Made by a program: the position numbers and the translations under genes
Notes under the pieces: model-generated
What the model was told of the DNA's origin: nothing
Database searches by the model: none
Seen by the model: the letters and a program-made list of their open reading frames with translations, nothing else
Part shown: piece after piece, positions 1 through 64,000 of the stretch
How positions within the stretch are numbered: position 1 is the stretch's first letter
Layout: each line of letters starts with the position of its first letter
Assembly (NCBI GenBank): GCA_018261735.1
Contig: JAGTRM010000009.1
Coordinates: 45,920-109,919 of the forward strand
Direction of reading: 5' to 3'
DNA length: 64,000 bases
From: Pseudomonadota bacterium
Lineage (GTDB): Bacteria; Pseudomonadota; Gammaproteobacteria; Burkholderiales; Chitinibacteraceae

Positions 1-236
1 ATACCCGTCCCAAGCCATGCTAAACCCTTGCCGCACGCGCCGGCCCCCTGGGCGCCGACTCCCGGCGACATCCGGCGAAAGCGCACTTTTCACGCTTGAT
101 TCGGGTCAAATTCGTCCAATAATTCGTGGTAATTCACGGGCGTAGCAGGTAGAGTCGCGCCCGACCTGATGGCGCGCCTGTCTCGCGCTGCGTCACCACC
201 ATTTACAACCAACACACGAATCTACAGGGAGTACTC
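1..236 (+). other. Upstream region of the first gene
   Basis: No gene is visible here. The last bases carry a good ribosome binding site (AGGGAG, about 6 nt before the ATG at 237). A short dyad CGTG-N6-CACG lies near 125-140, but I could not connect it to a named regulator, and no convincing -35/-10 pair stands out. Confidence 0.4.
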
Positions 237-812
237 ATGTCTCACCCGACTGGCGCCCTCGCCAACCCCGCACCGCTTGGCCTGCTTGGCTTCGGCATGA
301 CCACCATTCTGCTGAATCTGCACAACGCCGGTTTCTTTCCGCTGACCAGCATGATCCTGGCCATGGGCATTTTCTACGGTGGCATCGCACAAGTGATCGC
401 TGGCGTGCAGGAATGGAAAATGGGCAACACTTTCGGCGCAACCGCGTTCACTTCGTACGGTTTCTTCTGGCTGACCCTGGTCGGCCTGATCGCGCTGCCG
501 AAGATGGGTTTTGCCGCCGACAACGGCACCTCGATGGCCGCCTACCTCGGCATTTGGGGCGTGTTCACCCTGTTCATGTTCATCGGCACACTGAAGCTGA
601 GCCGCACCCTGCAGGTGATCTTCGGTTCGCTCGTGGTGCTCTTCTTCCTGCTGGCCATTGAAAAGGCCACCGGTAACGAAGAACTGGCCCGCATCGCCGG
701 TTTCGAAGGCATCTTCTGCGGCGCTTCCGCCTTCTACTGCGCCGTGGCCCAGATCCTGAACGAAATCTACGGCCGCACCGTGCTGCCGCTGGGTGCTCCG
801 GCAGCCAAGTAA
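237..812 (+). CDS. satP: Acetate uptake transporter, GPR1/FUN34/YaaH (SatP) family
   Basis: Small integral membrane protein of 191 aa, expected to carry acetate (and succinate in characterised members) across the inner membrane. The family signature [18 protein letters not shown] starts at residue 10, just before the first of six hydrophobic segments. The length matches bacterial SatP (about 190 aa). It is monocistronic: a strong terminator follows directly and the cold-shock genes beyond it face the other way. AGGGAG precedes the ATG. The family call is secure. The exact substrate is inferred from family knowledge. Confidence 0.93.
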
Positions 813-830
813 TCAGCTCCGGCTCCAACG

Positions 831-861
831 AAAAAGGCAGACGAAAGTCTGCCTTTTTCTT
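831..861 (+). terminator. Intrinsic terminator after satP
   Basis: A perfect 12-bp stem (AAAAAGGCAGAC pairing with GTCTGCCTTTTT) closes on a GAAA tetraloop and runs into a T-rich tail. It lies 19 nt after the satP stop. Confidence 0.95.
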
Positions 862-979
862 TACCCATCCCCTCGAACACGCAACACCCTGCCCGACCGA
901 TCAATCCGGGAAGTACCGGGATAGCGATGCCAGTCTGCATGCATCATCTTGAAGCAGGCATGGTCAAACATGCACCAAC

Positions 980-1008
980 AAAAAAACCCGCCGAAGCGGG
1001 TTTTTTTT
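980..1008. terminator. Terminator of the promoter-distal cold-shock gene
   Basis: The hairpin AAAAAACCCGC-CGAA-GCGGGTTTTTT has A/T runs on both sides, so it can work in either direction. It lies just past the stop of the minus-strand cold-shock gene that ends at 1023, which is its obvious client. Confidence 0.93.
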
Positions 1009-1022
1009 GCACAACCTGGGGA

Positions 1023-1226
1023 TTAAGCAGCTTGAATGTTCGAAGCTTGCTTGCCCTTTTGACCGGTGGTGACTTCGAAGGAGACGCGTTGGCCTTCCTT
1101 CAGAGTCTTGAAACCGGGCATGTTGATTGCGGAGAAGTGAGCGAACAGATCTTCGCCGCCTTCGTCCGGAGTGATAAAGCCAAAACCCTTGGAATCATTG
1201 AACCACTTAACGGTGCCGAGAGACAT
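1023..1226 (-). CDS. CspA-family cold-shock protein (copy 1)
   Basis: A single cold-shock domain of 67 aa, an RNA/ssDNA-binding OB fold that melts mRNA structure. RNP1 is KGFGFI and RNP2 is the DLFAHF variant. I start at [10 protein letters not shown] (ATG at 1226) because AGGA lies about 8 nt upstream and the family begins there; the longer open frame reaches into the hairpin of the neighbouring gene. It differs from the second copy at only three positions (S2/A, E/D and V/I near residues 51-52). Each copy has its own terminator and a separate leader, so they are probably transcribed independently. Confidence 0.95.
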
Positions 1227-1301
1227 TCTTGAATTTCCTATCAAAAAATATTTTTCAGGCAAACAGCATAGTTTTTTGAATATGCCGATTCGCCCAGTTT
1301 G

Positions 1302-1335
1302 CAAAAACCCGCACTAACTTGCGTCGGTGCGGGTT
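1302..1335 (-). terminator. Terminator between the two cold-shock genes
   Basis: A 9-bp stem AACCCGCAC/GTGCGGGTT (1306-1314 with 1327-1335) is followed on the minus strand by a U run at 1307-1303. It lies 11 nt after the stop of the upstream cold-shock gene and separates the two copies transcriptionally. Confidence 0.9.
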
Positions 1336-1346
1336 ATTTACGAGGA

Positions 1347-1550
1347 TCAGGCTGCCTGGATGTTCGAGGCTTGCTTGCCCTTTTGGCCGGTCGTGATATC
1401 GAAGGAGACGCGTTGGCCTTCCTTCAAAGTCTTGAAACCTGGCATGTTGATTGCAGAGAAGTGAGCGAACAGATCTTCGCCGCCTTCATCAGGAGTAATG
1501 AAACCAAAACCTTTGGAGTCGTTGAACCACTTTACAGTACCGAGTGCCAT
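1347..1550 (-). CDS. CspA-family cold-shock protein (copy 2)
   Basis: 67 aa, starting [10 protein letters not shown], with the same RNP1 (KGFGFI) and RNP2-like DLFAHF motifs as its tandem neighbour and 64 of 67 residues shared. TAGGAATA precedes the ATG. It is preceded by about 250 nt of non-coding DNA shared with clpS. A 5-bp hairpin ACCTC-AAC-GAGGT sits in the leader at 1582-1594. Structured leaders are typical of this family, but thermoregulation of this copy is only inferred. Confidence 0.95.
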
Positions 1551-1806
1551 TGCTGGATATTCCTATTTCGATAAACAAAAAACCTCAACGAGGTACGCTG
1601 GGTTTGATAGTACAAGACAAGCAAAACGGCAAGACCGGTACTGCGTGAAACTTGACATCAAACTCTGAAAAATGGTTTTACGCGAGTTATGCGGTACTGG
1701 TCAAGCGAAAGTGGTTATGTTGCACCAAACTGTTACAAATTTGCTCACTTGAAAAGCAGGGCTGCTGGACCAAAATGAAATCTGAAGCAGTTAAAACGGA
1801 AAGGCA
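1551..1806. promoter_or_regulatory. Divergent leader region between the cold-shock gene and clpS
   Basis: 256 bp without a gene. On the minus strand a -10-like TACTAT (complement of 1607-1612) would give a leader of about 50 nt for the cold-shock gene, but its -35 partner is poor. On the plus strand a TTGACA at about 1651 has no matching -10 at 16-18 nt. The promoters are therefore not assigned with confidence. Confidence 0.3.
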
Positions 1807-2118
1807 ATGGCAATCAAGCATCAACAGGAAACGGATCTGGCGCAACAAACGATCCGTAGCGAGCCCCCGGCCATGTGGCGAGTCGTGCTGTTGAACGACG
1901 ATTTCACTCCCATGGATTTTGTAACAACGGTGCTCCAGACTTTTTTCGCAATGGACTATGAACGTGCAACGCAAATCATGCTCAAAATCCATACAGAGGG
2001 CCGTGGCATCTGTGGCGTATTCCCCAAGGATGTCGCCGCAACCAAGGTTTCCGAGGTGACCCGCTTCGCCCGGCAACACCAGCATCCGCTGCAATGCATC
2101 ATGGAGGTACAGCAATGA
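1807..2118 (+). CDS. clpS: ClpS, adaptor of the ClpAP protease
   Basis: 103 aa. ClpS delivers N-degron substrates to ClpAP and blocks SsrA-substrate binding to ClpA. The N-degron pocket residues are visible: the NDD of [12 protein letters not shown] and the histidine of LKIHTEGRG. Its flexible N-terminal tail is of normal length. The stop overlaps the clpA start in ATGA, the usual clpS-clpA arrangement, so the two are translationally coupled. GGAAAGG provides the ribosome binding site. Confidence 0.97.
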
Positions 2119-4382
2119 TTGCCCAGGAACTCGAAGTCAGCCTGCACATGGCTTTCATGGAGGCGCGCCAGAAGCGCCACGAATACATCACTGTCGAGCA
2201 TTTGCTGCTCGCGCTGACGGACAACCCGTCGGCGAGCGAGGTACTGCGTGCCTGCGGCTCCAATCTGGATGAGCTGCGCCGGCTGTTGACCGAGTTCGTC
2301 AACGAGCATACGCCGATCGTTTCCGGTTCAAATGAAGTGGAAACCCAACCGACCATCGGCTTCCAGCGCGTGATTCAGCGCGCCATCCTGCATGTGCAAT
2401 CGTCGGGCAAGAAGGAAGTCACCGGCGCCAATGTACTGGTCGCCATTTTCGGCGAGAAGGATAGCCATGCGGTGTATTACCTGCACCAGCAAGGCATCAC
2501 CCGGCTGGATGTGGTGAACTTCATCGCCCACGGCATCGCCAAGAGCAATGGCACAGCCCAGCCGCCCAAACCGGAATCGCACGAAGAACACGACCAGGAA
2601 AGCGCCACCACTAGCGGCGGCGCCCTGGAAAACTTCACGCAGAACCTTAACCACCTGGCATTGAGCGGCCGGATCGACCCCTTGATCGGCCGGGAAGCCG
2701 AGCTGGAACGGGTGATCCAGACCCTTTGCCGCCGCCGCAAGAACAACCCCCTGCTGGTCGGCGAGGCCGGCGTGGGCAAGACCGCCATTGCCGAAGGGCT
2801 GGCGCGCCGCATTGTCGAAGGCGAAGTGCCGGATATTCTGTCCGATGCCACGGTTTACGCACTCGACATGGGCGCATTGCTCGCCGGCACCAAGTATCGC
2901 GGCGATTTCGAGCAGCGTCTGAAAGCCGTGATCAAGCAGTTGACCGATGAGCCGGGCGCAATCATGTTCATCGACGAGATCCACACCCTCGTCGGCGCCG
3001 GTGCTGCTTCGGGCGGCACGCTCGATGCCTCGAACCTGTTGAAGCCGGCACTTTCCAACGGCGCGTTGAAGTGCATTGGCGCCACCACGTATAACGAATA
3101 CCGCGGCATCTTCGACAAGGACAACGCGCTGTCACGCCGTTTCCAGAAGATCGACGTTGCCGAACCGACCATCGAGCAGACTGTTGAAATCCTCAAGGGC
3201 CTGAAGGACAAGTTCGAGCAGCACCACAGCGTGAAATACACGGCGGCGGCGCTGACCGCTGCGGCGGAGCTGTCGGCCAAGTTCATCAATGACCGCCACC
3301 TGCCGGACAAAGCCATCGACGTGATCGACGAAGCCGGCGCTGCACAGAAGATTCTGCCCAAGTCGAAGCAGAAGAAAACCATCAACAAGCACGAGATCGA
3401 AGAGATCATTGCCAAGATTGCGCGCATTCCGCCGAAGAATGTCTCGGCCGATGACCGCAACTCGCTCAAGACGCTCGATTCCGATCTCAAGCATGTGGTG
3501 TTCGGTCAGGATCCGGCCATTGATGCCTTGGCATCGGCGATCAAGATGGCGCGCTCGGGACTGGGCAATCCGCAGAAGCCGATCGGCAACTTCCTGTTCA
3601 GCGGCCCGACCGGGGTGGGCAAGACCGAAGTCGCCCGGCAACTGGCCTACACGCTGGGCATCGAGCTGATCCGCTTCGATATGTCCGAATACATGGAACG
3701 CCACGCAGTGAGCCGCCTGATCGGCGCCCCGCCCGGTTATGTCGGCTTCGAGCAGGGCGGCTTGCTGACCGAGGCGATCACCAAGCATCCGTATTCGGTA
3801 TTGCTGCTCGACGAAATCGAGAAAGCGCATCCGGACATCTACAGCGTGCTGCTGCAAATCATGGATCACGGCACGCTGACCGACAACAACGGGCGCAAGG
3901 CCGATTTCCGCAACGTGATCATCATCATGACCACCAATGCCGGCGCAGAATCGCTGAATCGAGCAGTCATCGGCTTTACTGCGAAGAAGGAAAGCGGCGA
4001 CGAGATGCAGGAAATCAAACGCCTGTTCACGCCGGAATTCCGCAACCGACTGGATGCCACGATCTCGTTTGCCCCGCTCACGCCGCAGGTCATCCTGCAG
4101 GTTGTGGACAAGTTCCTGCTGCAACTGGAAATCCAGCTGCAAGAGAAGAAAGTGGAAGCCCACTTCACTCCGGAACTGAAGGCCTGGCTGGCAGAGAAAG
4201 GCTTCGACCCGCAGATGGGCGCCCGTCCGATGGCGCGCCTGATTCAGGACACCATCCGCAAGGTGCTGGCCGACGAGCTGCTGTTCGGCAAGCTGGCCAA
4301 CGGCGGCGAGGTCACCATCGATATCGACGACCACGGCAAGGCCAGGCTGTCGTTCCCGGAAAAAACAACGCAACCGGCCTAG
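2115..4382 (+). CDS. clpA: ClpA, AAA+ unfoldase subunit of ClpAP
   Basis: 755 aa, two-ring AAA+ unfoldase that feeds ClpP. The double N-domain spans residues 1-145. D1 has Walker A GEAGVGKT at about 216 and Walker [12 protein letters not shown]2 has Walker A GPTGVGKT at 497-504, then [10 protein letters not shown]. The start is the ATG at 2115, which overlaps the clpS stop and follows a GAGGT ribosome binding site; an upstream in-frame ATG at 2094 lies inside clpS and is unlikely. No long middle domain is present between the rings, which separates it from ClpB. A terminator follows. Confidence 0.97.
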
Positions 4383-4410
4383 TACACACCATCCTCAAGC
4401 TTCCTCCTCT

Positions 4411-4443
4411 CGGCACAGCTCTCCAGGCTGTGCCGTTTTTTTT
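4411..4443 (+). terminator. Intrinsic terminator after clpA
   Basis: A 9-bp stem CGGCACAGC/GCTGTGCCG is followed by eight T, 28 nt after the clpA stop. Confidence 0.95.
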
Positions 4444-4479
4444 GCGGCCTTGCTGAAATACCGTGAACAATGCCTAAGC

Positions 4480-4493
4480 TTGATGTCAGTCAA
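4480..4493 (+). promoter_or_regulatory. FNR-like site upstream of the cyd operon
   Basis: The sequence TTGAT-GTCA-GTCAA matches the FNR consensus TTGAT-N4-ATCAA at nine of ten informative positions. It lies about 80 bp before the cydP start. The nearest -10-like box, TACAAT at 4527-4532, would put the site centre near -53, which is not one of the canonical FNR spacings. Oxygen control of a bd oxidase operon fits; the promoter assignment is tentative. Confidence 0.5.
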
Positions 4494-4562
4494 CTAATAC
4501 CAAAGTCGTATCGGGTTCCGTCCGACTACAATGAGCACAAATACGCAACAAGAAGCATTTTC

Positions 4563-4784
4563 ATGTCGGCATTCAAAAAACCTGTCGGGAAAAAATTCCA
4601 CAAGGAAATCGGCTGGATTTTGCTGATCAAGCTCGTCCTGATCATCGCCATCCGCATGATTTTTTTCAGCCATCCCCTGCCCAAACCGGACCGCATGGAC
4701 CTCACCGCTGCCCACTTGCTCGGTGCCACTGCCTCTGCACCCCATTCGTCTTTAACTGAAAACCGGAGGTCTTATGATCAGTGA
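4563..4784 (+). CDS. cydP: CydP-like small membrane protein of the cytochrome bd operon
   Basis: 73 aa from the ATG at 4563 ([18 protein letters not shown]). It has a basic amphipathic N-terminus, one hydrophobic segment ([20 protein letters not shown]) and a polar tail. It resembles the small proteins encoded just upstream of cydA in beta/gammaproteobacteria and named CydP. Its end overlaps the cydA start by 11 nt, so the two are coupled. The open frame extends to 4470, but that part overlaps the FNR-like site and the likely -10 and is unlikely to be translated. The role in oxidase assembly or stability is inferred. Confidence 0.75.
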
Positions 4785-6330
4785 ATCCCTGGTCGATCTG
4801 TCACGGCTGCAGTTTGCCGTTACAGCCCTGTACCATTTCTTGTTTGTCCCGCTCACCCTCGGACTGGCCTGGATTCTGGTCATCATGGAAATGGTCTACG
4901 TGATGACCGGCAAGGAAATCTACCGTGACATGGTGAAGTTCTGGGGCAAGCTGTTCGGTATCAACTTTGCACTGGGCGTGACTACCGGCATCACGCTGGA
5001 ATTCCAGTTCGGAACCAACTGGGCCTATTACTCGCATTACGTGGGCGACATTTTTGGCGCACCACTGGCCATCGAAGGCTTGCTTGCATTCTTCCTGGAA
5101 TCGACCTTCATCGGGCTGTTTTTCTTTGGCTGGCAGCGGCTGTCCAAGGTGGGGCACCTGATCGCCACCTTCCTGATGGCGCTCGGCTCCAACCTCTCTG
5201 CCCTGTTGATCCTGGTCGCCAACGGCTGGATGCAGGACCCGGTCGGCGCAGAATTCAACTTCCAGACCATGCGCATGGAGATGACGGATTTCTGGGCCGT
5301 GCTGTTCAACCCGACAGCGCAGGCCAAGTTCGTGCATACCCTGTCGGCAGGCTACGTGACCGGCGCCGTGTTTGTGCTGGGCATCTCGGCCTGGTACCTG
5401 CTCAAGGGACGCGACAAACCGTTCGCCCTGCGCTCATTCCGGATCGCGGCGGCATTCGGTTTCGCTTCGGCGTTGTCGGTGATCGTGCTGGGCGATGAAT
5501 CAGGCTATACCGTGACCGAATCGCAGCAATCCAAGCTCGCCGCCATGGAAGCCATGTGGGAAACCGAACCGGCTCCGGCCGGGCTGACCCTGTTCGCGCT
5601 GCCCGACCAAGCCGCCCGCACCAATCACTATGAAATCAAGATTCCCTATGTAATGGGCATTATCGGCACCCGCACGCTCAGCACGGAAATTCCGGGCATC
5701 AATGACATCATCGCCATGAACCGTGCCCGGATCGAGAAAGGCCAGAAAGCGGTGATCGCCCTGGAAGCCCTGCGCCGCGATCCGAAAGACCCAACGGTCA
5801 AGGCAGTGTTTGACCAGTACAAATCCGATCTGGGATTCGGCCTGCTGCTGAAGAAATATGTGGCCGATGTGCGCCAGGCCACGCCGGAGATGATGGACAA
5901 GGCCGCCGAAGACACCATCCCGAAAGTCGCGCCGATGTTCTGGAGCTTCCGCCTGATGGTGGCGCTGGGTGTCGGCTTCCTGCTGCTGTTCAGCTGGGCA
6001 TTCTGGGCCAGTGCGCGCAACCGCATCGAGAACAACCGCTGGCTGCTGAAAACCGCCATCTGGTTCATCCCTGCCCCGTGGATTGCCTGCGAGCTGGGTT
6101 GGGTTGTGGCGGAATATGGTCGCCAGCCCTGGACGATCTACGGCGTACTGCCGACGCACCTTTCCACCTCGACACTGTCAGTGGGCAGCATCGTCTTCTC
6201 GCTGGGTGGCTTTATCGTGTTCTACACCGGCTTGCTGATCGCGGAAATGTACCTGATGTTCAAGTACGCACGCCTCGGCCCGAGCTCGTTGGGCACCGGC
6301 AAGTACCACCTCGAACAGCAAGGAGCCTGA
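4774..6330 (+). CDS. cydA: Cytochrome bd ubiquinol oxidase subunit I
   Basis: 518 aa, inner-membrane quinol oxidase subunit that binds haems b558, b595 and d and oxidises quinol at high oxygen affinity. The proximal haem histidine lies in [14 protein letters not shown] (His21). The quinol loop starts at [13 protein letters not shown] and is of the long type, with the extra stretch running to APMFWSFR, as in E. coli CydA (522 aa). The ribosome binding site GGAGG lies 6 nt before the ATG. First large gene of the cydP-A-B-X operon. Confidence 0.98.
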
Positions 6331-6332
6331 AC

Positions 6333-7469
6333 ATGGATTACGCAACCCTGAAATTCATCTGGTGGCTGCTGGTCGGCGCACTGCTGATCGGCTTCGCGAT
6401 CATGGACGGCCATGACATGGGCGTCGGCGCGCTGCTGCCCTTTGTCGGCAAGAACGATACCGAACGCCGGGTGATGATCAACAGCATCGCCCCGCACTGG
6501 GAAGGCAACCAGGTCTGGTTCGTGACCGCCGGCGGCGCCATTTTCGCAGCCTGGCCGTTCGTTTATGCCACGGCGTTTTCCGGCTTTTACTTCGCCATGC
6601 TGGCCGTGCTGTGGGCGCTGTTTTTCCGCCCGGTCGGCTTTGATTACCGCAGCAAGGTGGCAGACCCGCGCTGGCGCAGCTTCTGGGACTGGGGCCTGTT
6701 TGTCGGCGGCGCCGTGCCGCCGGTCATCTTCGGCGTGGCCTTCGGCAACCTGTTCCTGGGCGTGCCGTTCCAGTTCGACGACACGCTGCGCGTGACCTAC
6801 ACCGGCAGTTTCTTCGGCCTGCTCACGCCATTCCCGCTGTTGTGCGGCGTGGTGAGCCTGGCCATGTTGGTGACGCAGGGCGCGCATTATCTGATGCTTC
6901 GCACCGACGGCGATGTGGCACAACGCTCGCGCAAGGCGGCCATTGCGTTCAACCTGATTCTGGCCGCGACCTTCGCGCTAGCCGGAGCCTGGCTGGCCTA
7001 TGGCATTCCCGGCTATGCGATCACGAGCGGCGGACTGCCCGGCGCGCCCTCCGATCCGCTGGCCAAAGAGGTTGTTCAGCAGACCGGTGAGTGGCTTGCC
7101 AACTACTCGCGCTATCCCGCGACCCTGCTGCTGCCGGCGCTGGCTTTCGCCAGCATCGCCATCGGGCTGATCGCAGCAATCAAGAACAAGGGCGGTATTG
7201 CGTTCATTGCCAGCAGCCTGACCTGCACCGGCATCATCGGCACAGCCGGCGCATCGCTGTTTCCGTTCGTACTGCCCTCATCCAGCCACCCGCAAAGCAG
7301 CCTGACTGCCTGGGATGCCACCTCCAGCCACTTCACCCTCGGCATCATGCTGGGCGTGGTCATCCTCTTCCTGCCGCTGGTCGTGATCTACACCAGCTGG
7401 GCCTACCGGGTGATGCGCGGCAAGGTCACGGGCACATTCATTGAACAAAACAGCAAGTCGGTTTATTGA
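6333..7469 (+). CDS. cydB: Cytochrome bd ubiquinol oxidase subunit II
   Basis: 378 aa, the haem-free partner of CydA, close to the 379 aa of E. coli CydB. The conserved [20 protein letters not shown] follows the first membrane segment, and [20 protein letters not shown] is typical of the family. The start is the ATG two bases after the cydA stop, with AAGGAG just upstream; the longer frame runs back into cydA and is spurious. About eight to nine hydrophobic segments. Confidence 0.98.
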
Positions 7470-7499
7470 AAACGCGGCTTGGCACAACTGGAGAAAATC

Positions 7500-7622
7500 A
7501 TGTGGTACTTCACCTGGATACTGGGTTTAACCGCGGCCCTGCTGCTCGCGGCAATGAATGCAATGTGGTACGAGGCGCAGGAAAACAATAAAGAAAACAA
7601 CGGGAAACACCCCATCCCCTGA
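7500..7622 (+). CDS. cydX: CydX, small subunit of cytochrome bd oxidase
   Basis: 40 aa, MWYFTWILGLTAALLLAAMN followed by AMWYEAQENN and a polar tail. This is the single-helix CydX/YbgT subunit that stabilises the haems of CydAB. The N-terminal MWYFTWILG and the WYE of the second half are the family hallmarks. It lies 30 nt after cydB, with GGAG upstream of the ATG. It is short enough to be missed by length-filtered gene finding. Confidence 0.95.
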   Translation: MWYFTWILGLTAALLLAAMNAMWYEAQENNKENNGKHPIP

Positions 7623-7648
7623 AGGAGGCCGTACTTTTCCACTCACGC

Positions 7649-7673
7649 GAGCAGGGCCGTTCAGGCTCTGCTC
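7649..7673. repeat. Inverted repeat between cydX and the convergent DUF2325 gene
   Basis: A 10-bp stem GAGCAGGGCC/GGCTCTGCTC with one G-T pair lies in the short gap between convergent genes. It has no T run on either strand, so an intrinsic terminator is possible but not demonstrated. Confidence 0.4.
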
Positions 7674-7699
7674 GCCGGACTGCACCGCAGCTATCGCGC

Positions 7700-8926
7700 T
7701 CACGAATCAGGCAGCACCTGCGGGTCAACCGCGCCTTGCATGGGACGGAACAGGGTATTGAGCCCGCCAAGGAAAGCGCTCACGCTCGGTTTTTTGGCAT
7801 AGAAACACGGCTTGCCGGTTTTCTTGCACAGATCCTTTACCAGCCAATAGGCATTATGGTTGATGCAACCGGCCTGACAGATCACGGCATCGGCACAAGA
7901 TATATTCGATTCCAGCCGGTGAAAGCTCTCCTCCACACCGCCATCGTGGTGTACGAATTTCCCGCCGAGGCGTTCCACCATGCCGCGATAGATATCGATG
8001 GCCCCGGTGCGCCCGCCCACGCACAGCACGCAACGGCCGGCCAGATCGGCATTTTTCCCCGGCACACAGGGGATCTGAACAGCATTCGCCAGCAACACCC
8101 CGCGCAACTCGTCTTCCAGCCGGGCATTTTCCTTGCGCGATTCCGCGAGTTCTGCGGCCAATTCGGTCTGGCATGCGGCCTGCTCGCGCAAGCGTGCTTC
8201 GCTTTGCAACAGCCTTTGTTGCGCCAGCGCCAGATCATGCAGCAGCCTGGCGGGATGCCCGGCATTTTCTGCCATACTCTTCAGGCGCTGCACCTCTGCC
8301 CCCAGGCGCAGGATCTCTTCATTGCGCCCTTGCAGTTGCTTCACCAAGCTATCGACCGTTCCGGCATTTTCTGCGCGAAATGCGGTAAAGCGTTGCTGCA
8401 TGGTGGCCAGCTCTTCGGCCAGCTGCAGATTTTCCTGCTCCAGCGCTTGCATCTGCTTTTGTTCGCGCCGCTGTGCACTGCCCAGCTGATGTTGCAGCAT
8501 GTGAATATCGGCATATACCTGCTGGTTCAGCACAGCATCGCATTGTGGATGCGTCCAGACAGCCCAGAGCGCACCACGCACCTGCGTGCCATGCAATGCC
8601 TCGCGCCAGAGCGCCAGCAGCTGATCCGGTGTCTTGGCCGTGCGAAAGCGCTTCAGGGCCAGGACGTAACGTTTTTCCAGTTCCCGTTGCAGCTGTTCGG
8701 CAAACGGCGTGCGCTTCTCACACAGTCGGACCGCCGTGACATGCACCTCGTAATCGCTGGTTTTCCCGGGAAGATTCACTGCCCGCCCCAGCAAACGGCG
8801 TAATTCGCTCACCTCGAAACACACCCCGACCAGCGGGCAGTAGCACTTCTCGTCCAGCTCCCACAAACGCTTGCGGCGCGAAGAGGCGGGGAGTTTTTCC
8901 GGACAAGCGCCCGTCAGGCCGCACAT
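7700..8926 (-). CDS. DUF2325 coiled-coil protein of unknown function
   Basis: 408 aa. The N-terminus is cysteine-rich (MCGLTGACPEK, then CYCPLVGVC near residues 28-36) and could bind metal. Residues ~140-290 form a long Gln/Glu/Leu-rich coiled coil. The C-terminal ~100 residues are a DUF2325 domain, Rossmann-like, with CVGGRTGAIDIYRGM, HHDGG and a further CxxxxCINHN-type stretch. I start at the ATG at 8926; the longer frame overlaps the gene before it almost entirely. It overlaps the 91-aa gene upstream by 13 nt, so they form a two-gene unit facing away from feo behind Fur-like sites. The biochemical role is unknown; a link to iron is inferred from position. Confidence 0.8.
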   Translation of the reverse strand: MCGLTGACPEKLPASSRRKRLWELDEKCYCPLVGVCFEVSELRRLLGRAVNLPGKTSDYEVHVTAVRLCEKRTPFAEQLQRELEKRYVLALKRFRTAKTPDQLLALWREALHGTQVRGALWAVWTHPQCDAVLNQQVYADIHMLQHQLGSAQRREQKQMQALEQENLQLAEELATMQQRFTAFRAENAGTVDSLVKQLQGRNEEILRLGAEVQRLKSMAENAGHPARLLHDLALAQQRLLQSEARLREQAACQTELAAELAESRKENARLEDELRGVLLANAVQIPCVPGKNADLAGRCVLCVGGRTGAIDIYRGMVERLGGKFVHHDGGVEESFHRLESNISCADAVICQAGCINHNAYWLVKDLCKKTGKPCFYAKKPSVSAFLGGLNTLFRPMQGAVDPQVLPDS

Positions 8927-9189
8927 AAGGTCATTCCTGCCCGAAAATTGCTGGTCGCAGGCGCCGGCGCTTGCTGCCAGTCGTCGCGCAGACATTCGCA
9001 CAACTCGCGAAACTCCGACGGCAAACTCTCGTCCGCACTCAACAGGGTCAACCATGCCGCCAGCATGCGAACCGTGCGCGGATTGATCTCGCGCTGCCTG
9101 CCCGCCAGCAAACCGCCATGCATCTGGAACAGCAACTCGCCCAGGACATCAAAAACCGGCGCAGCCACGACATGATGGGATGCAGTCAT
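8914..9189 (-). CDS. Unknown 91-aa protein in the divergent iron locus
   Basis: I do not recognise this family. 91 aa, no signal peptide or membrane segment, mostly helical in appearance, with His-His at residues 5-6 and ECLRDDWQ in the second half. The ATG at 9189 has GGAG 6 nt upstream; the GTG four codons earlier would contain that ribosome binding site and is less likely. Its end overlaps the DUF2325 gene by 13 nt. It starts about 20 bp from a Fur-box-like dyad, so it is probably expressed under iron limitation together with DUF2325. Confidence 0.7.
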   Translation of the reverse strand: MTASHHVVAAPVFDVLGELLFQMHGGLLAGRQREINPRTVRMLAAWLTLLSADESLPSEFRELCECLRDDWQQAPAPATSNFRAGMTLCAA

Positions 9190-9206
9190 GATAAACTCCA
9201 CTTAAC

Positions 9207-9221
9207 TGAGAATGCTTCTCA
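9207..9221 (-). promoter_or_regulatory. Fur-box-like dyad before the 91-aa/DUF2325 unit
   Basis: The perfect 6-3-6 dyad TGAGAA-TGC-TTCTCA agrees with the 7-1-7 Fur consensus TGATAATNATTATCA at 11 of 14 positions. It lies 17 bp upstream of the minus-strand start at 9189, where a repressor would block transcription. Confidence 0.65.
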
Positions 9222-9336
9222 TTTAATATTCATCAACCAGGCCTGTCAAGCGCATTGTGGCAATGCATCAATTTCAAATTCTTGAAAAATTGATCCACAT
9301 CACATGCACGGCAATGCGCGGATTACACGCCGTAAC

Positions 9337-9355
9337 GATATTGATTATCATTCTG
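9337..9355 (+). promoter_or_regulatory. Fur box upstream of feoA
   Basis: GATATTGATTATCATTCTG matches the 19-bp Fur consensus GATAATGATAATCATTATC at 15 positions. It lies about 90 bp before the feoA start and is the expected site for iron-dependent repression of feo. Confidence 0.75.
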
Positions 9356-9443
9356 ATTAATTTCTATTACCGCGCAGGCAAAGAACTTGCTTGAGCCATG
9401 TACAAACAACACCGGGCACCGCCCGTCAGGGAGATCCAGACTC

Positions 9444-9689
9444 ATGTCGAACAACACTTTGGGGCAACTCGTGCGCGGCCAGAAAGCCGTGGTCACCGGC
9501 CTTCTGGCCGAATCGCGGCCTTTCCGCCGCAAATTGCTGGCCATGGGGCTAACCCCCGGCTGTGAGGTGGAAATTGTGCGCGTCGCGCCGCTGGGCGACC
9601 CGATGGAGGTTTCCTTGCGCGGTTTCCGCCTAAGCCTGCGCCGTATTGAAGCAGCCGGGATTGGCGTGGAGGTGATCAGCCATGCATGA
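9444..9689 (+). CDS. feoA: FeoA, ferrous iron transport protein A
   Basis: 81 aa, cytoplasmic SH3-like partner of the FeoB ferrous iron transporter. Typical features are the opening TLGQLVRGQKAVVTGL, RRKLLAMGLTPGCEVEIVR and the closing SLRRIEA. The start is the ATG at 9444, after CAGGGAG; the longer frame from 9387 lacks a ribosome binding site. It overlaps feoB by 8 nt, which indicates coupling. Confidence 0.95.
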   Translation: MSNNTLGQLVRGQKAVVTGLLAESRPFRRKLLAMGLTPGCEVEIVRVAPLGDPMEVSLRGFRLSLRRIEAAGIGVEVISHA

Positions 9690-12024
9690 AATTGAAATCG
9701 CCCTGCTGGGCAATCCGAACTGTGGCAAAACCACCGTATTCAATGCCCTGACTGGTGCGCGTCAGCGCGTGGGCAACTGGCCCGGCGTAACCGTCGAAAA
9801 GAAAATCGGCCGCTTCAACCGACACGGCCGGACGATCAACGTGGTTGATCTGCCCGGGACTTATGCGCTGGAGCATGAAATTCATGGCTTGTCTGACGAT
9901 GAACGCATCGCCCGCGACTATGCCATGGCGGGAGAGGCCGACCTGATCGTTAACGTGATTGATGCCTCGAACCTGCAACGCAACCTGTACCTGACCTTCC
10001 AGTTGCTCGACCTGGGCCGGCCCATGCTGGTCGTGCTCAACATGATGGATTCGGTTGAAGATCGTGGCGAAGAAATCGACATCCCGGCCCTGCAAACGGC
10101 ATTGGGCTGCCCGGTAATCGGCATTGCCGCCAGCCGGAACAGAGGGATTGCCGAACTGAAGGACGTTATCTTCCATGCAGCGGAGAAGCCCGTACCGCCA
10201 ATCGGCACACAAACCTTGCCGGCCGCCCATGCCACGGCACTATCCGCGCTATCTGCCGCATCCGAAAACCTGGCCGGCCAAAGCCGCTGGCATTTACTTG
10301 GATTGGTGCAGAATGGCGATTCGGACAAAGCCCTGAACGACAAAGAAATATCAGCGCTGCAGAACTTGCAGCAAAGCTGGGGAAGTTCATTTGACGGGGA
10401 AATCGATATTGCCATTGCAAGCGCACGCTATGAAGCCATCGATGCCTTGTGCAAGGGAGTCTTCAGCCGGCCGCTTGAAGCCGGCGAGGCACTGACCAGC
10501 AAGCTCGATCGTATTGCGCTGCACCGCATCTGGGGCATTCCGGTCTTCCTGGGCGCGATGTACCTGATGTTCCTGCTTTCGATCAATGTCGGCTCCGCGT
10601 TTATCGATTTCTTTGACGTGCTGGCAGGCACGCTGTTTGTTGAAGGCGCAACAGAGGTATTGAGCCAGATAGGCACGCCCGAGTGGCTCACCGTGTTCAT
10701 TGCCAACGGCATCGGTGGCGGTATCCAGACCGTATCAACCTTCATCCCGGTGATCGCCGCAATGTTCCTGTGTCTTTCCTTCCTTGAAGACTCGGGTTAT
10801 CTCGCGCGTGCCGCAATGGTGACGGACCGGGCAATGAACAAACTGGGTCTGCCAGGGAAAGCCTTTGTGCCGATGCTGGTCGGTTTCGGCTGCAACGTGC
10901 CGGCGATCATGGGCACGCGCACGCTGGATTCGGTACGTGACCGCCTGCAGGCCGTGATGATGATCCCGTTCATGTCCTGCGGTGCCCGGCTGCCGGTTTA
11001 TGCGCTGTTCGCCGCGGCATTCTTCCCGACCAACGGCCAGAACGTGGTGTTTGCGCTCTACCTGGCCGGCATCATCGTGGCCTCTGCCACCGGATTGATC
11101 CTCAAGCACACGCTGCTGCCAGGCAAATCCACCCCTTTCGTGATGGAGCTTCCACCCTACCGCATGCCCACACTGAAAGGCCTGCTGCTGCGCAGTTGGG
11201 ACCGCCTCAAGGTGTTTATCCTCAACGCAGGCAAGATCATCGTCGGCGTGGTGATGGTGCTGAATATTCTTAACTCGCTCGGCACCGACGGCAGCTTTGG
11301 CAACGAAAACACTGAAAAATCCGTTCTGACCAGCGTAAGCCAGCATGTTTCGGTGGTATTCGAGCCCATGGGTGTCAGCCGCGAAAACTGGCCTGCGACC
11401 GTGGGTATTTTCACCGGCATCTTCGCCAAGGAAGCCGTGGTCGGCACTCTGGATTCGCTCTACACCAGCATTGCCGCCAAGGACAACAAGGAAGAAGAGG
11501 AGAAAGAACCGTACAGCCTGCCGGGTGGAATACAGAAAGCATGGGAAACGATTCCGGAAAATCTGGGCAAGCTGGGTGATTCCCTGGCCGACCCGCTGGG
11601 TATCAACCTGGGCGATGTGGAAGCTGCCGAGGCCGCAGGTGACGAGATCAACAAGGATAACTTCGCGGTGATGCGCCAGCTGTTCGGTTCGACTGCCGCC
11701 GCCATCGCCTACTTGTTGTTCGTGTTGCTCTATATTCCCTGCGTGGCCGCGCTGGGCGCGGTTTACCGCGAAACCGGCTCGCGCTGGACGCTGCTGGTAG
11801 CCGGCTGGGCGTTCGCCATGGCTTGGGGCAGCGGCACGCTGTGGTACCAGGCAGCCCAGCTCGGCACATCGCCATTGAGCGCAGGAAGCTGGATTGTCAG
11901 CCTGGTTCTGGCAGCCGCCCTCGGTATCGTCCTGCTGCGCCGTGCAGGCCAGCGCGCCGGAGAGATCCGGGCATCCGCCCCTGCTCAAGAAAAAGCTTGC
12001 GCCAGCGGAAGTTGCTGCCAATGA
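9682..12024 (+). CDS. feoB: FeoB, ferrous iron transporter
   Basis: 780 aa. The N-terminal G domain has the P-loop GNPNCGKT at residues 10-17, DLPGTYAL as G3 and NMMD as G4. A helical spacer follows, then the membrane domain with two gate-like repeats; GFGCNVPAIMGTRTL carries the cysteine seen in the first gate. An insertion of about 100 residues rich in Glu/Lys (KEEEEKEP) interrupts the C-terminal half. The tail is cysteine-rich (ACASGSCCQ) and could chelate metal. It imports Fe(II) into the cytoplasm. It is coupled by overlaps to feoA and feoC. Confidence 0.97.
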   Translation: MHEIEIALLGNPNCGKTTVFNALTGARQRVGNWPGVTVEKKIGRFNRHGRTINVVDLPGTYALEHEIHGLSDDERIARDYAMAGEADLIVNVIDASNLQRNLYLTFQLLDLGRPMLVVLNMMDSVEDRGEEIDIPALQTALGCPVIGIAASRNRGIAELKDVIFHAAEKPVPPIGTQTLPAAHATALSALSAASENLAGQSRWHLLGLVQNGDSDKALNDKEISALQNLQQSWGSSFDGEIDIAIASARYEAIDALCKGVFSRPLEAGEALTSKLDRIALHRIWGIPVFLGAMYLMFLLSINVGSAFIDFFDVLAGTLFVEGATEVLSQIGTPEWLTVFIANGIGGGIQTVSTFIPVIAAMFLCLSFLEDSGYLARAAMVTDRAMNKLGLPGKAFVPMLVGFGCNVPAIMGTRTLDSVRDRLQAVMMIPFMSCGARLPVYALFAAAFFPTNGQNVVFALYLAGIIVASATGLILKHTLLPGKSTPFVMELPPYRMPTLKGLLLRSWDRLKVFILNAGKIIVGVVMVLNILNSLGTDGSFGNENTEKSVLTSVSQHVSVVFEPMGVSRENWPATVGIFTGIFAKEAVVGTLDSLYTSIAAKDNKEEEEKEPYSLPGGIQKAWETIPENLGKLGDSLADPLGINLGDVEAAEAAGDEINKDNFAVMRQLFGSTAAAIAYLLFVLLYIPCVAALGAVYRETGSRWTLLVAGWAFAMAWGSGTLWYQAAQLGTSPLSAGSWIVSLVLAAALGIVLLRRAGQRAGEIRASAPAQEKACASGSCCQ

Positions 12025-12293
12025 TGAACGAACTGCGCCTCTATCTGCAGGATCGGCCTTCGGTGAGCCTGGCAGAACTTAGCCGCCAGTTCAAACAACC
12101 GGCGGCGGTGATTCAGGGCATGCTGTCGCATTGGCTGCGCAAGGGGCGCGTTGTGTTGATGCGCGCACCTTGTGCTGACCACTGCGGCCAGTGCGCCGGC
12201 GAAACCGAATGGTATCGCTGGCAAGAAAATCAACGGGCAGTCATCTTGCTCAAGCCCGTGAACTCCAACCACTCAGGAGAATCCCCATGCTGA
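12021..12293 (+). CDS. feoC: FeoC-like winged-helix protein
   Basis: 90 aa. Residues 1-50 form a small winged-helix (LYLQDRPSVSLAELSRQF, then VIQGMLSHWLRKGRVVLM). CADHCGQC follows, a cluster like the oxygen-sensitive Fe-S site of FeoC in enterobacteria, which protects FeoB from proteolysis. The start ATG overlaps the feoB stop (ATGA). It has three clustered cysteines and one terminal cysteine. I call FeoC from size, fold, cysteines and position; direct regulation of FeoB is inferred. Confidence 0.85.
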   Translation: MMNELRLYLQDRPSVSLAELSRQFKQPAAVIQGMLSHWLRKGRVVLMRAPCADHCGQCAGETEWYRWQENQRAVILLKPVNSNHSGESPC

Positions 12294-12793
12294 CTCCGTC
12301 CATGACAGATCGCTTGAACCACCAGATCAACCTTGAACAATTCTCATCCAACCTTTACCTGCAGATGAGCGCCTGGTGCGATCATCAGGGTTACACCGGC
12401 AGCGCTGCCTTCCTGCGCGAGCATGCCATGGAAGAACTCAAGCACATGTACAAGCTGTTCGACTATGTGTGCGAAACCGGTGCGCCTGCAGTATTGGGCA
12501 GCATCCCCGCCCCGCCTGTGACCTTCGCCTCGCTCGGCGAAGTTTTCAAGATGACCTACGAGCATGAAATCAAGATCACCGGCGCCATCAACAAACTGGT
12601 CTCGTTTGCGCTTGCTGAAGAAGACTTCAGCACCTTCCAGTTCCTGCAATGGTATGTGAGCGAACAGCATGAGGAAGAGCGCCTGTTCAAGAGCATCCTC
12701 GACAAGATCGCCGTGATCGGACTCGACGGCAAGGGCATCTACTTCCTCGACAAGGAAATCCGCAAACTGGCCGGACAAACCAGCGCGGGCTGA
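12287..12793 (+). CDS. ftnA: Non-haem ferritin
   Basis: 168 aa, ferritin-like four-helix bundle that oxidises and stores iron as a 24-mer shell. Ferroxidase-type residues are visible: E in INLEQFSSNLYLQMSAW, EHAMEELKHM (the ExxH motif), and EQHEEERLF in the fourth helix. The start overlaps the feoC stop by 7 nt and has CAGGAGA upstream, so it is the last gene of the feo operon. No haem-ligating Met typical of bacterioferritin is evident, so FtnA is preferred. Confidence 0.95.
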   Translation: MLTPSMTDRLNHQINLEQFSSNLYLQMSAWCDHQGYTGSAAFLREHAMEELKHMYKLFDYVCETGAPAVLGSIPAPPVTFASLGEVFKMTYEHEIKITGAINKLVSFALAEEDFSTFQFLQWYVSEQHEEERLFKSILDKIAVIGLDGKGIYFLDKEIRKLAGQTSAG

Positions 12794-13024
12794 CTTTGCT
12801 GCATATTTTCCTGCTCGGGCGGGGACGGGAAGCCGTTCCCGCGTTATTTTGCAGACACACTCCATCTTGCAGCACATCGAGTGCTAGCGAGGCTCTTCCT
12901 CCGGAGGGAGGAAGCGGGGATGGAGGGGATCAATCAAGAAAGGCTGCGAGTTGTAACGCATGGTGAAATCACTCGAGCTTGCTCGAGTGTGCTCATCTTG
13001 AATGCTTGCCACATTGCCGGCAGC
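12794..13024 (+). other. Gene-free, hairpin-rich stretch between ferritin and catalase
   Basis: Three stem-loops precede the terminator at 13025. They are CGGGAA-GCCG-TTCCCG at 12826-12841, the probable ferritin terminator; CTTCCTCC-GGAG-GGAGGAAG at 12895-12914; and CACTCGAG-CTTG-CTCGAGTG at 12970-12989. The 83-aa frame starting at 12881 is interrupted by these palindromes and has no ribosome binding site, so I do not call it. Either a 3' UTR of the feo operon or an independent RNA is possible. Confidence 0.5.
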
Positions 13025-13053
13025 CGGGAACGGGAAACCGTTCCCGCTTTTTT
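13025..13053 (+). terminator. Intrinsic terminator upstream of catalase
   Basis: A 9-bp stem CGGGAACGG/CCGTTCCCG closes on a GAAA tetraloop and is followed by CTTTTTT. It ends whatever is transcribed through the ferritin-catalase gap. Confidence 0.92.
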
Positions 13054-13067
13054 ATGTCTGCTGCACC

Positions 13068-13095
13068 TTGCAATGGTGTGCTCCTTGGCTACACA
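13068..13095 (+). promoter_or_regulatory. Probable catalase promoter
   Basis: TTGCAA and TACACA are separated by 16 bp, downstream of the terminator and 34 bp before the catalase start. This gives a leader of about 27 nt that contains AAGGAG. Only the sequence match supports it. Confidence 0.5.
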
Positions 13096-13128
13096 TAAAC
13101 AACAGTCTCATTCCAAGGAGTGCATGCC

Positions 13129-14589
13129 ATGAGCCAGGACAAGAAGCTCACCACCGCTGCCGGCTGCCCGGTGGTCGACAACCAGAACACGATGACTGCC
13201 GGCCCTCGCGGCCCGGTGCTGTTGCAAGATGTGTGGCTGCTGGAAAAGCTCGCGCATTTCGACCGGGAAGTGATTCCGGAGCGGCGCATGCACGCCAAGG
13301 GTTCGGGCGCCTACGGCACGTTCACGGTGACGCATGACATCACGCGCTACACCCGCGCCAAAATATTCAGCCAGATCGGCAAAAAAACCGAACTCTTTGC
13401 CCGCTTCACCACCGTGGCCGGCGAGCGCGGCGCGGCCGATGCCGAGCGCGATATCCGCGGCTTTGCGCTCAAGTTCTACACCGAAGAAGGCAACTGGGAT
13501 CTGGTCGGCAACAACACGCCCGTGTTCTTCCTGCGCGATCCGCTCAAGTTCCCGGATCTGAACCATGCAGTAAAACGCGATCCGCGCACCAATATGCGCA
13601 GCGCGGGCAACAACTGGGATTTCTGGACCTCGTTGCCCGAGGCCTTCCACCAAGTCACCATCGTAATGTCTGATCGCGGCCTGCCGGCCAGTTACCGCCA
13701 CATGCATGGCTTTGGCAGCCACACATTCAGCTTTATCAACGCGCAGAACGAGCGGCATTGGGTCAAATTCCACTTCCGCACCGAGCAGGGCATCAAGAAC
13801 CTGACAGATGCCGAAGCAGAAGCTATTGTCGGCAAAGACCGCGAAAGCCACCAGCGCGACCTGTTCGAGAGCATCGAAAAGGGCGATTTCCCGAAATGGA
13901 CGCTATTCATCCAGATCATGCCGGAAAAGGATGCATCGAAAGTCCCCTACAACCCGTTCGACCTGACCAAGATCTGGCCGCACAAGGATTACCCGCTGAT
14001 CGAAGTCGGCGTGATGGAACTGAACCGCAACCCGGAGAACTTCTTCGCCGAAGTCGAGCAATCGGCGTTCAACCCCGCGGCCGTGGTGCCTGGCATCAGT
14101 TTTTCGCCCGACAAGATGCTGCAGGCACGGCTGTTTTCTTACGGCGATGCGCAGCGCTACCGACTGGGCGTGAACCATCACCAGATTCCGGTCAACGCCC
14201 CGCGCTGCCCGGTACACAGCTACCACCGCGACGGCATGACCCGCGTGGACGGCAACCACGGCGGCACGCTCGGCTACGAGCCGAACAGCTACGGTGAATG
14301 GCAAGAGCAGCCGGATTTCTCCGAACCGCCGCTCAGCATCGAAGGCGCAGCTGACCACTGGAATCACCGCGTCGATGACGATTACTTCTCGCAACCGCGC
14401 GCGCTGTTCAAGTTAATGACGCCGGCGCAGCAAAAGGTGCTGTTCGAGAACACCGCCCGCTCGGTCGGCGGTGCACCGAAGGAAATCCAGTTGCGCCACA
14501 TCGGCAACTGCCTGAAGTGTGATCCGGCCTACGGCAAGGGCGTTGCCGATGCCTTGGGAATTGATCTGGATGAAATACCTGCGGGCTGA
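13129..14589 (+). CDS. katA: Monofunctional haem catalase (small-subunit clade)
   Basis: 486 aa, dismutates hydrogen peroxide in the cytoplasm. The distal histidine is in [14 protein letters not shown], the essential asparagine in [10 protein letters not shown], and the haem-ligating tyrosine in [14 protein letters not shown]. The length fits clade 3 enzymes. The start is the second nearby ATG (13129), which leaves AAGGAG at a normal distance. It sits just after the iron operon, sensible because it needs haem iron and limits Fenton chemistry. Confidence 0.97.
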
Positions 14590-14611
14590 TCTACTCTCCT
14601 GTCAATTGCAA

Positions 14612-14645
14612 AAAGGGAAATCTGCATCCGGGTTTCCCTTTTATT
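14612..14645 (+). terminator. Intrinsic terminator after catalase
   Basis: AAAGGGAAA (14612-14620) pairs with TTTCCCTTT (14633-14641), followed by a T-rich tail, 22 nt after the katA stop. Confidence 0.88.
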
Positions 14646-14744
14646 TTGTCCGCCATCCCTCAGCCATCTTTTGTTGGAAACCCGGCAAACGCATGCCCTT
14701 GTGGTAAGTCCCCAATGTCAGACATCCAACAAAAGAGCTACCCT

Positions 14745-14837
14745 ATGGCCTGTTTTTACCGCCGAAAGCCCGATTTTCCGGCCCGGCCATTGCTGCGCGG
14801 CATCGGCCGCATCCGACCGAGGAAACTCCATGAATGA
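14745..14837 (+). CDS. Possible short upstream ORF overlapping aroP
   Basis: A 30-codon frame (MACFYRRKPDFPARPLLRGI...) starts at an ATG with AAGAG about 7 nt upstream and stops 8 nt inside aroP. Its early Phe-Tyr and later Phe codons, and the overlap with an aromatic permease gene, suggest a coupled leader peptide. No terminator/antiterminator pair is visible here, so this is weak. A longer version could begin at 14715. Confidence 0.25.
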   Translation: MACFYRRKPDFPARPLLRGIGRIRPRKLHE

Positions 14838-16197
14838 AGAAATCCAGGGCGAAGCGCTCAAGCGCGGATTGAAAAATCGCCATATCCAGTTGATCGCGCT
14901 GGGCGGCGCGATCGGTACCGGGCTGTTCCTGGGCATTGCACAGACCATCAAGATGGCCGGGCCTTCCGTGCTGCTGGGCTATGCGCTCGGCGGCTTCATT
15001 GCCTTCCTGATCATGCGCCAGCTCGGTGAAATGGTGGCCGAAGAGCCGGTTTCCGGCTCGTTCAGCCATTTTGCCTACAAGTACTGGGGCGACTTTTTCG
15101 GTTTCCTCTCGGGCTGGAATTACTGGGTGCTCTATATCCTGGTCAGCATGGCCGAGCTCTCCGCCGTAGGCATCTATGTGCATTTCTGGTGGCCGGACAT
15201 ACCGACCTGGGTTTCCGCCGCAGTATTTTTCGTGGTGATCAATGCGGTGAACCTGGCCAACGTCAAACTGTTCGGCGAGATGGAGTTCTGGTTCGCGCTG
15301 ATCAAGGTTGTGGCCATCATCGGCATGATCCTGTTCGGCGGCTGGCTGCTGTTCACCGGCACCGGCGGCCCGCAAGCCTCGGTCAGCAACCTGTGGGCGC
15401 TGGGCGGCTTCTTCGCCAACGGCTTCAACGGCTTTGTGCTGTCGCTGGCAATCATCATGTTTTCGTTCGGCGGGCTGGAGCTCGTCGGCATTACCGCGGC
15501 TGAGGCCGATGATCCGCGCCACAGCATTCCGCGCGCGGTGAACCAGCTGATCTACCGGATCCTGATCTTCTACATCGGCGCGCTGGCGATCCTGCTCGCG
15601 CTGTTCCCGTGGAGCCAACTGGCCGAAGGCGGCAGCCCGTTCGTGCTGATCTTCTCGGCGCTGGGCAGCAACCTGACGGCCAACCTGCTCAACGTCGTCG
15701 TGCTGACTGCTGCCCTGTCGGTCTACAACAGCGGCGTGTACTGCAACAGCCGCATGCTGCATGGCCTGGCCCAGCAGGGCAACGCGCCGCGTATCCTCGC
15801 GCATGTCGACAAGCGCGGCGTGCCGGTTCCCGCCATCCTGGTTTCGGCCGTGGCAACCTTTGCTTGCGTGGTGCTCAACTACCTGGTGCCGGGCAAGGCC
15901 TTCCAGCTGCTGATGGCGCTGGTGGTCGCCTCGCTGGTGATCAACTGGGCCATGATCAGCCTGGCGCACATCAAGTTCCGCCGCGCCAAGATCCGCGAAG
16001 GTGTTGAGCCGGTGTTCAAGGCTTTCTGGTTTCCGTTCAGCAACTACCTCTGCCTGGCATTCCTGGCCTTCATGCTGGTACTGCTCTACCTGAACGGGGA
16101 AAAAATTGCTGTGGGACTGGTGCCGGTCTGGCTGGGATTGATTTGGCTCGGCTATCGTTTCAAAACACGGCCGCTTTCACTGGCTACAAACCAATAA
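14830..16197 (+). CDS. aroP: Aromatic amino acid permease, AroP/PheP type
   Basis: 455 aa, proton-coupled APC-superfamily permease with 12 hydrophobic segments. The N-terminus (LKRGLKNRHIQLIALGGAIG, then TGLFLG) and SFSHFAYKYWG, GWNYWVLY, VSAAVFFVVINA and MFSFGGLELVGITAAEAD closely resemble E. coli AroP, more than ProY. The start is the ATG at 14830, behind GAGGAAA; the frame open to 14671 lacks a ribosome binding site. Its substrates are expected to be Phe, Tyr and Trp. A predicted sRNA lies just downstream. Confidence 0.9.
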   Translation: MNEEIQGEALKRGLKNRHIQLIALGGAIGTGLFLGIAQTIKMAGPSVLLGYALGGFIAFLIMRQLGEMVAEEPVSGSFSHFAYKYWGDFFGFLSGWNYWVLYILVSMAELSAVGIYVHFWWPDIPTWVSAAVFFVVINAVNLANVKLFGEMEFWFALIKVVAIIGMILFGGWLLFTGTGGPQASVSNLWALGGFFANGFNGFVLSLAIIMFSFGGLELVGITAAEADDPRHSIPRAVNQLIYRILIFYIGALAILLALFPWSQLAEGGSPFVLIFSALGSNLTANLLNVVVLTAALSVYNSGVYCNSRMLHGLAQQGNAPRILAHVDKRGVPVPAILVSAVATFACVVLNYLVPGKAFQLLMALVVASLVINWAMISLAHIKFRRAKIREGVEPVFKAFWFPFSNYLCLAFLAFMLVLLYLNGEKIAVGLVPVWLGLIWLGYRFKTRPLSLATNQ

Positions 16198-16348
16198 AGG
16201 CAATTAAACCAATTAAAACACTGCAAACTGCCAGAAAATTTGACGTCCCGCTCGGTCACTCAGGGAAACCGGAGGGCGACAATGCCGGCAAAATGTAGTT
16301 CATGTGAAAATTCACCCAAAACATCGGGTAACTTTACTACCAAAATAA
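16198..16348 (+). other. Gene-free stretch after aroP
   Basis: About 150 bp with no reading frame I would accept and no obvious aroP terminator. It ends at the promoter of the predicted small RNA. Confidence 0.4.
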
Positions 16349-16377
16349 TTGAGGAATGGCGGGGATTTGCGTATAGT
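16349..16377 (+). promoter_or_regulatory. Promoter of the predicted small RNA
   Basis: TTGAGG (16349-16354) and TATAGT (16372-16377) are separated by exactly 17 bp, a good sigma-70 promoter in a gap with no downstream gene on this strand. The start site is expected near 16384. Confidence 0.7.
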
Positions 16378-16383
16378 TCAGTT

Positions 16384-16511
16384 GTCGCCCAGCTGCATGG
16401 GCGGTGTACTGCAAGTTTGGTTTCGCGGTTTTCCGCAAATCGAACCTCTTCTCCTCCTCCTCGGCCCGATTACGGATGCTTGCCAGAAGCAACCGAATCG
16501 GGTGTTTTTTT
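16384..16511 (+). ncRNA. Predicted ~128-nt small RNA with a CU-rich anti-SD stretch
   Basis: Between promoter and terminator the transcript would contain hairpin GCCCA/TGGGC (16387-16402), hairpin GCGG-TTTT-CCGC with flanking TTT/AAA pairs (16421-16439), an 18-nt pyrimidine-only single strand (16445-16462, ending CTCCTCCTCCTC), and then the terminator hairpin. There is no ORF with a ribosome binding site. The pyrimidine stretch is complementary to Shine-Dalgarno sequences (GGAGG), so it looks like a trans-acting antisense regulator. The boundaries are predicted. Confidence 0.65.
16465..16511 (+). terminator. Terminator of the predicted small RNA
   Basis: CCCGATT (16465-16471) pairs with AATCGGG (16496-16502). 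The arms extend inward through CGG/CCG and GCTT/AAGC with small internal loops. TGTTTTTTT follows. Confidence 0.88.
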
Positions 16512-16601
16512 GCCTGTTACTTTCGCCCTGCAAAATCACGCCCATCAGGCTGCGTCTGACATGCCAGCGCAACCTGATCTGCTCATCGATCAACCTATGA
16601 A

Positions 16602-17645
16602 TCAGCCTGCTGTACTGGATGCTGCCCAGATGTTCAAACCCGCATCGCTGGCCCAGACATCGATTTCAGCCAGTTCTTCAGCTGAAAAAGCCAGATTGGA
16701 CAATGCCGCCACGTTCTCCTCCAGCTGGCTGATTTTGCTGGCGCCAATCAAGGCCGAAGTCACGCGCAAATCACGCAAAACCCAAGCCAGCGCCATTTGT
16801 GCCAGCGATTGCCCCCGCCGTTGCGCGATATCGGCAAGGCCCTGGATTTTCTCCAGATTGGAGGATTCCAGGAAGTTTTCGCGAAACGAGGGCGAACTCT
16901 TGGCCTTGCGCGAATCGGCCGGAATCCCGCCCAGATACTTCCCGGTCAAGAGGCCCTGCGCAAGCGGCGAAAACACGATACAGCCGATATCCTGCTCTTC
17001 GAGCGTATCGAGCAAATCCTCTTCGATCCAGCGATTGAGCATCGAATATGAGGGCTGGTGAATCACGCAAGACATGCCCATTTCCCGCAGTAGGGCCGAG
17101 GCTTCGCGGGTCTTTTTCGCCGAATACGACGAAATCCCGGCATACAGCGCCTTGCCCTGTTTGACGGCTGTGGCCAGTGCACCCATGGTTTCTTCCAGCG
17201 GCGTATCCGGATCAAAGCGGTGCGAATAGAAAATATCGACATAGTCGATCTGCATCCGCTTCAGGCTCTGGTCCAGACTGGCCAGCAGGTACTTGCGCGA
17301 ACCGTCGACGCCGTACGGGCCGGGCCACATCCGGTAACCGGCCTTGGTGGAAATGATCAGCTCGTCGCGATAGGCAGCCAGATCCGTGGCAAGCACCCTG
17401 CCCAGCAATTCCTCGGCGGCACCGGGCGGCGGACCATAGTTGTTGGCCAGATCGAAATGGGTGATGCCAAGATCGAAAGCCCGCAGCAACAAATTCTTGG
17501 CGCTGGAGAAATCCGCCTCTCTGCCGAAGTTTTGCCACAGCCCCAGCGACAGGGCAGGCAATTGCAAGCCGCTGCGGCCCAGCCGCCGATACGGCATCGA
17601 ATCATAGCGGGTCGTGCTGGCAACATAGTTAACACCGGACATCAT
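16602..17645 (-). CDS. gpr: Aldo/keto reductase, YghZ (L-glyceraldehyde 3-phosphate reductase) type
   Basis: 347 aa, NADPH-dependent TIM-barrel reductase. ALSLGLWQNFG, GITHFDLANNYGPPPG, RDELIISTKAGY, MWPGPYG, RKYLLASLDQSLKRM and QGLLTGKYL match E. coli YghZ, which reduces L-glyceraldehyde 3-phosphate and methylglyoxal. Catalytic Asp (FDLANNY), Tyr (NNYG), Lys (STKAG) and His (YSHRFD) are present. Two adjacent ATGs are possible; the second (17642) is better spaced from GGGAG. It diverges from mgtC around a palindrome at 17709-17729. Confidence 0.93.
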   Translation of the reverse strand: MMSGVNYVASTTRYDSMPYRRLGRSGLQLPALSLGLWQNFGREADFSSAKNLLLRAFDLGITHFDLANNYGPPPGAAEELLGRVLATDLAAYRDELIISTKAGYRMWPGPYGVDGSRKYLLASLDQSLKRMQIDYVDIFYSHRFDPDTPLEETMGALATAVKQGKALYAGISSYSAKKTREASALLREMGMSCVIHQPSYSMLNRWIEEDLLDTLEEQDIGCIVFSPLAQGLLTGKYLGGIPADSRKAKSSPSFRENFLESSNLEKIQGLADIAQRRGQSLAQMALAWVLRDLRVTSALIGASKISQLEENVAALSNLAFSAEELAEIDVWASDAGLNIWAASSTAG

Positions 17646-17708
17646 TCACTCCCAGATTGATCAAACAGGATGGATCGCCGCGCCAGTCTTGAAACGGCAC
17701 ACGACCAA

Positions 17709-17729
17709 AAGGTAAGGTGGCCTTACCTT
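17709..17729. promoter_or_regulatory. Perfect palindrome, candidate operator
   Basis: AAGGTAAGG-TGG-CCTTACCTT, a perfect 9-bp inverted repeat with a 3-bp centre, lies in the 187-bp gap between two divergent genes. It has no T tail and no coding context. The size and symmetry fit a dimeric repressor or activator site. It lies upstream of the possible mgtC -35. Confidence 0.6.
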
Positions 17730-17735
17730 AACATT

Positions 17736-17766
17736 TTGTATTTTACCCGACCAGCCATCCTACAAT
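17736..17766 (+). promoter_or_regulatory. Possible mgtC promoter
   Basis: TTGTAT and TACAAT are separated by 19 bp. The -10 is good, the spacing is long, and the whole element sits just downstream of the palindrome. Confidence 0.4.
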
Positions 17767-17832
17767 AAAGGAAGGCTCTTTGCGCTTGGCATTGCGCGCA
17801 AGGCCCCGCGAACAGGAAAGGAGCTCCCCCAC

Positions 17833-18573
17833 ATGCTCTGGCTGGAATCACTGGCGTCCTATTGGTCGGTTCCCGAAATCACCGTCAATCTCATTATTTT
17901 TGCCAATTTGCTGGGGGCGTTGTTGCTCGGACTGCTGGTGGGTTATGAGCGCTCCTTCCATGGCCGTGCAGCGGGAATGCGTACCTACGGACTCGTCTGC
18001 ATGGCATCTGCTGCGCTGACCGTCATCGCCGGCTACCCGGGCTATTGGTATGGGGAGCACGCAAGCATGCCCGGCGTGGACCCCACCCGCATCATTCAGG
18101 GCATCGTCACCGGCGTCGGCTTTCTCGGGGCCGGTGTCATCATGAAGGAAGGCTTCAACATCAGCGGCCTCACCACCGCCGCCTCGATCTGGGCTTCGTC
18201 GACCATCGGCGTGATGGTGGGCATCGGCTTCTACGGCGCAGCAATCTTGCTGGCACTGCTGTCGGTCGCCTGCATGATGTGGGTCTCCCGGCTGGAGGGC
18301 TGGCTGCCATCGCACAAGGCACTGGCCATCACACTGCGCTTCAAAAAAGATTTCATCCCCCGGGAAGAAACATTGCGCAGCGCGGCACTGGAATGGGGTT
18401 ATGACATTGCAAGTGGCTCACTGTCCGTGACTCATCAAGGCGGGCAAACGGAATGGCATTTCGTGGCGATTGCCCTCAGCAGGGATAGCGGCATTCCGAT
18501 CCCGGAACTGGCGCGCGAATTGGCATTGCTAGAAGGCATTGAAAACTTTGCCGTCACCCCTGCACGGAACTGA
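17833..18573 (+). CDS. mgtC: MgtC/SapB family inner-membrane protein
   Basis: 246 aa. Residues 1-155 hold about five hydrophobic segments with the family core GYERSFHGRAAGMRTYGLVC and GIVTGVGFLGAGVIM. The C-terminal ~80 residues are a soluble ACT-like domain, as in full-length MgtC. MgtC promotes survival in low Mg2+ and modulates membrane energetics rather than transporting Mg2+; the role here is by family. AGGAAAGGAG precedes the ATG. Monocistronic. Confidence 0.9.
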   Translation: MLWLESLASYWSVPEITVNLIIFANLLGALLLGLLVGYERSFHGRAAGMRTYGLVCMASAALTVIAGYPGYWYGEHASMPGVDPTRIIQGIVTGVGFLGAGVIMKEGFNISGLTTAASIWASSTIGVMVGIGFYGAAILLALLSVACMMWVSRLEGWLPSHKALAITLRFKKDFIPREETLRSAALEWGYDIASGSLSVTHQGGQTEWHFVAIALSRDSGIPIPELARELALLEGIENFAVTPARN

Positions 18574-18574
18574 A

Positions 18575-18603
18575 CCCGCCAACGCCGCGCGGGCGCTGGC
18601 GGG
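18575..18603. terminator. Hairpin between convergent mgtC and doxX
   Basis: CCCGCCA (18575-18581) pairs with TGGCGGG (18597-18603) directly after the mgtC stop. There is no T run, so termination is plausible but unproven. Confidence 0.4.
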
Positions 18604-18658
18604 GCCGAAGCACAAAACAGCTTGGCCTTTCCCGGCAAGCCGCCGGGATGGTGCGAAT

Positions 18659-19063
18659 TTATTGGCGTTTACACTCGCAACTCAGCGGTCCGCCCCCGTA
18701 GGCCACCACGTAAAGCAGGCCGCCCATGATGGCCAGATTTTTCATGAAATGGATCATCTGGTTTTGCGTCTGTTCTGGCGGAACGGCCCAAAAGTTGTGG
18801 AACAGCAACGCTGCGATCGCGGTGAAAACGAACAATGCCAACGCGGCCCAGCGTGCCTTCCAGCCAACGATCAGCAGAACCCCGCCGACAAGCTCGACAA
18901 CCGCCGCAGCAATAGCAAGCACCTGAGGCATCGGCAAGCCCTTGCTGGCAATATACCCTGCCGTACCCGCCAAACCAGTAAATTTGTTCAGTCCTGACAT
19001 CACGAAAATCAGCGCCAACAAGATACGGCCAGCCAAGGGAGCAATGCGTTCACAAGTACCCAT
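18659..19063 (-). CDS. DoxX family membrane protein
   Basis: 134 aa with four hydrophobic segments. RILLALIFVMSGLNKFTG and the GG(V)LLIVGW stretch are typical of DoxX/YphA-like proteins, which are linked to thiosulfate oxidation in archaea and to redox stress elsewhere. I start at the ATG at 19063 (MGTCERIAP), which has GGAGAAGGA upstream; the frame to 19153 has no such site. Its function here is not known. Confidence 0.88.
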   Translation of the reverse strand: MGTCERIAPLAGRILLALIFVMSGLNKFTGLAGTAGYIASKGLPMPQVLAIAAAVVELVGGVLLIVGWKARWAALALFVFTAIAALLFHNFWAVPPEQTQNQMIHFMKNLAIMGGLLYVVAYGGGPLSCECKRQ

Positions 19064-19168
19064 GTTTTTTCCTTCTCCCGTTATTTGCCCATGCCGGGCA
19101 TTACAACAGCTGAAAATCGCCCGATGTAAATACCCTAGGTTGCCATTGCCCATTTCACAAGGATTTGT

Positions 19169-21250
19169 TCAACGCAGCCACATCGCCGACAGCGGCGCCA
19201 GGATATTGATGTAGTCATCGCTCCACACCCGCACTGTAGGAAGTCCATCGCCATCACCCAGCGCGAACCAGCTTCCCTGCGCCAGCAGGGGCGCCAGGCG
19301 CTCCGGCCGGCGTGCGAGCACCACCACCCAGGGATCGATGTGCAGTTTGTCCTTGCCCATCTGCGCGTGCACCGTGGCCACGGCGGCCAATCCCCACGCC
19401 TGGGTAGCCGCTTTGAGCACGGGCCGCAAATCGTAAAAGCGGTTTGATACATGGACGACCAGCAAGCCATCTTGCGCCAGGCGCGACAGGTAGACATCCA
19501 GTGCCTCCAGGGTCAGCAGATGGGTCGGGACGCCATCGCCGGAAAAGGCATCGACAAACACGACACCGTAGGGTGCCAGGCCCTGGTGCGCCTCCTTCTC
19601 CAGATTCAGGCGCGCATCTCCTACCCGGACCTTGACCCGGGCTGGCGTATCTTGCAGAAAGGAAAACCAGTTGCGCGCCAAGCCTTCCATATCCGGGTCG
19701 ATTTCAAAGACAGTGACATCCTCGCCCGAACCGAACCAAGCCAATGCATCACCAGCCCCCAACCCCACCATGGCCACCGGAGCACTGCGGCCACGTTGGG
19801 CCACCGCCCGCTCCAACGCCCCGCCGGTGTAGTAGTAACCCAACGGCTCATGCCGACGTTCCGGACTGAGGTACTGCAGGCCATGCAGCGTCGCGCCATG
19901 CACCAGCATCCGGTATGCCGGCGCACCATCCGCCGGCTTCTGGTCGATAACCCGGGAAATGCCATAGAAATTGCGTATGGAATAAACGCCCGAGGCATAC
20001 CAGAAAAACATGCCAAGCAGCGTGGCGGCAATCATCAGCGCAGCCAGTCTGAGGCCGCCCTTGAGCAGGGATGCCGATTTCCACCATGCCAGCTGCCCCA
20101 CCTGCCAACTGGCAACGACGAGGGCCAGCACCGCGAGCGGGTACTCTTCCAGCCCCGGCAGGACGACGGGGGCCGCCAGACTCACCAGCAGGCCGCCAAG
20201 CCAGCCACCGACGGCAATCGTCAGGTAAAAACCCGTCAGCTGGCTCGGGTGCGGACGCAAGCAGTAAAGCCGTTCATTGGCAATGACACACAGCGCGTAG
20301 AAGGAAAGCAGGATAAAAGGCAGCACCCACGCGCCAAAGGCAGTGGAGCGGGCTGCCAGCAACGCCAAGAGCGCGACTTCGGCCAGCAAGAACGGAACAT
20401 GGCGAACGAAAATGCCCTGCTGCTCGCGAAAGGTAACAATGAAGCTGGCAAGATACAGCGCCAGGGGAAAGATCCAGACCAGCGGGAAAGAGCCGACTTC
20501 CATGGCGATCACGTTGGTTACCGCGAGCAACAAGGCCGATGGCGCGGCACTCAACGCCAGCCAGCGCAAAATGACCGATTTCGCCGGGCGGGCAACAGTC
20601 TCATCCGCGGACAGGCCGGCCACGCAACGTGGATGGAGCAGATACCAGGTCCAGACGGCAACACCGACATAAACCAGATACGCAATGCTCCAGGCCCAGC
20701 GCTGCACCGTCACGCCGAACAGTGGCTCCACCAGGAACGGATAGACGAAAAGTGCGCCCATGGCGCCCAGATTCGAGATGCCGTAGAGAAAAAACGGTGC
20801 CTCACGATGCGTGCCGGACGTCGCGCCGTACCACCAGCTTTGCACGACCACGGCCGTCGTGCTCAACACGGCGAAAGGCAAGGAGACATGGGCCAGCAGC
20901 GCGCCGGTCAGCGTAATGATCGGTGCGTCCGACGCGACCTCGGAAGAAAAACCCAGCGGCCATTGCAGCAACGGCAGCAACAGGACCAGAAGATGCCAGG
21001 CGCCGATGCGCGGCGCCACAAAATGGGCATGGAGATAACCCAATAGCAGCAGGGCCTGGAAGACCATCAGGCTGACTGTCCACACATGCACGGCCCCACC
21101 GAAAAACGGCGTTACCAGTCTGCCGACAATGGGTTCCATGCTGAAAGACAGAAACGCACCGCCAAACACCATCGCGCCCGCCGCGAAGCGCGGCCAACTC
21201 CATGCCTCGGGGTAAACGGATGCGGTCCTGGCCGATACCGAAGTTGCCAT
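19169..21250 (-). CDS. Fused membrane-domain/spermidine-synthase-like protein
   Basis: 693 aa. The first ~430 residues are hydrophobic, with about 12 segments beginning AAGAMVFGGAFLSFSMEPIVG. The rest is a class I methyltransferase fold like SpeE (MVGLGAGDALAWF, then VTVFEIDPDMEGLARNWFSF, then VVFVDAFSGDGVPTHLLTLE). This matches the widespread fused MFS/spermidine synthase family. The catalytic region DAFSGDG differs from the D-x-x-D motif of true spermidine synthases, so polyamine synthesis is not certain. GGGAGG precedes the ATG. Confidence 0.88.
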   Translation of the reverse strand: MATSVSARTASVYPEAWSWPRFAAGAMVFGGAFLSFSMEPIVGRLVTPFFGGAVHVWTVSLMVFQALLLLGYLHAHFVAPRIGAWHLLVLLLPLLQWPLGFSSEVASDAPIITLTGALLAHVSLPFAVLSTTAVVVQSWWYGATSGTHREAPFFLYGISNLGAMGALFVYPFLVEPLFGVTVQRWAWSIAYLVYVGVAVWTWYLLHPRCVAGLSADETVARPAKSVILRWLALSAAPSALLLAVTNVIAMEVGSFPLVWIFPLALYLASFIVTFREQQGIFVRHVPFLLAEVALLALLAARSTAFGAWVLPFILLSFYALCVIANERLYCLRPHPSQLTGFYLTIAVGGWLGGLLVSLAAPVVLPGLEEYPLAVLALVVASWQVGQLAWWKSASLLKGGLRLAALMIAATLLGMFFWYASGVYSIRNFYGISRVIDQKPADGAPAYRMLVHGATLHGLQYLSPERRHEPLGYYYTGGALERAVAQRGRSAPVAMVGLGAGDALAWFGSGEDVTVFEIDPDMEGLARNWFSFLQDTPARVKVRVGDARLNLEKEAHQGLAPYGVVFVDAFSGDGVPTHLLTLEALDVYLSRLAQDGLLVVHVSNRFYDLRPVLKAATQAWGLAAVATVHAQMGKDKLHIDPWVVVLARRPERLAPLLAQGSWFALGDGDGLPTVRVWSDDYINILAPLSAMWLR

Positions 21251-21525
21251 TCAATGCCTCCCTGCCTGGGCCTGGCCGGCACGCGGCAACCGATTTTGCG
21301 TTGATGCTATTGCCTGGCCGGTTGCGGTGCTCTCTGGACACAGCACTGTTTGCAGTATAGCCGGGCGTCTCCGGAATGCCCGCCAGGGCAGTCTGCCGCT
21401 GGCGTGATCGCTCCCGGCATTTGTGCAAGCTCAAGACTATAGTCAACAATGGACAGTAAACGTTACATGGTCAGTACCACCCAAAACTGGCGACCCGCCC
21501 TTCCGTCATAGCAGGGAGCGAATGC

Positions 21526-23988
21526 ATGAAAGGAATATCACTGACGAGATATGACATGCTTGGTGGGGATGAGGCCTATCGCACCCTGTTCAACAACCTG
21601 CTGAACGGGCTGGCCTACTGCCGGATGATCTACGAGGGCCGCGAGGCGGTCGACTTCGTCTACCTTGCGATCAACGAAGCGTTTGTCCGGCAGACCGGGC
21701 TGTCCGACGTTCTCGGCCGGCGCGCCTCCGAGGTCATCCCGGGCCTGCACGAATCGGATGGCGACCTGATCCGCATCTACGGGCGCGTGGCAAAAACCGG
21801 CGCTCCCGAGCGGTTCGAGCGCTTCGTCAGCGCCCTGCAGATGTGGTTCTCGGTATCGGTCTACAGCCCCGCGCCGGATCATTTCGTGGCAATTTTCGAC
21901 AGTATTACCGACCGCAAGCACGCCGAGACGGCCTTGCGCGAGAGTGAACGCCGTCTGCTGCGCGTGATCGAAGGCTCGGACCAGGGCTTCTGGGACTGGA
22001 ACCTGCTGACCAACACCTTTACCGTCAGTGCCCGCTTCGAAACAATGCTGGGTTTCGCTCCAGGAGAGATGGATGTGTCGCCGGCCAATTGGGCAAAACA
22101 TGTCCACCCGGATGATCTGGCCAAGGCGAGGGCCTCGATCGCGCGCAACATGAGCGGCGAATCGGCAAATCACGAAGTCGAATTGCGCTGCCGCACGAAA
22201 TCGGGCGAATGGCGCTGGATCCTGACACGCGGCCGCATCGTTGAACGAGACGCCGAGGGCCACCCGACGATGATGTCGGGCACCCACACCGACATCACCG
22301 ACCGCAAGAACGCCGAGCACGCGCTGCGCCAGACTGCGATCGTGTTCGAGAACACGCGGGAAGGCGTGCTCATCACCGACGCCAGATCCAGCATCCTGTC
22401 GGTGAATCAGGCCTTCACGCAGATTACTGGTTTCGACCGCGCCGAAGTTCTCGGCCGCACGCCCTCCCTGCTGAAATCCGGACGCCACGACGAAACTTTT
22501 TATAGCAGTATCTGGGCGCACCTTGGCGCCAGCGGATACTGGCAGGGTGAAGTGTGGAACCGGCGAAGGAGCGGCGAAATCTACCCGCAACTCACCACGA
22601 TCAATGCCGTGCACGATAGCGAGGGTCGCGTGACGCATTATGTCGGGGTATTCACCGACATTTCGGCCATCAAGGCTTCCGAGGAGCGCCTCGAATTTCT
22701 CGCCCACCACGATCCGCTGACCTCCCTGCCGAACCGCCTGATGCTGTTCTCGCGACTAGAACACGCCATGAGCGTCGCCCGTCGCGACGAGGGACTGATC
22801 GCGCTATTGATGATCGATCTCGACCATTTCAAGGAAGTCAACGACAGCTACGGGCACCTGATGGGCGACCACCTGTTGCAACGGGTGGCCGAGCGCCTGG
22901 GAACGCGCCTTCGCGGTGCCGACACGCTGGCGCGCCTCGGCGGCGATGAATTCACAGTATTGCTGGAAGAGATCGCACGATCCGACGATGCCGGACGTGT
23001 CGCAGATGAAATACTGGCTGAACTGACCACGCCCTGGCCCCTGCCCAATGGAGCAGAAGTTCGTATCGCGGCCAGTATCGGCATCGCGCTTTATCCGGGA
23101 CAGGCTCAAACCGCCGAGGAGCTGTTGCAACAGGCCGATGCCGCGATGTATCGCGCCAAGATGGAAGGACGGGGCCGCTACCAGTATTTCTCGGAAGACC
23201 TGACCCACACCGCCCGGGCGCGCATTGAGCTGGAAAGCCGCTTGCGTCACGCCATTGACGACGGGGAGTTGCAACTGTTCTTCCAACCCCAGGTTGATAT
23301 CGGCAGTGGCAAGATCGTGGGCGCCGAAGCGCTCGTACGCTGGTTCATGCCGGGCAAAGGCATGATCTCGCCGGATGAATTCATCCCGCTGGCAGAGGAA
23401 ACCGGCCTGATCCTGGCCCTCGGCCGCTGGGTGCTGCGCGAGACTTGCCGCATCGGCCGTGACTGGCTCAACCGGGGACTGTCGCCGCTGGTGCTGACCG
23501 TCAATATTTCGCCGGCGCAATTGCGTCACCCCGGCTTCGCCGACGAGGTGCTTTCCATACTCGCCGAAACCGGCTTCCCGGCAAAATGGCTGGCACTGGA
23601 ACTGACCGAATCGGCGCTGATGTGCGGATACGACGAGGTGATCACGCAACTGCAAACCCTGCAACAGCATGCCATTCGCATGGCCATTGATGACTTTGGA
23701 ATCGGCTACTCGTCACTGGCCGACCTGAAGCGTGCCCCGCTCGACGGATTGAAGATCGACCGCAGTTTCATCGCCGGACTTGCCCACCGCCGTGATGACC
23801 AGGATATCGTCACCGCCATCATCCAGATGGGGCATACCCTGGGATTCAAGCTGATGGCAGAAGGAGTCGAAACGGACGAACAACTGGCCTTCCTGAAGGA
23901 ACAAGGCTGCGATGCCTATCAGGGCCATCTGCGCTGCCATCCGTTGTCCGCCTGCGATTTCGAAGCCTTCATGCGTTGCGCAGATTGA
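21526..23988 (+). CDS. PAS-PAS-PAS-GGDEF-EAL cyclic di-GMP signalling protein
   Basis: 820 aa, cytoplasmic, no signal peptide or membrane segment. Three PAS-type sensor regions (about 15-130, 140-262, 265-385) are followed by a GGDEF domain with GGDEF at 472-476 and an RxxD inhibitory site (RGAD) five residues before it. An EAL domain starts at about 560, with EAL at 600-602, NISPAQL, ELTES, DDFGIGYSSL, LKIDRSFI and EGVET. Both catalytic sets look intact, so synthesis and breakdown of c-di-GMP are both possible. The terminal motif is QGHLRCHPLS instead of the common QGYLFSRPL. GGGAGC is the ribosome binding site. Confidence 0.95.
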   Translation: MKGISLTRYDMLGGDEAYRTLFNNLLNGLAYCRMIYEGREAVDFVYLAINEAFVRQTGLSDVLGRRASEVIPGLHESDGDLIRIYGRVAKTGAPERFERFVSALQMWFSVSVYSPAPDHFVAIFDSITDRKHAETALRESERRLLRVIEGSDQGFWDWNLLTNTFTVSARFETMLGFAPGEMDVSPANWAKHVHPDDLAKARASIARNMSGESANHEVELRCRTKSGEWRWILTRGRIVERDAEGHPTMMSGTHTDITDRKNAEHALRQTAIVFENTREGVLITDARSSILSVNQAFTQITGFDRAEVLGRTPSLLKSGRHDETFYSSIWAHLGASGYWQGEVWNRRRSGEIYPQLTTINAVHDSEGRVTHYVGVFTDISAIKASEERLEFLAHHDPLTSLPNRLMLFSRLEHAMSVARRDEGLIALLMIDLDHFKEVNDSYGHLMGDHLLQRVAERLGTRLRGADTLARLGGDEFTVLLEEIARSDDAGRVADEILAELTTPWPLPNGAEVRIAASIGIALYPGQAQTAEELLQQADAAMYRAKMEGRGRYQYFSEDLTHTARARIELESRLRHAIDDGELQLFFQPQVDIGSGKIVGAEALVRWFMPGKGMISPDEFIPLAEETGLILALGRWVLRETCRIGRDWLNRGLSPLVLTVNISPAQLRHPGFADEVLSILAETGFPAKWLALELTESALMCGYDEVITQLQTLQQHAIRMAIDDFGIGYSSLADLKRAPLDGLKIDRSFIAGLAHRRDDQDIVTAIIQMGHTLGFKLMAEGVETDEQLAFLKEQGCDAYQGHLRCHPLSACDFEAFMRCAD

Positions 23989-24075
23989 ACGCGCAATCGC
24001 CACATCTCGTCCTGCGGATTCGGATGGCCGCTGGACGTTTTTTAAGCCGCCAGACAAATTGCCACGTTCCTGCCA

Positions 24076-24105
24076 TTGCCAAAGCACGCAAATCAGGCTT
24101 ATAGT
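24076..24105 (+). promoter_or_regulatory. Promoter of the DAHP synthase leader
   Basis: TTGCCA (24076-24081) and TATAGT (24100-24105) are separated by 18 bp. The transcript would start near 24112, about 33 nt before the leader peptide. Confidence 0.65.
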
Positions 24106-24144
24106 CCTTGCACGATAACTCGTTTCATTACCGAACTCGATTCC

Positions 24145-24225
24145 ATGCACACCGTCCTGACCTGCCAGTTTTCTTTTTATGCATTTTGGTATCTCAGGCC
24201 GCTGACGGATCGAGAGGATAGGTAA
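24145..24225 (+). CDS. Aromatic-rich attenuator leader peptide
   Basis: 26 codons: MHTVLTCQFSFYAFWYLRPL followed by TDREDR and TAA. Residues 9-16 (FSFYAFWY) include three Phe, two Tyr and one Trp. It sits between a promoter and an intrinsic terminator just upstream of the DAHP synthase gene. A ribosome stalling on these codons when aromatic aminoacyl-tRNAs are scarce would leave 24201-24208 free to form the antiterminator. The ribosome binding site is weak. The peptide has no function beyond translation control. Confidence 0.85.
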   Translation: MHTVLTCQFSFYAFWYLRPLTDREDR

Positions 24226-24281
24226 CGCACGAGAAAAACCAAATTCCCCGAAAACCGTCAGCAGAGTCTGGCGGTTTTTTT
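24201..24281 (+). promoter_or_regulatory. Transcription attenuator (antiterminator/terminator) before DAHP synthase
   Basis: Segment GCTGACGG (24201-24208) is exactly complementary to CCGTCAGC (24255-24262), forming the antiterminator. The same downstream segment alternatively forms the terminator AAAACCGTCAG/CTGGCGGTTTT (24251-24261 with 24268-24278), followed by a T run. The two structures are mutually exclusive, and the leader-peptide reading frame covers the antiterminator arm, the standard ribosome-mediated design. Confidence 0.85.
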
Positions 24282-24349
24282 ATACCGCTCGACCAGACCG
24301 ACGTACCGGGACAACGCCCGATTGCGACAAGCCCTACTGGAGAGCCACC

Positions 24350-25438
24350 ATGCCACCCCATAGCCGTATCCGTGAATCCAAAGCCCTGATCCCGCCGGCG
24401 CAGATCATCGACGAATTCCCCTGCTCGCCCAAGGTGGGCGAACTCGTGCTCAATACGCGGCGCGCGCTGCACCGTATCCTGCACGGCGCGGATGACCGGC
24501 TGGCGGTGATCATCGGGCCGTGTTCGGTGCATGATCCGAAGGCTGCGATCGAATACGCGTCCCGCCTGGCCGAATTGCGCGAACGCTTGGCGGGCGAGCT
24601 TGAGATCGTGATGCGGGTCTACTTCGAAAAGCCGCGCACGACGGTCGGCTGGAAAGGTTTGATCAACGATCCGCACATGAATGGCAGCTTCGACATCAAC
24701 CACGGCCTGCGCACCGCGCGCGAGCTGCTGCTGAACATCAACGCGCTGGGCGTACCTACCGGCACCGAATACCTCGACCTGATGACGCCGCACTACGTAA
24801 CCGACTTGGTGTCCTGGGGCGCGATCGGCGCACGCACCACGGAATCGCAGGTTCACCGCGAAATGGCATCTGGCCTTCCCTGCCCGATCGGCTTCAAGAA
24901 CGGCACCGACGGCAATGTGAAAATCGCCATCGATGCCATGGGCGCCGCCTCCCACCCGCACCATTTCCTCTCGGTCGCGCCCGGCGGCCACAGCACGATT
25001 GTCTCGACCGCCGGCAACGAGGATTGCCACGTTATCCTGCGCGGCGGAAAGGCCCCGAACTACGATGCGGCCAGCGTCGATGCCGCCTGCGCCCAGATCA
25101 CCCGCAGCAACCAGCCCGCGCGCCTGATGATCGACGCGAGCCACGCCAACAGCGCCAAGAAACACGAGAACCAGATTCCGGTCTGCGCCGAGGTCGGCCG
25201 CCAGATTGCCGCCGGCGACGAGCGCATCATCGGGGTGATGGTCGAATCGAATCTGGTGGCAGGCCGGCAGGATGCCAAGCCCGGCTGCACGCTGACCTAC
25301 GGCCAGAGCATCACCGATGCCTGCATCGGCTGGAACGAAACCGAAAAACTGCTGGAAGACCTGGCGGCGGCCGTCGCACAACGGCGTGCCAAGCGGCTGG
25401 CGGTAGACGCCGTATGTGAATCGGCCCTGGCCTGCTGA
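24350..25438 (+). CDS. aroG: 3-deoxy-7-phosphoheptulonate (DAHP) synthase, class I
   Basis: 362 aa, condenses phosphoenolpyruvate and erythrose 4-phosphate in the first step of the shikimate pathway. Class I AroFGH features: LAVIIGPCSVHDPKAA, VMRVYFEKPRTTVGWKGLIN, GARTTESQ, GFKNGTDG and DASHANSAKKHENQ. GGAGA precedes the ATG. The attenuator leader responds to Phe/Tyr/Trp codons. Which amino acid inhibits the enzyme allosterically cannot be read here, so AroF or AroH naming is equally possible. The neighbouring convergent hisC shares a dyad terminator. Confidence 0.95.
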   Translation: MPPHSRIRESKALIPPAQIIDEFPCSPKVGELVLNTRRALHRILHGADDRLAVIIGPCSVHDPKAAIEYASRLAELRERLAGELEIVMRVYFEKPRTTVGWKGLINDPHMNGSFDINHGLRTARELLLNINALGVPTGTEYLDLMTPHYVTDLVSWGAIGARTTESQVHREMASGLPCPIGFKNGTDGNVKIAIDAMGAASHPHHFLSVAPGGHSTIVSTAGNEDCHVILRGGKAPNYDAASVDAACAQITRSNQPARLMIDASHANSAKKHENQIPVCAEVGRQIAAGDERIIGVMVESNLVAGRQDAKPGCTLTYGQSITDACIGWNETEKLLEDLAAAVAQRRAKRLAVDAVCESALAC

Positions 25439-25460
25439 AATGGCCGTGCGAATAACAGAC

Positions 25461-25495
25461 GATTGATCCGGCCACCACGGTTGCCCGGATCAATC
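25461..25495. terminator. Dyad between convergent aroG and hisC
   Basis: A perfect 11-bp stem GATTGATCCGG/CCGGATCAATC sits in a 69-bp gap between two gene ends. T runs are short on both sides; its position makes a bidirectional terminator likely. Confidence 0.7.
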
Positions 25496-25507
25496 GTTAG
25501 CAGTCAT

Positions 25508-26566
25508 TCAACCCACAATTTCGCGCAGTGCCGCCACCAACGCATCGCATTCCTGCGGCGTACCGATCGAAATGCGCAGGTACTGGTCGATACGCGGCAA
25601 CTTGAAGTGCCGCACGATGATCGCCCGTTCGCGCAGCTTGGCCGCCAGTTCTGCCGCATCGTGCCGCGGATGACGCGTGAAGATGAAATTGGCCGCCGAG
25701 GGAATCGTCTCGAACCCCAGCGCCGCCAGGTCGGAGGTCAGCTGCTCCCGGCTCGCGATTACCGCCTGACAGGTTTGCTCAAAATACGCAACATCCTCGA
25801 ACGCCGCGGCGGCGGCGGCTTGCGCCACGCGATCAAGCGGATAGGAATTGAAGCTGTTCTTCACACGCACCAGCGCCTCGATCAGCTCGGGCGAGCCCAG
25901 CGCCAGCCCGACCCGCATTCCGGCAAGCGAGCGAGATTTGGACAAGGTCTGCACTACCAAGAGGTTCGGGTATTTTTCGATCAGCGGCACGGCGCTGGTC
26001 CCGCCGAAATCGATATACGCCTCGTCGACGATCACCGGCTGGTCCGGGTGTTGTTGCAGCAAGGTTTCGACAGCCTGTAACGGCAGCAGGTGGCCGGTCG
26101 GTGCGTTCGGATTGGGGAAAATGACCGCACCACAGGGCCGGTTGTAATCTTCGATGCGGATCGAAAAATCCTCGGTCAGCGGCACGGTCTGGTAATCGAT
26201 GCCGAACAGCGCGCAGTACACCGGGTAAAAACTGTAGGTGATATCCGGAAACAACAACGGTTGCTCATGCTTCAGCAGCGCAGCAAACGCCAGCCCCAGG
26301 ACTTCGTCCGAACCATTGCCAACAAAAACCGCCTTTTCCGAAATACCGTAATACTTGGCCACGGCCGTCTGAACCAGCGCACTTTCGGTATTCGGATACA
26401 GGCGCAAGGCATCGCCCACCGCCGCCTGCATCGCAGCCAGCGCCTTGGGCGACGGGCCGTAGGGATTTTCGTTGGTGTTCAACTTGATCAGGTTGTCGAT
26501 CTTGGGCTGCTCGCCCGGCACATAGGGGGTGAGATCGCGGACAACAGGGCTCCAGAAACGGCTCAT
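25508..26566 (-). CDS. hisC: Histidinol-phosphate aminotransferase
   Basis: 352 aa, PLP-dependent fold I aminotransferase of histidine synthesis. [41 protein letters not shown] and the PLP lysine in [14 protein letters not shown] are visible. The start is the ATG at 26566; the frame continues upstream without a ribosome binding site. It is isolated from other his genes and stands next to the DAHP synthase gene. In many bacteria HisC paralogues also transaminate phenylpyruvate and hydroxyphenylpyruvate, so an aromatic role is conceivable. Confidence 0.93.
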
Positions 26567-26780
26567 GACGGGGGTCCAGGCACGGGAAAACCCGTATCTT
26601 ACCAAATGCCTGCAAATTCCCGGCACAGTACAAGTTGCTGCCCCGCCACACCGCGCAGAGTAAGCACCCAATATTCCCGATCAAGCTGTAAGATTTTCAG
26701 TAGACTTGCACGGTAGCTACTGTGCTTTAGCCGCATTCAAAAAAATAATTCCACAGGATTTAACAAGGAGGAGGACGCAA

Positions 26781-28406
26781 ATGAAAGGAATGACCATCGC
26801 GCGCCAGATCATGCTGATGATCGGCATTTCCGTGATCGCGTTATTGCTGGTCGGCTTGACCGGGCTGTTTGTTTCAAACATGCAGACCCGGAGCATCCAG
26901 ACCATCGCGGAAGAAGATCTCTCCGGCATTGGAATCTTGGGATCGGCACGCCAGGCTTTCATGGAGGTTCGGGTAAAGGTTTATGCCCATGTCCTCAATA
27001 CCGAAGAATTGGAAAAGCAGGAAATCGAGAACTCGCTCGCCTCTGTCGCCAAACAGGCCCAGCTGCAGCTCAAGGAATATGAAAAATTTCTGAGCAATGA
27101 CGAAGACAAAAAACAGCTGGAAGCCGATATCACCAAGCTGAATGTCTACCTCGACCTGATCAATCAGGAAGTACTGCCCAAATCACGCAACAAGCAAAAC
27201 GAGGATGCACGCGATACCCTGCTTTCACAAGGCGCAGCCCGCGGCAACCAGATTCTGAACAGTCTGGACGAACACATCGCATTCAAAAAGAAGTTAGCTG
27301 ACGAAATGGTTCTGAAGGCATTGACCCGAGCCAATCAGGGAAAGATCGTCTCGATCGGTGCCATCGTGCTGGGTTCGCTGATTATTGGCGCGCTTGGCCT
27401 CTTCATGCTGCGCAACATCAGCCGCTCGCTGACCCAGATTCGCACCATGGTCAGCCAGGTTGAAAGCGATATGGATTTCACCCTGCGCGTGGCCGTGAAC
27501 AAGCAAGACGAGATCGGCGTGACCACCTCGGCGCTGAACCGTTTGCTGGACAAGTTGCAGGAAAACCTCAAGTCCATCGCCACCGGCGCGCAATCCGTGG
27601 CCGGCGCTGCCACTCAGATGGCAACCACTTCCACCCAGGTTTCAGCGGCATCCCGGCAGCAAAGCGAGGCCGCTGCCGGCATGGCAGCCACCGTGGAAGA
27701 AATGACGGTCAGCATCAACCACGTCAGCGACCGGGCTCAGGAAGCAAACCGCATCTCCAGCCAATCCGGCCAGTTGGCCGTCTCGGGCGAGAAGATCATC
27801 GGCCAGGCCGCCAGCGACATCCATGACATCGCGGCCACCGTGCATCAGGCCGCCGAACAGATTCACGGGCTGGAGCAGCACGGCCAGCAGATTTCCAATG
27901 TCGTCGCGGTGATCAAGGAAGTGGCGGACCAGACCAACCTGCTGGCATTGAATGCGGCCATTGAAGCCGCCCGCGCCGGCGAGCAGGGCCGAGGCTTTGC
28001 CGTCGTGGCCGATGAGGTGCGCAAACTGGCAGAACGCACCGCCTCGTCCACGCAGGAAATCGCCGCCACGATCAACACCATGCGCACCAGCGCCAGCAAT
28101 GCGGTAACCAGCATGCAGGAAGTGGTCGACAAGGTGGCGCTCGGCGTGGAGCGCGCCCAGCAAGCCAATGAATCGATCAAGCAGATCGGTCTGGGCAGCC
28201 GCGATGCGGTCAACATGGTGGATGAAATCGCCACTGCCATCCGCGAGCAGGGCTCGGCCACCAACAATATTGCCGTGCAGGTGGAGCGCATCGCGCAAAT
28301 GTCGGAACAGAGCAATGCCGCTGCGGAAGAAAGCGCACATTCGGCCCAGGATCTGGATCGCCTGGCCGCCGACATGCAGCGCATTGTCAGCGCCTACCGG
28401 CTTTGA
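26781..28406 (+). CDS. Methyl-accepting chemotaxis protein (4HB-type)
   Basis: 541 aa. TM1 is at about 10-32, then a helical periplasmic sensor (33-190) of four-helix-bundle type, TM2 (GAIVLGSLIIGALGLFML), HAMP, and a signalling domain with the hairpin tip [20 protein letters not shown] at about 379-398 followed by [21 protein letters not shown]. The start ATG at 26781 follows a very strong AAGGAGGAGG. No C-terminal CheR/CheB docking pentapeptide. The ligand is unknown. Confidence 0.95.
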   Translation: MKGMTIARQIMLMIGISVIALLLVGLTGLFVSNMQTRSIQTIAEEDLSGIGILGSARQAFMEVRVKVYAHVLNTEELEKQEIENSLASVAKQAQLQLKEYEKFLSNDEDKKQLEADITKLNVYLDLINQEVLPKSRNKQNEDARDTLLSQGAARGNQILNSLDEHIAFKKKLADEMVLKALTRANQGKIVSIGAIVLGSLIIGALGLFMLRNISRSLTQIRTMVSQVESDMDFTLRVAVNKQDEIGVTTSALNRLLDKLQENLKSIATGAQSVAGAATQMATTSTQVSAASRQQSEAAAGMAATVEEMTVSINHVSDRAQEANRISSQSGQLAVSGEKIIGQAASDIHDIAATVHQAAEQIHGLEQHGQQISNVVAVIKEVADQTNLLALNAAIEAARAGEQGRGFAVVADEVRKLAERTASSTQEIAATINTMRTSASNAVTSMQEVVDKVALGVERAQQANESIKQIGLGSRDAVNMVDEIATAIREQGSATNNIAVQVERIAQMSEQSNAAAEESAHSAQDLDRLAADMQRIVSAYRL

Positions 28407-28422
28407 TTGGCGACTTGAAATG

Positions 28423-28454
28423 AAAAACGCCGGTTCGCAAGAACCGGCGTTTTC
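28423..28454. terminator. Bidirectional terminator of the chemoreceptor gene and tRNA-Leu
   Basis: A perfect 13-bp stem AAAACGCCGGTTC/GAACCGGCGTTTT closes on GCAA. It is 17 nt past the chemoreceptor stop on one side and 3 nt past the tRNA CCA end on the other, with A/T runs on both flanks. Confidence 0.95.
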
Positions 28455-28456
28455 GT

Positions 28457-28542
28457 TGGTGCCGACAGTGAGACTCGAACTCACACAGCCTGTGGCCACT
28501 ACCCCCTCAAGATAGCGTGTCTACCAATTTCACCATGTCGGC
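28457..28542 (-). tRNA. tRNA-Leu (anticodon GAG)
   Basis: Class II tRNA with 3' CCA encoded (28457-28459). The acceptor stem GCCGACA pairs with TGTCGGC. The D arm contains GGTGAAATTGGTAGACAC. The anticodon stem CTATC/GGTAG holds loop TTGAGGG with GAG at 28506-28508. A long variable arm and TTCGAGTC T loop follow. The GAG anticodon reads CUC and CUU codons. No duplicated 3' end that would suggest an integrated element is visible nearby. Confidence 0.95.
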
Positions 28543-28701
28543 CTGAAATCTTCGGGCTGGGCCCGTACGCGGCGGGTTTCAGGCACCCGACCACAAGAGG
28601 TGCGAGATATTAATGGGAACGCCGCTTCTTGTCCAGCCCCTGAATTATAAACTTTGCCTGGCTGCCGGAATATTGCATCCGGTCGGCCCGGGCGTGCGGT
28701 T

Positions 28702-29658
28702 TCAATTGCCCGCGTACAAGCGTCCTTGCCAGGTATTGCGCTCCAGCAACAACGCTTCGAGGCGCGGCAGCAGCTCATGCAGGCGCAGGTTCCATTCCGG
28801 AGCAAGCTTGTGCGAAGGCGGCACCTCGCTGCCGACACGCTGGATGGAAATCGTGGGCGAAAGCCGCTCCAGAAAATCCACCAGCAACTCAAGATACGCT
28901 TCGGCGGAGAGCAGCGGCAGGCTCGCCGGATCGCGCCGCCATTCATTGGCCAACTGCGTTCCCTTGATGATCTGAAGCTGGTGGAACTTGAGCGAAGTCA
29001 GCGGCAGCGCCGAAAGCTTGGCCGCCCCGGCCAACATGCTCTCGCGGCTCTCGCCCGGCAGATCGAACATGATGTGCGCGGCCACATCCAGTCCACGCGC
29101 AGCGGCACGACGAACGGCGTCTTCCGATTCGGCAAAATCATGACCGCGGTTCACGCGCTTGAGCGTGGCATCGTCGCAGGATTCGATTCCCAGCTCCAGC
29201 TCGACGATTTTCGTTTCGGAAAGTTTGGCCAGGTAATCGAGCACATCGTCCGGCACGCAATCGGGCCGGGTGCCGATCACCAGTCCGTCGATTTTCGGAT
29301 GCGCCAGCGCCGCCTGGTAGACGGCACGCAACTGATCGACCCCGGCATAGGTATTGCTGTAGGCCTGAAAGTAAGCCACGAAATGCTTGGTGCCCGGATA
29401 GCGCCGGGTAAAAAAATCGAGCCCGGTTTCGATCTGCCGGGTGATTTCCCGCTCTTCGCGCAGGTAGGACGGGGTAAAGCCGGCATTGTTGCAGAACGTG
29501 CAACCGCCAATACCCTTGCTGCCATCGCGGTTCGGGCAGGTAAAACCGGCATCGACCGATACCTTCTGAACCCGGCCACCGTGCTTTTCCCGCTGCAGCT
29601 CGTTCCAGGACAAAAAGCGCCGCTCGCCAAATTGCGCCGGAATAATGGCTTCTGTCAT
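28702..29658 (-). CDS. Radical SAM protein, YhcC/TIGR01212 type
   Basis: 318 aa. The radical SAM cluster is CPNRDGSKGIGGCTFC, with the spacing C-x11-C-x2-C peculiar to YhcC-like proteins. Also visible are GTRPDCVPDDVL, LELGIES and HIMFDLPGE. The substrate is not established for the family. I start at the ATG at 29658, with AGGAGA upstream. It diverges from a ComEA-like gene. Confidence 0.9.
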   Translation of the reverse strand: MTEAIIPAQFGERRFLSWNELQREKHGGRVQKVSVDAGFTCPNRDGSKGIGGCTFCNNAGFTPSYLREEREITRQIETGLDFFTRRYPGTKHFVAYFQAYSNTYAGVDQLRAVYQAALAHPKIDGLVIGTRPDCVPDDVLDYLAKLSETKIVELELGIESCDDATLKRVNRGHDFAESEDAVRRAAARGLDVAAHIMFDLPGESRESMLAGAAKLSALPLTSLKFHQLQIIKGTQLANEWRRDPASLPLLSAEAYLELLVDFLERLSPTISIQRVGSEVPPSHKLAPEWNLRLHELLPRLEALLLERNTWQGRLYAGN

Positions 29659-29763
29659 GTGATCTCCTGTATTTTTTATCCGCTTGTCCATTTGCGGCTG
29701 GTCGCAAATGATAATCGGGCATACAAACAAAGTCTCCACATCACCAGATCAACGGGGACTGCC

Positions 29764-30267
29764 ATGAAAAAATTCTTCCTGCTCGCCCTGTTCAGTGCCC
29801 TGCCCGCCTGGGCCATTGACCTCAATACCGCCACCGTGGACCAGATTGCCGCGCTCAAGGGCATGACGCCCCAAACCGCCGAAGCGATTGTCGCGGCACG
29901 CACGCAATTCGGGCCGTTCAAGACTTCCGCCGATGTGCTCAAGGTCAGCGGGGTTACGCAGGGCATCCTGAACCAGAACCGCGCCACGCTGACCATCGCG
30001 GGGAAACCCGTCACCACCCGCTCGGGCACGGCACCTGCCATCCCGGGCGTGCGTCCGGCCATTCCCGCCAAGAAGGCCGACCTCACGACCACAACCAAGC
30101 AGGGAAAAGGCACGAGCGGAAAATCGCAGACGGCTATCAGCAATCAGGGTAGCAGTGGCGACAAAGGGGGCGGTGGCCGTGGCAACAGTGGTGGTGGTAA
30201 CAGTGGTGGTGGTAACAGTGGTGGTGGTAACAGTGGTGGTGGTAGCGGCGGCGGCGGCGGCAAATAA
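29764..30267 (+). CDS. Secreted ComEA-like helix-hairpin-helix protein with Gly/Ser/Asn repeats
   Basis: 167 aa. Signal peptide (MKKFFLLALFSALPAWA), then an HhH module DLNTATVDQIAALKGMTP and a second half with FGPFKTSADVLKVSGV, as in the DNA-binding domain of ComEA, the periplasmic DNA receptor of natural transformation. Residues after about 90 are a Pro/Ala/Thr linker and a flexible tail of four GGG(N)S-type repeats encoded by 15-bp tandem units. A competence role is inferred from the domain. The tail could be length-variable. Confidence 0.85.
   Translation: MKKFFLLALFSALPAWAIDLNTATVDQIAALKGMTPQTAEAIVAARTQFGPFKTSADVLKVSGVTQGILNQNRATLTIAGKPVTTRSGTAPAIPGVRPAIPAKKADLTTTTKQGKGTSGKSQTAISNQGSSGDKGGGGRGNSGGGNSGGGNSGGGNSGGGSGGGGGK
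30184..30243 (+). repeat. 15-bp tandem repeat, four copies
   Basis: Four exact units AACAGTGGTGGTGGT (30184-30198, 30199-30213, 30214-30228, 30229-30243), then a degenerate GGC-rich run. It encodes NSGGG repeats in the ComEA-like protein, so copy-number change keeps the frame. Confidence 0.95.
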
Positions 30268-30288
30268 TCGCCCCCAAACAAGCCAGAA

Positions 30289-30325
30289 GGCTGTCGAACC
30301 GCGCATTCCGGTCCGGCAGCTTTTT
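30289..30325 (+). terminator. Terminator after the ComEA-like gene
   Basis: GGCTGTCGAACCG pairs imperfectly (one mismatch, one G-T) with CGGTCCGGCAGC; TTTTT follows. Confidence 0.7.
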
Positions 30326-30441
30326 GCTTTATGGGGAATTCTCAACGATCCACACAGCAATTCGTCGCGGCATCGGATAAGAGGCACGCATCTTTGGTAT
30401 CATTGCGCCTTTGTTTTCCTTGTCCTTTCCGGATCGCTCCC

Positions 30442-33400
30442 ATGGCAGACGTGCTCAAACTTCGCGGCGGCGCCGCGCTTTCCTCCTTCCGGCTTGAAAA
30501 GATTGAAGCGGCACTTGCCGCCCAAGGCGTCCAAGCCCGTCTTTATGCCGAGTTCTGGCATTTCGCCGAAACAAGCGCAGCGCTCACTGCAACCGAGAGC
30601 GACACTCTTGCCCGCATCCTGAACTACGGCGAGCCGGCGGTACCGGCAAAGGCCACCGGAACCCTGCTGGTCGTCCTGCCGCGCGCGGGATCGATCTCGC
30701 CCTGGTCCTCCAAGGCCACGGATATCGCCCTGCATTGCGGCCTGAAGTCGGTACAGCGCATCGAGCGCGGCATGGCCGTTTACGCCGTGGACGCCAACGG
30801 TCAGCCCTTGTCCGGACCGGCTTTGCAAGCGCTGAAATCGCTGGTGCATGACCGCATGACCGAGCAGGTGGCCGATTCGCTCGATGCCGCCGCCAGCCTG
30901 TTCCAGCATTTCGAACCGCAGCCCATGCTGTCGGTCGACATCCTCGCCGGCGGCAAGGCCGCACTCGAAGCCGCCAACAGCCAGTACGGACTGGCGCTGT
31001 CCGATGACGAAATCGATTACCTGGTCGAAAACTACCAGAAACTCGGCCGCAATCCGACCGATGTCGAACTGACCATGTTCGCCCAGGCCAACTCCGAACA
31101 CTGCCGCCACAAAATCTTCAACGCCGATTTCGTCATTGACGGCGAGAAGCAGGCTCAGAGCCTGTTCGGCATGATCCGCGAAACGCACAAGGCTCATCCC
31201 GAAGGCACGGTGGTTGCCTATTCCGACAACTCGTCGGTGATCGAAGGTGCCCCGATCGAACGCTTCTTCCCGCAAGCCGGCTCGGCCGAATATGCGTTCG
31301 ATCAGCAGACGGCACACATCCTGATGAAGGTCGAAACGCACAACCATCCGACCGCGATTTCCCCCTTCCCTGGCGCTGCTACCGGCTCGGGCGGCGAAAT
31401 CCGCGACGAAGGCTCCACCGGCCGAGGCTCCAAGCCCAAGGCGGGCCTGGCGGGCTTTACCGTTTCCAATCTGAACCTGCCCGGCGCAGTCCAGCCCTGG
31501 GAAGAGCCGGCCTACGGCAAACCGGATCGCATCGCCTCGGCGTTGCAGATCATGATCGAAGGCCCGATCGGCGCTGCTGCGTTCAACAATGAATTCGGTC
31601 GTCCGAATATCTGCGGTTATTTCCGCACCTTTGAAGAAGATTGCAACGGCGAGCGCCGTGGCTACCACAAGCCGATCATGATTGCCGGTGGCCTGGGCAA
31701 TATCGATGCGATCCACGTCGACAAGCACCAGATTCCCGACGGCGCACTGCTGATCCAGCTGGGCGGCCCGGGCTTTCTGATCGGCATGGGCGGTGGCGCG
31801 GCTTCCTCGATGACCACCGGCGCCAATACCGCCGATCTGGACTTCGATTCGGTGCAGCGCGGCAACCCGGAAATCGAACGCCGTGCGCAGGAAGTGATCG
31901 ATCGCTGCTGGCAACTGGGCGAACAAAACCCGATCCTGTCGATCCACGACGTCGGCGCGGGCGGCATCTCCAACGCCTTCCCGGAACTGGTGGACGGCTC
32001 CGATCGTGGCGCGGTGTTCGAATTGCGCAAGGTGCATATCGAAGAACACGGCATGTCGCCCAAGGAAATCTGGTCGAACGAATCGCAGGAGCGCTACGTG
32101 CTGGCCATCCAGCCGCAAGAGCTGATGCGCTTCGAAGCCATCTGCGAGCGCGAACGCTGCCCGTTCGCCGTGGTCGGTCGCGCCACCGCCGAAAAACAGC
32201 TGATCGTCGCCGACTCGCACTTTGGCAACCGCCCGGTCGACATGCCGATGGAAGTACTGCTTGGCAAGCCGCCGAAAATGACGCGCGACGTCACCCGCAT
32301 CGCGCCGCAATTGCCGGTATTCGATTCCTCGCTGATCAACCTCAAGGAAGCCACCTACCGCGTCCTGCGCTTGCCGACCGTGGCCGACAAGAGTTTCCTG
32401 ATCACCATTGGCGACCGTACCGTGGGCGGCATGACCGTACGCGACCAGATGGTCGGCCCGTGGCAAGTGCCGGTGGCCGATGTCGCCGTCACCACCATGG
32501 GTTACAACACCATGCTGGGCGAAGCGATGGCCATGGGCGAACGCACGCCGCTCGCACTGATCAGTGGCCCGGCCTCCGGGCGCATGGCCGTGGGCGAGGC
32601 GCTGACCAACATCGCCGCCGCGCCGATCAAGGAACTCAGCGACATCAAGCTTTCCGCCAACTGGATGGCCCCGGCCGGCCACCCGGGCGAAGAAGCCAAC
32701 CTGTACGACACGGTCAGCGCCGTTGCGCTCGACCTGTGCCGCAATCTGGGCATTTCGATTCCGGTCGGCAAGGATTCTTTGTCGATGAAAACGGTCTGGG
32801 ACGAGGCCGGCGAGAAAAAGGCGGTAACCGCCCCGTTGTCGCTGATCGTCTCGGCCTTTGCACCAGTGACCGACGTAAGCAAGACGCTGACTCCGCAGCT
32901 CGTCACCGACACCGACAGCGATCTGCTGCTGATCGATCTGGGCAGCGGCCGCTGTCGCCTGGGCGGATCGGCACTGGCCCAGGTCTACAAGCAGATCGGC
33001 AACACGGCCCCCGATGTCGTCAGCGCCGAACACCTGCAAGCCTTCTTTGCCACCGTGCAGAAACTGAACAGCGAAGGTCGCATCCTGGCCTATCACGACC
33101 GCTCGGACGGTGGCCTGATCGCCACGATCGCCGAAATGATGTTTGCCAGCCGCGTCGGTATCACGCTGGAAATCGACGAGTTGTGCATCGACCGCCGCCG
33201 CCGGCAACGCGGCGAGAACGAAATCACTCCCGATGATGTCACTCGTGCCGAAAACGGCCGGGCGATGGGCGTGCTGTTCAACGAGGAACTCGGCGCGGTG
33301 CTGCAGGTTAAACGCAGCGACACTGCCGCCGTGATTGCCGCCTTCATGAACGCCGGCCTGTCGGCGGAGCTGCAGGTTATCGGCACGCTCAACAATGACG

Positions 33401-34392
33401 ACCGACTGAAGATCAAGAAACGCAACCGGCTGTTGCTCGATGAAACCCGTATCTCACTGCAGCAAGCCTGGTCGGAAACCAGCTGGCGTATCCAGCGCCT
33501 GCGCGACAATCCTGCCTGCGCCGATGCCGAGTACGCCCGCATCGCCAACAAGAGCGACAAAGGCCTGTTCGCCAAGCTGAGCTTCAACCCGGCTGACGAT
33601 ATCGCCGCGCCGTTCATCGCCACAGGCGCGCGCCCGAAGATCGCTATCCTGCGCGAACAGGGCGTCAATGGCCAGGTGGAAATGGCGGCTGCGTTCGATC
33701 GTGCCGGTTTCACTGCCGTCGACGTACACATGAGCGACATCATCGAAGGCCGTATCTCACTGGCCGACTTCAAGGGTCTCGCGGCCTGCGGCGGCTTCAG
33801 CTACGGCGACGTGCTGGGTGCCGGCGAAGGCTGGGCCAAGTCGATCCTGTTCAATCCGCGCGCCCGCGCCGAGTTCGAAGCCTTCTTCCAGCGCAGCGAT
33901 TCATTCGGCCTGGGTGTGTGCAACGGCTGCCAGATGATGGCCAACCTTTCGGGCATCATCCCTGGCGCACAAGCCTGGCCGAAGTTCACCCGCAACCAGT
34001 CGGAGCAATTCGAAGCACGCTTCGTGATGATGGAACTGCCGCAATCGCCATCGCTGTTCTTCAGCGGCATGACTGGCAGCCAGTTCCCGGTTGTGGTTTC
34101 GCACGGTGAAGGCTTTGCCAATTTCAGCCAGCAAGGCGATATCGGCCAGGCCATCGTGGCCATGCGCTACATCGACAACAACGGCAGCCTGACCGAAACC
34201 TATCCGTTCAACCCGAACGGCAGCCCGCAAGGCATTGCCGGGGTGACCACGGCAGATGGCCGCTTCAGCATCATGATGCCGCACCCGGAACGCGCGTTCC
34301 GTACCGTGCTGAACTCGTGGCACCCGCAAGACTGGGCCGAGGACAGCCCGTGGTTGCGCATGTTCCGCAATGCGCGTGCCTGGCTGGGTTAA
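30442..34392 (+). CDS. purL: Phosphoribosylformylglycinamidine synthase (large single-chain PurL)
   Basis: 1316 aa, ATP- and glutamine-dependent step 4 of purine synthesis. The FGAM synthetase half has [33 protein letters not shown] and [14 protein letters not shown]. The C-terminal glutaminase has the nucleophile in GVCNGCQMM (Cys at about 1158) and the His/Glu in PHPERAFR. This is the long proteobacterial form, not the PurLQS complex. I start at ATG 30442 ([13 protein letters not shown]); the upstream frame includes the promoter region. The ribosome binding site is weak. Confidence 0.97.
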
Positions 34393-34407
34393 CTGCCCAC
34401 ACCCCCG

Positions 34408-34441
34408 AGCCCTGCCGGTCTTCGACCCGCAGGGCTTTTTT
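34408..34441 (+). terminator. Intrinsic terminator after purL
   Basis: AGCCCTGC (34408-34415) pairs with GCAGGGCT (34429-34436), and inner CGG/CCG pairs extend it; TTTTT follows. Confidence 0.92.
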
Positions 34442-34485
34442 ACACCGGTATTCCGCCATCCGGCCCGGGATGGCCGTGCGTGCTG

Positions 34486-34494
34486 TGGTAAAAT
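34486..34494 (+). promoter_or_regulatory. Extended -10 promoter for purB
   Basis: TG-G-TAAAAT lies 38 bp before the purB ATG and after the purL terminator, so purB has its own promoter. No -35 is obvious, as is common for extended -10 promoters. Confidence 0.5.
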
Positions 34495-34511
34495 CCGCGT
34501 TTGTTTTCTGA

Positions 34512-35903
<1,392 letters not shown>

Positions 35904-35960
35904 TGACAACGGGCGCTGCATGCGCCCGTTCATCCCGGGCACGAAAAAGGAATTAGAACG

Positions 35961-37427
35961 GTGAATCAAAAGATTGTACTGGGTGGTATTGCCGCACTGA
36001 CCGGGGCTTGTGCACTCTGGGTAGGCGGCGCCTACTATGCCGGCAAGAGCGCTGAATCCACGCTGGACAAACAATACAAGTGGCTCGCCGAGCAACCCTA
36101 TTTCGTCATCAAGGCGCGTACCTACCAGCGCGGCTGGTTCAGCTCGACGGAAACTGCCACGCTCGCGGTCAACCCTGAGCTGTATCGTTTCTTCCTGGCA
36201 AAGGAAGGCACGCCGCTCCCGGTATTTGAAGTCACCTACACCAACCGCGTATTGCACGGCCCGCTCCCGCTGATTGGCCAGTTCAACCTGCGCCCGGCCA
36301 AAGCCGTGGTGCAGACCGAACTCCAGTTCGCCCCGGAAACCCAAAAGCTGCTGTCGCGTTTTTTTGGCACCCAAAAACCCATTGAAGTGGAAAACCGCAT
36401 CGGATTTGATGATGACGGCGTCATCCAGCTCAAGGTGCCGGGATTCGATTACGAAGAAACCATTTCCGGCATCAAGGCCAAATGGCAGGGGTTGAACGCC
36501 ACCATCGATTACGGTGGCGATTTCAACCGCGTGCTTCTGATCGCACGCGCACCCGGGATGACTGGCGCAGCCAAAGGCAAGGGCAACTTCAGCTTCAACG
36601 GACTGGATTTCAGCGTGGATCACACCCGCGGCAAAGCCGGCCTGATGCTGGGCGAAACTCATGCCAAGCTGGCCAATTTCACGCTGGATATAGAAGACGA
36701 ATCCCCGCTGAAAATCGCACTGGAAAACCTCAGCTACACCGGCAAGCTGGGCGAAGCCGACAACTTCATCAACGGTGAAGCCGCGATCAATCTGGCCAAG
36801 CTGGTCCTCAACGACAAAGCCTACGGCCCGGCCGAGTTGCAGGCAGAAGCCTCCCACCTGCACGGCCCTACACTGGCCAAGCTGAATGACGAATTCAACA
36901 AGCTGCAAAAGCGCTCGCTGAAGCGCGAGGAGCTGACCGATGAAATTGTCAAGCTCGCCAAGGCGCACGGCATGCCACTGCTCACCAACGATCCGCATTT
37001 CGGCATTCGCAAACTGGAAATAAAGCTTCCGGAGGGCACGCTCAAGTTCTCCGCCGGGCTGGGGCTCAAAGGGTTCAAGGAAAAGGATCTCGACAACCCA
37101 GTCGAATTCGTCAGCAAGCTTTCTGCCAAGGCGGATTTCACCGTGCCGCGCAAGATCGTGGAAACACTGGTGATGTGGCAGGCCCGCAGCATGTTCGGCG
37201 GCCCGGAGTCAGGCGTCAGCAATGCCGACCTCGACTACCTGGCCGGACAATTCGTGGAAGGACAGATCAACCGCCTGGCCGACCAGAAGCTGATCCAGGT
37301 CGACGGCGACCTGCTCACCGCCGCAGCCACGCTGGAAGGTGGCGAATTCACTCTCAACGATATCCTGGTTCCCCTGCCCTGGCAGGAAGACAAAGCCAAG
37401 ATAAAAACCCAGTCGTCAGCCAAATGA
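35961..37427 (+). CDS. DUF945 (YdgA family) protein
   Basis: 488 aa. The N-terminal hydrophobic segment (IVLGGIAALTGACALWVGG) acts as membrane anchor or signal; the remainder is a long beta-rich periplasmic region. GKSAESTLDKQYKWL, TYQRGWFSSTETATLAV and THRVLHGPLP-like (YTNRVLHGPLP) motifs are characteristic of the YdgA/DUF945 family. Its function is unknown. AAAAGGAATTAG gives a moderate ribosome binding site. Confidence 0.88.
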   Translation: MNQKIVLGGIAALTGACALWVGGAYYAGKSAESTLDKQYKWLAEQPYFVIKARTYQRGWFSSTETATLAVNPELYRFFLAKEGTPLPVFEVTYTNRVLHGPLPLIGQFNLRPAKAVVQTELQFAPETQKLLSRFFGTQKPIEVENRIGFDDDGVIQLKVPGFDYEETISGIKAKWQGLNATIDYGGDFNRVLLIARAPGMTGAAKGKGNFSFNGLDFSVDHTRGKAGLMLGETHAKLANFTLDIEDESPLKIALENLSYTGKLGEADNFINGEAAINLAKLVLNDKAYGPAELQAEASHLHGPTLAKLNDEFNKLQKRSLKREELTDEIVKLAKAHGMPLLTNDPHFGIRKLEIKLPEGTLKFSAGLGLKGFKEKDLDNPVEFVSKLSAKADFTVPRKIVETLVMWQARSMFGGPESGVSNADLDYLAGQFVEGQINRLADQKLIQVDGDLLTAAATLEGGEFTLNDILVPLPWQEDKAKIKTQSSAK

Positions 37428-37429
37428 AC

Positions 37430-37455
37430 AACGCCCCGGAAACGGGGCGTTGTTC
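37430..37455 (+). terminator. Terminator after the DUF945 gene
   Basis: AACGCCCCG-GAAA-CGGGGCGTT, a 9-bp stem with a GNRA loop, begins 3 nt after the stop. The T tail is broken (GTTCATTT), so strength is uncertain. Confidence 0.75.
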
Positions 37456-37565
37456 ATTTCCAGTCGTGGCGCGCTCAGCACACAAGAACAGCAGAACAAG
37501 CTTCATCGCGTCAACTTAGCCGAGCTGCGCTGCGCGCCAACAGCCTGCAGGAACAGAGGCCAACA

Positions 37566-37591
37566 AAAAGCGCCCTGAAGGCGCTTTTTAT
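37566..37591 (-). terminator. Intrinsic terminator after ilvD
   Basis: AAAAAGCGCC-CTGA-AGGCGCTTTTT, with A/T runs on both flanks, lies 17 nt past the minus-strand ilvD stop. Confidence 0.93.
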
Positions 37592-37607
37592 TGGCTAGCC
37601 GGGAGGA

Positions 37608-39467
37608 TCAATCCTTGCGCTCGACCTGGCTCACATCGCGTACCGCGCCGGTATCCGCGCTGGTCGTCAACGCCGCGTAGGCGCGCAAGGCCGCGCTGAC
37701 AACACGTTCACGTGACGTCGGCTTCCAAGCATTCTTGCCACGTGCTTCCATCGCATCACGGCGAGCCGCCAGCGTTTCGGCGCTGACCTTGAGGTTGATC
37801 GTACGGTTCGGGATATCGATCTCGATGGTATCGCCTTCTTCCACCAGACCGATCTCTCCGCCTTCAGCCGCTTCCGGACTGGCATGCCCGATCGAGAGAC
37901 CCGACGTACCGCCGGAGAAACGGCCATCGGTCAGCAAGGCGCAGTCCTTGCCCAAGCCCTTGGACTTGAGGTAACTGGTCGGATAGAGCATTTCCTGCAT
38001 GCCCGGGCCGCCCTTGGGGCCTTCGTACAGAATCACCACGACATCACCGGCGACGATCTTGTCACCCAGAATGCCTTCGACCGCGGCTTCCTGGCTTTCG
38101 AACACCCGGGCACGGCCGGTGAATTTGAGAATGGAATCATCCACACCTGCAGTTTTGACAATGCAACCACGCTCGGCAATATTGCCAAACAGCACCGCCA
38201 GGCCACCATCCTGCGAATAGGCATGTGCCTTATCGCGGATGCAACCCTCTTCGCGGTCCAGATCCAGCGTCGGGTAACGCATCGACTGGCTGAATGCGAT
38301 CGTGGTCGCCACTCCGCCCGGAGCGGCGCGATAGAAGAAGTGCGACTGGCTGTCCGGGCCATTGTTGACCACATCCCACAGCGCGAGGGCTTCGCCCAGC
38401 GTGGCGGCATGCACGGTGCGGGTATCCCGGTTGATCAGGCCGGCGCGATCCAGTTCGGCCAGGATCGCGATCACGCCACCGGCGCGGTGCACGTCTTCCA
38501 TGTGGAACTTCTGCGTGGCCGGGGCGACCTTGGACAGGCAAGGCACGCGGCGCGAAACCTGATCGATGTCGGCCAGCTTGAAGTCCACACCGGCTTCCTG
38601 TGCAGCAGCCAGCAGGTGCAGCACGGTATTGGTCGAACCGCCCATCGCCACATCGAGGCTCATAGCATTTTCAAACGCGGCCTTGGTTGCGATGTTGCGT
38701 GGCAGCGCCGATTCGTCGTCTTGCTCGTAATAGCGCTTGGCCAACTCGACGATCTGGCGACCGGCTTGCAGGAAGAGCTGCTTGCGATCGGCATGCGTGG
38801 CGAGCAGCGAACCGTTGCCCGGCAGCGACAGACCCAGTGCCTCGGTCAGGCAGTTCATCGAGTTGGCGGTGAACATGCCCGAGCACGAACCGCAGGTCGG
38901 GCAAGCCGAGCGTTCCATGTCCGCGACTTCGGCATCGGATACATCGGGATTAGCCGCTTCGATCATCGCATCGATCAAGTCCACCTTGCGCTCGCCGCCG
39001 CGCCAATCCACCTTGCCGGCTTCCATCGGCCCGCCGGAAACGAAGATCACCGGGATATTCAGGCGCAGGGCCGCCATCAGCATGCCCGGGGTGATCTTGT
39101 CGCAGTTGGAAATGCACACCAACGCATCGGCGCAGTGGGCATTGACCATGTATTCGACCGAATCGGCAATCAGATCGCGGCTCGGCAGGCTGTAGAGCAT
39201 TCCGCCATGGCCCATCGCGATACCATCATCGACGGCGATGGTGTTGAATTCCTTTGCAATGCCGCCCGCCTTCTCGATTTCGCGCGCGACCAGCTGGCCC
39301 ATGTTGTGCAAGTGGACATGGCCCGGCACGAACTGGGTGAACGAGTTGGCAATGGCAATGATCGGCTTGCCGAAATCTTCTTCCTTCACGCCGGTGGCGC
39401 GCCAGAGCGAACGGGCGCCGGCCATGTTGCGGCCATGGGTTGAGGTCTTGGAGCGGTAGGCGGGCAT
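37608..39467 (-). CDS. ilvD: Dihydroxy-acid dehydratase
   Basis: 619 aa, Fe-S enzyme of branched-chain amino acid and pantothenate precursor synthesis. The cluster cysteines are in [12 protein letters not shown] and [34 protein letters not shown] and [20 protein letters not shown] are family hallmarks. The length matches E. coli IlvD (616 aa, [4Fe-4S]). AAGGAATTAG precedes the ATG at 39467. It is divergent from lgt. Confidence 0.97.
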
Positions 39468-39519
39468 GCTAATTCCTTGATTCAGGGGTGACCGAAAAAT
39501 TCCGGGTAAACGCTTGCTG

Positions 39520-39525
39520 TATAAT
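39520..39525 (+). promoter_or_regulatory. -10 box of lgt
   Basis: A consensus TATAAT lies 32 bp before the lgt start, preceded by TG. No good -35 is found. The leader would be about 25 nt with no Shine-Dalgarno sequence before the ATG. Confidence 0.5.
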
Positions 39526-39556
39526 CATGCGCTATTTTAACGAAACCCATCGCCCC

Positions 39557-40408
39557 ATGCTAACCCATCCGCAATTCAATCCTGTCGCTTTTCAGATAGG
39601 CGTTTTTGCCATTCACTGGTACGGACTGATGTATCTGCTTGGCTTCACCGGATTCCTGCTGCTGGGCCGCTGGCGCATCAAGCAGGGGCTCTATCCGGGC
39701 TGGAAGGCGGAAGAGCTCGATGATCTGTTGTTCTACGGCGTACTGGGCGTGATTCTGGGCGGACGTTTCGGCTATGTGTTTTTTTACAAACCGGATTACT
39801 ACTTTGACCATCTGCTGGATATCTTCAAGGTCTGGCAGGGCGGCATGGCCTTTCACGGCGGCTTTCTCGGGGTGCTGATCGCCGCACTGGCCTTTGGCCG
39901 CAAGACCGGCCGACGTTTCTTCCAGATCACCGATTTCGTCGCGCCGCTGGTGCCGATCGGATTGGGCTTTGGCCGGCTGGGCAACTTCATCAACGGCGAA
40001 CTGTGGGGCCGCATCACCACGCCGGGGTCGTTCTGGGGAATGATTTTCCCGCAAGCGCACAGCGCCGATGCCCTGCTCGCAGAAAACCACACGGATCTGA
40101 GCTCGACACTCGCCCAGTATGGCGGCCTGCCCCGCCATGCTTCGCAGCTTTACCAGTTCGCACTGGAAGGCGTGCTGCTGTTCATCATCCTGTGGCTGTA
40201 TGCACGCAAGCCGCGCAAGACAGGCCAGGTTTCAGCCGTCTTCCTGCTGGGTTATGGCTGTTTCCGCTTTATCGCCGAGTTCGCCCGCGAACCGGATGAT
40301 TTCCTCGGCCTGCTGGCGATGAATTTCAGCATGGGCCAATGGCTGTCGCTGCCGATGATCCTGATTGGACTGCATCTGTTGTGGTGGTCATCGCGCCGGG
40401 AGGGTTGA
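39557..40408 (+). CDS. lgt: Prolipoprotein diacylglyceryl transferase
   Basis: 283 aa, inner-membrane enzyme that moves diacylglycerol from phosphatidylglycerol to the lipobox cysteine. Seven hydrophobic segments. The Lgt signature [18 protein letters not shown] and [11 protein letters not shown] near the N-terminus are present, with [15 protein letters not shown] late in the protein. The start is the ATG at 39557, by homology; no ribosome binding site is visible and earlier starts fall on the promoter. It overlaps the next gene by 1 nt. Confidence 0.95.
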
Positions 40409-40887
40409 TGGATATCGCCGCCTGGATCTTGGCTGGATTGCTGGTTCTGGTCGGCCTCGCCGGCACATTGCTGCCGATCCTTCCCTCGACCCCGCTGATC
40501 TTTGCCGGCATGTTGCTGGCCGGCTGGCTCGATCAGTTTCAGCGCACGGGGTGGATCACCTTCACCGTGCTGGGTGTGCTGGTTGTTATTTCGCAGCTGC
40601 TGGATTTCATCGCGGGTTCGCTCGGCGCCCAAAAAGCCGGCGCCAGCCCGCAAGCCGTCTGGGGCGCATTGATCGGCTCGGTACTGGGGATATTGGGCGG
40701 GCTGCCCGGCCTGTTGATCGGCCCATTTCTCGGTGCCGCCGCCGGAGAATTCTGGGCACGGCAGGATGCGCTTCAGGCCAGCAAGGTGGGCATTGCAGCT
40801 ATGCTCGGCTTTATCCTCGGCGCTGTGGCCAAAGTGGCAGCGGCACTGGCCATGCTGGGCATATTTGCCCTGGCATGGTTCTGGTAA
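40408..40887 (+). CDS. DUF456 membrane protein
   Basis: 159 aa with four to five hydrophobic stretches rich in Gly. LAGTLLPILPSTPLIFAGMLLAGW and GALIGSVLGILGGLPGLLIGPFLGA (two glycine-rich halves) are typical of DUF456. It starts at the A of the lgt stop codon (TGATG), with GGGAGG upstream, so it is coupled to lgt. Function unknown; membrane location is clear. Confidence 0.88.
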   Translation: MDIAAWILAGLLVLVGLAGTLLPILPSTPLIFAGMLLAGWLDQFQRTGWITFTVLGVLVVISQLLDFIAGSLGAQKAGASPQAVWGALIGSVLGILGGLPGLLIGPFLGAAAGEFWARQDALQASKVGIAAMLGFILGAVAKVAAALAMLGIFALAWFW

Positions 40888-40991
40888 CCGCCCGTCCGCC
40901 CAACCCTGCCACCCAGCAAGAAATTCATTTAAAAAAACAAGACCCTGATGCAATGGTGATGGTATCAGGTACTTGTTCTGGCCATTTCAGC

Positions 40992-41192
40992 ATGCGCCAC
41001 CCAAAACCACGTGATCCACGGATCACCCCGCCCGGCAGCAAAGAGGGTGAAGATGTCGTCGAATTCTTCACCCCGGAATCAATTGAGCGCCGCAAGAGCG
41101 CCAGTCCCGGCCCACCCTGGCTTACCGACGAAGGCTTTGTCGTCGTCGAGCGACGCAGCGGCGTACAAGACCGCCGCAGGCGCTGGCATTAA
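40992..41192 (+). CDS. Hypothetical small basic protein
   Basis: 66 aa if it starts at ATG 40992 (MRHPKPRDPRITPPGSKEGE), 79 aa from 40953. I do not recognise it. It is charged, has no membrane segment, and ends VVVERRSGVQDRRRRWH. It overlaps the convergent ppx end by 4 nt. There is no strong ribosome binding site at either start. The composition is plausible for a real protein, but the evidence is only an open frame in a gap of 300 bp. Confidence 0.35.
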   Translation: MRHPKPRDPRITPPGSKEGEDVVEFFTPESIERRKSASPGPPWLTDEGFVVVERRSGVQDRRRRWH

Positions 41193-42682
41193 CCAACCGG
41201 CAATGGCGTGACCACCAACGTCACGCCAATCTCCTGCCACAACCCGATTTCCTCCTCCAGCACGTGCGAAGTAAGCGGGCGGCTATCCAGCCAGCCTGGT
41301 TCCAGCTCGAGCTTGTAGACGGTACCGTTGCGCGAAAAAGCCCGTATAGGCGGCAAATCATCTTGACGGGCGCGGCAGAACAGTACGCCCAGACGCAAAC
41401 AAGCCAAGGCGCCCCTCTCTTCCCGGCTGAACTCGTCCAGCACCGATTTACTCAACCGGCCGCGATGGGCCAACACCAGAAGTGACATCAGTTCCTGCTC
41501 ACGGCGGGAAAAACCCGGAATATCGGCATAGCGCAGGATATAAGCTGAATGGCGCCGGTAGCTGACATGCGAGATGGAAAGCCCGACTTCATGCAGCTGG
41601 GCTGCCATCACCAGATGGCGCGCAAGCTCCATGCGCTCTGGCGTATCACCCGGCTCCAAGAAATCAAACATATACCCGGTAATCTTCGCCACCCGTGCCG
41701 CCTGCAACAGATCGACATGGTATCGGCGCTGGAACTGGGTAACCGAATGCTCGCGCACATCCTTTTGGGTCTGGCGCTCGAGCAGGTCATGCAGCACACC
41801 CTCGCGCAGCGCGCCATCGGCAACACCCATCTGCTCGATGCCGAACATGTCGAAAATCGCCGCCATGATGGCAAACCCGCCCGGCAATACCGGTCGCCGG
41901 TCTGCACGCAGGCCATTGAGATTCACCTTGTCCACATGCCGCGCGGTCAGCAATACCTGGCGCAATCCGTTCAACCCCTTGGCGGTGATGCCCGAGCTGG
42001 AAAGGTCATTGAGTTCCAGCATATCGCACAAAGAACGCGCGGTACCGGAGCAGCCGATCGCCCGCTCCCAGAAGCCCGCTCGGAAATCCTTCACCATCGG
42101 CTGCAGGCGCTCACGCGCCGCCAGTTCGGCCGCTGCCAGCCGTTCGGGCGTAATCTTGCCATCGGCAAAGAAGCGCTGGCTCCAGGTCACGCAGCCCAGC
42201 TGTTTGCTTTCAGCCCGCTGCGGCTTGAAGCGGTTACCGATGATGAACTCGGTCGAACCGCCCCCGATATCCACAACCAGCCGCGTTTCACGTGAGGATG
42301 GCAGGCTGTGGGCCGCACCGACGAAAATCAGCCGCGCCTCCTCCTGTCCGCCGATGATTTCAATGGGAAAGCCCAATGCCGCCTCGGCCTTGGGCAAGAA
42401 TTCCAGTGCGTTGGTCGCCACGCGGAAAGTATGGGTAGCCACCGCGCGCACCGCGGCTTGGGGGAGCCCCTGCAAGCGCTCGCCAAAACGGGCCAGCGCC
42501 TCGAGCGCACGCTCCTGTGCGCTTTGCACCAGGAATTTTTCTTCATCCAGCCCGCCGCCCAGGCGTACGGTTTCCTTGATCGAATCGAGCGGCAACAGTC
42601 CGGCCGGGGAAACACGCGCAATCTGCAAACGGAAACTGTTGGAACCCAAATCAACGGCGGCAACTACGGGGAAATCAGTCAT
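41189..42682 (-). CDS. ppx: Exopolyphosphatase (Ppx/GppA family)
   Basis: 497 aa. The sugar-kinase-fold phosphatase has AAVDLGSNSFRL at the start and VVDIGGGSTEFIIG in the first half, followed by an HD-type C-terminal domain (AAQLHEVGLSISH). It hydrolyses polyphosphate or pppGpp. The start is ATG 42682 or 42691; neither has a clear ribosome binding site. Its neighbour phoU is upstream on the same strand, fitting phosphate metabolism. Confidence 0.93.
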   Translation of the reverse strand: MTDFPVVAAVDLGSNSFRLQIARVSPAGLLPLDSIKETVRLGGGLDEEKFLVQSAQERALEALARFGERLQGLPQAAVRAVATHTFRVATNALEFLPKAEAALGFPIEIIGGQEEARLIFVGAAHSLPSSRETRLVVDIGGGSTEFIIGNRFKPQRAESKQLGCVTWSQRFFADGKITPERLAAAELAARERLQPMVKDFRAGFWERAIGCSGTARSLCDMLELNDLSSSGITAKGLNGLRQVLLTARHVDKVNLNGLRADRRPVLPGGFAIMAAIFDMFGIEQMGVADGALREGVLHDLLERQTQKDVREHSVTQFQRRYHVDLLQAARVAKITGYMFDFLEPGDTPERMELARHLVMAAQLHEVGLSISHVSYRRHSAYILRYADIPGFSRREQELMSLLVLAHRGRLSKSVLDEFSREERGALACLRLGVLFCRARQDDLPPIRAFSRNGTVYKLELEPGWLDSRPLTSHVLEEEIGLWQEIGVTLVVTPLPVG

Positions 42683-42754
42683 GATGCTCATCTGGCAACA
42701 AAATTGGCTCCAACGATAGCGCGCTTTTCCTGGCCTGACCAGCCACGCCCATGA

Positions 42755-42779
42755 AAAAGGGCCGTCGCAACGGCCCTGG
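42755..42779 (-). terminator. Terminator between phoU and ppx
   Basis: AGGGCCGT/ACGGCCCT (42758-42765 with 42770-42777) is followed on the minus strand by five T. It lies 20 nt past the phoU stop, so ppx probably has its own promoter. Confidence 0.88.
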
Positions 42780-42796
42780 TCAATACGCGGAAACAA

Positions 42797-43507
42797 TCAG
42801 CCTCGCGTCTTGTTTGCCACCTGCTCAGCCACTTCCGCATCCTGATGGCGCACATCTTCACCCTTCACCAGATAGATGGTGTGCTCGGCGATATTCACCG
42901 CATAATCAGCGATGCGCTCGATGGCCTTGGCAATCCACAGCGTATCGATCGTCAACGAGATCGTGCGCGGGTCTTCCATCATGATCGTGATCAACTGCCG
43001 CTGCAGGGCGCGGTATTCCTCATCGATCTTCGAATCCTCGCGAATCACGACTGCGGCCTTGGGCGCATCCATCCGGGCGAAAGCATCGAGCGAGGCGGCG
43101 AGCATATCAAGCGCCTGATCGGCGATGTGGTTCAGCTCGGAAAAACGCGGCACCTGCATCCGGCCGGAGTGGAAAATAGTCTTGGCACGCTGGCAAATAC
43201 GCTCGGCCTTGTCGCCGACCCGTTCCAGATCCTCAACCGATTTGATCACGGTCATCACCATGCGCAGGTCGGAAGCGGCGGGCTGGCGGCGGGCGATCAT
43301 GTGGATGCACATATCGTCCAGCTTGACGTGCAGGGCGTTGACCTCGACTTCGCGCTCGATCACCTGCTGAATGATCTCGGCATCGCCGGTCGCCAACGCC
43401 TGCATGGCCTTGCGTACCTGCTCCTCGACCATGCCCGCCATTCCCAAAACCTGGGAACGGATGGCCTCAAGTTCAACATCAAATTGCGTGCTGATATGTT
43501 CCGACAT
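42797..43507 (-). CDS. phoU: PhoU, phosphate signalling protein
   Basis: 236 aa, two tandem three-helix PhoU repeats. Metal-site residues lie in the E/DxxxD patterns of SVEDLERVGDKAERI and KAIERIADYAVNIAEH. PhoU links the Pst transporter to PhoR and dampens phosphate uptake. It is unusual in not being next to pst genes here. The start ATG 43507 has GGAGG 7 nt upstream. A terminator separates it from ppx. Confidence 0.95.
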   Translation of the reverse strand: MSEHISTQFDVELEAIRSQVLGMAGMVEEQVRKAMQALATGDAEIIQQVIEREVEVNALHVKLDDMCIHMIARRQPAASDLRMVMTVIKSVEDLERVGDKAERICQRAKTIFHSGRMQVPRFSELNHIADQALDMLAASLDAFARMDAPKAAVVIREDSKIDEEYRALQRQLITIMMEDPRTISLTIDTLWIAKAIERIADYAVNIAEHTIYLVKGEDVRHQDAEVAEQVANKTRG

Positions 43508-43568
43508 GACAATCCTCCAATACTGATCGATGCACTTTAACAGCCAAGTGTTAAAGAAATGTTGCAGC

Positions 43569-44225
43569 TCAGCGCATTTCCTTGACGCCGGCAGCTGTGC
43601 CGAGCAAAAGCACATCGGCACGGCGACGGGCGAACAGGCCATTGGTCACCACGCCGACCATCTGGTTGATTTCCCCTTCCAGCTTGCTGGCCTCGGCGAT
43701 CGAAAGGCCATGCACGTCCAGAATCAGATTGCCGTTGTCAGTCACAAAGCCTTCGCGCAAGACTGGGCGACCGCCCAGCAATACGAGCTTGCGCGCGACA
43801 AGGCTGCGCGCCATCGGGATCACCTCAACCGGCAGGGGAAACTTGCCCAGTACCGACACGAGCTTGCTTTCGTCCGCCACGCAGATGAACTGTTCGGCCA
43901 CTTCCGCAACGATCTTCTCGCGCGTCAGCGCGCCGCCGCCGCCCTTGATCATCTGCAGGTAGTGATTGATTTCATCGGCACCATCGACATAAACCGGGAT
44001 GCGGTCCACCGCATTCAAATCATAGACCGGAATGCCGAGCTTCTTCAGTCGCTCGGCGCTGGCTTCGGACGAAGCCACCGCGCCCTGGATGCGCGCCTGG
44101 ATGCGCGGCAGGGCGTCGATAAAATAATTGGCCGTCGAGCCGGTTCCCACGCCCACGATGCAGTCATCGGGCACAAAGGCGAGCGCGGCCTCGGCGGCCG
44201 CCTGCTTCATCTCATTCTGGTTCAT
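43569..44225 (-). CDS. rpiA: Ribose-5-phosphate isomerase A
   Basis: 218 aa, interconverts ribose 5-phosphate and ribulose 5-phosphate. [15 protein letters not shown] binds phosphate, [11 protein letters not shown] holds catalytic Asp residues and [12 protein letters not shown] the base-region Lys/Glu. The length matches E. coli RpiA (219 aa). ATG 44225 follows AAGGAAAC. Confidence 0.97.
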
Positions 44226-44245
44226 GTTGTTTCCTTGCTGTTTAT

Positions 44246-44542
44246 TCAACGCTTTACCGGGACGCTTGCGCCCAGTGCGACGTTCGCCACCGGAACGGGG
44301 CAATACTTCACCGTAGAAGCCTCGACCTGCTGCAGTTTGTTCTTCATCCTGGCAACATCTCCCGGATAGTTGACCGGGCTGGTCAGGCGCTTGCGGATCA
44401 AGGCCGCTTCCTGCTGAAACTTATGGCAGCGCGCGGCCTCCAGGGCGGCCAATTTGGCCGGATCCGCCTGATAATACTGCTCCGCACCGACAACCGCAGA
44501 TGCCAGCGCCACGACCAGCACGAGAATTAGACGCTCACCCAT
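44246..44542 (-). CDS. Small secreted protein of unknown function
   Basis: 98 aa. A clear signal peptide ([20 protein letters not shown]) is followed by [19 protein letters not shown] and a helical, charged region ([20 protein letters not shown]). Two cysteines, at about 39 and 80, could form a disulfide. I recognise no family. It overlaps the pabC end by 16 nt and leads to rpiA 20 nt later, so it is likely co-transcribed. Confidence 0.7.
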
Positions 44543-45360
44543 TCTTCCTGTTCCATTTGCTTGATCTTACTCGCCAGCGGATGCATTTCGTCCACAGGCC
44601 AACGCTGTTTTTCCAAGGCAGCCACGGGCATCAGGCCCAGCAAACTATTGCAAAGCCACACGCGTTCCGCGCGCAGAAAATCGTCCAGCGGCAGGGCGCA
44701 TTCGGCAACATCCCAGCCCTGGCGACGGGCGGCATCCAGCGCCACCTCGCGCATCACGCCTGCCACCCCGCCGCTCTCAAGCGCGGGCGTGGCCAGAACA
44801 CCATCGAGCAAGGCGATGACATTACTCATCACGCCTTCCAGCACGTAACCATCGCGATCCAGCAGCAGCCCTTCGAAAATGGCTGGGTCCGTCCATTCAC
44901 GCCGCGCCAGGACATTCTCCAGCCGGTTCAGGTGTTTCACCCCAGCCAACACCGGTTGCCAGGTGGCACGCATCTGGCAAAGACGTATCGTCACGCCATC
45001 GCGATAGCCCTGGCGCGGATATTCGCACCACGGCGCGATCTGCACGATGCGGTTGTGCACGACTTCGGCCGGAATCGCATAGCCGCGTACCGATTCGCCG
45101 CGAGTCACGGTGATCTTGAACACGGCATCGCGCCATCCCGCCTGGCCGAGCAACTGCCGCATTTCGTCCAGCAACACCGTCTCGGCCGGCGCTGCGATCC
45201 CCAGCACGGCACAGTCCGCGCAGAGCTTGCGGTAATGCCGTGCCCAGAGCGCCAACTTGCCGTCACAACATTTGATCGTACGAAACACGCCGTCGCCGAA
45301 CTGGAACGCGCGGTCGGCCAGGGCCAGCGTTTGCGCCGGCACGCCATTGACCAGTCTCAC
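44527..45360 (-). CDS. pabC: Aminodeoxychorismate lyase
   Basis: 277 aa, PLP fold IV enzyme that releases pyruvate to give 4-aminobenzoate. The PLP lysine is in AGVKHLNRLENVLARREW; LADRAFQFGDGVFRTIK and the VMSNVI region are family features. It starts at GTG 45360, overlapping the pabB stop in GTGA, so it is coupled to pabB. It completes the folate branch with PabB; a PabA glutaminase is not in this window. Confidence 0.93.
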   Translation of the reverse strand: MRLVNGVPAQTLALADRAFQFGDGVFRTIKCCDGKLALWARHYRKLCADCAVLGIAAPAETVLLDEMRQLLGQAGWRDAVFKITVTRGESVRGYAIPAEVVHNRIVQIAPWCEYPRQGYRDGVTIRLCQMRATWQPVLAGVKHLNRLENVLARREWTDPAIFEGLLLDRDGYVLEGVMSNVIALLDGVLATPALESGGVAGVMREVALDAARRQGWDVAECALPLDDFLRAERVWLCNSLLGLMPVAALEKQRWPVDEMHPLASKIKQMEQEEWVSV

Positions 45361-46649
45361 CCGTCGACTCCCAACGCCCGCAGCAGGCCGCGTGCCTTGT
45401 GGCGTGTTTCCATGAGTTCGCGATCCGGATCGGAATCCGCCACGATCCCGGCGCCGGCGCGAAAATACAAATGCTGCCCGCTTTGCATGAAAGTGCGGAT
45501 CAGGATGTTCAAATCGAGCGAGCCATCTCGGTTGATATAACCCAGGCTACCGGTGTAAGCGAGGCGCGGCCGGTCTTCCAGCTCGCGGATAATCTGCATG
45601 CAGCGCACCTTGGGGCAGCCGGTGATCGTGCCGCCGGGGAACAGCGCGCGCAGGATGTCTGCAGCATTCAAGCCGGGGCGCAAGCGGGCGCGCACGTTCG
45701 ATTCAATATGGTGGACAAACGCATACGTCGCCACCGCCATCAGCTCATTGACCTCGACCGAGCCCGGCACCGCGATACGCCCCAGATCGTTGCGCTCCAG
45801 ATCGACCAGCATGATATGTTCGGCGCGCTCTTTCGCGGTTTCCAGCAAGCGTGCTTTCAACGCGGCATCCTCGACCGGATCGGCCGAGCGTCGGTGCGTG
45901 CCGGCAATCGGCCGCGTGTCGATCATCTCGCCGCGTAGTTGCACCAGCCGCTCGGGCGATGAGCTGATGATCTGCTGTCCACCCAAATCCACTAACGCGG
46001 AAAACGGCGCCGGATTGGCCTCTCGCAGGCGTGCGTACACATCCGCTGCACTGCCCACCGCCAAATCGACATCCCAGCCGCGCGACAGGTTGACCTGAAA
46101 GACATCGCCTTCGTAGATATAGCGCTTGCACTTGACCGCGCCATCGAGGAATGCCTGCGGATCGTCTTCTGCGACATGGGACACCTTGATCGGCGCCGGC
46201 TGCCAAGCAACTCCGGCCATGGCGACTTCGAGCGCAGCCAGTTCTTCAGCCGATTCCGCCACCAGCATCGATCGTCCGCAGGCGCGTTCCACCAACACGG
46301 CGGCCGGACAGCGGATCAACGCGGCAACGGGAAACGATCCGGTATCGCGCGCGGGGACGGTCGGTTCGAAAATTTCCAGCAATTCGTAGCCTGCGTACAC
46401 CAGCCACCCGCCACTGAAAGGCAGATCGGTCGCGATGGCCGAGCTGCGTGGCAGAGCCGCCAGATCGCGTACGAAGGCTGCGGCATCTGGCCGCGGGTAG
46501 ACCCGCATTTGCTGCGGCAAGGCAAACAGCACATCCCATCCTTCCGGGCCGCACGACTGCAGCAGCGCCGGAAACAGATCGCGCCGGGCGGCATGCAATG
46601 CCAGCAGGTCTGGCACAGTGGGAAGCGGTTGGGTGTAGAGCATCGACAT
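45357..46649 (-). CDS. pabB: Aminodeoxychorismate synthase component I
   Basis: 430 aa, chorismate-binding enzyme that aminates chorismate to aminodeoxychorismate. YEGDVFQVNLSRGW, SSSPERLV, THRRSADPVEDAALK, ERAEHIMLVDLERNDLGRI, FPGGTITGCPKVRCMQII and GIVADSDPDRE fit the family. The active-site motif reads PIAGT, not the PIKGT whose lysine forms the covalent intermediate in E. coli PabB; PIAGT is typical of anthranilate synthase. Coupling to pabC argues for PabB. Start ATG 46649. Confidence 0.88.
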   Translation of the reverse strand: MSMLYTQPLPTVPDLLALHAARRDLFPALLQSCGPEGWDVLFALPQQMRVYPRPDAAAFVRDLAALPRSSAIATDLPFSGGWLVYAGYELLEIFEPTVPARDTGSFPVAALIRCPAAVLVERACGRSMLVAESAEELAALEVAMAGVAWQPAPIKVSHVAEDDPQAFLDGAVKCKRYIYEGDVFQVNLSRGWDVDLAVGSAADVYARLREANPAPFSALVDLGGQQIISSSPERLVQLRGEMIDTRPIAGTHRRSADPVEDAALKARLLETAKERAEHIMLVDLERNDLGRIAVPGSVEVNELMAVATYAFVHHIESNVRARLRPGLNAADILRALFPGGTITGCPKVRCMQIIRELEDRPRLAYTGSLGYINRDGSLDLNILIRTFMQSGQHLYFRAGAGIVADSDPDRELMETRHKARGLLRALGVDG

Positions 46650-46707
46650 GGGCGCGATTGTAGCCGCAGCCCGGATGAAGCCAAAGAGGAAAGCGGTCAA
46701 ATCAATG

Positions 46708-46733
46708 AAAAAGGCTGCCGAAGCAGCCCTTTT
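46708..46733 (-). terminator. Terminator at the end of the fatty acid operon
   Basis: A stem GGCTGC-CGAA-GCAGCC is flanked by A and T runs. On the minus strand the T run follows the hairpin, 19 nt past the fabF stop. Confidence 0.9.
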
Positions 46734-46751
46734 CACACCAACACGCCCGGA

Positions 46752-47996
46752 TCAAACGAAACGCTTGAATACCAGCGTGCCGTTGGTGCCACCGAAACCG
46801 AACGAGTTGGAAATCGCGACATCGATCTTCATCTCGCGTGCGGTATTGGCCACATAATCCAGATCGCAACCGCCTTCGATATCCTGCTCGAAGATATTGA
46901 TGGTCGGCGGAGAAATCTGGTTCTTCACCGCCAGAATCGAGTAGATCGCTTCCACCCCGCCGGCGCCGCCCAACAAGTGGCCGGTCATCGACTTGGTGGA
47001 ATTGACCACCAGCTTCTTGGCGTGATCGCCAAAAGCCAGCTTGATCGCATTGGTTTCATTGGCATCGCCAACCGGGGTCGAGGTGCCGTGCGCGTTCACG
47101 TACTGCACCTGGTCGGCGTTGATGCCGGCATCGCGCAGCGCATTGGCCACGCCACGTGCAGGGCCTTCTGCAGTCGGCGCAGTGATGTGGTAGGCATCCG
47201 AGCTCATGCCAAAACCGATCAGCTCGGCATAGATCTTCGCGCCACGCTTCACGGCGTGCTCGTATTCTTCCAGCACCAGTACGCCCGCGCCCTCGCCCAT
47301 CACGAAACCGTCACGCCCCTTGTCCCAGGGACGCGAAGCCGTTGCCGGATCGTCGTTGCGGGTGGAAAGTGCCTTCATGGCGGCAAAACCACCGACGCCC
47401 AGACGCGAAATCGCGCCTTCGGCACCGCCAGCCACCATCACGTCGGCATCGCCATACTGGATCACGCGCGCAGCATCGCCGATGCAGTGGGCGCCGGTGG
47501 TGCAAGCCGACACGATGCCATAGCTCGGACCCTGATAGCCCTTGAGGATCGTGACATGGCCGGCGATCAGATTGATCAACGAGCCGGGAATAAAGAACGG
47601 GCCGATCTTGCGCGGGCCGCCGTTGATCACGTCAACGCCGGTATTTTCGATCAGCGGCAAGCCGCCAATGCCCGAACCGATATTCACACCGACGCGGGTC
47701 TTGTCCAAGCCCGGGGCATCATCAAGGCCAGAGTCGGCAACCGCCTGCAAGGCAGCCGCGACACCGAAATGGATGAACAAGTCCATCCGGCGCGCTTCCT
47801 TGGCCGGAATGTACTGGGTGATATCGAAATCCCGTACTTCCCCGGCGATCTGGCAAGCCAGATCAGAGGCATCAATGCGGGTAATGCGGCCAATGCCGGA
47901 GCGGCCAGCCAGAAGGTTCGCCCAGCCGGTGGCGACATCATTGCCCACGGGGGAAATATGGCCAAGACCAGTAACGACGACTCTGCGTTTGGACAC
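46752..47996 (-). CDS. fabF: 3-oxoacyl-ACP synthase II
   Basis: 414 aa, elongating condensing enzyme of type II fatty acid synthesis. The catalytic Cys is in [14 protein letters not shown], with His in [11 protein letters not shown] and [33 protein letters not shown] is the usual N-terminus. Last gene of the yceD-fab cluster, separated from acpP by 95 nt that include a stem-loop. Confidence 0.97.
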
Positions 47997-48031
47997 GTTA
48001 TTCTCCAGAAACTTCAGCAGAAATAATCAAA

Positions 48032-48074
48032 AGACCTCTGACCGGCGTCTGTTGCCAGCGCCAGGCAGAGGTCT
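48032..48074 (-). terminator. Stem-loop between acpP and fabF
   Basis: A 9-bp inverted repeat AGACCTCTG (48032-48040) / CAGAGGTCT (48066-48074), with inner pairs, is followed on the minus strand by TTTTGATTATTT. It probably acts as a partial terminator that lowers fabF relative to acpP. Confidence 0.6.
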
Positions 48075-48091
48075 GAAAACATTGCTGCAAA

Positions 48092-48328
48092 TTACTTCAG
48101 GTTAGCGCTGACGTAGTCAATCGCTTGCTGAACGGTAGTGATCTTTTCGGCGTCTTCGTCCGGAATTTCGCACTCGAATTCTTCTTCGAGAGCCATTACG
48201 AGCTCAACGGTGTCGAGGGAGTCTGCGCCGAGATCGTTCACGAAGGAAGATTCAGTCTTGACGTCGGTTTCCGGCACGCCAAGCTGTTCGGCTACGATCT
48301 TCTTCACGCGCTGTTCGAGGTTTTCCAT
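48092..48328 (-). CDS. acpP: Acyl carrier protein
   Basis: 78 aa, carrier of growing acyl chains. The 4'-phosphopantetheine serine is in [20 protein letters not shown], and the protein is strongly acidic. I start at [18 protein letters not shown]; the longer frame covers a promoter. A dedicated promoter lies about 45 bp upstream. Same position as in E. coli, between fabG and fabF. Confidence 0.98.
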
Positions 48329-48372
48329 GGGATTAGTCCAAGCCTTTCTAAAATCAGAAAAAGTGCGAGCGC

Positions 48373-48400
48373 ATTCTACCAAAAAAACAGTCCAAGCCAA
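48373..48400 (-). promoter_or_regulatory. acpP promoter
   Basis: On the minus strand TTGGCT (complement of 48395-48400) and TAGAAT (complement of 48373-48378) are 16 bp apart. GGCTTGGACT occurs at the -35 and again about 50 bp on, just before the acpP start; whether it is an operator is unknown. A separate promoter fits the high demand for ACP. Confidence 0.6.
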
Positions 48401-48476
48401 CAGGCCAAGGTGGATTCAGGTCAAATACGCACCAAATTGGCAGGATGTACGGTTAATTTTCCGCACATCCAGCCGG

Positions 48477-49220
48477 TTAATTCATAAACATGCCGCCATT
48501 AACGTGCAGCGTACAACCCGTAATGTAACCTGCTTTGTCCGATGCAAGGAAGCCCACTGCATCGGCAATATCCTGCGGCGCACCCAGACGGCCAAGAGCA
48601 ATGTTCTCGACCAGCTTGGCTTTTTGCTCTTCCGGCAGGTTTTTGGTCATGTCGGTATCAATGAAGCCAGGTGCCACGGCATTGACCGTTACGCCACGAC
48701 TGCCAATCTCCTTGGCCAGCGATTTGGTAAAACCAAACATTGCCGCCTTCGCCGCCGAATAATTGGTTTGACCGGCATTGCCGGTTGCGCCCACCACCGA
48801 AGCAATATTGATGATACGCCCCCAGCGCGCTTTCATCATGCCGCGCATCACAGCCTTGGAAAGCTTGTAAACCGGACGCAGATTGGTAGCAAAAATCGCA
48901 TCCCACTCTTCGTCCTTCATGCGCATCAGGAGATTGTCGCTGGTAATGCCGGCATTGTTGACCAAAATGGCAATATCACCAAATTCCTTGGAAATCGCAC
49001 CGACCAAAGCATCAATAGCCCCCTCCTCGGTCACCTGCAGCCGCATGCCACGCCCGACGACCCCGGCATCCCGCAGATAGGCCCCAATGGCTTCAGCGCC
49101 GCTATCGGTCGTTGCCGTACCGATTACAGTGGCCCCCATCCGGGCCAATTCCAGCGCAATCGCCTGGCCGATGCCACGGGAAGCGCCGGTTACCAGCGCA
49201 ACTTTGCCTTGCAAACTCAT
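48477..49220 (-). CDS. fabG: 3-oxoacyl-ACP reductase
   Basis: 247 aa, NADPH-dependent SDR enzyme. The cofactor motif TGASRGIG, NNAG, and the catalytic Ser-Tyr-Lys (NIASVVG, NYSAAKAAM) are present. Three in-frame ATGs exist; 49220 is best spaced from GGGGA. It follows fabD by 55 nt. Confidence 0.97.
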   Translation of the reverse strand: MSLQGKVALVTGASRGIGQAIALELARMGATVIGTATTDSGAEAIGAYLRDAGVVGRGMRLQVTEEGAIDALVGAISKEFGDIAILVNNAGITSDNLLMRMKDEEWDAIFATNLRPVYKLSKAVMRGMMKARWGRIINIASVVGATGNAGQTNYSAAKAAMFGFTKSLAKEIGSRGVTVNAVAPGFIDTDMTKNLPEEQKAKLVENIALGRLGAPQDIADAVGFLASDKAGYITGCTLHVNGGMFMN

Positions 49221-49275
49221 ACTCATTCCCCACACGGGGCGGGTTGGTCGCACCTATTAACCCGCCAGACTTAAA

Positions 49276-50205
49276 TCAAAGCGCCGCCTTCAGCGCATCA
49301 AACGCGGCCAGATCGGTCAATGCGAAATGCTGGGCGTCTGCGGCAATCCGCTTGTTCAACCCCACCAGCACCTTGCCCGGCCCGCACTCGGCCATCACGG
49401 TCACGCCGTCAGCCGCCATCTTCTGCGCGGTCTCGACCCAGCGCACCGGCTGGTACAGCTGGCGCACCAGAGCATCCTTGATCTTGGCCGGATCGGTATA
49501 AGCGGCCACATCGGCATTATGCAGTACCGGGAATTCCGGCGCCGACACGGCAATATCGGCCAGCGCCGCAGCCAGTTTTTCCGCCGCCGGCTTCATCAGC
49601 GCGCAATGCGAGGGCACCGACACCGGGAGCGGCAAGGCGCGCTTGGCGCCTTTTTCCTTGCAAATGACCATGGCGCGTTCAACCGCCGCCTTGCTGCCGG
49701 CAATCACCACTTGCCCTTGCGAGTTGAAGTTCACCGCTGCGACCACTTCGCCCTGCGCGGCTTCGGCGCAGGCTGCCACGATCACGGCATCATCGAGCCC
49801 CAAAATCGCCGCCATCGCGCCCTGTCCTTCCGGCACGGCCGATTGCATTGCTTCGGCACGCAGGCGCACCAGCTTCACCGCATCGGAAAACGCAACCGAA
49901 CCTGCCGCGGCCAGCGCGGTGTATTCGCCCAGCGAATGCCCTGCGGCCACCACCGGCACCGCGCCGCCCGCTGCGCGCCAAGCGCGGAATACGGCCACGC
50001 CGGCTACCAGCATCAGGGGCTGGGTATTGACCGTGGCATTGATCACCGCCGCATCAGCACCTTCCTGGCACATCGCCCACAGATCCTGTCCGAGCACGGC
50101 ACTGGCTTCCTCAAAGGTCTGGCGCACCGAAGCATCATCGGAAAAACCCTTCATCATGCCCAGTGACTGCGAACCCTGGCCCGGAAACACCAAAGCAAAC
50201 GTCAT
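49276..50205 (-). CDS. fabD: Malonyl-CoA:ACP transacylase
   Basis: 309 aa. It loads malonyl groups on ACP. VFPGQGSQ, the nucleophile serine in GHSLGEYTALAAAG and the conserved SVPSHCALM region (catalytic His) are visible. GAAGGAG precedes the ATG. Confidence 0.97.
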   Translation of the reverse strand: MTFALVFPGQGSQSLGMMKGFSDDASVRQTFEEASAVLGQDLWAMCQEGADAAVINATVNTQPLMLVAGVAVFRAWRAAGGAVPVVAAGHSLGEYTALAAAGSVAFSDAVKLVRLRAEAMQSAVPEGQGAMAAILGLDDAVIVAACAEAAQGEVVAAVNFNSQGQVVIAGSKAAVERAMVICKEKGAKRALPLPVSVPSHCALMKPAAEKLAAALADIAVSAPEFPVLHNADVAAYTDPAKIKDALVRQLYQPVRWVETAQKMAADGVTVMAECGPGKVLVGLNKRIAADAQHFALTDLAAFDALKAAL

Positions 50206-50274
50206 CGTCCTGCTCCTTCGTATCGAAATAGCAGGCCAAACTCTCGGTCAACCTGCCATACGGATTGTAAATTT

Positions 50275-51237
50275 TTAGTACTTGATCAGCGCCGCGCCCC
50301 AGGTGAAGCCGCCGCCAATGCCTTCGAGCATCAGGGTCTGGCCACGCTGGATGCGTCCGGAACGAATACCTTCATCCAGCGCCAGCGGAATCGAGGCGGC
50401 CGAGGTATTGCCGTGCTGATCGACTGTCACGATCACCTTGTCCATCGACAAGTGCAAATGCTTGGCGGTCGATTCAATGATGCGGATATTGGCCTGGTGC
50501 GGAACCAGCCAGTCAACCTGGGATTTTTCCATACCAGCCAGCGCCAGCGTTTCCACCGCCACATCGGACAACGCGCGCACCGCAAACTTGAAGACCGCGC
50601 CACCATCCATGTATACCCAGGGATCGCCGTCAATCGCGCCATTCTTGATTCTGCCTGGCACATTCAGGATATCTTTATAGCGGCCATCGGCGTGCAGCTT
50701 GCTCGCCAGGATGCCGGGCTCCTCGGATGCCTTAAGCACCACCGCACCCGCGCCGTCACCGAACAGCACGCAGGTGGTGCGGTCTTGCCAGTTGAGAATA
50801 TGCGAAAAAGTCTCCGCCCCGACCACCACCGCACATTTGGCCGTGCCGGAACGGATAAACTGGTCGGCAATGGTCAGTGCATAGATGAAACCCGCGCATA
50901 CCGCCTGGATATCAAATGCGGGGAAACCGTATACGCCCAGTTTATTCTGCAAAACGGTCGCCGTTGACGGAAACGTATGGTCCGGCGTGGTGGTCGCCAC
51001 GATCAGCAGATCGATTTCTTCCCTGGCGATACCTGCAGAAGCGATAGCCGCTTCAACCGCCTTGAGCGCCAGATCGGAAGACAACTCGCCCTCGGCAGCA
51101 AAATGGCGGGCCCGGATTCCAGTGCGGGTGGCGATCCACTCGTCACTGGTTTCCACTTTCTGAGCAAGATCATCATTGGTGACCCGCTGGGCCGGCAGAT
51201 AAGAACCCGTACCGGCAATGCGCGAATAAACTGTCAC
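50275..51237 (-). CDS. fabH: 3-oxoacyl-ACP synthase III
   Basis: 320 aa, initiates fatty acid synthesis with acetyl-CoA and malonyl-ACP. The Cys-His-Asn triad is in [21 protein letters not shown] and [18 protein letters not shown] is also typical. I start at GTG 51237 ([15 protein letters not shown]), because AGGAGGGG lies 5-8 nt before it. The ATG at 51252 would itself contain part of that ribosome binding site. Confidence 0.95.
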
Positions 51238-51260
51238 GGAGCCCCTCCTCATGAGGTCAA

Positions 51261-52310
51261 TCAAATATTGCTTTCAGCCGCAGCTGCGCGGTCGCTTTCA
51301 AAGGCAGCCATCTGGCTCTGCACTTTGCTGGTAATACGCTGGATCACACCGGCACGCGCCTCTTCCTCGGCCTGGCGCAGTGCCCACCAGAAGCCGGTTT
51401 CATCGGCACTGCCGTGGCTTTTCACCACAATGCCGCGCAGGCCCAGCAATGTTGCGCCATTATAACGGCGCGGATCCATGCGCTTCTTGAAACGCGCCAA
51501 CACCGGCAATGCGAACAATGCCAGCACCTTGCACCACCAGGCGCGCTTGAATTCCTCACGCAGGAATTCGATCAGCATTTTGGCGAGACCTTCCGAAGCC
51601 TTCAAGGCAACATTACCGGTAAAGCCATCACACGCCACCACGTCAACGGTACCCTTGTAGATATCGTTGCCTTCCACGTTGCCGAAGAAGTTGAGGTTGC
51701 CGCGCTTGAGCAACTCGGCCGCCTCTTTGACAACTTCATTGCCCTTGATGTCTTCGGAACCGATATTGAGCAGCCCGACCGTCGGGTTTTCCTTGTGCTG
51801 CACGGCCCCCACCAGCGACGCACCCATCACGGCAAACTGGAACAGCTGCTGCGGCGTGCAATCCACGTTGGCACCCAGATCCAGCACGCATGTCTCGCCG
51901 CGCTGACTAGGCAGCATCTTGGCAATCGCCGGACGTTCAATGCCGACGATCGTCTTCAGCACAAAGCGCGCCGTCGCCATCAACGCCCCGGTATTGCCGG
52001 CGGAAACACAGGCATGTGCCTCGCCCGTCTTGACCAGGTTGATGGCCACGCGCATCGATGAATCTTTTTTGTTCTTGAGCGCCGACTGAGGGGATTCATC
52101 CATCAATACCACTTCACTGGCGGAATGCACACGCAGGCGCGGGCCAACTTTCGCACCCCGCACATTCAACTCAGCCTCGATCACATCCGGCAAGCCGACC
52201 AGCACCACATTTACATTCGGGTGATCGTCAAGAAAGCGCAATGCCGCCGGTACTGTGACATGCGCACCGTGATCACCGCCCATGGCATCGATTGCAACTG
52301 TAATTTCCAT
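51261..52310 (-). CDS. plsX: Phosphate acyltransferase PlsX
   Basis: 349 aa, makes acyl-phosphate from acyl-ACP for phospholipid synthesis. [12 protein letters not shown] at the N-terminus, [19 protein letters not shown] and [17 protein letters not shown] are diagnostic. It links the lipid cluster to membrane synthesis in the usual place between rpmF and fabH. Confidence 0.97.
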
Positions 52311-52377
52311 AACCGCCTGTCTTTGCCGACAATTTTAACAACGCATGTCAGCCACACATAAAGCCCAAATAACGAAC

Positions 52378-52406
52378 GGCGCAAGCAGGGTGATCCTGCT
52401 TGCGCC
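52378..52406 (-). terminator. Strong stem-loop between rpmF and plsX
   Basis: A perfect 12-bp stem GGCGCAAGCAGG/CCTGCTTGCGCC with a 5-nt loop lies in the 136-bp rpmF-plsX gap. There is only a poor T tail, so it may attenuate, or stabilise the upstream rpmF mRNA end. Confidence 0.6.
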
Positions 52407-52446
52407 GCACGACTAACCTTTTGGTCAGCAAGGCATTTCGGGCAGA

Positions 52447-52626
52447 TTACTCGCCCTTGGCCTTGATCACGCGACGGCCACGGTAGAAGCCGTTCGGGGA
52501 AATGTGGTGACGCAGATGCGCTTCACCGGTGGTCGGCTCGACAGCCAGTGCCGGCGCGGTCAAAAAATCGTGGGCGCGATGCATGCCGCGCTTGGACGGG
52601 GATTTTTTATTCTGTTGAACAGCCAT
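52447..52626 (-). CDS. rpmF: 50S ribosomal protein L32
   Basis: 59 aa, [20 protein letters not shown] followed by [21 protein letters not shown] and [18 protein letters not shown]. It matches bacterial L32 in length and sequence and has no zinc cysteines. It follows yceD by 28 nt as in most proteobacteria. AAGGAG precedes the ATG. Confidence 0.98.
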
Positions 52627-52654
52627 GATTTACTCCTTGAAAACCAGTTGTTTG

Positions 52655-53161
52655 TCAGTTCGAGTCTTCCGCTTTCCCGGTTTTCAATTTTGCCAGGACA
52701 GCAAACGGATTCGGTTTCGCATCGCCGGAGGCCTTTGCATGGCCGCCAGTCGGATCACACGTTGCATGTCGGGGAGCATAAGGCAAAGCCAGCAGCACCT
52801 CATCCTCGACAAGCATTTCCACATCTAGCTCGGGTTCGAACAGAATCCCTTCCAGGTCTTCGTCCTGCGCCACCGCTTCATCCTGCCCAGCCTCGTCCGA
52901 AAACTGTGTCAGCACAGTATCGGCATCAACCCGGAACGGCATGGTTTTCATGCACCGTTGACAGACAAGCTCGATATCGGCACTGACCTGCAAACGCAGG
53001 AAAGGACGCTCGATCTTGTCGACACCACCGGCCAACTGCCACCGCACCTCGCCTTCAACAGAGGCAAGCTGATCGTGCAGCCGGGGCAGGGATTTGAGCG
53101 GAATCACCCCGCCGAGCTCACCGCCATCGCGGGCGAATTCTACGCTGTGAATAACCGTCAT
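52655..53161 (-). CDS. yceD: YceD (DUF177) protein, 23S rRNA accumulation protein
   Basis: 168 aa. The core C-x2-C (VCQRCMKTM), an acidic linker (FSDEAGQDEAVAQDED) and LPYAPRH near the C-terminus are family features. E. coli YceD is linked to 23S rRNA synthesis. It is the first gene of the rpmF-plsX-fab cluster, with a consensus-like promoter upstream. Confidence 0.93.
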   Translation of the reverse strand: MTVIHSVEFARDGGELGGVIPLKSLPRLHDQLASVEGEVRWQLAGGVDKIERPFLRLQVSADIELVCQRCMKTMPFRVDADTVLTQFSDEAGQDEAVAQDEDLEGILFEPELDVEMLVEDEVLLALPYAPRHATCDPTGGHAKASGDAKPNPFAVLAKLKTGKAEDSN

Positions 53162-53190
53162 AACCTGCTGGCTCGAACCAGAAACCGCGC

Positions 53191-53220
53191 ATGATATAAT
53201 CTTCGACCCTATTGTGTCAA
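53191..53220 (-). promoter_or_regulatory. Promoter of the yceD-rpmF-plsX-fab operon
   Basis: On the minus strand a perfect TTGACA (complement of 53215-53220) and TATCAT (complement of 53191-53196) are 18 bp apart, giving a leader of about 23 nt. A plus-strand TATAAT at 53195-53200 for yceF overlaps the same DNA, so the two promoters may interfere. Confidence 0.75.
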
Positions 53221-53253
53221 AGCCTATTAACGGCCCGACTTCCAGAAAAAGCC

Positions 53254-53847
53254 ATGCAAAAACAAGCCCCTTCCCGCCTGCTGCTCGCCTCGTCCTCCGT
53301 TTACCGCAAGGAACTGCTCTCCCGGCTCAGCATTGCGTTCGATACCGCGAGCCCCGATATAGATGAAACGCCGCTGGAAAACGAATCCGCCGCGCAAACC
53401 AGCCTGCGTTTGGCGCAGGCCAAAGCACGAGCATTGGCCGAGCGCTACCCGACCCATCTGATCATCGGCTCAGATCAGGTCGCCCTGCTGGACGGCATCC
53501 AACTCGGCAAGCCGGGCGAGCACGGCCGCGCTGTCGCGCAATTGCGCCAGATGCGCGGACGCACCATCGAATTCCATACCGCGCTGTGCCTGCTCAACGC
53601 AGCCACCGGGCACGCCCAGACCACAGTCGATATCACCCGAGTGACCATGCGCAATTATTCTGACGCCGAGATCGAAGCCTATCTGCTGCGCGAAAAACCC
53701 TACGACTGCGCCGGCAGCGCCAAGACCGAGGGACTGGGCATCGCCCTGATAGCCGCCATCGAAAACCGCGATCCGACCGCGATCATCGGGCTGCCGATGA
53801 TTGAACTCGTCACCATGCTGAACAATGAAGGCGTCGCCCTGTTATGA
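53254..53847 (+). CDS. yceF: Maf family nucleotide pyrophosphatase, YceF type
   Basis: 197 aa. SRLLLASSSVYRKELLSRL and HLIIGSDQVALLDG are typical; the Ser-Asp-Gln in the second is the YceF version, associated with 7-methyl-GTP hydrolysis, against the Asp-Thr of YhdE-type dTTP/UTP hydrolases. Start ATG 53254 (MQKQAPS); the ribosome binding site is weak. In E. coli yceF is also beside yceD-rpmF. It overlaps the next gene in ATGA. Confidence 0.93.
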   Translation: MQKQAPSRLLLASSSVYRKELLSRLSIAFDTASPDIDETPLENESAAQTSLRLAQAKARALAERYPTHLIIGSDQVALLDGIQLGKPGEHGRAVAQLRQMRGRTIEFHTALCLLNAATGHAQTTVDITRVTMRNYSDAEIEAYLLREKPYDCAGSAKTEGLGIALIAAIENRDPTAIIGLPMIELVTMLNNEGVALL

Positions 53848-54557
53848 GTACCGGAACGCTCTACCTGATCCCGACACCGCTGGGCGGTGACCGTCTTGAC
53901 GCCATCCTGCCAGCCGACACGCTGGCATTGGCGCGGCGACTGACGCACTTCATTGTCGAAGCGCCCAAGACCGCCCGTGCGCATCTCAAGCTGTTCGGCA
54001 CCGAACACGAACTGCGCTCGCTCTGGATGCAGGAGCTGAACGAGCACACCAAGGAAACCGAACTGGCCGCGCTGCTTACCCCCTTGCAGGAAGGGCATGA
54101 CGTGGGCCTGATGTCGGAGGCCGGCTGCCCCGGCGTGGCCGACCCCGGCGCCAACCTGGTACGGTTGGCGCATGCCCGCGGCATCCGCGTCGCCCCGCTG
54201 GTTGGCCCGTCGTCGATCCTGATGGCACTGATGGCCTCGGGCGCAAGCGGCCAGCAGTTCCGCTTCAACGGCTACCTGCCGGCACAGGATGCACCGCGCA
54301 TCGAAGCGATCCGCCGCCTGGAAACCGATTCACTGAAGCAGAAACAGGCCGAGATTTTCATTGAAACGCCCTACCGCAATCTCGCGCTCTTCTCGGCACT
54401 GCTTGCCAGCGCGCGACCGACCACCCTGCTGACGCTGGCTTGCGATGTGACCCTGCCCGACGAGTTTATCCGCAGCCAGACCATCGCCCAGTGGAAGAAA
54501 GCGCCGCCACCCGACATCAACAAGCGCCCGACCGTGTTCGTGCTGTTTGCCAGCTGA
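53844..54557 (+). CDS. Tetrapyrrole-methylase-fold SAM methyltransferase (RsmI-like paralogue)
   Basis: 237 aa. TLYLIPTPLGG opens the domain, and MSEAGCPGVADPGANLVRLAH replaces the SDAGTPxISDPG of true RsmI. IETPYRN and the C-terminal half are as in the family. It is shorter than RsmI (about 280 aa). The substrate is unknown; rRNA is a guess. It is coupled to yceF by a 4-nt overlap, an arrangement common in beta/gammaproteobacteria. Confidence 0.88.
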   Translation: MSTGTLYLIPTPLGGDRLDAILPADTLALARRLTHFIVEAPKTARAHLKLFGTEHELRSLWMQELNEHTKETELAALLTPLQEGHDVGLMSEAGCPGVADPGANLVRLAHARGIRVAPLVGPSSILMALMASGASGQQFRFNGYLPAQDAPRIEAIRRLETDSLKQKQAEIFIETPYRNLALFSALLASARPTTLLTLACDVTLPDEFIRSQTIAQWKKAPPPDINKRPTVFVLFAS

Positions 54558-54603
54558 AAAAGCCCCCGCTACCATGCGGGTATTTCCACCGGGAGCCGGC
54601 AGC

Positions 54604-55179
54604 ATGTCACTGGTCATATTTCTGGGTTTGATTGCCGTTGTATTGCTGTATTTCATCACGCTCTACAACAATCTGGTTCAACTGAAACACAACGTGACCA
54701 AGGCCTGGTCCAATATCGACGTGCTGCTGAAACAGCGCCACGACGAATTGCCCAAACTGGTGGAAACCTGCAAGCAATACATGCAGTTTGAGCAAACAAC
54801 CCTGGAAAAAGTCATGCAAGCCCGGGCCGGCGTGGCTGCCGCGCGCGAGACCCACAATATCGGGGCGCTGGGCACGGCGGAAACCTCGCTGCGCAGCGGG
54901 CTTAGCGCCCTCTTCGCCACGGTGGAAGCCTATCCGGAACTGAAGGCCAACGAGCATTTCCAGCACCTGACCGCCCGCATCACCGAACTGGAGAATTCCA
55001 TTGCTGACCGGCGCGAGTTCTACAACGAAAGCGTCAACCTCAACAACGTGCGCATCGAGCAGTTCCCGGATGTCGTGATCGCGCGCTTCTTCCAGTTCGA
55101 AGCAGCCCAGACCCTGGAATTTGCGGAAGACGATCGTCGCGACGCCGATCTCTCCAACCTGTTCAGCTCCGGATCGTGA
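54604..55179 (+). CDS. lemA: LemA family protein
   Basis: 191 aa. An N-terminal membrane segment (VIFLGLIAVVLLYFITLYNN) is followed by a long helical bundle with the LemA signature LVQLKHNVTKAWSNIDVLLKQ-type sequence and ESVNLNNVRIEQFPDVVIA near the C-terminus. I start at ATG 54604, after GGGAG. It is coupled to the next gene (GTGA). The molecular function is unknown; a membrane platform is typical. Confidence 0.93.
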   Translation: MSLVIFLGLIAVVLLYFITLYNNLVQLKHNVTKAWSNIDVLLKQRHDELPKLVETCKQYMQFEQTTLEKVMQARAGVAAARETHNIGALGTAETSLRSGLSALFATVEAYPELKANEHFQHLTARITELENSIADRREFYNESVNLNNVRIEQFPDVVIARFFQFEAAQTLEFAEDDRRDADLSNLFSSGS

Positions 55180-56096
55180 TTCGACCGCATTCCCGACAAC
55201 AAGCCCTGGCCGTACTGGTTGCCACGCCCGTGCCGGCACTGGCTCTACCTTTTATAGCCTGGCAGGTTGGCACACTACAGGGCTGGTCGATCTGCCTGGG
55301 TCTGTTGTGCCTTATCAGCATCCTTGGCTGGCTTGCCAACGAACGGCGCCGGCGCGCCATCGCGAACACGCCTACAGCCCGTATCGGCTCCGCCCCGCAA
55401 GGTTATGTCGAACTGGCCGGCCACGCGCGCCTTGCCGGCGATCCGCTTTTCAGCCCGGCCAGCGCACTGCCTTGTGTCTGGTATCGCTGTCTCACCGAAC
55501 GCGCAGACCAGGACCACCGGGGCAGCTATGAATATGTCAGCATGGAAGAGAGCGAGCACTTCATCCTACTGGCCGACGGAAGCGGTGAAGTCCTCATCGA
55601 TCCGGAACACGCACTGATCGAGGTGGCCGAGCAATCCGTCCTGACCCAAGGCGACTATCGTTACACCGAATGGCTGATTCGCCCAGGCCAGCCGCTCTTT
55701 GCACTCGGCGAATTTGCTTCGGTGCGGAGTGACGAAAACCTTGATTTCCGCCAGGACGTTTCACTGCGGCTGGCGCAGATGAAACAGGACAAACCCGAAC
55801 TGTTGCGGCGTTTTGACCACAATCGTGACGGCGAGATCGATCTGGCCGAATGGGAAAACGTGCGCGCCGCCGCAGAGGCTGAAATTACTGCAGAATATCG
55901 TGCCGAACGCAGTAGCAAGGCCACGCATGTTTTGCACCGTCCTGCCGACAATCGCCTATTCCTGGTCACCACGCGCAATCTGGAACGCCAATTATTGCGC
56001 TATCGCCTCTGGCGCTGGTTTCACCTCATCGTTCTGGTTTGCGCGCTGCAGACACTCTGGCTGTTGCAGCACACCCCATCCTGGCTAGACCTCTAA
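55176..56096 (+). CDS. GIDE-domain membrane protein with an EF-hand
   Basis: 306 aa. Two N-terminal hydrophobic segments (residues 10-55) precede a GIDE/MULAN-like domain: PCVWYRCLTERADQD, SEHFILLADGSGEVLIDPEHA and YTEWLIRPGQPLFALGEF. This is followed by a canonical EF-hand loop DHNRDGEIDLAEW (214-226) and a C-terminal segment (WFHLIVLVCALQTLWLL). Bacterial GIDE proteins pair with LemA, as here. The GTG start overlaps the lemA stop. Calcium binding is predicted from the loop. Confidence 0.85.
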   Translation: MIRPHSRQQALAVLVATPVPALALPFIAWQVGTLQGWSICLGLLCLISILGWLANERRRRAIANTPTARIGSAPQGYVELAGHARLAGDPLFSPASALPCVWYRCLTERADQDHRGSYEYVSMEESEHFILLADGSGEVLIDPEHALIEVAEQSVLTQGDYRYTEWLIRPGQPLFALGEFASVRSDENLDFRQDVSLRLAQMKQDKPELLRRFDHNRDGEIDLAEWENVRAAAEAEITAEYRAERSSKATHVLHRPADNRLFLVTTRNLERQLLRYRLWRWFHLIVLVCALQTLWLLQHTPSWLDL

Positions 56097-56245
56097 TCCA
56101 GAATCAAGCCAGCCAGTACAGCATGGCTGATCGCTGTCTCACTCCCGCAACACCTTCCAAGCCACCTGATGGGCCTTTACATCATCACTACCATCAAACC
56201 AATCAAAGCCTTACACCAACCACTCACGCACCCATGTAACAACTC

Positions 56246-56276
56246 TTTACACGCTACAAAAAATTCCTCCTATAAT
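56246..56276 (+). promoter_or_regulatory. Promoter of the secreted aldose epimerase gene
   Basis: TTTACA or TTACAC (56246/56247) and a consensus TATAAT (56271-56276) are 18-19 bp apart, giving a start near 56283 and a leader of about 70 nt. Confidence 0.6.
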
Positions 56277-56278
56277 CC

Positions 56279-56303
56279 GTCTGGTCGGACCAGTAGTCCA
56301 GAC
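56279..56303. promoter_or_regulatory. Dyads at the transcription start of the epimerase gene
   Basis: CTGGTC-G-GACCAG (56281-56293) is a 6-bp dyad with a 1-bp centre. It is nested in the larger GTCTGG...CCAGAC (56279-56303). It covers the predicted start site, where a repressor would act. Confidence 0.5.
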
Positions 56304-56351
56304 ATTCGCAATACGAACCATCACAATTCAAAACATATACAGGAGAGCAGT

Positions 56352-57593
56352 ATGAGGAAGGCAATCAAGGTTATCGGCCTGGCAGCAACCACTGCATTGA
56401 TGTTCGCTCCACATTTGGCATTTGGCGCAGCCAAGGCAACCGCCCCCGCACAACCCGCTTTTGTGGAACTGCGTGCAGCCGATTTCCAGAAAGAAGTCGA
56501 CGGCAAGAAGGTGGATCTCTACACGATCAAGAACAAGAAAGGCATGGTTGTCAAAATCACCAACTGGGGTGCGCGGGTTGAACAGATTCTGGTCCCGGAT
56601 CGCAAGGGCAAACTGGGCGATGTGGCTCAGGGGTACGAAACCATCGACCAGGTCATGGCTGGCCAAGGTTCCATGGGCGCATTCATCGGCCGTTATGCCA
56701 ACCGCATCGGCAATGGCGCCTTCACCCTCGACGGCACCGAATACAAGCTCGCCATCAACGATCTCTCCACCCCGCCTGCCGCGCCGCGCCAGAACACCCT
56801 GCATGGCGGCAAGAAAGGCTCGCGCTTCGTGGTTTTCGATGCCAAGCAACTCTCCGACAATGCCGTGCAAATGAGCATCCTGTTCAAGGACGGCGAGGAA
56901 GGTTTCCCGGGCGACTTGCCGGTGCGCGTGATTTATTCGGTCAACGACAACAACGAGTTCTCGATCAGCTACGATGCCGTGGCCGCCAACAAGAAAACCG
57001 TGGCCAACTTCACCGGCCACACCTTCTTCAACCTGTCCGGCGATCTGGGCTCCTCGATCGAAGACCACATCTTGAGCGTGAATTCCGGCAAGGCACTGGA
57101 AGTTTCCCCGGCACTTGTGCCAAACGGCAAAGTGCGCGACGTTGCCGGCACTCCGCTGGACTTCCGCAAGCCCAAGGCACTGGGCAAGGACATCAAGGCC
57201 GACTATGACCTGCTGAAAGCCGGCAATGGCTATGACAACCACTTTATCCTGAACCAGAAAACCCCGGGCGCGCTGGATTTCAATGCCCGCATCATGGATC
57301 CGAAATCGGGTCGCGTGATGGAAGTATGGTCGACCGAGCCTGGCATCCAGGTTTATTCCGGCAACTTCCTGGAAGGCAAGATTCCGCGCGATCTGGGCAA
57401 GGGCTCGACCGTTTACCCGTTCCGCAGCGGCTTTTGCCTGGAGCCTTCGCGCTTCCCGGATTCGCCCAACCATCCGGAATTCCCCTCGACGGAACTGAAT
57501 CCGGGCGAGTGGTACAGCGGCAAAATCGTTTACAAGTTCTCGGTAGACAAGGGCATGAAGCAGGCTGCGGCAAAAATCGAGGCCAAGAAGTAA
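56352..57593 (+). CDS. galM: Secreted aldose 1-epimerase (galactose mutarotase)
   Basis: 413 aa. A signal peptide (MRKAIKVIGLAATTALMFAP, then HLAFGA) precedes the mutarotase domain. NWGARVEQILVPDRKG, GRYANRIGNGAFTLDG, NTLHGGKKG, the catalytic His in GHTFFNLSGD and the Glu in GFCLEPSRFPDSPNHPEFP are visible. It should act in the periplasm on sugar anomers. AGGAGAG precedes the ATG 56352. It is isolated from gal genes. A terminator follows. Confidence 0.93.
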   Translation: MRKAIKVIGLAATTALMFAPHLAFGAAKATAPAQPAFVELRAADFQKEVDGKKVDLYTIKNKKGMVVKITNWGARVEQILVPDRKGKLGDVAQGYETIDQVMAGQGSMGAFIGRYANRIGNGAFTLDGTEYKLAINDLSTPPAAPRQNTLHGGKKGSRFVVFDAKQLSDNAVQMSILFKDGEEGFPGDLPVRVIYSVNDNNEFSISYDAVAANKKTVANFTGHTFFNLSGDLGSSIEDHILSVNSGKALEVSPALVPNGKVRDVAGTPLDFRKPKALGKDIKADYDLLKAGNGYDNHFILNQKTPGALDFNARIMDPKSGRVMEVWSTEPGIQVYSGNFLEGKIPRDLGKGSTVYPFRSGFCLEPSRFPDSPNHPEFPSTELNPGEWYSGKIVYKFSVDKGMKQAAAKIEAKK

Positions 57594-57612
57594 CGCTGGA
57601 AGCAGCCTGACG

Positions 57613-57645
57613 AAAAAGGGGAAGCGCGCTGCGCTTCCCCTTTTT
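57613..57645. terminator. Bidirectional terminator between galM and argJ
   Basis: A perfect 15-bp stem AAAAAGGGGAAGCGC/GCGCTTCCCCTTTTT with a 3-nt loop and A/T runs on both sides lies between convergent genes. Confidence 0.96.
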
Positions 57646-57661
57646 CCATTCAATTCAATAC

Positions 57662-58891
57662 CTAGCTGCGGTAATCCGCATTGATTTTCACGTAGTCGTA
57701 CGAGAAATCGCAGGTCCAGACCGTGGCATTTTCCGTACCACGATTAAGCTTCACGGTAATGGTGATTTCCGGCTTGTTCATCACTCGCTGGCCATCTTCT
57801 TCCTTGTAGCTCGTCACCCGGCCACCATCCTTGGCGACCAGCACATCGTCCAACCAGACTTCCAGTGTATTCACGTCCAGGTTTTCCACCTCGGAATAAC
57901 CAATCGCGCAGAGAATGCGGCCAAGATTGGGATCGGAAGCGAAGAACGCGGTCTTGATCAGTGGCGAGCGGCCAATCGCGTAGCCGACAGCCTTGCACTC
58001 CTCGCGGCTATTGCCGCCTTCCACATTGATGGTGATGAACTTGGTGGCGCCTTCGCCATCGCGGATGATCGCCTGCGCCAGCGTCTGGGCAAGCGCGGTA
58101 ATGGCATCGCGCAGGGCCAGGTAATCGGCGCTTGAAGCATCGACAATTTCGGCATTCCCGGCCTGGCCGGTTGCAATCAGGATGAACGAATCGTTGGTCG
58201 AGGTATCGCCGTCGACTGTGATCGAGTTGAACGAGCGGTCGGCAGCGTATTTCACCAGATCCTGCAGCAGCGACTGACTGATCGCAGCATCGGTGGCGAC
58301 ATAGCCGAGCATGGTGGCCATGTTCGGATGAATCATGCCCGCGCCTTTGGAAATGCCGGTGATCGAAACCGTCTTGCCGCCGATCACCACCTGCGCCGAT
58401 GCCGCCTTGGGCGCAGTGTCAGTGGTCATGATCGCGCTGGCCGCTTCGGCCCAGTGCGCCGGAGCCAGATCGGCAATCGCGCCCGGCAAGGCCGCAATGA
58501 CCTTCTCGTAGGGCAGCGGCTCCAAGATCACGCCGGTGGAAAACGGCAGCACCTGTTCTGGCGCAATGGCCATTTTCTCGGCCAATGCCGCGCAGACCGC
58601 ACGGGCGCGGTTTTCGCCATCGAGCCCGGTCCCGGCATTGGCATTGCCGGTATTCACCACCAGGGCGCGGATCGGCTTGGCGCCAGCCAGGAATTCGCGG
58701 CACAAGCGTACCGGCGCGGCGCAGAAACGGTTCTGGGTAAACACCCCCGCTGCACGACTGCCTTCTGCCAGTTGCATCACCAATACATCCTTGCGACCGG
58801 GCGTTTTCACGCCGGCGGAACCGATACCGAGCGTCACGCCTGGAACAGGATGAAGTAGCGCGGGATTGAGCGGAGGCAGATTAACGGGCAT
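57662..58891 (-). CDS. argJ: Bifunctional ornithine acetyltransferase / N-acetylglutamate synthase
   Basis: 409 aa, recycles the acetyl group in arginine synthesis. The autocleavage/catalytic threonine lies in [40 protein letters not shown] and [16 protein letters not shown] are family hallmarks. The precursor is self-cleaved before that Thr into two chains. Start ATG 58891. Confidence 0.97.
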
Positions 58892-58985
58892 GGCGAAGAC
58901 CTTTACGAGCGATGTTCACGATAAGGCAGGGATTTTAACCCGAATAGTTTTACAGGGGTTGCTTGCTGTCGCCGGCAATAGCTAC

Positions 58986-59011
58986 AAAAAAACCGGCGCG
59001 AGGCCGGTTTT
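58986..59011 (-). terminator. Terminator after the Cache-type chemoreceptor gene
   Basis: AAAACCGGC/GCCGGTTTT (58989-58997 with 59003-59011) is followed on the minus strand by a run of T. It lies 17 nt after the stop. Confidence 0.92.
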
Positions 59012-59027
59012 CTTCAAAAGGAAGCAA

Positions 59028-60656
59028 TCAGAGCTTGAATCTGGCCGCTGTCTGCTGCAGTTCCTTGGCCAGTTCATCGAGCTGGCGCACCTGATCGTGG
59101 GCCGAGTGCACGGCCGCATCGGATTCTTCGACCATCTGCGCAATGCGCTCGATATTGTTGGCAATGCTGTTGCTGGCCAGGCTTTGTTCCTGTGCGGCAT
59201 TGGCCACTTCGCGGTTTTTTTCCAGCGTAGCGCGCGCGCCGTCGTTGATGTCACGCAGCGCACCCGCCGCCTTCTCGGTCAACTCCACGCCCAGCGCCAC
59301 CTGGCCGCGAATGTCGTCCATGCGGGACGCAGCCTGATCGGTATCTCCCTGAATCGCCCGAATAGTACGAGTGATGTCCTGGGTGGCACCGGCAGTGCGC
59401 TCTGCCAGTTTGCGCACCTCATCGGCTACCACGGCAAAGCCCCGGCCCTGTTCGCCGGCGCGGGCGGCTTCGATCGCAGCATTCAGCGCCAGCAGATTGG
59501 TCTGGTCCGCAATCTCCTTGATCACCATGCTCATACTGTCGATCTCGCGCGAGCGCTCGACCAAGCCGCGGATCAGGTCCGCAGCACCGGTGACGTCCGT
59601 GGCAATCTGGCGAATTTCATCGGCGGCATTCACCGCCAGTTTTTCGCCCTTCGTGGCAAGGTCTGCCGCCGAGCGCGAGTTCGCTTCGGTTTCACGGGCA
59701 CTGTCGGAAATTTGATTGATGCTGACGGTCATCTGCTCGACGGCGGCGGCTGTCGACGAAGTCGCTTCGGCGGTCATACGCGCCCCCTGGCTGACCTGAT
59801 CCATCTCCTCGGTCAGCTCGCTTGCCGAACTCGCCAGCAAATGGGATGCCTTGCTGAAACTTTCAACCATGCCGCGCAATCCATCCTGCATGGTGCGCAT
59901 AGAGCCCAGCAAGCTTTCTGCGCGCCCACCATCAATCCGATGCGAGAGATCCCCACCGGCAACGCCAGTGGCAATTTGCGCCGCATACTGTGGCTCGCCA
60001 CCGAGTTCGTTCAGGATCGATTTGCTTATCCGGGATGCCACGAAGATAATCACGACCAGCAGCACGGCAATGATGCCCAGACTCTGACCGAGCTGCGCGT
60101 AAAAGGCGCGATTCACGTCATCCACGTAAACACCGGTACCAATCGCCCATTGCCACGACTGAAAACCCGTCACATAGCTGACCTTGGGCTGCGGCGCATC
60201 CGAGCCGGCGCGAGGGAAATGATATTCGATCACGCCACCGCCTTTCTTGCCGGCATCAACGATCATGTCCCACAGCAGATTACCCAGCGGGTCTTTCTTG
60301 CCCAGCATGACCTGCCCTTCCAGCTCGGGCTTGCCTGCCACCATCACCGCCTTGCCGTTGAAATCGTAAATAAAGAAATAATCGTTCGCTCCGTAGCGCA
60401 GGCCACGCAGCGCTTCCTTGGCTAGGGTCTGAGCCTCTTCCTGACTTAGTTTGCCGCCTTGCTGTTGCTGGTAGAAATGGTTGACCAGCCCATGCGCCGA
60501 TTCAGCCAGATTCTTGACCCTCATCTTGTGCAGTTCTAGCTGCACGGCGCGTTGCGAATAAAGTTGCTCGCCGCCCAGGATCAACATTCCCAACAAAGCG
60601 AGCGCGGTAACCAAAAGAAGACGGACTTTCAAGGTCATCATGGCAAATTTAGGCAT
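59028..60656 (-). CDS. Methyl-accepting chemotaxis protein with a periplasmic Cache domain
   Basis: 542 aa. TM1 ([17 protein letters not shown]) and TM2 ([16 protein letters not shown]) flank a single Cache domain: [33 protein letters not shown] and [21 protein letters not shown] and a signalling domain with [20 protein letters not shown] follow. Such sCache_2 domains often sense small organic acids; the ligand is not shown here. The ATG 60656 is well spaced from AGAGGA; ATG 60662 is possible. No CheR pentapeptide. Confidence 0.94.
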
Positions 60657-60749
60657 GATCATTCCTCTATTTATTAGGAAAAACGCACCATCATAGCGCA
60701 ATACCTCGCGGGTCCTTAGCCCTGTTTTTGCTCTTGCGACGTCGGTAAT

Positions 60750-61784
60750 TTACTGCGCGATATCCAGCAAGCGGCGCACCGGCGCAGGCAGACCCAAAGC
60801 TCGCGCCTCGGCCAAACCGAACCATCCAGTATGGGAATCAGCCAAGTTTCCGGCCTGATGGATTCGCCCGGACAAAGGTGTGATGGTCAGGCGGAAGTGG
60901 GTGAAGACGTGGACAAAATCGGCCCCGGCCGGGTCGAAATCCACGTCAAAACCGAAGAGGCGCTGGCAAAGCGCTGCGGCCGAGAGCGTATCCGCGGCCT
61001 CAGGCAAGCTCCACAGCCCGCCCCAGATGCCGGTAGGTGGGCGGCGCTCCAGCAGAATGCGGCCATCCGCCTGCCGAATCAGCAGCAGCACGGTATGGCG
61101 TTCGGGCAGCGCCTTGCGCGGCTTGGGCGTGGGCAACAGCTTTTGCTGGCCCGTGGCCAGCGCCACGCAATCGGCGGTCAGCGGACAAGCCTTGCAATTG
61201 GGTTTGCTACGGGTACACACCAGACTGCCCAGATCCATCAACCCCTGGGTATACGCATCCACATTGCCCGTCGGCAATAGCGATTCGGCCAGTTGCCAGA
61301 GCCGGTTCTCCACCGCTTTTTCGCTAGGCCAGCCGGAGATGCCGGCCCAGCGCGTCAGCACCCGCTTTACATTGCCATCCAGAATCGCCGCATTCGCGCC
61401 GAATGAAAACGCAGCAATGGCCGCCGCCGTGGAGCGGCCGACCCCGGGCAACTGGGCCAGCTCATCCGGGCTTGAGGGAAATACTCCTGCGAACCGATCC
61501 ATGACTTCTTGGGCGGCCCGATGCAGATTGCGCGCGCGGCTGTAGTAACCCAGGCCACTCCAGGCAGCAAGCACATCGTCCGGCGCGGCGGCCGCGAGGC
61601 TCGCCACATCCGGAAAACGTTCGATAAAGCGCAGAAAATAGGGAATGACCGTGGCGACCTGGGTTTGCTGGAGCATGACCTCCGACAACCAGACGTAATA
61701 GGGGTCGGCAACCTGCCAGGGCAAATCATGGCGCCCGTATTCGCGCTGCCAGGGAATCAGGCGCGCGGCCAGCGATGACTTCAT
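60750..61784 (-). CDS. mutY: Adenine DNA glycosylase MutY
   Basis: 344 aa, removes adenine opposite 8-oxoguanine. The catalytic Glu is in SEVMLQQTQVATV, HhH in LPGVGRSTAAAI and Asp in ILDGNVKRVLTR. The [4Fe-4S] ligands are C-x6-C-x2-C-x5-C in CTRSKPNCKACPLTADC. A C-terminal NUDIX-like domain (8-oxoG recognition) follows. Its start overlaps the end of the AsmA gene by 4 nt. Confidence 0.97.
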   Translation of the reverse strand: MKSSLAARLIPWQREYGRHDLPWQVADPYYVWLSEVMLQQTQVATVIPYFLRFIERFPDVASLAAAAPDDVLAAWSGLGYYSRARNLHRAAQEVMDRFAGVFPSSPDELAQLPGVGRSTAAAIAAFSFGANAAILDGNVKRVLTRWAGISGWPSEKAVENRLWQLAESLLPTGNVDAYTQGLMDLGSLVCTRSKPNCKACPLTADCVALATGQQKLLPTPKPRKALPERHTVLLLIRQADGRILLERRPPTGIWGGLWSLPEAADTLSAAALCQRLFGFDVDFDPAGADFVHVFTHFRLTITPLSGRIHQAGNLADSHTGWFGLAEARALGLPAPVRRLLDIAQ

Positions 61785-64000
61785 TTTTTCTTCTGCGCCT
61801 GCTTCGGAACCGGTTTACGCGCAGGTTTTACCAGTCGTGTACTGCGGGCAGGCTTGGCCTCATCGGCTTTTTTGCGGGCCAGCAATTGTTCCTTGAGTGC
61901 TGCGTAATCCACCTTGTATTCGGGCGAGGCGAGCGAACCCATGAACTGGATGGGCAAAGTCAAACCGACCAGATCGGCCAGCTCGGGCACCTTGGGATTG
62001 GCACTGGCCTTGACCGTGTAATCCAGCGAACCCGCGCCCAGATCGACCATGCCGCCCCCCACCAGCTTGAGCACGCCTGCCGTCATGGCCAGATCGTTAT
62101 TGCTGGCCACGCCGTGCTTGAGGGCCATCGAGGCGTTCAATTCACTGAAGTGGGTGCGGGCATCAAGATTGGCGGGCTGCGCGATTTCCTGTCCGCCCAA
62201 CTGCTTGATCTGCTTCGTGGCGGCACGCAATACAGCCTCGACGTCGATACCGCGAATGGCGCCCTTGCTCAGTTGCACCCGCACATTACCGCCGGCGGTG
62301 CGGCGCAGATCGGAGAGCTTCTTGCCGACTGCGGCCACATCCAGATCGAGGAAGCCGCGCCCCTCGAAACGGCTGGTTGCCAGCACATCGGCCAGCAGCG
62401 GATTGATGTTCATGTCGGACAAACGCTGCTGCAAGCGGAAGGCCGGCGCATGACGGGCGGCGTCTACTTCGGCGCGGCCGGTCAGCTGGCCTTCGTAGAT
62501 GGTGGCAGAAAGCGGGTCGAGCACCAGTTTGCGTTTGCTGGCGGCCAGCTTGAATGCCAGATTGTTGACATGCAGTTTCTGCATGACCAGCTCGCCGATT
62601 TTGACTGTGCCTTCAGCATCCAGCCGGTTGAGCCACCACAAATCGAAAGGTTCTTCCTGGTCAATGGTTTTGGCGTTAGCCGCCACCGCAGGCAGATAGG
62701 GCGAAAGGTCCAGTTTGGCCAGATCGAGATCGACCTTGTAACGCGGTGCCACAAAATCATCCATGCGCAGCTTGGTATTGATCGGGGCACGGTCCAGCGT
62801 GCCGCGGCTGGCAAGATCGAGCGATTCCTCGCGCAAGTCGAGCTTGCCCTCGCCCTGCAGCTCGAAGGGGATGGCGCCGCGCGGCAGGCTGCGATTGCCG
62901 TAGCTGCCGGTCAACCGGTATCCCGGCAAGACGAATTGCACACCACGGCGCAATTCCAGCGGGCTGGCAAAACCCAGCGTCAGATTCTGATCCGGACTGG
63001 TCACTTTCACATTGATCCGCGCGGTATCGGCGCGCAACAATGCCTGCTGGGTGCCGGCCAAAGCAGGCACCTCCACGTCCGTGGAAAAACTGCCATTCGG
63101 GCTTTGCATGGCCGCGGCGAGTTTGAGCCGGTTCAGCGCCAGGCGGTCTTCGTGAATCTTGATTTCAGGCAGATCGAGATCCAACTTCCACTTTTGCTCG
63201 GCCCGCGTCATTTCGCCGGCCAGTTTGAGTTCGCCGCCGTTCAGCCGCAGCGGTTGCCAGCCGTAAACCAGATTGCCAGTAGCCGTGAGACTGCCCTTGC
63301 TGATACGCAACTCAGGCGCGCTTTCGCCCACCTGGCTCAAGCCCAGCTCGAGATCGGCCACCAGCAGGCGCCGTTCCTGCTCGTTGTAGCGCATCGCGGC
63401 ATCGGCGCTGATCCGGCCTTGCCAGTAGGCAGGCTGCCCCTGCTTGCCGATCAACAATCCGCCTTCGGCGGTCAGCTTGCCATTCTTGGGATCGGCCAGA
63501 TTGCCCAGATCCAGATCGAGTTCCGAGAGCGAAACCGTATTGCCGAGAAATTCATCGGAAAAGCCCAGCTCAGCCGCATTGAAGTGCAGCTCTTCCAGCC
63601 CGAAGTGCAGGCGCCGATCTCCGTTGCCTTGCGCCAGCAGATCCTCAAAATTCAGCGTGCCGTCTTCGCTGCGCAATATGGTGAGCTTCGGTCTATCGAA
63701 TTCCAGTTCGCGCACCACCACTTCCCCGCGCGAGATTAGCGGCCAAAGCGCAAGACCAATGCGTGCGCGCTCGAAATGGGCAAATACAGACTTGCTCGCG
63801 GGCTCGGTCAGGGTAGCCTCGCCCAGCAACAGCGCAGGGCGCGGCAGCAGAACGAAACGCGTACTGCCCCGGATATCCAGCGAACGCTGGGTATCGCGGG
63901 CAACGCGTGCCGACAATTCATTGCGCACCGGGTCCAGGGAAACGAAATAGGGCACCACGCCCGCCAACGCGACCAGGACAATGCAGAGCAGCAATACGAT
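61781..64000 (-). CDS. AsmA family protein (5' end outside the window)
   Basis: At least 739 codons to the window edge. N-terminal hydrophobic segment VLVALAGVVPYFV, then ARVARDTQRSLDIRGSTRF and the beta-rich repeats of AsmA-like proteins (for example NFEDLLA and LDLDLGNLADP). It ends in a Lys/Ala/Pro-rich tail. AsmA-like proteins are thought to help lipid transport to the outer membrane. The frame is still open at position 64000, so the true start and signal anchor lie beyond. It is coupled to mutY. Confidence 0.85.
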   Translation of the reverse strand: MVLLLCIVLVALAGVVPYFVSLDPVRNELSARVARDTQRSLDIRGSTRFVLLPRPALLLGEATLTEPASKSVFAHFERARIGLALWPLISRGEVVVRELEFDRPKLTILRSEDGTLNFEDLLAQGNGDRRLHFGLEELHFNAAELGFSDEFLGNTVSLSELDLDLGNLADPKNGKLTAEGGLLIGKQGQPAYWQGRISADAAMRYNEQERRLLVADLELGLSQVGESAPELRISKGSLTATGNLVYGWQPLRLNGGELKLAGEMTRAEQKWKLDLDLPEIKIHEDRLALNRLKLAAAMQSPNGSFSTDVEVPALAGTQQALLRADTARINVKVTSPDQNLTLGFASPLELRRGVQFVLPGYRLTGSYGNRSLPRGAIPFELQGEGKLDLREESLDLASRGTLDRAPINTKLRMDDFVAPRYKVDLDLAKLDLSPYLPAVAANAKTIDQEEPFDLWWLNRLDAEGTVKIGELVMQKLHVNNLAFKLAASKRKLVLDPLSATIYEGQLTGRAEVDAARHAPAFRLQQRLSDMNINPLLADVLATSRFEGRGFLDLDVAAVGKKLSDLRRTAGGNVRVQLSKGAIRGIDVEAVLRAATKQIKQLGGQEIAQPANLDARTHFSELNASMALKHGVASNNDLAMTAGVLKLVGGGMVDLGAGSLDYTVKASANPKVPELADLVGLTLPIQFMGSLASPEYKVDYAALKEQLLARKKADEAKPARSTRLVKPARKPVPKQAQKKK

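Follow-up and report, generated by a model that had tools for sequence, protein, structure and literature searches.

The DAHP synthase gene in the window, by which we mean the whole 64,000-nucleotide (64 kb) stretch of DNA analyzed here, is preceded by a leader open reading frame (ORF) rich in aromatic codons, a segment able to pair as an antiterminator and a predicted terminator, which together very probably act as a ribosome-mediated transcription attenuator sensing charged aromatic tRNAs. Comparison shows the same predicted layout upstream of orthologues in many Burkholderiales. The leader and the hairpins that the original prediction described upstream of the gene are real, and the switching itself, including ribosome stalling, the choice between hairpins and read-through, is predicted. 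As far as could be seen, regulators of this kind are known, and the present family, its layout without a Shine-Dalgarno sequence and its transfer are undescribed. If the attenuator is real, a single tRNA-charging switch would govern entry into the shikimate pathway in bacteria belonging to Burkholderia, Paraburkholderia, Cupriavidus, Bordetella, Achromobacter and Massilia and in their relatives. The family would also lend itself to natural comparisons of attenuators that lack a Shine-Dalgarno sequence, whether a protector stem is present or not, and to following the joint movement of a leader and the gene it regulates. In Cupriavidus it could serve as a sensor or an engineering target.

Architecture of the Leader Region

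The features of the region are summarized in Table 1. The promoter, the 26-codon ORF and the exact 8-nt complementarity between segments 2 and 3 that had been proposed are all present in the sequence, and the competing terminator hairpin with its T run is visible in the fold, where a simple terminator scanner reported 0 sites. The promoter is the sole promoter-like site between 23900 and 24400, and the match alone is weak evidence, since 0.5 such sites are expected in shuffled sequences. The TATAGT box is located 39 nt before the leader ATG, and an identical box at identical spacing occurs in the relative L005. The predicted terminator ends 68 nt upstream of the DAHP synthase gene.

Table 1. 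Coordinates of the leader region and the downstream gene in the window.
Feature	Coordinates	Strand	Details and basis
Sigma-70 promoter, predicted, TTGCCA-18-TATAGT	24076..24105	+	-35 TTGCCA 24076-24081, spacer 18 nt, -10 TATAGT 24100-24105; 10/12 consensus matches; start expected ~24112
Leader peptide ORF, 26 codons, without Shine-Dalgarno	24145..24225	+	ATG 24145, TAA 24223-24225; peptide MHTVLTCQFSFYAFWYLRPLTDREDR
Regulatory codon run TTT TCT TTT TAT GCA TTT TGG TAT	24169..24192	+	F S F Y A F W Y, residues 9-16
Segment 2, GCTGACGG, antiterminator 5' strand, within leader ORF	24201..24208	+	Sequence, fold, alignment
Segment 3, CCGTCAGC, pairs with segment 2 or, partly, segment 4	24255..24262	+	Fold, alignment
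Intrinsic terminator hairpin and T run, predicted	24251..24281	+	Arms AAAACCGTCAG (24251-24261) and CTGGCGGTTTT (24268-24278) around a loop; segment 4 CTGGCGG 24268-24274; T run 24275-24281; fold, alignment
DAHP synthase, type I (PF00793), 362 aa, AroG-like	24350..25438	+	PF00793 E 5.3e-95

The whole region folds at -48.6 kcal/mol (z -2.77 against shuffles) and the antiterminator stretch 24185-24266 gives a z of -2.54; no fold signal was detected for the stretch of the leader ORF alone (24146-24240, z +0.65). In the window, a protector stem (1:2) like that of E. coli trp was not seen (duplex p 0.065), and the 5' part pairs with segment 2 at 0.06, compared with 0.13 in shuffled sequences. The features found in common with attenuators are clustered codons for products of the pathway, a terminator supported by sequence and fold, and a mutually exclusive antiterminator supported by sequence and computed folding. 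Two features of the E. coli trp type are absent, namely the 1:2 hairpin, which is lacking in the window and most of the family, and the Shine-Dalgarno sequence of the leader.

The Leader Family at DAHP Synthase Loci

DAHP synthase loci were collected from 41 genomes around the window and from a public species collection (best 80 of 589). A leader ORF rich in Phe and Tyr together with a terminator of the form CCGNC...GNCGG-T was found at 74 of the 110 loci L004-L113. The element is absent from the other 36, of which 20 belong to other genera of the window's family, nine cluster beside Alcaligenaceae in the tree (L079, L081, L092, L093, L096, L098, L099, L106, and L109), and the remaining seven are others.

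Phe is present in all 74 leader peptides and Tyr in 73, and these two residues form the constant signal. The original proposal of a leader mixing Phe, Tyr and Trp codons needs tempering for Trp, which occurs in 42 of the 74 and is lineage-specific; a three-amino-acid sensor was therefore rejected as the rule of the family. Codon choice differs between the leaders and the genes that follow them: Phe is encoded by TTT in 269 of 333 cases in the leaders (TTC, 64), as opposed to 54 of 482 in the DAHP synthase genes (TTC, 428), and TAT makes up 106 of 185 Tyr codons in the leaders versus 93 of 461 in the genes. This bias fits a selection for slowly read or unpaired codons.

A Shine-Dalgarno interaction of -4 kcal/mol or lower was calculated for 3 of 73 leaders (L090 being left out), whereas it was found for 72 of 73 DAHP synthase genes; the value for the window leader was 0.1. 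All 11 Bordetella, Achromobacter and Pigmentiphaga loci displayed, from a total of 19 such leader loci, carry an extended -10-like box 7-8 nt upstream of the leader ATG. The box is TGCTAGAGT in L078, L082, L085, L086, L087, L089, L094, L101, L104, and L107 and TGCTACGAT in L083. Given this distance, a leaderless mRNA for the leader peptide is predicted in those loci.

Conservation of the Competing Helices

Alignment A1 comprises 27 leader loci, i.e., 26 of 32 dereplicated leaders and L005, and does not include L007, L008 and the six divergent leaders L009, L071, L076, L090, L095, and L112. With the reservation that pairing and covariation figures from A1 are flattered because these six dereplicated leaders are omitted, 90.2% of cells pair in the 2:3 helix (13-61% when slid), with a covariation score matched by 3 of 500 shuffles, and 95.6% pair in the 3:4 helix, with a score matched by 0 of 500. 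The number of pairs with changes on both sides was not above shuffles, 80 of 500 being as high for 2:3 and 151 of 500 for 3:4. One pair of the 2:3 helix is A-U in the three members of the genus (the window, L005, and L006) and G-C in 23 others. The A-U change costs a U-G wobble in the terminator, and since the pair is retained at this price, the antiterminator pair appears to be kept.

Duplex, masked-ribosome and 5'-part pairing tests covered 35 of the 74 leader loci. The 2:3 duplex reached z < -1.65 in 25 of the 35 and fell short of this threshold in 10. A trp-type 1:2 stem was detected by duplex in only two of the 35 loci, and in seven (L006, L007, L044, L060, L063, L066, and L076) pairing between the 5' part and segment 2 exceeded that of shuffled sequences. 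A family-wide 1:2 protector stem was rejected on these counts; a protector-like state probably exists in some lineages and is lineage-specific at most. The design of the phe and trp operons, to which the region had been likened, is thus kept in its leader, antiterminator and terminator, but its classical 1:2 stem is not family-wide.

Folding of the Nascent RNA Around a Masked Ribosome

The nascent RNA was folded up to segment 3 in an equilibrium model with the ribosome masked. In the window, the probability of 2:3 is 0.98-1.0 while the A-site is anywhere from F9 to W15, 0.38 at Y16 and ≤0.20 beyond; the masking model itself imposes the fall as soon as segment 2 is covered by the ribosome. Calculated in this way, the switch occurs where the aromatic run ends. 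The peak 2:3 probability over the aromatic codons is above 0.5, and the minimum after them below 0.2, in 34 of 35 loci, the exception being L085. Across the 35 loci, 2:3 is at or above 0.5 on 204 of 256 aromatic codons and on 178 of 564 others.

When the ribosome is parked on the stop codon, segment 2 is uncovered and 2:3 stays at or above 0.5 in 14 of 35 loci (0.03 in the window); these 14 loci would therefore need kinetic coupling. With no ribosome in the model, 19 of 35 loci have a 2:3 probability below 0.5 (0.98 in the window), so the two-state picture fails for the family as a whole. In view of these no-ribosome folds and of the 5'-part pairing in seven of the 35 loci, two-state wording is limited here to the window.

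Proposed Mechanism and Alternatives

In the window, ample supply of charged Phe-, Tyr-, and Trp-tRNA would allow the ribosome to clear the aromatic run and to cover segment 2 while segment 3 is being made, whereupon 3:4 would form and transcription would stop at about 24281. If one aromatic tRNA were short, the ribosome would stall on codons 9-16 and leave segment 2 free; 2:3 would then form first, and read-through into the DAHP synthase gene would follow. As no trp-type 1:2 stem is seen in the window, the role of the switch probably falls to the translating ribosome itself. A protector stem of the trp kind may be present in some relatives.

A nascent-peptide arrest like that of tnaC or erm, in which the peptide would stall the ribosome on a small molecule and not on a scarce charged tRNA, is considered highly improbable. 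The near constancy of the peptide KFYFYFFWYLRPLADREG across the Burkholderia and Paraburkholderia loci would suit it, but the family keeps mainly the aromatic richness, with 49 distinct peptides in 74 loci (e.g., FSFYAFWY, FYFYFYGF, and FQFYFYFSY), and the unchanging PLADRE tail, which overlaps segment 2, is accounted for at the RNA level. The preference for TTT and TAT also seems to fit slow decoding. It is almost certainly not the case that the hairpin serves as 3' terminator to the upstream GGDEF/EAL gene, or is unregulated, with the ORF being incidental. Although the hairpin lies ~260 nt past the stop of that gene, the promoter match is weak by itself and the scanner missed the terminator, the leader, segment 2 and the terminator are all kept in relatives, while, within the stretches covered, the upstream gene was found only at the window's own locus among 11 searched. 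Moreover, with six aromatic residues in eight, the leader ORF is unique among the 1046 short-ORF ends of the window (runner-up, five), and chance origin of the layout is untenable because it is conserved in relatives. A metabolite-binding riboswitch, a T-box or a protein-binding leader, for which a terminator/antiterminator pair alone would do, deserves next to no credence, as the conserved part includes a coding run of aromatic codons and no Rfam match at gathering score was obtained over the leader in the window or in 20 related loci.

Relation to Known Attenuators

In E. coli, the attenuators trpL and pheL each sense one amino acid and control an enzyme of a terminal branch, and trpL has a Shine-Dalgarno sequence and a 1:2 pause/protector stem, with its stop codon lying ahead of segment 2. 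The leaders of trpL-trpEDCBA and pheL-pheA share with the present family a leader peptide with regulatory codons and a 2:3 antiterminator competing with a 3:4 terminator. Unlike trpL, the window's family has no general 1:2 stem, and its ORF runs through segment 2. The ilvB leader peptide of Corynebacterium glutamicum was reportedly found by Morbach et al. in 2000 to be formed without a ribosome binding site; this lack is shared with the present leaders, and the differences lie in the amino acids (branched-chain), the gene and the phylum.

The attenuator of aroR-aroF in C. glutamicum, behind which the 2014 study of Neshat et al. is said to stand, is the closest known system. According to the relevant passages of two articles, an aromatic leader peptide attenuates a DAHP synthase gene there, and a Phe-Tyr-Phe leader peptide before the gene is the shared feature (PMC11802643; PMC4046766). 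In the same passages, read-through is described on limitation of Phe, the system responds to Phe and not to Tyr, and no Trp is named. The actinobacterial aroR is likened to the window's family by this description, and so far as it is described, the window's family differs in that its F/Y(/W) run is longer and its segment 2 lies within the ORF. Attenuation had been regarded as unusual for this enzyme against the repressor control of enterobacteria; the contrast fits the account of the E. coli DAHP synthases in the passages available from PMC11802643, but an attenuated DAHP synthase gene was already known from C. glutamicum.

In an open-access library that leaves most subscription journals outside, no description of a DAHP synthase leader attenuator in Burkholderiales was found. 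Term searches of the main text revealed no DAHP synthase leader in the articles on small RNAs (sRNAs) of Burkholderia and Bordetella (PMC4035088; PMC3521395; PMC3110155) or in PMC2965389 and PMC1262725. A transcript of such a leader could be among the intergenic sRNAs listed in PMC4035088.

Distribution of the Element

A covariance model, R1, was built from alignment A1. In the window's own genome it finds one strong copy of 106 bits, the next best scoring 30. It matches three of three genomes of the genus and three of 43 genomes of the family, the latter being identical to the former, so that 0 of 40 other family genomes carry a match. Counts from runs of more than 40 genomes are lower bounds, because stricter filters apply: at least 60 of 250 order genomes (E ≤ 0.001; 57 full length) and at least 5 of 274 class genomes (E ≤ 1e-5), two of the latter outside the order. 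In the family of those two, at least 14 of 60 genomes match. The check proposed with the original prediction, conservation of the aromatic codons and of both hairpins in relatives, was passed in the genus and order genomes counted here as well as at the 74 of 110 loci described above.

A DAHP synthase gene lies downstream in 29 of 29 matched loci L122-L150, of which L126 and L149 coincide with L007 and L009, as well as in four of four loci L153-L156. L153 and L154 (genomes G448 and G296), which come from a family not belonging to the order, have this leader and terminator ahead of DAHP synthase. The occurrence of the element in that family suggests a further transfer. A partial second DAHP synthase gene was observed right after the leader-controlled one in two genomes of one family (L137, 2778-3143; L139, 1-348), both second copies being cut by the end of the stretch.

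Identity with a family of Rfam, Pfam or NCBIfam was rejected, since no match was obtained for the leader, with the proviso that peptides this short are poor queries for protein families. Trp_leader and Phe_leader, which we take to be Rfam family names, gave no match here at gathering score.

Origin of the Gene and Its N-Terminal Motif

The window DAHP synthase falls inside a clade of Burkholderia, Paraburkholderia and Trinickia (98/96), its exact place being weakly supported. The tree omits 26 of 112 rows, namely 25 near-copies and L003, and L006 forms a long branch in it. On account of this placement and of the absence of the element from 40 of 40 other family genomes, the simplest reading is that gene and leader were acquired horizontally in the window's genus; old paralogy with losses is a possible alternative. 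The genome itself contains three PF00793 matches. Besides the window gene there is a copy on C16, which groups with the window's family and is not preceded by a leader; L003 is a third, distinct paralogue.

The solved sequences nearest to the window enzyme are those of Phe-regulated AroG, whose N-terminal Asp-Asp pair presumably contacts the feedback inhibitor. We take this pair to be Asp6-Asp7. The alignment of the two begins with window Arg6 at AroG chain residue 9, and the window therefore has Pro-His where AroG would have the pair. A T-D-D-like motif is kept at the N terminus of 71 of 74 leader-bearing enzymes, and the exceptions are the three members of the genus, the window, L005, and L006, in which Thr-Asp-Asp is replaced (PPHSRIR and similar; window 24350-24373). 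Four further close proteins, P0003-P0006, are also without the Asp-Asp motif. At loci without the leader, 34 of 37 enzymes match the motif pattern and two of the other three keep Asp-Asp, leaving only L010 without it. The main text of PMC11206799 does not mention Asp6.

These observations raise the rather doubtful possibility that the attenuator has replaced allostery in the window's genus. A cassette of leader and DAHP synthase gene would have come from a Burkholderia-like donor to stand beside a native isozyme whose gene is leaderless, the Asp-Asp pair would have been lost, and the attenuator without a Shine-Dalgarno sequence would use the translating ribosome, and not a protector stem, as its switch. 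If so, loss of the pair would leave flux through the enzyme set by aromatic tRNA charging alone.

In the window's genus, taken as Formivibrio (Chitinibacteraceae), the DAHP synthase gene is next to hisC in three of three genomes. The neighbor in the window is an aminotransferase ORF at 25508-26671 on the minus strand, convergent to DAHP synthase and beside it in all three genomes, which we take from its sequence to be hisC-like. Across the window, Rfam yields a single match at gathering score, a tRNA gene at 28460-28542 on the minus strand.
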